Below, piece after piece: positions 1 to 33,461 of a stretch of 33,461 bases of DNA (within the stretch, counting starts at the first letter, position 1; every line of letters starts with the position of its first letter). Both the position numbers and the translations under genes were made by a program. The notes beneath the pieces were generated by a model. It saw only the letters and a list, made by a program, of their open reading frames with translations. It was not told where the DNA came from and searched no databases. The stretch spans positions 1-33,461 of the IMG/VR virus record IMGVR_UViG_3300010354_000312; one strand, 5' to 3'. This DNA is from a virus.

Positions 1-346
1 CAGCAGTTAGTGTCCCGTTTGGTGCAGTGTCGGCATCTGCAACTCTTGTGGCATTGTAAATACTCCAAGGAGACGCAAAATCTTCGCTGGGAAACACCAA
101 ATTCGTCCTCTGCTCCTCAATCAGCAGCCCACGAGCAGCCAGCGTTACGGGGTCGTAGTCGAACCGCGCAACGTCGTTTGCCGCAGTGCTCAGAACTCCA
201 GCGCTGTTGAAGTACGTCGCGCTGCTTGCCCGCGTGAACGTAATGCGCGGATCCAGGCTGGAGACACCCACGAAGTTGAGCCTTAGCGTGGGCAAGCAGC
301 CACCGCTGGGCGCGCACAGCGCCATCGAAAGAGAGGACAGCTGCAT
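1..346 (-). CDS. head spike / tail fibre-type protein, C-terminus beyond left edge (partial)
   Basis: A minus-strand frame runs open from ATG 346 to the left edge, so the C-terminus lies outside the window. About 115 residues are visible. They include LDPRITFTRASSATYF (about residues 33-48), then FDYDPVTLAARGLLIEEQ and RTNLVFPSEDF. This chain is typical of the N-terminal attachment domain of phage head-spike and fibre proteins. The role is to decorate the virion and probably to contact the host surface. The start lies one base after the stop of the spike base protein gene (348-608), so translation is probably coupled. An internal ATG at 325 is the alternative start. No clear Shine-Dalgarno sequence precedes either. 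The family assignment comes from remembered motif similarity; the variable receptor-binding part is not visible. Confidence 0.75.
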   Translation of the reverse strand, partial: MQLSSLSMALCAPSGGCLPTLRLNFVGVSSLDPRITFTRASSATYFNSAGVLSTAANDVARFDYDPVTLAARGLLIEEQRTNLVFPSEDFASPWSIYNATRVADADTAPNGTLTA

Positions 347-347
347 A

Positions 348-608
348 TCAATACAACGCGACGATGGAGGAGGCGGTTGTGCTAGTGTTCCGGACACGGC
401 GCACGCGCACCGGCAAGATGGTGCCGCCAATTAGGCCAACAAACAGAACCGTTCCGCCGTCCTGCAGGTCAACGTTGACGTCGCCGGAGGCGCCGATGTA
501 GAGGCCACGGGCCAGCTGTGTCAGGTCGGTGTTGTCGTTGGGCGTGACAGCGGCGGCGTACTCGGCCGGCGATGCGCTGTTGCCTGTGAAGAATGTTGGC
601 GTTGGCAT
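348..608 (-). CDS. spike base protein (RCAP_Rcc01079-like family)
   Basis: The 86-residue product has the layout of small phage spike base proteins: an N-terminal A-V-T-P-N-D-N-T-D-L segment, then LARGLYIGASGDV, a V-L-F-V-G strand and LPVRVRRV near the C-terminus, ending IVALY. Such proteins are virion components thought to anchor the head spike or fibre. The neighbour immediately downstream carries a head-spike domain, which supports that role. A good ribosome site (AAAGGA, 8 bases before the ATG) precedes the start at 608. It is separated from the portal gene by a 12-base gap. The fold is probably all-beta. Confidence 0.7.
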   Translation of the reverse strand: MPTPTFFTGNSASPAEYAAAVTPNDNTDLTQLARGLYIGASGDVNVDLQDGGTVLFVGLIGGTILPVRVRRVRNTSTTASSIVALY

Positions 609-620
609 GCTGTGTGTCCT

Positions 621-2294
621 TTATGCTGCTGGTGTGCTGTAGCCCTGCAGAGCACTCATCACGTCGGTGAGGCCCTGGGGGTTGATCTCGCTGGCAGTCT
701 TCGCGCTGGCCACCATCTGCGGTGCCTGGGCTGCCATCTGCATTGCTTGCTGCTGTTTGGCGCGCTGCTCTCGAGCCATGGCGACCTGGTCGTCGGGGAC
801 GATGATCTCGGGGTTGACGCCGAACATGTCGCCGTAGTCGTCGACCACCTGGTCGAAGTTGATCTTGTCCAGGATCTCTGGCTTGAGCTGGGCGATCTGT
901 CCCACCGTGCCCAGCAGTCGATCAACACCCTGAGCCGCCACAGCACGCTGTGCCTGGGCCAACACCGAGATGAACTCGACATCGAGCTCCATGCCTTGCA
1001 TAGCCGCGGGCGCCGGTGGCAGTACGTTGGCCCGCACCAGGTAGTCGAACGTGTTATCGATCAGCGGCTGCAGCAGTTCATTGTGCAAGCGCTCGAGCAC
1101 AGGTCCCAGCATCAGCAGCTTTTCCTCGTGGCGCTCGGCCACCTCGGTCGCCGTGATGCCTGAGCGCGTGTCGTTGGCCAGCATCAGGAACAGGTCGGCG
1201 TAGTACGTTGTCTTGATCCGCTCGCGCACGTCCTGGATGTCCATCAGCAAGTGCTGCAGGTTCAGGTTGACCTCGAACGCAGAGCGCACTGTCTGAGCCG
1301 GCCCGCTGTTGTCCACGTACATGACACCACCAGGCAGTCGCCCACGGGCGGCGTCCTTGTACGCAGTCGGCACCACGATCGGCGGGTTGGTCTGGTAGTC
1401 GATGCCCTGCGCCTTGCGCAGTTGCTGAAATTGCAGCTGCTTGACGTCACCGAGCGCATCCATGCCGGGGCTCGAGCCATAGGCATCGTTACCGCTCACG
1501 TTCCAGCGAGGGCAAAGTGCCGGGAAGCGCTTGAACCCTGACTCGCTCAGGTATTTGCCATCGCCGACCTGGCTGGGCTCGAAATACTTCGAGCTGAACC
1601 GCATGTTCTTGCCGTCGAGCTTGCCCTGGTCGCGGTCCGCGTTGGGCTCGATGATGTGGACGACCTCGACCCACTTGTCGTAGGAACCGCTGTCGTACAT
1701 CGCGCGGGTGGCCGGGGAGACGTTCTCCTTGCCAAACTGGCGCACCGCCTGCACGACCGTCATCTCGAAGTCGCGTACTAGGGTGTCGACCTGGCCCTTG
1801 TGATTCGTTGCCAATGCAAACGAGCCCACGGGCAGCGGGTAGTGGTGCAGGACGTTCTCGAAGTCGGGCAGCATGACGGTAACCGCGGTGCCAAAGAGGC
1901 CCAGGTCCTCGTAGACCGTGTGCAGGCTGCGGTAGGTGTTGCTGGCGCTGAACACCGAGCGCATCAGCTCGGTGACCTTGTTCAGCCAGATTTTGACGTC
2001 GCCCTGCTCCATCAGCGCCTTGTCGGACAAGGCCAGGCGGAACCAGGGGCGGGCCGGGCTTGTGACACCTGACATCAAGCCGGCAGCCAAAATGCGCAGC
2101 GACTGGGTCGCCGTGCTGTCGTAGATCAGGTTGTGTCGCTTCTCGCCGCGGTTGCGGTCCGTGATCAGGAAACGCCCAGCGCGGGGCTGCTGGTACTCAC
2201 TAAGCTCGCGCCAGTGAGTGAGCCAGGACGAGCGCTCGGACCATAGGCCCTGCTTGCGCTGCATGTCCTTCTGGATGGGCGTCTGCTCTGCCAT
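621..2294 (-). CDS. head-to-tail connector / portal protein (T7 gp8-like, PF12236 family)
   Basis: The 557-residue product matches phage head-to-tail connecting proteins. It has a long helical N-terminus with W-x-x-Y-Q-Q-P and the segment LAAGLMSGVTSPARPWF (about residues 87-103), which is diagnostic for this family. A DLGLFGTA motif lies near residue 130, and the C-terminal helical stretch is rich in Q, A and M. Portals form a dodecameric ring at one capsid vertex through which DNA is packaged and ejected. The length is usual for podoviral portals (about 500-560 residues). The ATG at 2294 overlaps the stop of the upstream small gene (TGATG), and the terminase genes precede it, the normal packaging-to-portal order. 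Confidence 0.93.
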   Translation of the reverse strand: MAEQTPIQKDMQRKQGLWSERSSWLTHWRELSEYQQPRAGRFLITDRNRGEKRHNLIYDSTATQSLRILAAGLMSGVTSPARPWFRLALSDKALMEQGDVKIWLNKVTELMRSVFSASNTYRSLHTVYEDLGLFGTAVTVMLPDFENVLHHYPLPVGSFALATNHKGQVDTLVRDFEMTVVQAVRQFGKENVSPATRAMYDSGSYDKWVEVVHIIEPNADRDQGKLDGKNMRFSSKYFEPSQVGDGKYLSESGFKRFPALCPRWNVSGNDAYGSSPGMDALGDVKQLQFQQLRKAQGIDYQTNPPIVVPTAYKDAARGRLPGGVMYVDNSGPAQTVRSAFEVNLNLQHLLMDIQDVRERIKTTYYADLFLMLANDTRSGITATEVAERHEEKLLMLGPVLERLHNELLQPLIDNTFDYLVRANVLPPAPAAMQGMELDVEFISVLAQAQRAVAAQGVDRLLGTVGQIAQLKPEILDKINFDQVVDDYGDMFGVNPEIIVPDDQVAMAREQRAKQQQAMQMAAQAPQMVASAKTASEINPQGLTDVMSALQGYSTPAA

Positions 2295-2488
2295 CAGCTG
2301 CCCAGCAACGTCACGCCGCCACCGCCCAGGTTGTTGGCTGCCACGCCTGAGGGCCCCGTCAGCAGCGTGCCACCAGCGCCGGCCATGTTGGCACGACGAC
2401 GGGCCGCAGCGTTCAGGCTGGAGTCAGCTGGTTTGCTCTCCTGAGGAGGGGGAGGAGGCGGAGGGATGTCGGGCGATGACATGCACAT
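2294..2488 (-). CDS. small proline-run protein between terminase and portal
   Basis: This 64-residue protein has a run of seven prolines near its N-terminus, a short basic segment (AAARRRANMAG) and a C-terminal part with GGTLLTGPSG and GGGGVTLLGS. Similar short proteins with a GTLLTGPSG-like tail are common between terL and the portal gene in podoviruses, but I know of no proven function. The stop overlaps the portal start by one base, so the two are probably translationally coupled. Start choice is uncertain: ATG 2488 or ATG 2482, neither with a strong ribosome site. It is probably disordered and may assist connector assembly or packaging; that role is inference from position. Confidence 0.7.
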   Translation of the reverse strand: MCMSSPDIPPPPPPPQESKPADSSLNAAARRRANMAGAGGTLLTGPSGVAANNLGGGGVTLLGS

Positions 2489-2549
2489 GTGGCGGCCTTG
2501 TGAGTGCTTTGGATCGCACTGTAGCCGTGCAGTTCTGCGCTATCCGCAC

Positions 2550-3863
2550 CTACTTGAACGGCTGATAGTCCAGCACGTCCTCGCGTGCCTGGGCGCTGCG
2601 GTACGCACCGAGCTGGCCCTGATCCTTCTGCACGGGGAATGCAAACGTCAGCGCCAGGGCATCGCCCAGATCGGGGGACGGCAGCCCACGTGCCTTGATG
2701 GCGTCCTTGCTTTCGAGACATATCTGATCGCTCGCGTTGAATCGATAGGTGGGCGCCGCCAGGTCCTGCTTGAGCGACACGTCGTTGGGGATCGAGCCGC
2801 CGGCCAGCACCCACTCGCGCATCTCGAACCACATCTCGGAGCGCTTGTTGATGTAGCGCAGCTTGGTGGGCTTGCCGCCGAAGTGCACACCGATCACGTC
2901 ATGCCCCAGCTGCCGGAGGCGATCGATTACGCCGGACCCATTGCCCTCGTCAATGAACACCGCGTCCGGGTTCCAGGTCTCGATCTCGTGGGCCACGTGA
3001 CTGGCCAGGGTCATGTTGTCGATGCCGCGGAAGACTCGAGGCTTCCAGGTTGCCAGGCCCTGGCGGGCAAAGATCACGCTGCGATCGTCGCCGAACCTGG
3101 CCGGGTCCACGCCCAGAATGCGAGGCGCAAAACTGAACATGTCATCGCGCAGCTGGCGCCGCACGGCTTCCTCGATGTCCGTCAGACTGAGCAGCTGGTC
3201 GTCGCCGGCCGCGCTGAAGTCACACAAGAACTCTCGAGCGAACGAGGTTTCAGGCAGCGAGGCGCGAAGCCGCTCCACCTCATCGGCATCGAGCGCGTCG
3301 GTGTCGTACACCGTGTAGAGCGCGCTGTGCCAGTCCGGCAGGCTCCTGGCGCGATAGAACAGGTCGCTGAAGAGGTTGACGCCGTTCGGTGTGCCGATGA
3401 ACAGGGCGAACCCTTTGCGGTCCGCCAGGGCCGGCTGCAGCACGTCCAGCCACACCTCGGGCTTGATCTGTGCCACCTCGTCGATGACGCAGCCATCGAG
3501 GCGCACGCCGCGCATTGCGTCCGGGTTGTCGGCGCCGTAGATCCTGATCATCGAGCCGTTGGTCGTGAACCGGACCCAGAGCTCAGACTCGTTGACCTCG
3601 ACCAGGCCGTGCTGCAGCAAGGGGCTCACCTTCTGCTTGAGCCGGGTCCAGGCGATCGCCTTGGCCTGCTTCAGCAGTGGTGCGACGTAGAAGAACAGCC
3701 CCAAGTCCTTGCTGAACCGCAGCGCCTGGTCGAGCAGCTCGGCCAGCGCCATTTCGGTCTTGCCGGCCCGTCGGTGCAGCGCCAGCACCGTGAAGCGCTT
3801 GCGGTCCAGGTGGCATTGTTTCTGCCAGGGTCGAGGCCTGTAGCCCAGGTCAATGACCGTCAT
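2550..3863 (-). CDS. terL: terminase large subunit (DNA packaging ATPase-nuclease)
   Basis: The 437-residue product shows a complete packaging motor. The Walker A motif is HRRAGKT (residues 30-36), with the usual P-W-Q-K-Q adenine motif just before it (12-16). The Walker B motif is GCVIDEVAQ, and FIGTPNG is the coupling motif. The RNase H-like nuclease half has GVDPARFGDD, VFIDEGNGSG and SPDLGDALAL, which hold the expected metal-binding acidic residues. The ATPase translocates DNA into the prohead and the nuclease cuts it at headful or cohesive sites. The ATG at 3863 overlaps the stop of the small subunit gene as ATGA. The length is typical. I see no truncation. Confidence 0.96.
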   Translation of the reverse strand: MTVIDLGYRPRPWQKQCHLDRKRFTVLALHRRAGKTEMALAELLDQALRFSKDLGLFFYVAPLLKQAKAIAWTRLKQKVSPLLQHGLVEVNESELWVRFTTNGSMIRIYGADNPDAMRGVRLDGCVIDEVAQIKPEVWLDVLQPALADRKGFALFIGTPNGVNLFSDLFYRARSLPDWHSALYTVYDTDALDADEVERLRASLPETSFAREFLCDFSAAGDDQLLSLTDIEEAVRRQLRDDMFSFAPRILGVDPARFGDDRSVIFARQGLATWKPRVFRGIDNMTLASHVAHEIETWNPDAVFIDEGNGSGVIDRLRQLGHDVIGVHFGGKPTKLRYINKRSEMWFEMREWVLAGGSIPNDVSLKQDLAAPTYRFNASDQICLESKDAIKARGLPSPDLGDALALTFAFPVQKDQGQLGAYRSAQAREDVLDYQPFK

Positions 3864-4288
3864 GCCAAGTCGGAGTTGTCGTCCGCCCGCGGCACGCCGG
3901 TGGCAATGATGACCTGCGCCGCAGGCAACGCCGAACCATCCGCACCCGTGAGCTCCTTGCGCTCGGCATACACCGTCTTGCGTCGGCCCTTGAGCACAAG
4001 AGCCAGCAAAGCGTCGCTGTAGACGCGTTCGCTACCCACCAGGCTACCCTGGTGCCAGACACCCTTTTCTGTGCCCTCCACGGCCCTTCTGAAGGCTTCC
4101 TGCTCGGCTTTGTCGATGCCCTCCTCCATCGCATCGTCCCAGGAGCTGGCAAATGCCACATCCACCTCGCGAGCTCGATAGGCTGTCGAACGTTCAATGC
4201 CCACGGCGCCGCAAGCACGCGAGACAACCGGCACCTCGCGCAGCGAAGCCAGAAAGGCGGGTTTCCAGTTGAAGGGGTGATGGGCCAT
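3860..4288 (-). CDS. terS: terminase small subunit-like DNA-binding protein
   Basis: The product (142 residues from ATG 4288) has an N-terminal helix-turn-helix-like region (FLASLREVPVVSRACGAVGI followed by ERSTAYRAR) and a helical middle with a charged stretch. The C-terminal part carries VLKGRRKTVYAER, often seen in phage small terminases. It should recognise the packaging site and load the large subunit. ATG 4288 is preferred because GGAAGA lies 7 bases upstream; ATG 4303 is a possible longer start. The stop overlaps the terL start (ATGA), which supports the assignment. The protein is recognised by context plus HTH, so the precise family is less certain than for TerL. Confidence 0.82.
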   Translation of the reverse strand: MAHHPFNWKPAFLASLREVPVVSRACGAVGIERSTAYRAREVDVAFASSWDDAMEEGIDKAEQEAFRRAVEGTEKGVWHQGSLVGSERVYSDALLALVLKGRRKTVYAERKELTGADGSALPAAQVIIATGVPRADDNSDLA

Positions 4289-4308
4289 GAGTCGATCTTC
4301 CATGTTTA

Positions 4309-4557
4309 TCAATCTGCTATCCGCACCTTGAACGATGCCGGAGTCTGTGCGCGGATTCGGCACTTGACGATGTCGCGCACGGTCGACTTGCTGATCCCGC
4401 CAGGGATGTCGTCGAACTTTTCAGCGATCTGCCGGTAGCTCAATCCCAACTCTCTGAGCTCCAGGATCTGGTCGATGTCTGCATCGGTAAGTTTTGCGCG
4501 ATGGTGTGTTTCGCCGACTCGACAGCCCCGATCGTTGAACGCCAGTGTCCGTTTCAT
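4309..4557 (-). CDS. small helix-turn-helix protein upstream of terminase
   Basis: From ATG 4557 the product has 82 residues. KLTDADIDQILELRELGLSY followed by RQIAEKFDDI forms a clear helix-turn-helix of the homeodomain/resolvase type, and a basic C-terminus follows. A strong ribosome site (AGGTGGGA) precedes ATG 4557. A longer GTG start at 4608 has no such site and is not preferred. The gene ends only 20 bases before the small terminase start. Similar HTH proteins with RVGETHHRAKLT-like N-termini occur in many phages, where they may be transcription regulators or packaging-site binders. Function is not established. The adjacent GTTGC palindromes at 4624-4740 are a plausible binding target, by inference only. 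Confidence 0.78.
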   Translation of the reverse strand: MKRTLAFNDRGCRVGETHHRAKLTDADIDQILELRELGLSYRQIAEKFDDIPGGISKSTVRDIVKCRIRAQTPASFKVRIAD

Positions 4558-4623
4558 CTCGCAATCCCACCTTTCCAGGCTTTCTGCAAAATTCTGCACA
4601 ATCACCACGTTTTACCCCCCGCT

Positions 4624-4740
4624 TCACTGCAACGTGCAACGTCCCCCATAGGGTGACGTTGCGTTGCGTTGCAGTTTTTGAAGCTGCGCAACACTGCAAC
4701 ACGGTGCAACGTTGCAGTCGCGTTGCAGTGTTGCAGTGTC
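4624..4740. repeat. nested GTTGC/GCAAC palindromes (possible origin or packaging site)
   Basis: About eleven GTTGC or GCAAC pentamers lie within 117 bases. Two large inverted repeats are visible. In the first, ACTGCAAC 4626-4633 pairs with GTTGCAGT 4668-4675, enclosing GCAACGTC 4636-4643 and GACGTTGC 4655-4662. In the second, CACTGCAAC 4692-4700 pairs with GTTGCAGTG 4722-4730, enclosing the 12-base palindrome TGCAACGTTGCA at 4705-4716. A further GTTGCAGTG follows at 4730-4738. The block fills the gap between the primase-helicase and the HTH/terminase genes. No T-run follows on either strand, so a simple terminator is unlikely. Confidence 0.8.
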
Positions 4741-4761
4741 TGTATGCAAATTTCTGCACGT

Positions 4762-6744
4762 TCAGCACACAGAAATGCAGCCATCTTCACCAATCCAATA
4801 GGGTGCTTCGTCCCCATTGCAAAGCGCATCAAGAGCCCTTCTGACCCTTTGCTTACGTGAATCTCGCTTGCCCTCGGCTGGTGCATCCATCCGTTTGACC
4901 GACTCCGCGATGACCGGACCGACCTCGATGCCACTGGTCTGCGCAACCGCAAACTCCTGGATCACCGCGTTGACCACCGCCTCCACCGGCCCCAGCTTTT
5001 TGCTAGCCACGCCTGGCACTGGAACAGCGGCCTCGATCACCACGCAGCTCGTGATGGGGTCGAGGTCCTCATCGATGCCAATCTCCACCACCTCAAGATC
5101 AAAGCCCCAGACCTGGCCGTCCTCGCCGTCCTTGCTCTTGGTGAGCTTGAGTGAGCGGCCTGTGGCCTCGCGCACCACCTCGAGCTCTGCATCAGCGGCA
5201 GCACGCAGGCCCGACCAGCCCCGGGCGCCCTTGCTGGCATCCTTGCCCGCGTGGTGAATCAAAATGATCATCGCGCCCGTCACTTCGTGGATGCGCTTGC
5301 AGTGCGTGAGCGCCTTGCCCACGTCCTCGCCAGCGTTCTCGTTCGCCCCTGGCATGACCTGGGCAAATGTGTCGACGATGATCAGGTCCGCCCCGCCCCA
5401 GGCCTTCACTGACCTGGCCACGTCCACGGCGTCCTGCTTCTCCATCATGTTGGGCGCGGCGTGGATCACACCGATGTCGACCGTCGAGAGATCGACACTG
5501 TTCTGCTTGGCATAGGCCACCAGGCGCTTGCGGAAGCCACCCGCGCCCTCGGCAGCAATGTAGGCCACCCTGCCCTTGCGGACCTTGCAGCCACGCCAGG
5601 GCACACCGCGAGCGATCGCTGCGGCCATGTCGAGCGCCATGAAGCTCTTGCCTGAACCGCTGGCGCCGTACATCACCACGAGCTCTGCCTGGGGCAGCAC
5701 ACCCTTGATCACCCAGGTTGGCGGCGCAACAGAAGCAAACTCGTGCGCAGGCATGACCTGGAACCGCAGCGACTCGGGGGTGTCCACGTTCTGGACATCC
5801 TCGACCAGGGTCTCAAACTCGTCGGCCGAGGCCGGCGCGTTGAGCGTGATGCGCCCGCCGTGCAGATTGGCCAGGCGCACCAGGCTGCGGCCAGTAACCT
5901 GGGCCCCGCCACCCTTGCCGAACGATCTCCAGCGCTCCTCGACATACTCGCGGCTGCTGTACTTGCCCGAGCGCTGGCTCCACTCATCCCAGACCTCGAG
6001 GCCATCGCCCCGGGTTTCGCAGTGGATGGCCATGCCCACCTGCAGCCAGTCGTCGTAATGCAGATCGCTCGGCAGTGCGTCGAGGCATTCCTGGATCTTG
6101 GCTCCTGTCAGGCCTGCAGGCTCACCCGATGAGCCCGTCTCGAGGGGCTCTCGCTCTCGAGCGAAACGCGACTTGTGCAGTGCGTAGACCTCATCGCTGA
6201 GAACAGCGATCGCATCGTCGTTTCCCAGGAGCTCAGTGATGTCGAGGGTATTCCCTGTAAACGTCACGAATCCGCGGGTGCTGAAGACCTCCATGCCGAA
6301 GTCTTCACCGCGGATGCTCTTACCGTTGCCAAGGTCGCCCTTGAAGAAGACGCGGATGCCCTGGCCGCTGGGGCTGAACTCGGCGTAGGTGTTCTCGAGC
6401 AGCGCCTCGACCTCGGGGTGGATCTTGCCGGCAGTGATGCAGTTGTCGAAATCGAGAGCGCAGATGCCCCACTTCTGCAGGGCTGCGAAGCCCACGCCGT
6501 CGAACCCTCGGCGGGCTGCCGCGGCTTTGGCCGCGTCGAACGTGACCAGGTTGCTGATGTCGGCCGGCCCGCCTTGCTCGCCGTGGCGCTTGCCACCAGT
6601 CGCGTAGTACGGGACCTTGCGGGGCTTGCCGCCACCAGGCACTGCCTCGAAGCGCCAGATGACCCAGGCCTGGAGATCACGGATTGCGGAGGGTGCCTCG
6701 ACGTTGCGCAAGTGAGGGGTGATGTGTTGCACGGTGCTCCCCAT
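4762..6744 (-). CDS. PrimPol-PriCT_2-AAA helicase (phage replicative primase-helicase)
   Basis: The 660-residue product has three recognisable parts. Residues 20-190 resemble a primase-polymerase domain, with ALDFDN (about 96-101), FSPSGQGIRVFFKG and MEVFSTRGFVTFTGN. Residues 215-290 match a PriCT_2 linker (ECLDALPSDLHYDDWLQVGM). Residues 340-560 are a RepA-like AAA_25 ATPase, with Walker A GASGSGKS (360-367), Walker B LIIVDT (454-459) and a following IHHAGKD. Such proteins prime and unwind DNA at phage forks. The ATG at 6744 overlaps the previous stop (TGATG) with GGAAG 6 bases upstream; GTG 6747 is a less likely start. The polymerase partner is encoded far away on the plus strand (12187-14277). 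Confidence 0.9.
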   Translation of the reverse strand: MGSTVQHITPHLRNVEAPSAIRDLQAWVIWRFEAVPGGGKPRKVPYYATGGKRHGEQGGPADISNLVTFDAAKAAAARRGFDGVGFAALQKWGICALDFDNCITAGKIHPEVEALLENTYAEFSPSGQGIRVFFKGDLGNGKSIRGEDFGMEVFSTRGFVTFTGNTLDITELLGNDDAIAVLSDEVYALHKSRFAREREPLETGSSGEPAGLTGAKIQECLDALPSDLHYDDWLQVGMAIHCETRGDGLEVWDEWSQRSGKYSSREYVEERWRSFGKGGGAQVTGRSLVRLANLHGGRITLNAPASADEFETLVEDVQNVDTPESLRFQVMPAHEFASVAPPTWVIKGVLPQAELVVMYGASGSGKSFMALDMAAAIARGVPWRGCKVRKGRVAYIAAEGAGGFRKRLVAYAKQNSVDLSTVDIGVIHAAPNMMEKQDAVDVARSVKAWGGADLIIVDTFAQVMPGANENAGEDVGKALTHCKRIHEVTGAMIILIHHAGKDASKGARGWSGLRAAADAELEVVREATGRSLKLTKSKDGEDGQVWGFDLEVVEIGIDEDLDPITSCVVIEAAVPVPGVASKKLGPVEAVVNAVIQEFAVAQTSGIEVGPVIAESVKRMDAPAEGKRDSRKQRVRRALDALCNGDEAPYWIGEDGCISVC

Positions 6745-6974
6745 CACTGACTTCCAGTCAGGGGATCAATCCGTTCCTGGTTGCCACCCGGGCCAACAGG
6801 CCCCGAGATCCACTGTGCATCGACGATCTCACCGCGGATGCCCACCGGCGCGATGTTCACGCGCAGCGGCCCACGAATGACCCAAGCAATGATAGGTTCC
6901 CGGTGCAGGCCCCCGGCGGCGGACTTCCGAACTGCGTAGTACCCAGCCAGAGCTGGGATGACGTTCAGTGACAT
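6744..6974 (-). CDS. small hypothetical protein coupled to primase-helicase
   Basis: This is a 76-residue product that I do not recognise. It has a hydrophobic, aromatic N-terminus (IPALAGYYAVRK), then PIIAWVIRGPLRVN, then a C-terminus rich in G and P, and looks like a small beta-rich domain. It lies directly after a strong structured leader (6993-7080). Its stop overlaps the primase ATG, so it may act in the same replication step or serve as the translational entry to the primase gene. A second ATG at 6986 opens another frame over the same DNA (52 residues), but this frame is preferred because its stop makes the coupled junction. Confidence 0.6.
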   Translation of the reverse strand: MSLNVIPALAGYYAVRKSAAGGLHREPIIAWVIRGPLRVNIAPVGIRGEIVDAQWISGPVGPGGNQERIDPLTGSQ

Positions 6975-6992
6975 TTTCGGCTTTCATAAAAG

Positions 6993-7080
6993 AAGCCCTG
7001 GAGAGAACCCCGGTTGTCACACCCCGGGCTGCACCCGGTTGGGGCCCTCTCCAGGGCTTGCAGATTGACGGTGTGACAAC
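6993..7080 (-). promoter_or_regulatory. interleaved inverted repeats: pseudoknot or attenuator leader
   Basis: Two perfect inverted repeats interlock. GTTGTCACACC at 7013-7023 is complementary to GGTGTGACAAC at 7070-7080 (11 bp). AAGCCCTGGAGAG at 6993-7005 is complementary to CTCTCCAGGGCTT at 7047-7059 (13 bp). The longer stem can extend through two G-U pairs and four G-C pairs. On the minus-strand transcript the order is stem A 5', stem B 5', stem A 3', stem B 3', the order of an H-type pseudoknot. Stem B is followed by CTTCTTTT, so it could be a terminator with stem A as competitor. The first codon of the next gene is about 19 bases beyond stem B. Confidence 0.75.
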
Positions 7081-7110
7081 TTGACTTTAGCAGAATGCAA
7101 AGTCTTGTAG

Positions 7111-7335
7111 TTAAAAAGAACGGCCCTTCTGTTCTGCAATCAGAGCCTCTTTTTGCTTGTTGCGCTTGGGCAAAGGAAGCCACGCAACATAGAACCCATC
7201 ATCGGACCAAGGGCCCGTTGTGTGAATGCCACCGATCGTGAGCAGCTGGACCTTGGCGCCAGCGCTGGGCCGAGGGTCACCTGCCGCGGGGTAGAAGTAT
7301 TCGGCCATGCCGGCCTGGTATTTAATCTCGCCCAT
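7111..7335 (-). CDS. small hypothetical early protein
   Basis: The product has 74 residues from ATG 7335. It has an N-terminal MGEIKYQAGMAEYFYPA, a central VQLLTIGGIHTTGPWSDDG and a C-terminus with AWLPLPKRNKQKE. The W-x-P-L-P-K ending resembles small phage proteins of unknown function. No catalytic motif is visible. The start overlaps the stop of the previous gene (TGATG), making it the fourth gene of a chain beginning with the Cro-like regulator. It is probably expressed early with that regulator. Confidence 0.65.
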   Translation of the reverse strand: MGEIKYQAGMAEYFYPAAGDPRPSAGAKVQLLTIGGIHTTGPWSDDGFYVAWLPLPKRNKQKEALIAEQKGRSF

Positions 7336-7511
7336 CAGACCTCGACGCAATGAACGCGCAGCCAGGCGGGACACAGCGACACCTCGCCACGCAGCCTGGC
7401 CAGCTCGGTGTAGTGGCCGATCCATGCGTCCTGCTCTCTGCCAACGAGGTAGAGAATGTTTCCGCTGGGAAGCATCAACCGCATGCCGACACGCAACCGA
7501 CGGACAATCAT
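7335..7511 (-). CDS. 58-residue hypothetical early protein
   Basis: From ATG 7511 the product has a basic start (MIVRRLRVGMRLML), a short hydrophobic strand pair (SGNILYLVGREQDAWIG) and a C-terminus ending HCVEV. It may form a small beta domain. The start overlaps the stop of the 33-residue gene upstream (ATGA) and its own stop overlaps the next start. It is supported only by this tight coupling and by being open; no family is recognised. The long in-frame extension upstream to 7898 reads antisense-like, low-complexity sequence and is not used. Confidence 0.55.
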   Translation of the reverse strand: MIVRRLRVGMRLMLPSGNILYLVGREQDAWIGHYTELARLRGEVSLCPAWLRVHCVEV

Positions 7512-7609
7512 TCGTCGCGATACCGCCCGTTCGCCTGCATCAGCGCGGCAATGAACATGCCCGCGCCCACACCCAGCCACAGCAAACAAAGCATCTCGAT
7601 CCAGCTCAT
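7508..7609 (-). CDS. 33-residue single-pass membrane peptide
   Basis: The frame from ATG 7609 encodes a tiny protein with a central hydrophobic helix (LCLLWLGVGAGMFIAAL) and a short charged tail (ANGRYRDE). The start overlaps the stop of the Cro-like gene as ATGA, and its stop overlaps the next ATG in the same way. It would sit in the inner membrane. Small membrane peptides of this type in phage early operons sometimes act in exclusion or host inhibition, but nothing here proves that. Confidence 0.55.
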   Translation of the reverse strand: MSWIEMLCLLWLGVGAGMFIAALMQANGRYRDE

Positions 7610-7935
7610 GTTCCAGTCTCCAGGTTCTGAACCCCCACGATCGGGAATTCGCTGATGAGGGCGCGCTCGCCCAGGCAGCGCTGTGCGAACTCGCACGCGC
7701 GACATGCTGCGACGATGTCGGTGCGGTAGACGACCGGCAGGCGCCCCTTGCTGGCCCTGGCCATGACCTTGGTCTCGCGCTCGATCGCGGCGCCCAGGTC
7801 AGCCGAGGCCTGGCGGTGTCCGCCCGACAGTTGGTACAGGTAGCCCCTGCTGGTGCCACACCGCTCGGCCAGCAGCTGCTGCTCATCGGAGGTCGCAAGC
7901 GACATCCAGTTCTTGATGATGGAGATCGTTTTCAT
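7606..7935 (-). CDS. Cro/YdaS-like HTH regulator
   Basis: The 109-residue product starts with an HTH of the YdaS/Cro type: WMSLATSDEQQLLAERCG, then TSRGYLYQLSGGHRQAS with the recognition helix at about 29-36. A helical middle follows. The C-terminal half carries three cysteines in CRACEFAQRC (about 78-87), perhaps a metal or redox site, which is unusual for a Cro protein. It begins the leftward transcript opposite the CI-like gene, the expected place for a lytic-switch protein. No ribosome site precedes ATG 7935, consistent with a transcript starting only a few bases upstream. Confidence 0.8.
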   Translation of the reverse strand: MKTISIIKNWMSLATSDEQQLLAERCGTSRGYLYQLSGGHRQASADLGAAIERETKVMARASKGRLPVVYRTDIVAACRACEFAQRCLGERALISEFPIVGVQNLETGT

Positions 7936-7944
7936 GGCTCGAAT

Positions 7945-7950
7945 CTTATA
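7945..7950 (-). promoter_or_regulatory. leftward early promoter (extended -10)
   Basis: On the minus strand TGCTATAAG forms an extended -10 box. A good -35 is absent (TTGCTG would need a 19-base spacer), as is common for TGn promoters. Transcription would start near 7938, about 3 bases before ATG 7935, so the mRNA is almost leaderless. The box lies inside the element at 7945-7963 that is partly repeated at 7085-7102. Confidence 0.55.
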
Positions 7951-7966
7951 GCATTCTGTAAAGCCC

Positions 7967-7995
7967 TTGCAGCAAATTGCGTGAATTGGTAGGGT
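7967..7995 (+). promoter_or_regulatory. promoter of the CI-like gene, giving a leaderless mRNA
   Basis: TTGCAG at 7967-7972, a 17-base spacer and TAGGGT at 7990-7995 form a sigma70-like promoter. The expected transcription start, about 7 bases later, coincides with ATG 8002. No ribosome site lies before that ATG. Leaderless cI mRNA is known from lambda PRM; the parallel is an inference here. Confidence 0.55.
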
Positions 7996-8001
7996 GTCCC
8001 G

Positions 8002-8427
8002 ATGAAGTCCGTGTATGAAACCCGCCGGGTGAACCTGCGCGCCCTGATCAATCAGTGGGGCGGGCCCACCAGCCTGTCGCGAAAGCTGGGTCACTCGAAC
8101 GGCAGCTACATTGCCCAGATCGCAGGACCCCACCCCTCTCGCGAGATCAGCGAGAAGGTGGCGCGAGAGGTCGAGAGTAAGCTGGGGCTGCCCCTTGGCT
8201 GGCTCGACCAGGAGCACCCGGGAGGTGCGACGCAGCTCAATGACGAGTCATTAACAGAGTGCGTCAAGGCAGTGGCAACCGTATTACGTGACGTGGGTCT
8301 CAGACCCGACCCTGAGACTTATGCCAGCCTTGTTCAATTGACTTATGACAGAGCCAAGCTGCTGGGTCGGATCGATGAGCAGCACATCAAAAAACTGACC
8401 GACTTAGTCCGAGGGAGCGGGAAATGA
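8002..8427 (+). CDS. CI-like HTH repressor without peptidase domain
   Basis: The 141-residue product has an N-terminal HTH (about residues 10-50: RVNLRALINQWGG, TSLSRKLGHSNGSYIAQIAG). It is followed by REISEKVAREVESKLGLPLG and WLDQEHPG, a module typical of CI-like repressors of Burkholderiales prophages. Those usually continue into an S24 LexA-like peptidase domain. This one has instead a short helical tail ending in a charged helix (IDEQHIKKLTDLVRG), so RecA-triggered self-cleavage is not expected and induction must work differently. The gene lies divergent to the Cro-like regulator and is followed by an ATGA-coupled membrane protein. Confidence 0.8.
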   Translation: MKSVYETRRVNLRALINQWGGPTSLSRKLGHSNGSYIAQIAGPHPSREISEKVAREVESKLGLPLGWLDQEHPGGATQLNDESLTECVKAVATVLRDVGLRPDPETYASLVQLTYDRAKLLGRIDEQHIKKLTDLVRGSGK

Positions 8428-8585
8428 GCAACGAAGAGATCCAACAAAGGATTGCGTACCTGGTCGAACATGGGGGCCTTTACGACGACCCCCTGGCCGA
8501 CATACGCAAGACCGCACGCACCGCAGTCTGGCTAGCCGCGGCGACGCTTGTCGTCCTGGCAATGGTGTTGATCTTTCACCCATAG
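8424..8585 (+). CDS. small C-terminally anchored membrane protein
   Basis: This is a 53-residue frame coupled to the repressor by ATGA overlap. The N-terminal 32 residues are soluble and charged (MSNEEIQQRIAYLVEHGG). A single hydrophobic helix (TAVWLAAATLVVLAMVLIF) ends the protein. It would be cotranscribed with the repressor in the lysogen, so a superinfection-exclusion role is possible but unproven. The gene ends in TAG and is followed by a clear terminator. It has no recognised family. Confidence 0.65.
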   Translation: MSNEEIQQRIAYLVEHGGLYDDPLADIRKTARTAVWLAAATLVVLAMVLIFHP

Positions 8586-8603
8586 CGCGTTGCTGTTTCG
8601 TTG

Positions 8604-8632
8604 AAAAGGCCCGGTTATTCCGGGCTTTTTCT
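8604..8632 (+). terminator. rho-independent terminator after the repressor operon
   Basis: GCCCGG at 8609-8614, loop TTATT, CCGGGC at 8620-8625, then TTTTTCTT. The A-tract before the stem pairs with the T-run. It ends the repressor/membrane protein transcript. The distal Ts overlap the -35 box of the next promoter. Confidence 0.9.
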
Positions 8633-8661
8633 TGTCCGAGAGTTTTAGCATGTGCTACAGT
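8632..8661 (+). promoter_or_regulatory. promoter with TAGCA-N2-TGCTA operator (site 1)
   Basis: TTGTCC at 8632-8637, an 18-base spacer and TACAGT at 8656-8661. The perfect palindrome TAGCATGTGCTA (8646-8657) overlaps the -10 box, so a bound protein would block the polymerase. The same arrangement recurs at 9732-9760 and 14276-14304. Confidence 0.7.
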
Positions 8662-8682
8662 CTAGGCGTCGGTTGGGGATTA

Positions 8683-8775
8683 ATGGCAAGAGTGCGTTGG
8701 GTAAGTCGTCTGGCATCACTGCACTACAGGCGCACCGGCAAGACGGTTCTGACTGATCTCCGACTGACACCTTGA
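8683..8775 (+). CDS. possible 30-residue basic leader peptide
   Basis: ATG 8683 opens a 30-codon frame (starting MARVRWVSRLASLHYRRTGK) after a GGGG-rich potential ribosome site. Six arginines and one lysine make it strongly basic. It lies in the untranslated part of the transcript from the site-1 promoter and ends 17 bases before the next gene. It could be a real microprotein, a regulatory leader or chance. Confidence 0.3.
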   Translation: MARVRWVSRLASLHYRRTGKTVLTDLRLTP

Positions 8776-8792
8776 GAAACCTGGAGCAAGAC

Positions 8793-8999
8793 ATGGACAA
8801 ACAGCAATTCCTCGATAAGACCCTCGTCCACATGGGTGAGGCCTGGAAAGTGATCGGTGTTGGGGCCCAGCGCGACGGCGCCACCTTTTGCCATCTGCTC
8901 AACTTGCATCGTGGATTTCAGCAAAAGAACGGATGGGTAGGAGCCCAGATCAACAGCTGGGTCGACACCGAGGTTCTGATAACTGCGGCCAAGGCCTGA
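8793..8999 (+). CDS. 68-residue hypothetical early protein
   Basis: The product begins MDKQQFLDKTLVHMGEAWKV, has one cysteine and a C-terminal helix ending LITAAKA. I recognise no family. ATG 8793 is chosen over an upstream in-frame TTG (8772) because GGAG lies six bases before it. It is the first well-supported gene after the site-1 promoter and is probably under control of the TAGCA-binding protein. Confidence 0.6.
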   Translation: MDKQQFLDKTLVHMGEAWKVIGVGAQRDGATFCHLLNLHRGFQQKNGWVGAQINSWVDTEVLITAAKA

Positions 9000-9039
9000 C
9001 AAATCACCAGGGGCGCCTGCCCCTTAACGAAAGCACATC

Positions 9040-9288
9040 ATGACCACACCAACCCCCGCCCAGCAGCTGCTGGCAGATCTGAAACCCGTCTTCGACCGCT
9101 GCCGCGAGCGGCTCGCAACCCTAGACCCCGAGCTCCTGGCCGGCCTGCAGGCCCTCGACGTGCTCGAGGACCTGGTCGAGCTGCACAAGTCTTGGTTCGG
9201 CTTCATCGACAGTGATGAAGAGCACGACGCCCTGGCGCGGATCGTCCGCCGTGCCGTCGACACCCTTAACCAGGCCTTCCCAAAATGA
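9040..9288 (+). CDS. 82-residue helical hypothetical protein
   Basis: The product is predicted helical and acidic in the middle (LAGLQALDVLEDLVELHKSW), with a central FGFIDSDEEHDALARIVRRA and no known motif. The ATG is preceded by AACGAAAGCACA, the same 12 bases found before the polymerase ATG at 12187, rather than by a strong Shine-Dalgarno. A small GGGGC/GCCCC hairpin lies at about 9009-9024 in the leader. The stop overlaps the next start (ATGA). Confidence 0.6.
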   Translation: MTTPTPAQQLLADLKPVFDRCRERLATLDPELLAGLQALDVLEDLVELHKSWFGFIDSDEEHDALARIVRRAVDTLNQAFPK

Positions 9289-9416
9289 GCCAAACCCGCC
9301 AAGCCCATCTTCTGAGCCTGCTGGCTCACGGCCACCCCTTCAAGATCGCTGTCCTGCTGACGGCCATCCTGTTTGACGTCCCCACTCACGTCGTCGAGCG
9401 TGAGTTCTATCGCTAA
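9285..9416 (+). CDS. 43-residue hypothetical protein
   Basis: An ATGA overlap links this small frame to the 82-residue gene before it. The product has a hydrophobic middle (FKIAVLLTAILFDV) and ends VVEREFYR. It could be a small helical adaptor or a membrane-associated peptide. There is no family recognition; support is the coupling and position in a dense string of small genes. Confidence 0.45.
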   Translation: MSQTRQAHLLSLLAHGHPFKIAVLLTAILFDVPTHVVEREFYR

Positions 9417-9432
9417 CTTCTGAAAGCCCAAC

Positions 9433-9561
9433 ATGTACCACGACGATTTTGAACCCAAGGAATACACCCCCTCCCGCACCGAGCGCGTCCTCAGCTGGTG
9501 CCTTGCCACAGCTCTTGGCGTGGTCTTTGGCCTGTTGCTTGTGTTTGGACTTTCCACATGA
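9433..9561 (+). CDS. 42-residue membrane peptide
   Basis: The product has an acidic N-terminus (MYHDDFEPKEY) and one C-terminal membrane helix (CLATALGVVFGLLLVFGL). The stop overlaps the next gene as ATGA. It would be inserted in the inner membrane with the N-terminus probably cytoplasmic. It resembles other small host-takeover or exclusion peptides only in general layout; no function can be assigned. Confidence 0.5.
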   Translation: MYHDDFEPKEYTPSRTERVLSWCLATALGVVFGLLLVFGLST

Positions 9562-9764
9562 CCACCATTCAAAAAACAGACGCCTGGGAACTGGAAGTCG
9601 AGACAAAACCCGGGCCATACGGCACCACCGTCGTCTTTTTGTCTTACGTGCCGACGGCCCGAAGGCCCGAAAAGCAAACGCAGTTCAAGCTCCTGCTACA
9701 ACGGGATGGGCTCGAGACCCTTCAAAAAGTTTTGTCTGACGCTTTAGCATCCGCTACACTTTGA
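9558..9764 (+). CDS. 68-residue hypothetical protein
   Basis: The frame begins at ATG 9558 inside the stop of the membrane peptide gene. The product has two likely beta strands (TVVFLSYVPTA, FKLLLQRDG) and a C-terminal helix (LQKVLSDALAS). The end of the gene holds the -35 and most of the operator of the next promoter (9732-9760), so the last codons are constrained by regulatory sequence. No family is recognised. Confidence 0.55.
   Translation: MTTIQKTDAWELEVETKPGPYGTTVVFLSYVPTARRPEKQTQFKLLLQRDGLETLQKVLSDALASATL
9732..9760 (+). promoter_or_regulatory. promoter with TAGCA operator (site 2), for the recombination/replication genes
   Basis: TTGTCT at 9732-9737, a 17-base spacer and TACACT at 9755-9760. 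TAGCATCCGCTA at 9745-9756 is a near-perfect copy of the operator seen at 8646 and 14289. The gene at 9790 follows 30 bases later with an AAAGGA ribosome site. Confidence 0.7.
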
Positions 9765-9789
9765 ATCTCAATTGCCAAAGGACACAGCC

Positions 9790-10182
9790 ATGATCCAAGT
9801 TACTCTCACGTTCAAAACGATCGAAGCTGCACGCGCTGCGCTGCTCGAGATCCCGCTCTCCGCCCTGGTCGGCGGACCCGCACCGGAGGAAGCCACCGCC
9901 CCAAGGCCGTCGAAGGCTGCGAAGACTGCAGCCGAGCCGGTGGTTGTCCCGCTCCCAGTTATTGTGGATCACGTGGAGGCCCCAGCCCCGGTCGCTGCGC
10001 CCGCAGCGGTTGAGTACCCCACACTGCAGAAAGCCGTGTTTGCCCTGGCAGCGAAGAGCCGCGAAGCAGCTGCAGCGGTGGCCGCTCACTTTGGCGTGAA
10101 GACGTTCAAGGAGCTGCCCGCCGAACAGTGGGCCAGCGCCCTCGAGGCCGTGCAGGAACGCCTGGCAATCCTGGAGGCCTGA
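9790..10182 (+). CDS. hypothetical protein with Pro/Ala linker and C-terminal helical domain
   Basis: ATG 9790 has AAAGGA 7 bases upstream. Of 130 residues, the first 30 form a strand-helix unit (MIQVTLTFKTIEAARAALLE). About 31-80 is a flexible linker rich in P, A and V. The C-terminal 50 residues (LQKAVFALAAKSREAAAAV, HFGVKTFKELPAEQW) form a small helical domain also found at the ends of several phage recombination proteins. It leads the operon of the DUF2800 nuclease and DUF2815 protein, so a role as partner in recombination is plausible; this is inference. Confidence 0.65.
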   Translation: MIQVTLTFKTIEAARAALLEIPLSALVGGPAPEEATAPRPSKAAKTAAEPVVVPLPVIVDHVEAPAPVAAPAAVEYPTLQKAVFALAAKSREAAAAVAAHFGVKTFKELPAEQWASALEAVQERLAILEA

Positions 10183-10185
10183 GCC

Positions 10186-11433
10186 ATGGGCGCGCACTCC
10201 ACCTGGTCGGCCTCGGGCTTTGAGCAAAAGATGCTCTGCCCTGGTAGCCACGTCCTGCAGGCTGACTTGCCGAACACCAGCAGCAAGTACGCAGCCGAGG
10301 GCACGGCCGCGCATCAGATCCTGACCTATGCGCTGCAGGAGAATCTGCCAGCTGCGGCTTACATCGGCCGGCTGCTGCAGGTCGAAGGCTTCGAGTTCGA
10401 GGTCGACGAAGACATGGCCGGCCACGTCCAGACCTGCATCGACTACGTGCAGGACGCTGCCGGCGAGAACGGCGTGATCCTGGTCGACCAGCGCGTGAAC
10501 TACGCGAAGTATCTGGACGTGCCAGAGCCGGAGGCCTGGGGCACTGCGGACGTGATCATCATCAGAGACGACGAGATCGTCGTCGTCGACTTCAAATATG
10601 GCCGGGGGTTTGAAGTATCGGCCGAGTCCAACCCACAGATGAGCCTCTATGCGCTGGGCGCCCTGCAGGCATGCCAGGGGCTTGTCGGTGACTTCAGACG
10701 GGTGCGCATGGTCATCAGCCAGCCGCGCATAAAGTCAGCGCCAAGCGAGTACGACCTGACGGTCGACGAGCTGGAGTACTGGGCGCACTTCGCCGCGCGA
10801 GGTGCAGTGGACGCATGCAACAACGCAAAAGTGGCGCCAGAGGCCGATGACTGGGTTGAGGTGTTCCTGACCCCGGGTGAGAAGCAGTGCAAGTTCTGCC
10901 GGGCAAAGGCTACCTGCCCAGCACTGGCCAAGAAGGTCGAGCAAACCGTTGGCGCTGACTTTGACGACATCGAAGTCACGGAGACCCGAGTCCGTCTGTT
11001 TAAAGAGGATGCCAGTTTCATCAAGCCTTCGCTAATTGCTTCTCACCTGGCCACGGTCGACCTGATCGAGGACTGGTGCAAGTCAGTGCGCGCCGAGGCC
11101 GAGCGCCGTCTGTTGGCCGGCGACACCGTGCCAGGCTTCAAGCTGGTGCAGGGCAAGCGAGGGAACCGGGCCTGGTCGAACGTAGCGGATGCTGAAGCCT
11201 ACCTGCGCAAGACCGTCCGCCTCCCTGTCGAGAAGGCCTACGACATGAAGCTCATCAGCCCAGCCACGGCCGAGAAGCTGGCCAAGGCCGGCGACATCGG
11301 TGAGCGCCAGTGGGCCAAGGTCCAGGAACTCATCACACAGAAAGACGGGGTGCCACACGTGGCCCCTGAATCCGATTCACGCCCGGCGCTTGAGATCAAG
11401 CCGGTCGCTGAAGACTTTGATCTCATCGCTTAA
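10186..11433 (+). CDS. DUF2800 family, Cas4/RecB-like PD-(D/E)XK nuclease
   Basis: The 415-residue protein has a RecB-type nuclease core: EGTAAHQIL near residue 40, GTADVIIIRDDE (about 118-130), VVVDFKYGRG (about 132-141) with the D-x-K catalytic pair, and NPQMSLYALGAL. Cysteines in MLCPGS and in CKFCRAKATC (about 234-243) suggest an iron-sulphur cluster, as in Cas4 and AddB. In phages DUF2800 lies beside DUF2815 and a family A polymerase, as here. It is probably a DNA end-processing exonuclease in recombination-dependent replication. It starts 3 bases after the previous stop. Confidence 0.9.
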   Translation: MGAHSTWSASGFEQKMLCPGSHVLQADLPNTSSKYAAEGTAAHQILTYALQENLPAAAYIGRLLQVEGFEFEVDEDMAGHVQTCIDYVQDAAGENGVILVDQRVNYAKYLDVPEPEAWGTADVIIIRDDEIVVVDFKYGRGFEVSAESNPQMSLYALGALQACQGLVGDFRRVRMVISQPRIKSAPSEYDLTVDELEYWAHFAARGAVDACNNAKVAPEADDWVEVFLTPGEKQCKFCRAKATCPALAKKVEQTVGADFDDIEVTETRVRLFKEDASFIKPSLIASHLATVDLIEDWCKSVRAEAERRLLAGDTVPGFKLVQGKRGNRAWSNVADAEAYLRKTVRLPVEKAYDMKLISPATAEKLAKAGDIGERQWAKVQELITQKDGVPHVAPESDSRPALEIKPVAEDFDLIA

Positions 11434-11457
11434 TTTCATTCACTAGGAGAGAAGACC

Positions 11458-12036
11458 ATGGCAACCATCAACAACCCCGTCGGCCGCATCATGATCAAGA
11501 ACGTGCGCCTGGCATTCCCGAACCTGTTCGAAGCTGCATCCGTCAACGGCGAAGGCGATCCGCGATTCGGCGCAACGTTCATCATCTCTGGCGATGACAA
11601 GCAGCTCGCGGCCATCAACGCGACGATCGAGGCAGTTGCAAAAGAGAAGTGGGCCGCCAAGGCCGACGTCAACCTCAAGGCGCTGCGTGGCAGCGGCAAG
11701 GTCGCCCTGCGCAACGGCGATGAGAAAGCGAACTATGACGGCTTCGAGGGCAACTGGTTCATCGCCGCCAGCGCCAAGGCCAACGCACGCCCCACCGTGG
11801 TCGACGGTCAGCGCCAGCCACTCATCGAGCGCGACGGCAAGATCTACGCCGGCTGCTACGTCAATGCATCGATCGAGATCTGGGCCCAGGACAACGCCTA
11901 CGGCAAGCGCATCAACGCGACTATCCGCGGCGTGCAGTTCGTCCGTGACGGTGAAGCCTTCGGCGGTGGCCGCCCAGCTGGTGCCGATGAGTTCGACGAG
12001 ATCACCGAGGGCGCTGGCGCTGACGACTTCGCATAA
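11458..12036 (+). CDS. DUF2815 ssDNA-binding protein
   Basis: The 192-residue product belongs to DUF2815, a family with an OB-fold like T7 gp2.5. IMIKNVRLAFPNLFEA is the usual N-terminal motif. DPRFGATFIISGDD, FIAASAKANARPTVVD and RINATIRGVQFVRDGEAFG follow. The C-terminus is acidic (ADEFDEITEGAGADDFA), typical of ssDNA-binding proteins that recruit polymerase. AGGAGAG lies before the ATG. It should coat single strands at the fork and work with the DUF2800 nuclease upstream and the polymerase downstream. Two hairpins follow its stop. Confidence 0.9.
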   Translation: MATINNPVGRIMIKNVRLAFPNLFEAASVNGEGDPRFGATFIISGDDKQLAAINATIEAVAKEKWAAKADVNLKALRGSGKVALRNGDEKANYDGFEGNWFIAASAKANARPTVVDGQRQPLIERDGKIYAGCYVNASIEIWAQDNAYGKRINATIRGVQFVRDGEAFGGGRPAGADEFDEITEGAGADDFA

Positions 12037-12062
12037 AAAAAAAAGCCCGCCGAGAGGCGGGC
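12035..12062 (-). terminator. A-tract plus GC hairpin, terminator-like on the minus strand
   Basis: GCCCGCC at 12045-12051, loop GAGA, GGCGGGC at 12056-12062. A ten-base A run precedes it, which is a T run on the minus strand. On the plus strand it has no T-run. No minus-strand gene lies nearby, so it may stop antisense transcription or stabilise the upstream mRNA end. Confidence 0.55.
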
Positions 12063-12086
12063 AATGCGTTGGAGACAATCGAAGTG

Positions 12087-12117
12087 AAAGCCCCCCGAGT
12101 GTAAGGGGGGCTCTTTT
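12087..12117 (+). terminator. rho-independent terminator or attenuator before the polymerase gene
   Basis: AAAGCCCCCC at 12087-12096, loop of eight, GGGGGGCT at 12105-12112, then CTTTT. It lies between the ssDNA-binding protein and polymerase genes. No promoter is obvious between it and the polymerase ATG, so termination must be partial or regulated. Confidence 0.75.
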
Positions 12118-12167
12118 GGTGAGGGGCCGGGGTTTACCCCTAAGGCACTGCGGTGCGGTCCCTCGCC
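12118..12167 (+). promoter_or_regulatory. three-way-junction leader of the polymerase gene
   Basis: GGTGAGGG at 12118-12125 can pair with CCCTCGCC at 12160-12167. Inside are GGGG-TTTA-CCCC (12129-12140) and GCAC-TGCG-GTGC (12145-12156). Together they form a compact three-way junction ending 19 bases before the ATG. It begins right at the T-run of the preceding terminator. Confidence 0.5.
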
Positions 12168-12186
12168 AAAGGAACGAAAGCACACA

Positions 12187-14277
12187 ATGACAATTCTCTG
12201 GTTTGACTGCGAGACCTACAGCGAGTGCGACCTGAAGAGCGCCGGCACGCACGTCTACGCCGAGCACCCCAGTACCGAGATCACCGTGGCCCAGTGGGCC
12301 ATCGACGACGGCGAGCCCATGGTATGCGACTGCACTGAACCCGCGCCGCACCTGATGCCCGCTCCGCTGGTCGCGCTGCTCAAGGACCCCACCATCACCG
12401 TCATTGCGCACAACTCCATGTTCGACCGGACCCTGCTGCGCCACTGCTGGGGCATCGACGTGCCTGTTGAGCGCTGGCAGGACACGATGATCCAGGCGAT
12501 GGCCCACGGCCTACCTGGCAGTCTCGACAAGATCGGCCAGATCGTTGGGCTCGAGGCCAGCCACGCCAAGGACAAGCGCGGCCGCGAGCTGATCCAGTTG
12601 TTTTGTAAACCCCGCGCAAAGAATTCAACACTGAGGAGAGCGACTCGTGAAACACACCCCGAACAGTGGGCAGAATTTCTTGAGTACAGCCGCCAGGACA
12701 TTGTCGCCATGCGTGCTATCAGCCAGCGACTGCCCACCTGGAACTACCGCGCCGGACACCCCGAGCTTGCCCTCTGGCACCTCGACCAGCACATCAACGA
12801 CCGCGGCGTCGCCGTCGATCGAGACCTCGCTCACGCAGCAATTGACGCTGTGGCCCGAGAGCAAAAGCGACTGAAGGAGGAGGTCGTCGCAGAAACCGAC
12901 GGCCTGGTGACAAGTGTCAGCCGCCGAGACCAGCTGCTGCAGCACATCCTCGAGGCCTACGGTATCGAGCTCCCCGACATGCGGGCGGACACGCTGCGCC
13001 GCCGGCTTGATGACCCGGATCTCCCGGCCGGTGTCCGGCTGCTGCTGTCGATTCGGCTTGAAGCAACCAAGACCAGCACAGCCAAATACGCAGCCCTGAT
13101 CAAGGCCACCTCGCTCGATGGCCGACTGCGCAACACCATTCAGTTTGCCGGGGCGCTGCGCACCACGCGCTGGGCCGGTCGCATCTTCCAACCGCAGAAC
13201 CTGCCACGCCCAGAGTATGGGTTCGATGAGGAAGCGCAGGACCTGGTGGTCGAGGCGCTGAAGGCAGGCTGCGCTGACCTGGTCTACAACAACGTCATGC
13301 AGCAAACCGCGAATTGCATTCGCGGCTGCATCGTCGCACCTCCGGGCAAGAAGCTTGACGTCGCCGACTTGTCCAACATCGAAGGCCGCGGCCTGGCCTA
13401 CCTGGCCGGTGAGCGCTGGAAGATCAAAGCATTCCAGGAGTTCGACCAAGGTAAGGGTGCGGACCTTTACAAACTCGCTTATGCCAGATCGTTCAACGTC
13501 GACGCCAAGGACGTCAGCAAGAGCCAGCGCCAGATCGGCAAAGTTCAGGAGCTCGGCCTAGGGTATGAGGGCGGTGTCGCCGCGTTCCTCACGTTCGCTG
13601 TGGTCTACGACATGGACCTGGCCGAGCTGGCCCGTGCAGTCTGGGAGACGGCCAGCGCCGAAGCGCTCGAGGATGCGCAGGGCGTGTGGGGTTGGGCCAA
13701 GAAGAACAAGCGCACCCTGGGCCTGTCGAACGAAATCTACCTTGCGTGCGAGATCCTGAAACGTGCCTGGCGCGATGCACACCCGGCCACCGTTGCGTTG
13801 TGGAAGGCCGCTGGCGAATCCGTCCGCGCAGCAATCCAGAACCCAGGGGAATCGTTCCCGATCGGCCAGCACCTGAAGGCCCGCCGTGATGGCGCCTGGT
13901 TGCGCATCCGCCTGCCCTCGGGTCGTTACCTCTGCTACCTGAACCCGGCGATCGACGATGACAACTCGATCACGTACATGGGAACAAACCAGTACACCCG
14001 CAAATGGGAGCGCCTAAAGACCTACGGCGGCAAGCTCATTGAAAACGCCACCCAGGCGTTTGCGCGCGACATCCTGGCCTACAACATGCCTGCGATCGAG
14101 AAGGCCGGATATCAGATCGTGCTTTCGGTGCACGACGAGCTGCTGACCGAGGTGCCCGACACCGACGAATTCAACGTCGATGAACTCAGCCGGATGATGT
14201 CCACTGCACCCCACTGGGCGCCAGGAATTCCTCTTGCTGCCGCCGGTTTCGAGACAAAAAGATACCGAAAAGAGTGA
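12187..14277 (+). CDS. family A DNA polymerase with 3'-5' exonuclease
   Basis: The 696-residue product has an N-terminal DEDD exonuclease: WFDCETYSE with D7 and E9, AHNSMFDRTLLR, and EYSRQDIVAMRA. The polymerase half has motif A with DLSNIEGRGLAYLAGE (about 393-408), motif B with RQIGKVQELGLGYEGG (about 446-461) and motif C LSVHDEL (about 646-652) with the catalytic HDE. It replicates the phage genome. Its helicase-primase partner is on the opposite strand (4762-6744). The ATG is preceded by AACGAAAGCACA and, further up, AAAGGAA. The length is usual for phage Pol A proteins of this group. Confidence 0.95.
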   Translation: MTILWFDCETYSECDLKSAGTHVYAEHPSTEITVAQWAIDDGEPMVCDCTEPAPHLMPAPLVALLKDPTITVIAHNSMFDRTLLRHCWGIDVPVERWQDTMIQAMAHGLPGSLDKIGQIVGLEASHAKDKRGRELIQLFCKPRAKNSTLRRATRETHPEQWAEFLEYSRQDIVAMRAISQRLPTWNYRAGHPELALWHLDQHINDRGVAVDRDLAHAAIDAVAREQKRLKEEVVAETDGLVTSVSRRDQLLQHILEAYGIELPDMRADTLRRRLDDPDLPAGVRLLLSIRLEATKTSTAKYAALIKATSLDGRLRNTIQFAGALRTTRWAGRIFQPQNLPRPEYGFDEEAQDLVVEALKAGCADLVYNNVMQQTANCIRGCIVAPPGKKLDVADLSNIEGRGLAYLAGERWKIKAFQEFDQGKGADLYKLAYARSFNVDAKDVSKSQRQIGKVQELGLGYEGGVAAFLTFAVVYDMDLAELARAVWETASAEALEDAQGVWGWAKKNKRTLGLSNEIYLACEILKRAWRDAHPATVALWKAAGESVRAAIQNPGESFPIGQHLKARRDGAWLRIRLPSGRYLCYLNPAIDDDNSITYMGTNQYTRKWERLKTYGGKLIENATQAFARDILAYNMPAIEKAGYQIVLSVHDELLTEVPDTDEFNVDELSRMMSTAPHWAPGIPLAAAGFETKRYRKE

Positions 14278-14304
14278 TCACTAACCTTTAGCAGTTGCTA
14301 CACT
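14276..14304 (+). promoter_or_regulatory. promoter with TAGCA operator (site 3)
   Basis: TACACT at 14299-14304 is the -10 box, overlapped by the perfect palindrome TAGCAGTTGCTA (14289-14300). The -35 is weak (GATCAC at 14276-14281, 17-base spacer), so an activator or low strength is likely. It overlaps the end of the polymerase gene and precedes the gene at 14328. Confidence 0.6.
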
Positions 14305-14327
14305 TACGCACACACTAGGAGGCAACC

Positions 14328-14549
14328 ATGGATGGGGCTGAAAACCGAAAGTTCGGGAACGAAGTTCGCAGGTTAATGCTGGGACGATCCATCGTTTGCC
14401 AGCGGTTTACCGGGGGTGATTGGGAAACATTCTGGCAAACAGATGTCGCGGACGAGAATTCAGATGCATTGTCCGCATTCGCGTGCCGGATCATGCAGCG
14501 AAAGCTGGCCGGACTGCCTGTCCTGCGTGAAAGGGTTGGTGATGCGTGA
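14328..14549 (+). CDS. 73-residue hypothetical protein
   Basis: A consensus ribosome site (AGGAGG) precedes ATG 14328. The product is mixed alpha/beta, with NEVRRLMLGRSIVCQRFTG and WETFWQTDVADENSDALSAF, and ends in a basic helix. I recognise no family. It is the first gene after the site-3 promoter and overlaps the VRR-NUC gene by 8 bases. It may be a partner of the nuclease, by position only. Confidence 0.65.
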   Translation: MDGAENRKFGNEVRRLMLGRSIVCQRFTGGDWETFWQTDVADENSDALSAFACRIMQRKLAGLPVLRERVGDA

Positions 14550-14808
14550 ATCTGTGATCGAGGCTTACCTGGCCAAACGAGTGAAGGAAGCCGGAGGAGA
14601 GATCAGAAAGGCCGAATGGATCGGCCGGAGAGGAGCACCGGACAGGCGGGTGATGCTGCCCGGGAGGATGCCGGTCTGGGTCGAGCTCAAGGCCCCGGGC
14701 GAGAAGCCGACCGCGCAACAGATTCGCGAGCACAACAGGATGCGACGGCTGGGTGAACTGGTCGAGGTCATTGATTCAATCGAAGGTGTTGAGGAGTTTA
14801 TGAAATGA
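14542..14808 (+). CDS. VRR-NUC domain nuclease
   Basis: The product has 88 residues from ATG 14542. It carries the compact VRR-NUC fold: RGAPDRRVMLPG (G-x-P-D with the catalytic aspartate), VWVELKAPGEKPT (E-x-K), and the Q in AQQIREHNRM. Stand-alone VRR-NUC proteins are PD-(D/E)XK nucleases that cut branched DNA or flaps, here probably during replication or recombination. The motifs are complete for the minimal family. It is joined to the next gene by an ATGA overlap. Confidence 0.9.
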   Translation: MRESVIEAYLAKRVKEAGGEIRKAEWIGRRGAPDRRVMLPGRMPVWVELKAPGEKPTAQQIREHNRMRRLGELVEVIDSIEGVEEFMK

Positions 14809-15185
14809 AAAGACAAATTAAAATGGGAGCGATCTCTTACGCGCAGCTTGTCAAACTGATGTTTGAAGGTACCTACAGCTGTGAGGCGATGGCAGAAATC
14901 ACGGGGCTGCACTACACCACAGTGCTGCAATACACCCGCGAGTTGCACATCGCAGGCGCGGCTCACATCTCGAGCTGGGAGAAGGACAGCCGCGGGCGCG
15001 ACAGCGTCAAGATCTACAAGCTCGGCAAGGGTAAAGACGCGAAGCGCGAGAAACTCTCCAGCAATGAGCGCCAGGCCAGAGTACGCGCAAAGAAAAAAGC
15101 GCAAGCCCTGACGAACGTCATGGGTGGCACCGCCCAGTTTGTGCATGCGGGCAACGGCCGCCTGCGCGTGGAGTCGGTTGCATGA
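14805..15185 (+). CDS. winged-helix DNA-binding protein
   Basis: The 126-residue product has an N-terminal winged helix (LVKLMFEGTYSCEAMAEITG, LHYTTVLQYTRELHIAG, then a wing with VKIYKLGKG). A strongly basic region follows (RQARVRAKKKAQAL), and the C-terminus ends RLRVESVA. It is probably a transcription regulator or replication accessory binding DNA. ATGA overlaps join it to the VRR-NUC gene before and the zinc ribbon after. Similar proteins are common in phage replication operons without assigned function. It is one candidate for the TAGCA-site-binding protein, but the CI-like and Cro-like proteins are equally possible. Confidence 0.75.
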   Translation: MKRQIKMGAISYAQLVKLMFEGTYSCEAMAEITGLHYTTVLQYTRELHIAGAAHISSWEKDSRGRDSVKIYKLGKGKDAKREKLSSNERQARVRAKKKAQALTNVMGGTAQFVHAGNGRLRVESVA

Positions 15186-15364
15186 GTTGCCCCCTTTGCA
15201 AGGCCAAGGCTCATGTCCTCGAGACGCGCTGGAGCCCTAAGCAAAACGCAAAGCGCCGGCGCATGCAGTGCCTTGGCTGCAAATTTCGGTTCACGCTGAT
15301 TGGCTCAACGTACCGCCGACCACGAGCCACCTCGGGTAACTCGCGGAAGGCCAAGCGTGCGTAG
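15182..15364 (+). CDS. zinc-ribbon protein (NrdR N-terminus/Ogr-like)
   Basis: This is a 60-residue protein with C-P-L-C at 3-6 and C-L-G-C at 30-33, separated by a basic stretch (KQNAKRRRMQ). The pattern matches the zinc ribbon of NrdR and is like Ogr/Delta-type phage activators. The C-terminus is basic and short, with no ATP-cone. It probably binds DNA or RNA, perhaps as a transcription activator for late genes. Its start overlaps the winged-helix gene stop as ATGA, and its end overlaps the SNF2 start by 8 bases. Confidence 0.8.
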   Translation: MSCPLCKAKAHVLETRWSPKQNAKRRRMQCLGCKFRFTLIGSTYRRPRATSGNSRKAKRA

Positions 15365-16757
15365 GCAGTTCACCCCCCGCCCCTATCACGGCCTGGCCAT
15401 GGACCACCTGGCCAGGGTTCCGCGTTCGGCCATCTTTGCAAAGCCGGGCATGGGCAAGTCGGTGATGGCCCTGACGTTCCTCGACTACCTGCACAACGTG
15501 TGGGGAGAGGATCGCCCGTCCCTGGTCCTGGCGCCCCTGCGGGTTGCCCGGGACACCTGGGCCAACGAAGCCGGCAAATGGGATCATCTCCAGGGGCTGG
15601 AAGTCATTCCGATCGTCGGCACACCGGAAGAACGCAAGTCCGCCCTGCGCCGCCAGGCACCGGTGTACACCACAAACTACGACAACCTGGTCTGGTTGCG
15701 GGACCAGTTCAAAGGCAGGCCCTGGCCTTTCGCTACCGTGGTGGCTGACGAGTCCACGAAGCTCAAGGGCTTCAGGCTGCGCCAGGGAGGCGTTCGCGCC
15801 CAGGCCCTGGCACAGGTGGCCCACAAGCACGTCGAGCGCTGGATCAACCTCACAGGCACCCCCGCGAGCAACGGGCTCAAGGACCTGTGGGGTCAGACCT
15901 GGTTCCTCGACGCCGGCCAGCGCCTGGGGCGCACGTTCACTGCGTTCGAGAGCCGCTGGTTCGCCTACAAGCGAATAAAGGACGCGATCACCCACAAGCC
16001 AGGCATCAGCCCTGTGATCCTCCCCCACGCCCAGGACGAGATCCAGGAGCGGCTGGCGGACATCTGCCTGACGCTGGACCCTAAGGACTGGTTCGACCTC
16101 AAGGACCCGATCGTCAACGTGATCGAGGTCGAGCTCCCCTCCTCCGCCCGGGCGAAGTATCAAGAGATGGAGCGCGAGCTTTTCACGATGATCGAGGGCA
16201 ACGAGGTCGAGGCGTTCAACGCCGCGGCTAAAAGCCAGAAGTGTCTGCAGATGGCCAACGGCGCCGTTTACCTGGAAGACGGGAAGACCTGGGCCGAGGT
16301 CCACACCGAGAAGCTCGACGCCCTCGAGGAGCTGGCCACTGAAACGGGCGACGATCCGATCCTGGTGGCGTACCAGTTCAAGAGCGACCTGGCTCGGTTG
16401 CTCAATCGGTTCCCGGATGGCCTGAACCTGTCCGAGCCCAAGGGCATGGCGCAGGCAATGGCTGGCAAGGGCAAGCTATGGTTCGGCCACCCAGCAAGCA
16501 TGGGCCACGGGGTCGACGGCCTGCAGTACCACTGCAACACCCTGGCCTTCTTTGCCCAGGACTGGAACCTCGAATACCACGATCAGGTGCTCGAGCGCGT
16601 GGGGCCCATGCGCCAGCTGCAGGCCGGCAAAGAGCGGCCGGTGTTCGTTCACTACATTGTGGCCCGCAATACGATCGACGAGCTCGTAATGGCTCGTCGG
16701 GCATCAAAGCGCAGCGTGCAGGATCTGCTGCTTCAATACCTGAAAGGAAGAAAATGA
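15357..16757 (+). CDS. SNF2-like DEAD/DEAH helicase
   Basis: The product has 466 residues from GTG 15357, chosen because GGAAGG lies 6 bases upstream and RQFTPRPYHGLAMDHL is the usual start of this phage family. Motif I is AKPGMGKS (about 28-35), motif II is VVADESTKLK (D-E-S-T, about 130-133) and motif III is NLTGTPASNG. The C-terminal helicase lobe includes VLERVGPMRQLQAGK, and VARNTIDELVMARRASK follows. It is a SWI2/SNF2-type DNA translocase probably remodelling protein-DNA complexes or replication forks. ATG 15399 is a shorter alternative start. The stop overlaps the DUF3310 gene as ATGA. Confidence 0.9.
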   Translation: MRRQFTPRPYHGLAMDHLARVPRSAIFAKPGMGKSVMALTFLDYLHNVWGEDRPSLVLAPLRVARDTWANEAGKWDHLQGLEVIPIVGTPEERKSALRRQAPVYTTNYDNLVWLRDQFKGRPWPFATVVADESTKLKGFRLRQGGVRAQALAQVAHKHVERWINLTGTPASNGLKDLWGQTWFLDAGQRLGRTFTAFESRWFAYKRIKDAITHKPGISPVILPHAQDEIQERLADICLTLDPKDWFDLKDPIVNVIEVELPSSARAKYQEMERELFTMIEGNEVEAFNAAAKSQKCLQMANGAVYLEDGKTWAEVHTEKLDALEELATETGDDPILVAYQFKSDLARLLNRFPDGLNLSEPKGMAQAMAGKGKLWFGHPASMGHGVDGLQYHCNTLAFFAQDWNLEYHDQVLERVGPMRQLQAGKERPVFVHYIVARNTIDELVMARRASKRSVQDLLLQYLKGRK

Positions 16758-17005
16758 AAGAGATCCCAAACTTCATCAAGAAGGTCCCGATCGGGGCCCT
16801 AAGCACCCAGATCGGGGGCGACCACTACAGCAAGCTGAAGATCCAGCCGATGGAATACTCCATGGCAAACAATCTGGATGCATGTCAACACACGATCATT
16901 AAGTACGTGACCCGCTTCCGGGACAAGGCAGGCGTTCAGGATCTGGAGAAAGCCCGGCACGTCATCGACATGCTGATCGAGTTCGAGAACAAGAAAGGAA
17001 TCTGA
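16754..17005 (+). CDS. DUF3310 family protein
   Basis: The 83-residue protein contains the full DUF3310 signature: QIGGDHYSKLKIQPMEYSM, then ACQHTIIKYVTRFRDK and LEKARHVIDMLIEFE. The family is common in phages and is often labelled nucleotide kinase-like, but the role is not firmly shown. The conserved H and Y residues near the N-terminus and the K-Y-x-x-R motif are present. It is coupled to the SNF2 gene by ATGA, so it is expressed with the replication module. Confidence 0.88.
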   Translation: MKEIPNFIKKVPIGALSTQIGGDHYSKLKIQPMEYSMANNLDACQHTIIKYVTRFRDKAGVQDLEKARHVIDMLIEFENKKGI

Positions 17006-17006
17006 C

Positions 17007-17177
17007 ATGCCCGGAGAATTTGACGCCGCGATCAACCAGGCTTTGGATGAGTACCAGGCAATGGCAGCCAAGGCCGCACTGCTGGACAAGCTGAAAGCAA
17101 TGCTCTCCTCCCCCTCCACTGTCGATGAAGTCAGCCGCACCCGGCTGCTTGAATGGATCGAGGGCCAGGTGGCCTAG
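17007..17177 (+). CDS. 56-residue helical hypothetical protein
   Basis: ATG 17007 follows the DUF3310 stop by one base. The product is all helical (FDAAINQALDEYQAMAAKAA, then LLDKLKAMLSS and LLEWIEGQVA) and may form a small coiled coil. It ends in TAG. No family is recognised. It is the last gene of the replication operon before the iteron-like array. AAAGGAA 8-9 bases upstream supports the start. Confidence 0.6.
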   Translation: MPGEFDAAINQALDEYQAMAAKAALLDKLKAMLSSPSTVDEVSRTRLLEWIEGQVA

Positions 17178-17181
17178 CGTT

Positions 17182-17269
17182 CCGCAGAACGTTCCGCAGA
17201 TTCCGCAAAAGCGTTCCGCGGATTCTGCAAACCGTTCTGCAGATTCTGCAGAATCGTTCTGCAAATGCA
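17182..17269 (+). repeat. tandem TTCYGCA iteron-like array
   Basis: Eight tandem copies of TTC(C/T)GC(A/G) run across this stretch. They alternate in spacing so that pairs repeat every 21-22 bases, two helical turns. A perfect 14-base palindrome GATTCTGCAGAATC lies near the 3' end. The array fills the start of a 302-base gap (17178-17479) that also holds the TAGCA palindrome at 17323-17334 and leader cassette A. Phased iterons like these are typical of replication-initiator sites. Confidence 0.75.
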
Positions 17270-17301
17270 CACCGCGGAATCTTGACTTCCTGCCCCGCCT
17301 C

Positions 17302-17479
17302 GGTGCATCCTGCACTTGCTTCTAGCACTTGCTAGAACCGCATCGAGCGCGAAATCCCCCTAGCGCTCTGTTGGCTTTACATTTTTGTAAGGTCATACTA
17401 TACATTATGCGTACAATGTGGGGTGTTTTGAGTTGAGCACTTGCTAAAGAAAGCTGTAGCAACGACCGAAAGGAAGATC
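17302..17479 (+). promoter_or_regulatory. leader cassette A (promoter, operator palindromes)
   Basis: It contains GGTGCATCCTGCAC (17302-17315, hairpin) and the palindrome TCTAGCACTTGCTAGA (17321-17336). A consensus promoter follows: TTTACA 17376-17381, 17-base spacer, TATACA 17399-17404. TATACATTATGCGTA is shared with cassettes B and C. AGCACTTGCTA (17436-17446) with TAGCA (17457-17461) gives three half-sites. The transcript would start near 17411. Confidence 0.7.
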
Positions 17480-17776
17480 GTGAAAAATGACCTCACCGAA
17501 GCCCGGCAGCCCCCCGAAGACTTTGCCGCCGACGCGCATCGCCTCGCATTAGAACTTGAGTGCCTGCTGCTGAGCACCAAGGACACGGCGGCCCTGAGTC
17601 GCTGGTGGGACTCGGCTCACGAGGCCTTGGAGCAACACCGCCAGCTCGTGCGTGACACCTATAGCGAACCACCAGCGAACCCAATGGCGAACCACGTCGA
17701 AACTTCTGGTTCGCCATGCCCAACCTGCGTGGCCCTGGCTCGTGCGGTCATGTGTGACCAAACAGGTCATGCCTGA
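17480..17776 (+). CDS. 98-residue hypothetical protein behind leader A
   Basis: GTG 17480 is preferred because AAAGGA lies just upstream and because earlier in-frame starts fall inside the operator hairpin. The product has a helical N-terminal half (AHRLALELECLLLSTKDTA, ALSRWWDSAHEALEQHRQLV). The C-terminal part has C-P-T-C in GSPCPTCVALARAV, possibly half of a metal site. No family is recognised. The next gene, a 30-residue zinc ribbon, starts in its stop codon (TGATG). It is probably an accessory protein under operator control. Confidence 0.6.
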   Translation: MKNDLTEARQPPEDFAADAHRLALELECLLLSTKDTAALSRWWDSAHEALEQHRQLVRDTYSEPPANPMANHVETSGSPCPTCVALARAVMCDQTGHA

Positions 17777-17868
17777 TGTGGTGCGAGCACTGTGGTTATC
17801 GCCGCGCCACGCGCGGGTCAATCCTGTGTCGCAAGTGCTTTTTTGAATTTGTGAAGGACCCGGAATGA
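17776..17868 (+). CDS. 30-residue zinc-ribbon microprotein
   Basis: A tiny frame starting in the stop codon of the previous gene (TGATG) encodes two C-x-x-C knuckles. W-C-E-H-C lies at residues 2-6 and C-R-K-C at 18-21, with a basic loop (RRATR) between and an aromatic, acidic tail. The spacing of 11 residues between knuckles fits a minimal treble-clef or zinc ribbon. It probably binds zinc and acts as an adaptor or nucleic acid binder. It is too short for common gene callers. Confidence 0.6.
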   Translation: MWCEHCGYRRATRGSILCRKCFFEFVKDPE

Positions 17869-17876
17869 AGCAATGT

Positions 17877-18116
17877 TGCTAAAGCGTGCAAGCCCGATCC
17901 GGTGCATCGTGCACGCAAACATAAGGCACGTTACACGTATGAGGCAAAACGTGAAGAACGGCTCGGAAGTGCTTGATCCGGTGCAGTAAATTAGGGTCAA
18001 CTTTTTGATGGACCGAGGGTTGCCCCCGCCTCGGTCTATACATTATGCGTCCCCAAACGGGGGTTGACGGTTGAGCAGCTGCTACAGGAATCTGTAGCAG
18101 TTTTGAAAGGTAAACG
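17877..18116 (+). promoter_or_regulatory. leader cassette B (repeat copy 1 of a ~230-nt element)
   Basis: It begins with TTGCTAAAGC and shares order and sequence with cassette C: the GGTGCATCGTGCAC hairpin (17901-17914), AAACATAA, TTACACGTAT, AACGTGAAG, GCTCGGAAGTG and GTGCAGTAA. The hairpin GACCGAGG/CCTCGGTC then sits just before TATACATTATGCGT (TATACA at 18037-18042). CCCCAAACGGGG follows. AGCAGCTGCTA 18074-18084 plus TAGCAG 18095-18100 forms a perfect 9-bp hairpin CTGCTACAG/CTGTAGCAG. An AAAGG ribosome site ends it. Confidence 0.75.
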
Positions 18117-18536
18117 ATGATGGAAACCAAACTCTGGGAGGCTCGCCACCCGTACTACTGCACTGAAGGCAACTACTTCAGTTCGCAGAGCCACCACCAA
18201 ACGATCTGGCCGTTCAAATCGTGGGCCGAGTTTCTGGACGAGATGAACGATAGCGACCTGGACTACAACCTTCTGTTCCGTTGGGACTGGCAGGAAGGTG
18301 AAGACCACGATCTAGGGCCGTACAGCGGCGACGACTACTACCGCAACGGTCGTCTGTTGCTGTTCTTCATGCACCAGCGCAAGGGTTACCACAGCACGAG
18401 CATTGTCGAGGTTTGCCGAGCGGACGAGCCAGCGGTGCGGGTGTGGCTTGCACCGCGCTTGGCGCATCTGCTGTCCCTTTGGTCGCCACTGATCACTGCA
18501 GAGTTTGGCAATTCGATATTTGCTAAAGCCGCGTGA
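18117..18536 (+). CDS. conserved-type phage hypothetical protein behind leader B
   Basis: The 139-residue product begins with W-E-A-x-H-P-Y-Y-C and GNYFSSQ. KSWAEFLDEMNDSDLDYNLL and FRWDWQEG follow, then LLLFFMHQRKGYHSTSIVEV and CRADEPAVRVWL. This order occurs in small phage proteins of unknown function that I recall from many proteobacterial phages. The aromatic and acidic content suggests a soluble protein that binds a partner. AAAGG precedes ATG 18117; ATG 18120 is the alternative. It follows cassette B, so it is likely regulated with the genes behind A and C. Confidence 0.75.
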   Translation: MMETKLWEARHPYYCTEGNYFSSQSHHQTIWPFKSWAEFLDEMNDSDLDYNLLFRWDWQEGEDHDLGPYSGDDYYRNGRLLLFFMHQRKGYHSTSIVEVCRADEPAVRVWLAPRLAHLLSLWSPLITAEFGNSIFAKAA

Positions 18537-18757
18537 CCAGATTTAGCAGCCCTGGTGCATCCTGCACGCAAACATAATGAACCTTACACGTATCAAAAAA
18601 AAAAAACGTGAAGTTAGGCTCGGAAGTGTTTGATTCAGTGCAGTAAGTTAGGGCTAGAAAGTTGATAGTCCGAGGGTTACCCCCGCCTCGGTCTATACAT
18701 TATGCGTACCGGAACGGGGGGCTTGACTAGAGCAACTGCTAAAGGAATGATTAGCAA
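18519..18757 (+). promoter_or_regulatory. leader cassette C (repeat copy 2 of the ~230-nt element)
   Basis: It begins TTGCTAAAGC inside the end of the previous gene, then TTTAGCAG, GGTGCATCCTGCAC (18554-18567), a 12-base A run (18595-18606), AACGTGAAG and GCTCGGAAGTG. GTGCAGTAA follows, then CCGAGG/CCTCGG and TATACATTATGCGTA (TATACA 18694-18699). AGCAACTGCTA at 18731-18741 and TTAGCA at 18751-18756 flank AAAGGA. The hairpin TGCTAA/TTAGCA would hold the ribosome site, and ATG 18758 begins two bases after it. Confidence 0.75.
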
Positions 18758-19084
18758 ATGCCCAAGCCTCCGACCGACTGGCACCCATCCCAGCGCCACA
18801 AACCCATCCCCGAAAGCCCGGTCAACAAGGCCCGCCGGCTGCGTGCTGAACGCATCGCCAAGGTCATCGCCGAGGCCAGCGTTCACCCGTTCCCGGCCCA
18901 GCCCGAGCGCCCGAGGCCCGTAGCCGTGCCGCCAGCGCCACCTGTTCCAGCCACTGCGCCCAAGCCGCCGCCGTTGGCGGTCATGGTCGTGATGGCGAGA
19001 GTACCCGAGGACACGCTCGAGGCTCCGCCCGCAGTCGCGGCACCACCTGAGGTGCCGCCCGCACCCGCCGCGCCAACGGAGTAG
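18758..19084 (+). CDS. hypothetical protein behind leader C, 3' half antisense to tail gene
   Basis: The 108-residue frame starts right after cassette C. Residues 1-43 look like normal protein (MPKPPTDWHPSQRHKPIPES, then NKARRLRAERIAKVIAEASV, basic and helical). Residues after about 43 are almost only P, A and V. That stretch is the antisense of the glycine-rich tail gene on the other strand (18883-19332), with a 202-base overlap. The second half may therefore be a by-product of a recombination joint that replaced the original end. The N-terminal part is better supported than the tail. Confidence 0.45.
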   Translation: MPKPPTDWHPSQRHKPIPESPVNKARRLRAERIAKVIAEASVHPFPAQPERPRPVAVPPAPPVPATAPKPPPLAVMVVMARVPEDTLEAPPAVAAPPEVPPAPAAPTE

Positions 19085-19332
19085 ACCAGGGTCTGGCCGC
19101 CGGTGATGGGGTAGGTGCGCAAGGAGTAGCCGCCCGCGCCGCCGTCGGCCCCGTCATTGGCCGCCATGCCGGTGCCCGTTCCACGGGAGCCACCCCCGCC
19201 ACCGCCCCAGACCGCGATCGTGACGCTGGTCGCGCCGATGGGTGAAGTCTAGGTGACCGCGGTCCCTGTCGTGTAGGTGCGGGTGACTGGGTTAAACGTA
19301 AACCCGCTGAGAGCCCTGGCGGCAAAGCTCAT
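18883..19332 (-). CDS. glycine-rich tail protein interrupted by an in-frame amber codon
   Basis: ATG 19332 overlaps the stop of the upstream tail gene (ATGA). The first 27 codons (MSFAARALSGFTFNPVTRTY and TTGTAVT) end at TAG 19251-19249. The same frame then continues with TSPIGATSVTIAVWGGGGGG and a glycine-rich repeat region to TGA 18885-18883, giving 149 residues if TAG is read through. Protein similarity clearly spans the stop, since a strand followed by a G-rich domain is typical of phage tail adhesins. Options are readthrough, a nonsense mutation, or a sequence error. TAG ends other genes here (8585, 15364, 17177), so global recoding is unlikely. Confidence 0.6.
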
Positions 19333-19718
19333 GCATAGGCTTTCGTTAACCCCGCATACCAGAAACCGGTCGCGGCCCGGTAGGTGGCCACCAGCAGGTC
19401 GACCGAGTTGGCCGCGGTCGAGAGCACCCCCGCCGCCCCGCCCGCCCACTTGAACGAGGTCGGCCAGGTCATGGTGCGCGAACCGGTCGCGTCCTGGGTG
19501 ATGAACCAGTTGATCGTCTGGCCATCCTTCAGGTTGCTGAAGGTCGGCGCCGTGGTGACGTTGGCCGTGTGGGTGGTGGTGAACACGTTCGACAGCGCGC
19601 AGTTGATCGTCATCGCGGTGGCGCTGAAGGTCACCACCACAGGGGGTGTATGGGCGGCCGCAAACGCCAGTGGCGCATCGGTCGGCAGCATCATGCTGGC
19701 AGGTACTTGCGTGGTCAT
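19329..19718 (-). CDS. tail fibre-associated beta protein
   Basis: The 129-residue product has FAAAHTPPVVVTFSATAMTI near the start. The segment LKDGQTINWFITQDATGSRT and MTWPTSFKWAGGAAG follows, and it ends with DLLVATYRAATGFWYAGL. This last module occurs at the ends of many tail-fibre and tail-spike proteins, where it forms a beta sandwich. It is therefore likely a virion surface component. The start overlaps the holin stop (ATGA) and its stop overlaps the start of the glycine-rich gene. An adhesin-chaperone relation with that gene is possible but unproven. Confidence 0.7.
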   Translation of the reverse strand: MTTQVPASMMLPTDAPLAFAAAHTPPVVVTFSATAMTINCALSNVFTTTHTANVTTAPTFSNLKDGQTINWFITQDATGSRTMTWPTSFKWAGGAAGVLSTAANSVDLLVATYRAATGFWYAGLTKAYA

Positions 19719-20113
19719 GAGTTTCCCTTCATCGCAGCCGCGGCCGCTGGAATAATTTTCTCGGCACTGCGCCCGATCACGTAGCCACCCAGGCCCAGCT
19801 GCACAATGTCCCAGAGCTTGAGGACCTCGGCCTCCGAGATCCCTGGCGCCGACCAGCCGAGCCAGCGCGCCACGATCAGCGCGCCGAAGGTCAGCATCAG
19901 GATCGGCCGCCAGGTGGCCGCCAGCCAGTGCTCGCTCGCTGCCTCGGTCTTGATGATGTCAGCCCGGGCCGTGAGCTCGGTGAGCTCACCCTTCTGGGCC
20001 AGCTCGAGCAGTGCGATCTTGGCCTGGTCGCGCTGGGTCGGGTCAGGCCAAAGCCTGTCAATGAGCTTGCCACCCACATCGAGCGCCGCAGAAAGAGGAT
20101 CAAGTGCCATCAT
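19715..20113 (-). CDS. holin (3TMs family, PF11351-like)
   Basis: The 132-residue product has an amphipathic N-terminal helix (PLSAALDVGGKLIDRLWPD) and a charged helical region (KIALLELAQKGELTELTARA). Membrane helices include ATWRPILMLTFGALIVARWL and KLWDIVQLGLGGYVIGRS. The W-R-P-x-L motif is characteristic of the phage 3TMs holin family. It forms inner membrane lesions that time lysis. It follows the endolysin and its start (ATG 20113 or 20110) overlaps the endolysin stop. Confidence 0.88.
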   Translation of the reverse strand: MMALDPLSAALDVGGKLIDRLWPDPTQRDQAKIALLELAQKGELTELTARADIIKTEAASEHWLAATWRPILMLTFGALIVARWLGWSAPGISEAEVLKLWDIVQLGLGGYVIGRSAEKIIPAAAAAMKGNS

Positions 20114-20577
20114 GCCCCCATCAGGTTAATGGCCACCCGCCTGGCCCAGCCTTTACCGAACGTCGACCAGGTGCCGAGCTCTGTCATGAACAAAAGCCTG
20201 GCGCCGTTGAACCGGGCCACAAACCGCGAGCCAGGCATCGACTGAATGGCCTGCAAGGTCTTAGGCCCGAGCTTGCCGTCGGCCGTCTCGCCCACCGTGC
20301 GCTGCAAGGTCTTGATCGCCGCACTCACGCCCGAGTTCACCGCCATGTCGAAAAGGTCGAACCGGATGGAGTCGGGCACCGCATCGCAACCGGCCGGCCC
20401 CCAGTAGTCGCGCAGGTAAATCTGCTTCGCCCGCGCCAGGCTGAGGTTGGCGATGTCCTCCCCCGGGTACGCACGCTTGCTGATCCCGTAGCGGGTCTCC
20501 CCGCCTGGATCACGCGGGTCGTTGACGTAGCCACCCTCGTGGCCAATCAACCGGGTGAATGCTTCATCGAACTGCAT
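20110..20577 (-). CDS. endolysin, glycoside hydrolase 108 with peptidoglycan-binding domain
   Basis: The 155-residue product starts FDEAFTRLIGHEGGYVNDP, with the catalytic glutamate in H-E-G-G-Y (residue 14) as in GH108/ZliS-type muramidases. DPGGETRYGISKRAY is the second conserved block. NSGVSAAIKTLQR and ETADGKLGPKTLQAI form the C-terminal peptidoglycan-binding_3 region. It has no signal peptide, so it needs the holin to reach the wall. The start overlaps the stop of the coiled-coil gene (TGATG). The length is typical of the family. Confidence 0.93.
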   Translation of the reverse strand: MQFDEAFTRLIGHEGGYVNDPRDPGGETRYGISKRAYPGEDIANLSLARAKQIYLRDYWGPAGCDAVPDSIRFDLFDMAVNSGVSAAIKTLQRTVGETADGKLGPKTLQAIQSMPGSRFVARFNGARLLFMTELGTWSTFGKGWARRVAINLMGA

Positions 20578-20915
20578 CAGCTGATCTTGACGTGCTGGAT
20601 CACCCAGGTCGCCGCGCTGCCAAGTGTGCCGGCAATACCGGCGATCATCGCAACCGCTCGCCACCCGCCCTTGGCCTCGGTCAAGGTGTCACGCACCGAG
20701 TCCATGGATTTGGCCAATTGCTCGAGGGTGTTGGCCAGTCGGTCAAGATCCCGACGCTGTGCGACTACCTCCGCACGCAGTTGTCCGAATTCAATGGGGT
20801 CGATCATGATGGTGTCCATTAGTTCAATTCTTTTCTTTACGCCCAGTAGTTCGCGATTCACTTGCTTCACGGTTTGCAAAAACACGTTCTTCGCAGTGCT
20901 CGCGTTTTGACTCAT
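20577..20915 (-). CDS. coiled-coil membrane protein of the lysis cassette
   Basis: This is a 112-residue product with a long heptad region (FGQLRAEVVAQRRDLDRLAN, then TLEQLAKSMDSVRDTLTEA) and one C-terminal membrane helix (RAVAMIAGIAGTLGSAATWV). The layout is that of XhlA-like or pinholin-helper proteins and also of some spanin parts, though no lipobox or overlapping Rz1 frame was seen. It precedes the endolysin and holin in one overlapping unit. A lysis role is inferred from context. Confidence 0.65.
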   Translation of the reverse strand: MSQNASTAKNVFLQTVKQVNRELLGVKKRIELMDTIMIDPIEFGQLRAEVVAQRRDLDRLANTLEQLAKSMDSVRDTLTEAKGGWRAVAMIAGIAGTLGSAATWVIQHVKIS

Positions 20916-20948
20916 TCACACCTCATTACTGCATGTTGGGGTCAGCCA

Positions 20949-22943
20949 TCACAGGCCGTTCGCTTGGATGAACATCATGATCGCGTTGTAGATCGCAAGG
21001 TTGCCCGCAGTGTTGGGGTGTATGCCATCGCCGCTGTCGTAGGTTGCGTTCATCGAGTTGCCCGAGCCGTACAGCGTCGCGTAGATGTCGATGTATTGGT
21101 ACCCCAGGGACTTCAGCCAGGTGTTGAACGCTGGCGTGTTGCTGTTGCCATTCGGCGGGATTGTCATAATGATCGGCACGATCCCCGCCGCGACAAACTT
21201 CCCAAGTAAGTTGATGTAATTCGCTTGCGTGGTGGCCAACGGCACGCTGGTCGAAACATCGTTCGTGCCGAGCATCACAAAAGCATACTTGGGCCGCATG
21301 GCGGTGACGCTGTAGGCAGGGCTAATCCAGTCGCTGACTTTTGCAGCCGGCGCGCCGCAAACAATCACGCCGTTGGGGAACTGCGTCCGCATGAGTTGAG
21401 GAAAGCCATCTGCGAAGTTCGTCGCGAACCGACCTTGGGTGATCGAGTCACCAACAAAAGCGAATTTTGCGCCCGGATATTTTGAGTACACCTTGAGCGA
21501 GTTCAGTGCGAACACGCCCGTGGTCATCCGGACAACAGGTGTCACAAACATCCGGGGCAGTTCGAAGGACGTCGCCGGTAGCACCATGGTCAGCGTAATG
21601 GTGCGAAGTGATCCTGCGCCATACGTGAAGTTAAAGGTCAAGACGTTCGCGGCGTAGACCAGCTGCACAACGACCTTATCGCCCGCGGTGAATGACACCC
21701 CCGTGCTGTCCGTTGTCAGCGGCGAATTGTTCGCCAGTATGCGAGCAAAGAATTGCGCCGCAGATCCTGGGTGGGCTTTCACCTCGCCCCCAAACAGGGT
21801 GGACGTGTTGGCCAAAAAACCCGTGCAGAATCCTATTGCATCCGCTGCAGGAAACGAGGTGACGGTGTACGTTCCTTCGATCGTCCAGTTGTCGAAACAG
21901 AACTGGAGAAGATTGCCGTCGGGCTGCTTGACCTTGATGTCAGAAACCGTTGCCGTCGCCGCGCTGAATGCAGCCTTCGACGGCGTGACGGTCAGCGCGG
22001 CGTTGGTCGGGTACTGGGTCAGTCCCGTGAACGTGTCGCCGGCCGATGTTTCAAAAAACACCCCTGTTGCCGGTGAGCTGACGCTTAGGCCGTTCACCGT
22101 CTGCTCCAGCGTCTTGAGCGAATTTCCGATGCTGCCGACTGAATATGAAACGGCGGCCGAGTACGAAACTAACGACGCATCGGACACCCCTTGAGGCAAC
22201 GCCTGAAGATACCGGACCAGAATTTTTGCGCCGTTTGGCGGCGCGGTGGTAAACGTTATTGTCTGTCCGCCGGTCCAGGTGTAATCGGTGCTGGGGAGCT
22301 GGGTCACCCCGCCAATTGAAACGTCAAGATTTGCCAGCACGCCGGGGTTGGCAGATAGCCCGAACGCAGTGGTCGAGCCGTTTCCGGTATAGACGTCAGC
22401 CTTGGCCGTGCCATAGGCGACAATCGACGCCAGCGTGGTCGGGTCAAGGTTCTGCAGCGCCGTCCCAGACGAATCCCAAGCGATAACTTTTCCGGATTCA
22501 GGTGCGGGGAGTTCGACAGAGATGTTGGGCGCGGACCCAACAGGTAGCGTCATCGCGCGGTCCAGATTCTCCTTCAGCTGCTGCAGCTGCATGGTGGTCC
22601 GGTCGAGCTGGTTCTCCAGGGCAATCGGGGAGAAGTTGCCGCCGCTTGGAAGATCGAGCGGCTGGTCATAGTCGAGGTCGCCCGTGAACGTCAGCGTCTC
22701 GCCGGAGGCCAAAGCGTTGCCGGTGATCGGGTAGGTGATCGTGCCGCCAGGGCTTGCGTCCTGGTCCACGTTCAGCGCGACGGTGTAGTCGCTGTTAAGA
22801 ACAAGGACGGCGTCCCCGGTGCTGATCGTCTTTACCACCTGGACATCGGAAGCAGCGAACACCTTGAAGGTGAACGGGAACGATGTCGTGCTGCCGTTGC
22901 CGTTGAACGGGCCGGCGCGCCGCGAGGTTGCGGGTAAAGTCAT
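20949..22943 (-). CDS. tail fibre with T7-like N-terminus and SGNH esterase domain
   Basis: The 664-residue protein begins PATSRRAGPFNGNGSTTSFP followed by FTFKVFAASDVQVV, the usual phage fibre attachment domain (about residues 1-130), then a helical LENQLDRTTMQLQQLKENL. A second copy of the strand motif (YTGNGSTTAFGLSANP) follows. The C-terminal domain is an SGNH hydrolase: FVGDSITQGR (about 494-503, nucleophile serine), MLGTNDVS (about 555) and DGIHPNTAGN (about 637, catalytic D and H). It probably de-acetylates or trims host surface polysaccharide during adsorption. GGAG lies 8 bases before the start. Confidence 0.9.
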   Translation of the reverse strand: MTLPATSRRAGPFNGNGSTTSFPFTFKVFAASDVQVVKTISTGDAVLVLNSDYTVALNVDQDASPGGTITYPITGNALASGETLTFTGDLDYDQPLDLPSGGNFSPIALENQLDRTTMQLQQLKENLDRAMTLPVGSAPNISVELPAPESGKVIAWDSSGTALQNLDPTTLASIVAYGTAKADVYTGNGSTTAFGLSANPGVLANLDVSIGGVTQLPSTDYTWTGGQTITFTTAPPNGAKILVRYLQALPQGVSDASLVSYSAAVSYSVGSIGNSLKTLEQTVNGLSVSSPATGVFFETSAGDTFTGLTQYPTNAALTVTPSKAAFSAATATVSDIKVKQPDGNLLQFCFDNWTIEGTYTVTSFPAADAIGFCTGFLANTSTLFGGEVKAHPGSAAQFFARILANNSPLTTDSTGVSFTAGDKVVVQLVYAANVLTFNFTYGAGSLRTITLTMVLPATSFELPRMFVTPVVRMTTGVFALNSLKVYSKYPGAKFAFVGDSITQGRFATNFADGFPQLMRTQFPNGVIVCGAPAAKVSDWISPAYSVTAMRPKYAFVMLGTNDVSTSVPLATTQANYINLLGKFVAAGIVPIIMTIPPNGNSNTPAFNTWLKSLGYQYIDIYATLYGSGNSMNATYDSGDGIHPNTAGNLAIYNAIMMFIQANGL

Positions 22944-22970
22944 TGCGGGATCTCCGAGTTCAACGAATGG

Positions 22971-22991
22971 TAGGGGGTGGCGAGCCCCCTA
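22971..22991 (-). other. intergenic hairpin between giant gene and tail fibre
   Basis: TAGGGGG at 22971-22977 is complementary to CCCCCTA at 22985-22991 with a 7-base loop. No T-run follows. It may be a processing or pause signal between the two genes. Confidence 0.4.
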
Positions 22992-22999
22992 TCCGCACG

Positions 23000-25900
23000 T
23001 TATTGCTTGCTCTCTGGGCTTGGGGTGCCGGTGAGTAACCCCCGCGCGAGATCCCCTGGACCGGTGGGGCTGATCTTGTCGTCCTCCATTCCGGCCAGGT
23101 AACCGATCGGCCTGGCGAACGCGATGGCCGGCAGCCCTGTGACGATGCTGACCGCACTCGCCACGTCGCGGACGGCGTTGCGGGCGTTAAGCTTGTCGGG
23201 GTCGGCAATTGCGTTGTAGACGTCCAGCGGCACCCCCACCGCGGACTCAAGCAAACTCACCGCCGGCGACAGGCTCATCTTGTCGTCTGCGGGGTTGCTG
23301 TTGAACCGATTGATGGCGGCGTTGGCCAGCTGGCCGATGAACGGGACCATGGCCAGCGTGCCCTTGATCGTGCCCATACCGAACACCGCGGCGAGCCAGT
23401 CGTCCAGGTAACCGTCGTCGTCCTTGTCCTCTGGGCCCCCGCGCATCGCGATGGCGATCGCCTCCGCCATCCAGAGCGGAGCCAACATGCCGAGAGTGAC
23501 AATTCCCAGAGCTTTTCCTGCGCCCTTTCTGAGGCCCTGCTCCTGCGCGATTTGCTTGAGCGCGGTCGCGTTCGTGTTGGCCATCATGTTGAAGTAGCCC
23601 ACGAACTGCGTGAACACTCGAGCGTAAGCCGGGCCCGTCTCGATGCGGCTCACGTCCTCAGGCAGGGTCGAACCCTGCGTTTGGCGAATGAGCGAGTCGG
23701 CATATTTCACCGCCTCGGCATCGTCCATGTTCTTGGCCAGGGCTGCGTTGTAGCCGGCCGTCCAGATTATCGGCTCCATGGTGTTGGCCATGGCCGTCTG
23801 CAGGAAATAGGAGTGCTTCAAGGCCCAGGCCTGGCTCTTCTCGTACAGGCTGGGGTCCAGAAGAATGTCGTCCATGGCCCCGTTGATCGCCGAAATCTCA
23901 TTCTCCATCCGCGCTGCCATGAAGGGGCTGGCAGCCGCCACCGACCTGGCCATCTTTCGGGGTCCGGCGATAAACATCGCCGTCGACCGCGTAAGCTGCG
24001 ACTGAAGGCCGTCGGCCTTGAGCTTGGACATTGCGGTCAGAAAGCCGGTGGTCTGCTGCAGGGTGTTGCTGATGTTGCCAAACATGAGCGCCATGCCCGC
24101 CCGCGAGCGAGCTGCGGAGAGCACTCGAGAAATGCCGCCATCACCCACGATCGGGGTTTCGACGATCTGGCGGGCGCTGCGGTTGAGCCAGGGGGTCAGC
24201 ATGCCGGCGTAGATCGTCGGGTCAATGCGGCCCAGGCTGTAGCTCACACCCTTGCGGGAGAGCAACTTGTTCACGTCGCGCACCGCGGGTTCCATGTGCG
24301 TGAACAGCAGCACCTTGTCGATGTGCTGGCCGATCGTGCGCAGGTCCAGCATCAGGGGGCGGTTGTACTCGACCCGCCCCTTGGTGAACCCTTTGTTGGT
24401 GCCCGGGAAAGAGAACGCCATGTTCTCGTTCTCGGTCGTGGCCAGATCGCGCAGCGCGGCGTCCTGGACAATGCGCGGGTCGGCCTGGGCCGGGACGTAG
24501 CCGCCGCGGTAACTGCCGAACGGGGTGTCGAAACTGTCAGCCGTGACCTCGGCAAAATAGCGTCCGAACACGTCGCGGTGAGTCTTCTGCGCCGCGGGCT
24601 TGGTCTGCTCTAGCAAATCCCACACGCCCTGCGCGAAATCGTAATGTGCCTTGGTCAGCAGCCCCGTGTCCTGCATGCGCTTGACGAAGGCATCCCACTT
24701 GCTGGTGTCCATCGTGCCGTCGGCGTTCTCTGTGGCCCAGCCACGGCCCAGCAGCAGCTTGCGCTTGTTGCTCTCGTTGCCGGTGTGCAGGACTGCGTGC
24801 AGCAGCTCGGCGTGGCCGATGCCGTTGTGCCCCTTGCCAAACGTGTAGCGGAGCTCTGGCGCCTCGATCAGGCCCTTCTTGAGGGACGGCGCCACCGTGT
24901 CGATCAGCGCCTGGTAGGCCTTGCGATACTTCACCCGCTCGGTGCGGTAGGTGTCGGCGGCCTGCTTGATGGGCTGGAACACCAGCCGGGTGAACTCCTT
25001 GCCCATCCCCGCAGCCCACTGTTCAGTGCGGCGCAGCAAGGACCCGGCAAACTGCAGTGTCCGCTTGGCCTTCTCCGAGGGCGTGATGGCGCTGGATTCT
25101 CCAGGGATGGAATCGGGCACGCCGATCGCCTGCATGCGGGCCTGGAGCTCGTCCTCGGCCTCCTGCATGTCGATCAGGTTGCCGTCGACCTCCATCATGC
25201 GTGAGCGCTTCGCCAGGTGCCACATGGCCTGGATCTCTTCGTGCAGGCCGCGCAGCTCTTCCATCGTCAGCGACTCGAGGGGCTGCGCCATGTTCAGCGC
25301 ACCCTGCACGCTGGGCTGCAGTGCTGCGAACATCGCCGGGTCGTTCTTCTCGACCAGTGCCAGGTACTCGATCGCGTTCTTGCTGGCCTTGGGTGCGGCG
25401 CCATAGGCGCCAAGCACCGCGCGAGCCGCGTTCACCACGTCCGGGTCGCGGCCCTTCTCGACGATCTTCTCGTTGCCATCCTTGTAGACGCGCTTGAAGA
25501 ACTCGAGGATCTTGCGCATCTCGGCCTGAGCTTCCAACGCTGCCTTGGCGGCGGAGTTGTTGAGCATCTGGTCCTGCTTGGCCTTGACCGCGTCGGCGGT
25601 CTCACCCTTGGCGGTGTGCTCCTGCCAGCGCTTGCCGGCGCGGCGTTCGGCGGCGGTGTGCTGCGCTGCCTTGCTCTTGAGGTCGCGCAACGGAGTGCTG
25701 GCAACCACGTTGGCTGCGAACTGTTTGGCGGCTTCGAGCAGCGCGTTGACCGTGATCTTGTTGCCCGCCGCGTTGAGCTGACCGGTGTCGGTACGGGCGT
25801 TGATCGCTTCGGCCTGGCTCTTGAGTTCAGTGGCCAGTGAGCGAGCGCGGGCCTCGTTGTGGACTGCTTCGTTGGCGGCCTGCTCGATCGAGCGCTGGTC

Positions 25901-28900
25901 GACCAGGTCGCCGTGCTGCTCAAGCATGCGCTGGTCTGTCATGCCTTCGATGACGTCCGACTTCTTGCCGATGGCGTCGATCGCCTGCAGCATGGTGTCC
26001 GCATCGGGATAGCCAAAACTGTCAGCGATCGTTGCCAGATCCGCATCGGTCGGTGCTGCTTTGGTGTCTTTGCGAATCTGATCCAGCGCTGCCTTGGCCC
26101 GGAACTCTGGCATCGCGTTGACTTCGAGCGTGACCTCCTCCTCCACCCCCTTGCGCAATTCGGCGGCCTGCTTTTGCAGCGCTTTGATCGCCCTGCTGCG
26201 GGCGTTCACAGTCCACTTCAGATCGCGCAAGGACCTGGCTGTGAGCTTCTCCATTGCTTCCGCCGTGGCTTCGTCGTCGGGCAGAAGGCCCGCGACTCTC
26301 TCCGCCTCGGCGATCTGCACATCGCTGGCCAGCATCCGATCGAATACCTGGCGCACTTCGTCGGACAGCTGGATGTTGCCGTCAGGGTGCCCAGCGACGA
26401 ACGCCTTCAACGATTTATAGACGTTGAGCATCCAGGCGCGGAACTTACGGAACAGCGGCTGCAGCTCTACGCTTGGGGCCTTGCCCTCGAGGAGGTATTG
26501 CTCGAAGGATTCTGCAAAGCGCTCGTGGTACTGGCGCTTCTGATCCAGGGTCATCGCGTTCCAGACTTCCAGCGGGGTGCGTCCTGCTGGTTGCGTGTTG
26601 TCTGTTGGTAGGTTGCCGTCTTGGGCTAGCAAGTTGACGCTGGCGGCGTTATCCGGGTCAAAGGCGGCAAATACGCTGCGCAACTGTGACGGATCCGCCA
26701 GCACGTATTCTTTGCCACGGATAGCATTCTTGGCGTCTGAGTGCTTTACCGATCCTTTGCGGCTGATTGCGTCATCTCGCACCAGCGTGTCGTAGCCCAT
26801 CTTTTTGTGCTCGGGCACGTAACCCGCGGGCAGCGGCGCTCCCAAAGGAAGACCGGGGCGCATCGGAAACGGCTCGTTGCGTGCAAGAACTTTACCGGGC
26901 TTGATAAATACTGGAATAACGCTTTTTTGGAATCTTTGATTGGGTTTGCCATCAACAAAACCGTATTCGCCAAACCGATCAAGGTAGCGGCTTGCCATCT
27001 CTGGGTTGTCCGTCACCGAGACGCCGCTAGTGCCCGTGTAACCCATGAAATTGCCAGCGGGTTTGAATCCTTTAATGTCGGCCAGCGTGGAGTGGTAGAG
27101 CACGGTGTCGGTGTCAAAGCCCATCGCTTTGGCGCGAGACATACGCCCTTCGGTTGACATGTCCAGCCCTTTGGCGACGGCTGCCAGCCATTCCGCTGCC
27201 TCACCAGAATCTTGACCTGCGTACCCCGCGGCGGCCGCTTGGTTAAGCACTCCGCCTGCATCCTCCCCACCAACGGTCTCGTCGCCCTTGATCCCGAACC
27301 ACTTCATCAGCGCGGCCATGTCCTGCTGGATATCCGCAGGGGCGCCTGGCTGTGTCGCCAGGTCGGCCATCACCTCGAGGAAGAAGTGGCCGGTCTCGTG
27401 CAGGAACGTGGAGAGGTCGGCGTTCTCGTTGAGCGCCAATTCCAGCGTGCCGGGGTTGAACGTGCCGCGGGGCCCCTGCTGCAGTTCGCCGCCCTGCTCC
27501 ACCATGACGCGCGCCGGCACGCTGGTGTAGCCAAGCTGGCGCAAGGCGTAGGCCCGGTGCTGGCCTTCGGCGACATAGCGCGAGCCGTCGGCGCGTTGCG
27601 CCACGAACAAAGGCTCGATGGAACCGTTTTTCTTGATCTGTTCGGCCAGGGCGGCGATGCGCTTCTGCTCGGGCTCAGAGCGCAGAAACGCGGAGTCCTG
27701 CAGCGTGACTTCGGTCAGCGGAATCTCGCGCACTCCCGGCTGAATGGTGAACGGGCCATCGGCGAAAGCCGAGGCCGCGCTCACTCTGATGTCTGCGGAT
27801 GAGCGACGCAGCTTCAATCCTTGGAAATCTTCGATCCGGGGGAACTCGACGCGCTGCTCGAGCACGCCCTGCTCTGCCATGTCGCCAACAAGCCCTTCGC
27901 TCCAGGTCCACTCGGGCATGAGCCCTGTCTTCTGATCAGCAAAGACAGTGTCCTCAACCTTGGCAGTTTGATTGGTGGCCCCGTGCGGCCCAAAGTTTAG
28001 CCAGGAGTTTTGCCCGCGGGTCTCGCTGGTGATTGCGCCCTGGGCGCTGCCGGTGAACAGGCGGATGTGTGCCTGCCAAGCGTTCTCTTCGCCCTGGGCG
28101 CGGAAGCCTGCACCCTCGAGCCCGTGGCCGAATGCGTCATGCACGGCACGGAATAGGTCGTTGGCCAGCACCGGCTTGAGTTCGCCGTCGGGTGAACCGT
28201 AGGCCCAGGTGATGCCTGTGTCGGCCATCAAGGGGTTGTCGGAGACGTCCACCTCGGTGGCGCCGCTGCCGAACCCTGCGACCGTTGGAAACACGCCCAT
28301 GGTCTGGGTCGAGCGCAGGTCGCGCATCGCATCCCAGGGGCTCTTATAGGGGTCGTTGGTGGGGTCGATGAACCAGAACTTGTACCCGGCAGCTTCGAGG
28401 GCTCGGTACTGCGCCAGGGTCTGGCGGATCAGGTTATCGTAGGCTTCTCTGACCGCAGGGTCCTGCGGGTTGTGCTGCATCGCCTCATAGGCGGCAGCAA
28501 TCCGAGCGGCGCGCTCGGGGTCGACAGTTACATATTCGGCTTGTCGCTTGAGGTTGATGCCGTTGTCGCGGGCGTACTGCTCTGCGACTGAGGCGAGTCG
28601 GGGGTCTGGCCCTGTTGCGCCTTCAATGACTGGAGCGCCCGGAAGCGGCGCCGGTCCTGCACCAGGACTGCGTCCGCCTCTGTCTCCGGCTTGTTCAAGT
28701 TGTCCATTTACTTCTCCAGTTTGGTTGGAGGTGCCGGCGCCGGAATTTCCTCCAACCCCATCTCCACCCGGCGATTGAACGCCCGCAGTTGCTCGTCCGC
28801 TTCCTCTTGCGAGTCTACGGGCCTCAATGTCGGATCGAGCTCGTTCGATGGCTGCGTTGATTTCGTCATCGGAGATTCCTTGTTGGCGGGCAAGCGCGAC

Positions 28901-31900
28901 GGCAGCGTTGGCATAGTCGGGAGCTTCTTCGTCATTGTACCCCTCCGCGTCCTGTTCCTGGGCGCCAGCTGCGTCGTACAACGTCTTTTCCGGGTACCAC
29001 ATCAGGGCCTGGAAGTCAGCCATCGTCAGGCTGGGGTGGTCCTTCTGAAGCTCCGTCAGGACGTCCTGGGAGACGGCGCGCATCATATCTCGACGGCGCG
29101 AGCCACCCGGCACTTCGATCTGCCCGTCGAGGTTGCCGTAATATGCCTTGGCGGCCTTGCGCAGCTCGTCGCCGATCGACACAAAGTCCTTCAGCTTGCC
29201 CCGTGCAGAAGCCGCTGCGGCCTCGCGCTCGGGCGTGGCCGGCAACACGTCGTCCAGGGCGCGGCGCACGTTTTCGGCCGAGGTCGCCTTGATGATGGCC
29301 TTGGCCATTTCAACAGGATTGCCTTTGCCCAGCCGCGTGCCGATGGCTTGCTCGACTGCGCGGGTCGCTGCCTTGTCCTCCTTGATCATCTCGATCAGGG
29401 AGACAAAGGAATCCCGGGAGGCTTTGATCTTGTCGCGGTCAACCTCCACCAGGTCGCCGGTGATGCGGCCCCACATGCGTACCCACCAGCGATCCATCGT
29501 CAGCTGGCCAAACTCACCATACAGGTTCATGAAGAACCCGTTGCCGATCTTCGGGCCGACAACGCCGGCGCCGTAGACCATTGTGTCCATACCCTCGCCG
29601 CTTACACCACGGCCAAAGTCCGCCTTGACCTGGCGGTTGGGTTGCAGGGTGGTGGCAAACGCCTTGAACTTGTCGTAGCCCCAGCGGGCGCTCAGATTGT
29701 TGTAGGTGGCGAGAGCCTCGTGGATCTTGCTTGCGGTCGGGCCGATACCGATGCCGGAGGTCGGCATCGTGCGCTTGGCTGGATCGGCGTCACTGGCTTT
29801 CCACTGCCCGTAGGCACGGTTGGCCATCTCAAAGTTTTTGTCTACTTTGACCCCATTGCTGGTCACCGCCAGCGCCCAGGTAAAAGCAAACCGTGCTTGC
29901 TCGTCGGTCGAGAGTTCAGGGTGAACCACGGAGGCGACAGCCAGCGCGATGGTCACCTTCTCGTCGTACCAGCCGATCGCGTTTGCGTTGGTGATAATCG
30001 CTTCACGCGCCTCTTTTAGCATCTGCCGGGTGATGTACGCACGGTTCTCGGGCGTGTCTTGGCGCAGGTCTCGCGTGCCCGTGACCGCACGAACAGCGGC
30101 CTGAATCGCCATCTTGAAGTCGCGGTTCGACGGCCACTGACGCGAAGCAGCAATTACCCGGGCGTTGCTGACATCCGCGGCGTCGCTTACTGCGGCTGGC
30201 ACTGGGCGTTCAGCGCGCTGTGCATAGCTCTCTGCCGGCGTCGCGGCCTCGAACGCCTTGACCAGGTCCGACTTGTAAAGGTTCTCGTTGGCATTGCCAG
30301 CGAAGATGCCAGCGGCCTCAAGCGCGGCGTGAACCTCGGGCAGCTGGGCCTGCAGTATTTCGCTCCAACGAGCCCGCGTGGGCGAGCCTGAGGGCAGCCC
30401 CTTCGCAGCGTTCAGCGCGTCGACAATCGCATCGCGCCCCTTGCTCTCGCGTGCTTGCGGAGCGGGAACAACCTGGCCCTGCAGTTTGGTGGCGGGGCCG
30501 ATCGCTTCCGTGGGGATGGTCTGCTCGCCCAGCATGATGACCTGGCCGGATTGTGTGCCCTCCATGCGGGTTAGGTAGCCTGAGAATCCGGCATCCAGCA
30601 CGGCTGACTCAAACGCCAGCTGGCCCCCCTTCTTCAGACGCAACGGATCGGCGTCGGCGTCGTAGACGTTGGTGAGCTGTGCTTTCTGCGCAATCCCACC
30701 CACGCCGGCCTCGGGATTGATGCCTGTGCCCTTGTCCACATAAAAGTACGCACGCCTGCGCAGGCGGTCGTCTGCTGCGTTCAGGTACTGGTCTCGGTTG
30801 TTTCCCTGCAACCCCGTACCAAACATGGCGGTGTCGATCTGTGGGCGCGGTTCGTTGCTGAAGTGGAAGCCCTCGACAGCAATTTCCCCGACCTTGCCAG
30901 CTTTGAGTGTTTCGCCCTGCCCGCTCTGGGCCGTAATGCGCAGCGGATACCTTTCGGCCATCTGCTCAGGCGTAATGCCCAGGCGACCGGCCATCGTCGT
31001 ATAGAACGCGGTGGTCCAGGTTGCGTATGCCTCGTTCACCTGCGCGCGGAACCGGCCAGCGGCGTTGAGCTGGTCGAGCACGCCCTGCTTCACCCGGTCG
31101 CTCGACTCTTGCATGGCGCGCTGATCTTGGGCCTGGTCAATTACTCGTTTCGCTTCCTGCTGCAAAAACTCCTGAGCTTTGGCGCTTGCGTCCTTTGCTT
31201 CGGCCAGGCTCATGGAGTTGGGACCAGCGACGCGGGCGTTCTCGATGAAAAACTGCTCGAGGGGTGTGCCTGGCGCGACCGTCAGCACATCACCCACGGG
31301 CACCGAGATGAGTGTGTCCTCCGTGACTTGCGCGGCCAGCTGTTCCTGCACGGAGGCAGGCATCTGGGCCAGGAGCTCTGGCGCCAGCTGGTTCAGGACC
31401 CCGGCGTCGATGTAGACCTCAGAGGGGGCGCCGTTGGTGCCTTCCGCCATGGACTGCACCAGGGATCGGAACTCCTCGGGGCTTTGTTCGCGAAGGGTCG
31501 CCTGCATGGCCGCGGCCATCTGTTCCTGCAGCCGTTGCGCGTGCTGCTCGGCGCTGGTGGTGTCCATCTGGCGCTCAAGCACGTTGCGCGTGCCCTGGAC
31601 GACACCGCCCGTTGCAAGCCCCGCCAGAAGACCCATCGCGGCGGCCTTACCCACGCCCTGCCCGAGGGGCTTATCGGTGGCCCAGTTCTGCCACATTGTT
31701 TCTTGGACTGACTGAGGCAGTTCCTCGAACAACCCTTCGGAGATCCCCGCCTTAGCAATCGAGGAAATGAATCCTTGCTTTGCGGCCGATGCGGTGGCCT
31801 GGTCGAGGCCGTTTCGGACAAGTGCGGTATCAATGTCGGCGAGGCCCCGCTTGCTGGAAACCCAGCCACCCACTGCGCCAAACAACGCGGTGCCGGCGCC

Positions 31901-32683
31901 GGACATCGTGGCCGCCACGATTTGCTTTACGCTCAGGAGCCCATCGTCGGTTTGCTGGCGGATTTGCTCTGCCGCCCCGCCTGCGCCCATCACACCCTCG
32001 CCGAGCGCAGCTGCCAACCAGGGGGCCGCCTTTGGGGCGTATTTCAGAAACTGCTTACCCCAGAAGCTCCCGCCCAACATCTGTGGCACCGATTCAACGG
32101 CGGTGTTGGCGATGGTGCTGGGGTTCTGAAGGGCTGCCGCGGCGGTGGAGACAAAGTCCTCCGCCTCTTGAACTACCAGGTTCGCTTGCTGTTGGGCGGG
32201 CGAGTACAACGAATCGAGAATTTCTTGGGTCTCGCGAAACTTGATGCCGGACTGTTCGACCAGCTTGCCTGCGTAGCCAAAGGTCGGAATGTTGGCCAGG
32301 CCGACAAAGGATTCCGGCAGTCCGACGGCGGCCTTTAGCGCGGTGACTCCTGCATCCCCTAGCGTGCCCATGACGGTTCGATCAAACGCCTTCTCCACCG
32401 CGGCCAGGCTCTTGGCATCGGTTGCGGCCAGTCGCGCCTTGTCAGAGTCAGACAGCCAACTGCGAAGGACGGGCGCCTTCTCGGTGAACAGGTCCACGTC
32501 CTCGGCTTTAGCCCGCGCCTTGTAATCGTCAGGCGCGGAGCGAATCACAGGGACCGGCACGCTGTAGCGTTTTGCGAGCTTGAAATATTCCGCCTCTTGG
32601 GCCGGGTTGGCGTCGGCGTTCAGGCGAACGGCCAGGGAGGGGTTTGGCTTTGGGTCCTCAAAGAGGTCGGAATAATCGCTCAT
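23000..32683 (-). CDS. giant polyvalent/internal virion (ejection) protein
   Basis: This one frame encodes 3,227 residues. The N-terminus (about 1-400) is helical with G/A-rich hydrophobic stretches. About 600-725 is an ART-like module (VEGFHFSNEP, AYFYVDKGTGINPEAG). About 800-1250 holds NLYGEFGQLTMDRWW. A G/S-rich linker lies at about 1294-1361. VHDAFGHGLEG and ETRGQNSWLNFGPHG lie at about 1510-1560. A ParB-like domain (IPLTEVTLQDS, YVAEGQHRAYALRQLG) spans about 1645-1728. A zincin motif HETGH lies at 1762-1766, and a second ART-like module (VLYHSTLADIKGF) at about 1855-1935. Helical regions with hydrophobic segments follow, with an EF-hand-like loop near 3084. This matches ejected polyvalent proteins that enter the cell with the DNA. 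Confidence 0.88.
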   Translation of the reverse strand: MSDYSDLFEDPKPNPSLAVRLNADANPAQEAEYFKLAKRYSVPVPVIRSAPDDYKARAKAEDVDLFTEKAPVLRSWLSDSDKARLAATDAKSLAAVEKAFDRTVMGTLGDAGVTALKAAVGLPESFVGLANIPTFGYAGKLVEQSGIKFRETQEILDSLYSPAQQQANLVVQEAEDFVSTAAAALQNPSTIANTAVESVPQMLGGSFWGKQFLKYAPKAAPWLAAALGEGVMGAGGAAEQIRQQTDDGLLSVKQIVAATMSGAGTALFGAVGGWVSSKRGLADIDTALVRNGLDQATASAAKQGFISSIAKAGISEGLFEELPQSVQETMWQNWATDKPLGQGVGKAAAMGLLAGLATGGVVQGTRNVLERQMDTTSAEQHAQRLQEQMAAAMQATLREQSPEEFRSLVQSMAEGTNGAPSEVYIDAGVLNQLAPELLAQMPASVQEQLAAQVTEDTLISVPVGDVLTVAPGTPLEQFFIENARVAGPNSMSLAEAKDASAKAQEFLQQEAKRVIDQAQDQRAMQESSDRVKQGVLDQLNAAGRFRAQVNEAYATWTTAFYTTMAGRLGITPEQMAERYPLRITAQSGQGETLKAGKVGEIAVEGFHFSNEPRPQIDTAMFGTGLQGNNRDQYLNAADDRLRRRAYFYVDKGTGINPEAGVGGIAQKAQLTNVYDADADPLRLKKGGQLAFESAVLDAGFSGYLTRMEGTQSGQVIMLGEQTIPTEAIGPATKLQGQVVPAPQARESKGRDAIVDALNAAKGLPSGSPTRARWSEILQAQLPEVHAALEAAGIFAGNANENLYKSDLVKAFEAATPAESYAQRAERPVPAAVSDAADVSNARVIAASRQWPSNRDFKMAIQAAVRAVTGTRDLRQDTPENRAYITRQMLKEAREAIITNANAIGWYDEKVTIALAVASVVHPELSTDEQARFAFTWALAVTSNGVKVDKNFEMANRAYGQWKASDADPAKRTMPTSGIGIGPTASKIHEALATYNNLSARWGYDKFKAFATTLQPNRQVKADFGRGVSGEGMDTMVYGAGVVGPKIGNGFFMNLYGEFGQLTMDRWWVRMWGRITGDLVEVDRDKIKASRDSFVSLIEMIKEDKAATRAVEQAIGTRLGKGNPVEMAKAIIKATSAENVRRALDDVLPATPEREAAAASARGKLKDFVSIGDELRKAAKAYYGNLDGQIEVPGGSRRRDMMRAVSQDVLTELQKDHPSLTMADFQALMWYPEKTLYDAAGAQEQDAEGYNDEEAPDYANAAVALARQQGISDDEINAAIERARSDIEARRLARGSGRATAGVQSPGGDGVGGNSGAGTSNQTGEVNGQLEQAGDRGGRSPGAGPAPLPGAPVIEGATGPDPRLASVAEQYARDNGINLKRQAEYVTVDPERAARIAAAYEAMQHNPQDPAVREAYDNLIRQTLAQYRALEAAGYKFWFIDPTNDPYKSPWDAMRDLRSTQTMGVFPTVAGFGSGATEVDVSDNPLMADTGITWAYGSPDGELKPVLANDLFRAVHDAFGHGLEGAGFRAQGEENAWQAHIRLFTGSAQGAITSETRGQNSWLNFGPHGATNQTAKVEDTVFADQKTGLMPEWTWSEGLVGDMAEQGVLEQRVEFPRIEDFQGLKLRRSSADIRVSAASAFADGPFTIQPGVREIPLTEVTLQDSAFLRSEPEQKRIAALAEQIKKNGSIEPLFVAQRADGSRYVAEGQHRAYALRQLGYTSVPARVMVEQGGELQQGPRGTFNPGTLELALNENADLSTFLHETGHFFLEVMADLATQPGAPADIQQDMAALMKWFGIKGDETVGGEDAGGVLNQAAAAGYAGQDSGEAAEWLAAVAKGLDMSTEGRMSRAKAMGFDTDTVLYHSTLADIKGFKPAGNFMGYTGTSGVSVTDNPEMASRYLDRFGEYGFVDGKPNQRFQKSVIPVFIKPGKVLARNEPFPMRPGLPLGAPLPAGYVPEHKKMGYDTLVRDDAISRKGSVKHSDAKNAIRGKEYVLADPSQLRSVFAAFDPDNAASVNLLAQDGNLPTDNTQPAGRTPLEVWNAMTLDQKRQYHERFAESFEQYLLEGKAPSVELQPLFRKFRAWMLNVYKSLKAFVAGHPDGNIQLSDEVRQVFDRMLASDVQIAEAERVAGLLPDDEATAEAMEKLTARSLRDLKWTVNARSRAIKALQKQAAELRKGVEEEVTLEVNAMPEFRAKAALDQIRKDTKAAPTDADLATIADSFGYPDADTMLQAIDAIGKKSDVIEGMTDQRMLEQHGDLVDQRSIEQAANEAVHNEARARSLATELKSQAEAINARTDTGQLNAAGNKITVNALLEAAKQFAANVVASTPLRDLKSKAAQHTAAERRAGKRWQEHTAKGETADAVKAKQDQMLNNSAAKAALEAQAEMRKILEFFKRVYKDGNEKIVEKGRDPDVVNAARAVLGAYGAAPKASKNAIEYLALVEKNDPAMFAALQPSVQGALNMAQPLESLTMEELRGLHEEIQAMWHLAKRSRMMEVDGNLIDMQEAEDELQARMQAIGVPDSIPGESSAITPSEKAKRTLQFAGSLLRRTEQWAAGMGKEFTRLVFQPIKQAADTYRTERVKYRKAYQALIDTVAPSLKKGLIEAPELRYTFGKGHNGIGHAELLHAVLHTGNESNKRKLLLGRGWATENADGTMDTSKWDAFVKRMQDTGLLTKAHYDFAQGVWDLLEQTKPAAQKTHRDVFGRYFAEVTADSFDTPFGSYRGGYVPAQADPRIVQDAALRDLATTENENMAFSFPGTNKGFTKGRVEYNRPLMLDLRTIGQHIDKVLLFTHMEPAVRDVNKLLSRKGVSYSLGRIDPTIYAGMLTPWLNRSARQIVETPIVGDGGISRVLSAARSRAGMALMFGNISNTLQQTTGFLTAMSKLKADGLQSQLTRSTAMFIAGPRKMARSVAAASPFMAARMENEISAINGAMDDILLDPSLYEKSQAWALKHSYFLQTAMANTMEPIIWTAGYNAALAKNMDDAEAVKYADSLIRQTQGSTLPEDVSRIETGPAYARVFTQFVGYFNMMANTNATALKQIAQEQGLRKGAGKALGIVTLGMLAPLWMAEAIAIAMRGGPEDKDDDGYLDDWLAAVFGMGTIKGTLAMVPFIGQLANAAINRFNSNPADDKMSLSPAVSLLESAVGVPLDVYNAIADPDKLNARNAVRDVASAVSIVTGLPAIAFARPIGYLAGMEDDKISPTGPGDLARGLLTGTPSPESKQ

Positions 32684-33461
32684 CGTGCAAACCTTTTCTG
32701 TTCGAGGCCGCGCTGGTAGGCGCGCTCGACTGCTCGCATTCTTTCGGTTTCGTTCCCGTATATGCCGCCACGGGGGTGCATTGCGTCGTATTGCTTTTCC
32801 AGGTCCGCACGAATGCCTGCGGGGATCTTGTCGAACGGGGTGCTGATGAACGTCTTACCCGCCAGGGTTGGATCGGTCGCAATCTGATATCCACGTTTGA
32901 CGTTCTTGCCAATGCCCAAAAACCCGCTGCCCTGTTCGTAACCTTCTCGCAGCATGTCCATGCCGATCTCCCGCATTTGCGCAGGAGTCAGAGGCCGATC
33001 TGGCTGGGCCCGCTGGGCGTCGTCCAGGGCCTGGGTCAGGGCGCCCATGAAATTTTCGTAGTCCTGCGCCTTCTTGCTGCCCTCTTTTGGCGTCAGGTCA
33101 ATTCCCGAGGCCAGAATGGTTCCCTTCACCATGTCGACTGTTTGCTTCAGTTGGCGCTGAGAGTTGAGCGCCTTCGCATCGCTCCTGCTGATGCTGCCCT
33201 GAATTTCTGTCAAATGGTTCAACTGGGCGCGGCTGACGTAGGGCTGAATCTTGGTCAGGTCGAGATTGGCGAATTCGGCGGGGTTATCCATCGCCATCCG
33301 GCGGTAGGTGTAGTAACGACCAAACTCCTCGGGGTCCTGCTTTCCTTCGGCGTCTGCTTTCGCCTGGCGGGCCTTCGCCTGCAACCAGTCGCGCATCTGC
33401 CTCTCCTCCTCGGGCGCGCGGGCGCGAAGCGCCTGCTGTATCGAGGGATCGATTCCGTTGA
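32680..33461 (-). CDS. internal virion protein-like, 5' end beyond right edge (partial)
   Basis: The frame is open through the right edge, with NGIDPSIQQALRARAPEEER preceding the internal methionine at 33396, so the true start is outside the window. About 260 residues are visible. They are helical and charged (WLQAKARQAKADAEGK, YYTYRRMAMDNPAEFANLDL) with a C-terminal GFLGIGKNVKRGYQ and PFDKIPAGIRADLEKQYD. The stop overlaps the giant gene's ATG (ATGA). A role as internal core or ejection protein is inferred from position and composition; no family motif is decisive. Confidence 0.7.
   Translation of the reverse strand, partial: NGIDPSIQQALRARAPEEERQMRDWLQAKARQAKADAEGKQDPEEFGRYYTYRRMAMDNPAEFANLDLTKIQPYVSRAQLNHLTEIQGSISRSDAKALNSQRQLKQTVDMVKGTILASGIDLTPKEGSKKAQDYENFMGALTQALDDAQRAQPDRPLTPAQMREIGMDMLREGYEQGSGFLGIGKNVKRGYQIATDPTLAGKTFISTPFDKIPAGIRADLEKQYDAMHPRGGIYGNETERMRAVERAYQRGLEQKRFAR

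Follow-up and report, generated by a model that had tools for sequence, protein, structure and literature searches.

The window analyzed here, a 33.5-kb virus record whose helicase region is nearest to those of Bordetella phage BPP-1 and Burkholderia phage BcepC6B in DNA-level comparison, contains three related noncoding leaders (A, B, and C), each followed by a different small gene. This raises the question of whether the leader is a control element duplicated along with new genes or a site at which genes are exchanged. The leaders lie where the rightward genes stop; according to the ORF list of the window, the long frames beyond 19 kb are leftward.

All leader landmarks claimed in a preliminary description of this DNA were found in place, including a GTGCA-N3-TGCAC hairpin in A, B, and C. 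Leaders B and C, described there as diverged direct repeats, aligned with a mean column identity of 83% and had ungapped blocks of 118 nt (83% identity) and 49 nt (84% identity). Leader A had been said to share their landmarks; this held for a 14-bp box and the part rightward of it (72 to 73% identity over 64 nt), but the 50 bp leftward were only 20 to 24% identical. The box, TATACATTATGCGT, is the strongest element common to the three leaders and is far above chance, as three exact copies are present in the window (at 17399, 18037, and 18694) and shuffles gave 0.36 expected matches even with up to three mismatches allowed. A second motif, AGCANNTGCT, is likewise enriched: the window holds nine copies, four of them in the leader region, where 0.8 would be expected for the whole window. 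A search of the leader region against Rfam returned no relevant match and hence no curated structured-RNA family. The genes behind the leaders are unrelated to each other, as had been proposed, although a conserved family includes the gene behind C in truncated form. The features of the array are listed in Table 1.

Table 1. Positions of array features in the window
Feature	Position	Strand	Description	Basis or match
Type-A left arm	17294-17398	+	GTGCATCCTGCAC, palindrome TTCTAGCACTTGCTAGAA, hairpin GAGCGC..GCGCTC, dyad CTTTACA..TGTAAGG	
Box 1	17399-17412	+	dif-like core, TATACA centre plus TTATGCGT of XerC arm; attI-like site	Exact repeat, switch point
Operator-like site	17436-17461	+	AGCA-N2-TGCT, then TGCTA..TAGCA dyad	Constant distance from box across contigs
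Cassette 1 cargo	17480-17776	+	98-aa ORF, GTG start	No match in Pfam or PHROG
Cassette 1 second ORF	17776-17868	+	30 aa, two CxxC pairs	No match in Pfam or PHROG
Type-B arm closing cassette 1	17876-18036	+	Ends in hairpin CCGAGG..CCTCGG abutting box 2	Alignment of nine B arms
Box 2	18037-18050	+		Exact repeat
Cassette 2 cargo (gene B)	18117-18536	+	139-aa protein	phrog_7880 (family without known function)
Type-B arm closing cassette 2	18520-18693	+		Alignment of nine B arms
Box 3	18694-18707	+		With next three bases, 17/17 to centre plus XerC arm of chromosomal dif
End gene	18758-19084	+	N-terminal part of HTH/DUF3653 family gene, HTH region lost	L041 is an intact relative

The same leader was identified at one locus in approximately 60 viral contigs, where it precedes a conserved HTH/DUF3653 gene. 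Viral contigs were scanned separately with the box, the B hairpin, the A arm, and the downstream operator, and all four patterns converged on the same element. As an unbiased set, 51 loci were gathered using the end-gene protein alone, without the box as a query; the exact 14-mer was found upstream in 39 of these, a version with one to three changes in nine, and none in three. The order of the array was constant. The first box carries a type-A left arm, which was restricted to first copies among the relatives, and subsequent copies carry a type-B arm. A cassette therefore consists of the box, a gene, and a type-B arm, measuring 0.6 to 1.25 kb, and one type-B arm is shared behind unrelated genes, a pattern seen in two lineages. 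The second, diverged lineage (L035 and L067) has other arm sequences in an identical order. The operator begins 25 nt past TATACATTATGCG in nearly all copies, and a pattern with this gap fixed returned 48 stretches. Arrays mostly terminate in the gene for the HTH/DUF3653 protein. In the window, this end gene shares 82.5% DNA identity with its intact relative in L041 for the first 229 or so bases counted from the box, after which the HTH region is missing; its second half is antisense to a glycine-rich leftward frame. The modular accessory locus with swapped cargo that had been suggested is borne out by these relatives, as tabulating the genes behind the leader in related phages gave one leader and varied genes. 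No lysogen and no chromosomal copy of the element were found in 84,980 bacterial and archaeal genomes, the leader was absent from the isolate phages and plasmids searched, and no relative of the HTH protein was present among the isolate phages searched.

Comparisons between contigs located the points at which content changes. L135 and L044 are a clean pair of empty and filled sites: their left sides are 92 to 98% identical and their right sides 93% identical, and L044 has 1617 extra bases, comprising two cassettes, with both ends at the box. Differences of one cassette each, with junctions at the box, distinguish L137 from L035 and L016 from L127. Over the 4 kb that lead to the box, the window is 98.8% identical to L153 (near-identical over 1 kb to the left), and thereafter the two carry different cassettes. 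When 600-bp left flanks and 400-bp right sides were clustered, five left-flank clusters were joined to 18 different right sides, giving at least 13 switches. A first copy and the later ones of its genome usually had 14 to 18 exact bases in common, all on the box, with 12 to 40% identity in the 50 bp to its left, while copies 2 and 3 of an array shared a longer identity of 28 to 42 bp (window and L044). Exchange of content at the box is well supported, with a resolution of the shared 14 to 18 bases. Chimeric assembly was judged an unlikely source of the array because repeats of 14 to 18 bp are shorter than the usual assembly words and the flanks are concordant across several samples. In L201, one variant (GCGC for GCGT) is found in both boxes, at positions 2200 and 3130, as if copies within a phage stay compatible.

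The box corresponds to the centre plus XerC arm of chromosomal dif and lacks the XerD arm. Published dif sites, placed on the window strand, have the XerD arm, centre, and XerC arm in that order, the Bordetella site being ACTTTACATAA-TATACA-TTATGCGAATT (PMC2731167). A scan of bacterial genomes returned dif sites with TATACATTATGCGTACC, in which 17 bases are identical to box 3 and the following three bases; overall, identity between the box and dif was exact across 13 to 17 bases. The right 11-mer was identical to a real XerC arm in 38 of 62 copies and matched at 9 to 10 of 11 positions in the others, compared with at most 9 of 11 for random 11-mers from the window. Similarity of the left arms to XerD arms was at the level of random sequence, lowest for the B copies, and no XerD arm was found left of any box among the copies compared. 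Within the B arm closing cassette 2, CGCAAACATAATGAACCTTACACGTATC (18567-18594) resembles a complete dif (18/28), and other B arms keep the outer parts while the middle six bases vary. This might be a dif relic, but the likeness may be due to chance, since a score of 19 was reached elsewhere in the window.

The combination of a host-dif centre and XerC arm with a divergent XerD arm is also found in the attP of TLCphi and the dif of the gonococcal island, both of which use host XerC/XerD; the partner of the TLCphi site is a complete dif, and TLCphi and CTXphi prophages occur in tandem at dif (PMC5357621, PMC4246890). As in those elements, no element-coded recombinase was found here: a tyrosine recombinase (PF00589) was detected in none of 39 phage records and a serine recombinase (PF00239) in none of 27, though records may be incomplete. 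Those are single sites serving integration of whole elements, whereas the phage boxes delimit tandem one-gene cassettes in tailed phages.

Transcription signals differ between the two arm types. Leader A had been credited with a consensus -35, but the hexamer is TTTACA (5/6), within the A-arm dyad. It may act as a -35, and with a 17-bp spacer and the TATACA of the box it gives a promoter-like 9/12, an arrangement present in most A arms. The absence of a -35 from B and C was correctly noted, as B arms of the window lineage offer the box none (6/12) and box 2 is directly preceded by a hairpin. The earlier view of the leader as mainly a standard switch for each gene is not supported: the near-invariant box is a content switch point and half a dif, and neither the B nor the C arm supplies it with a -35. 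Several copies have a promoter downstream of the box, its spacer containing the operator; this promoter is perfect in copy 3 of L067 (TTGACA-18-TATAAT). Terminator prediction called none at the box. Cargo could plausibly be transcribed by read-through from the A arm, as happens in integrons. TAGCANNTGCTA also recurs far upstream in the relatives, with similar sites kilobases 5' of the array in many, and AGCANNTGCT is intergenic at 8647-8656 and 14290-14299 in the window, upstream of other early genes; on account of this distribution, the TAGCANNTGCTA/AGCANNTGCT site is probably the operator of a phage regulator. A 141-aa protein encoded at 8002 matches the phage repressor family phrog_12107.

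Covariation had been put forward as a check on the hairpins, and it was detected in stems of the A-type leader, clearly in one and modestly in two. The A-arm hairpin GAGCGC/GCGCTC has compensating changes and was perfect in 18 of 26 cases (null mean, 8.3; maximum, 13), and the other two stems were 73% paired versus 33 to 48% when slid. A pairing of the CCCCC loop with a downstream GGGGG was discarded because it is not kept in diverged lineages.

Cargo families could be assigned in a number of relatives: Mom (L035, L137, and L143), N6/N4 methyltransferases (L010 and L067), Dam (L067), a C5 methyltransferase (L151), an Acb2/Tad1-domain protein (L139/L144), a Vut_1 transporter (L129), and an Rv2179c-like exonuclease (L044). 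Proteins without a family assignment also occur among the cargo. Mom and methyltransferases make phage DNA resistant to restriction, and Acb2 acts by sequestering the signals of CBASS. An anti-defence role, raised as a possibility in the preliminary description, therefore fits the family, given that Mom, the Dam, N4/N6, and C5 methyltransferases, and the Acb2/Tad1-domain protein are among the cargo that could be identified; it is not demonstrated for the phage of the window, whose cargo carries no assigned function. Gene B has relatives of 46 to 65% identity in viral loci without any box, and thus it appears to have been drawn from the general phage pool. Its predicted fold is a moderate model (pLDDT, 72) that matched only uncharacterised phage proteins at an E value below 0.001 and had no match in the PDB. 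The start of the B arm at 18520-18536 encodes the C-terminal AKAA of this 139-aa protein, and several cassettes share an AKAA-before-stop ending in this way.

We consider it probable that the locus is an integron-like cassette array of tailed phages, built on half-dif sites and exchanging content within TATACATTATGCGT, with host XerC/XerD the most likely enzymes. The native phage site, comprising the type-A arm, the box, and the HTH/DUF3653 gene, would be the attachment point. A cassette (box, leader, gene, and type-B arm) would form a circle carrying one B-arm/box site, and host XerC/XerD would presumably make the crossover inside TATACATTATGCGT. Phage and cassette would join at their half-dif sites, either directly with each other or as a tandem at chromosomal dif, and then excise jointly; the expected product is A arm, box, cassette, B arm, box, and end gene, the order observed. 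Cargo would be transcribed from the promoter-like A arm and cassette-internal promoters, with TAGCANNTGCTA acting as the operator of a phage regulator. This model has weak points. The left arms do not resemble the XerD arm, so that the model does not account for how XerCD would pair two half-sites; the element is absent from the 84,980 genomes; and in A-type copies the box could double as a -10, a role that might by itself conserve it. As swappable genes are strung at a half-dif sequence, single cassettes seem to be the unit in which the phage trades genes, much like the integrons of bacteria. More tentatively, such arrays could represent a cassette capture system of tailed phages, functionally an integron without an integrase, in which a half-dif site takes up one-gene cassettes closed by a matching half-dif arm and host XerC/XerD serve to load counter-defence genes and swap them between phages.

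Other readings account for parts of these data. The leader could be a regulatory unit shuffled by homology, as for PeSL, through general or illegitimate recombination at the 14 to 18 bases, the likeness to dif being due to chance or irrelevant. General recombination has reportedly been proposed for the PeSL cassettes of T4-type phages, and to our knowledge they have no likeness to dif. Recurrence of hairpin and promoter-like units between shuffled genes, the exact bases common to first and later copies, and the 9/12 score of the A-type promoter are consistent with such shuffling. However, the junctions between phages are at the box even though copies 2 and 3 share 28 to 42 bp and right sides are 32 to 76% alike, neither an ERF nor a RecT annealing protein (the two families searched) was found in 18 records, and 13 to 17 bases match dif exactly; we regard this explanation as rather unlikely. 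Exact identity over the box, even in B arms that lack a -35 for it, and the content switches that it marks also argue against a plain conserved promoter with operators that was duplicated as genes were gained, with no special recombination. The promoter-like spacing in most A arms, the perfect promoter in copy 3 of L067, and operator sites at other early promoters would suit that reading, which is nevertheless highly improbable.

Alternatively, the box could be the attP of a phage that integrates at host dif (an IMEX), the additional copies being passive remnants from the excision of neighbouring elements. The half-dif identity, the presence of a repressor-like gene (phrog_12107) with no integrase found, and the tandem prophages of TLCphi and CTXphi at dif (PMC5357621, PMC4246890) favour this reading. 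The small size of the cassettes, the common type-B arm behind unrelated genes, the recurrence of this pattern in two lineages, and the absence of a lysogen from the 84,980 genomes make it unlikely. The phage array was not filed as a proven IMEX of the TLCphi type because there was no integrated form in these genomes and no XerD arm left of the box.

An Xer-dependent cassette array would resemble several known systems in part. Integrons and CALINs likewise begin with a fixed site, where a promoter lies, and their one-gene cassettes close with a site of another type. The phage array differs from integrons in that no integrase was found (no PF00589 match) and in its dif-like core, with TATACATTATGCGT as the switch point versus GTTRRRY in attC. 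Phages with integron parts and methyltransferase cassettes have already been published, and methyltransferase cargo is common to both (PMC9892861). Published pdif (dif) modules of Acinetobacter plasmids also hold adaptive genes between Xer-type sites, but pdif sites have both arms, are mostly in opposite orientation or have unlike centres, and gave no modular excision in tests (PMC11705084). The phage boxes, in contrast, are in direct order, have one centre, and carry the XerC half only instead of complete arms. The PeSL cassettes of T4-type phages, mobile regulatory units mentioned in PMC4503421, are similar in that a hairpin and promoter-like unit is repeated between shuffled genes. PeSL pairs an early promoter with a terminator-type stem-loop. 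The B arms have a hairpin without a -35, and no terminator was called at the box. A single literature search found no paper linking IMEX and Xer with Caudoviricetes, which is only weak evidence of novelty.

Phage accessory genes, including those for counter-defence, are mostly thought to spread via mosaic recombination. If the proposed mechanism is correct, a defined site at which the chromosome-dimer enzymes of the host take up and release single genes would be a faster route. The box would also serve as a search key. Since Mom, DNA methyltransferases, and the Acb2/Tad1-domain protein are neighbours in this slot, unassigned genes that lie between boxes can be regarded as candidates for novel functions in counter-defence.

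Two further features of the window were recorded. Immediately 5' of the A arm, at 17180-17262, there are repeats of approximately 21 to 22 bp (TTCYGCAGA type), some copies of which are inverted. On the minus strand, positions 23000-32683 form one open frame of 3227 aa, which is unusually long for a 33-kb phage record.
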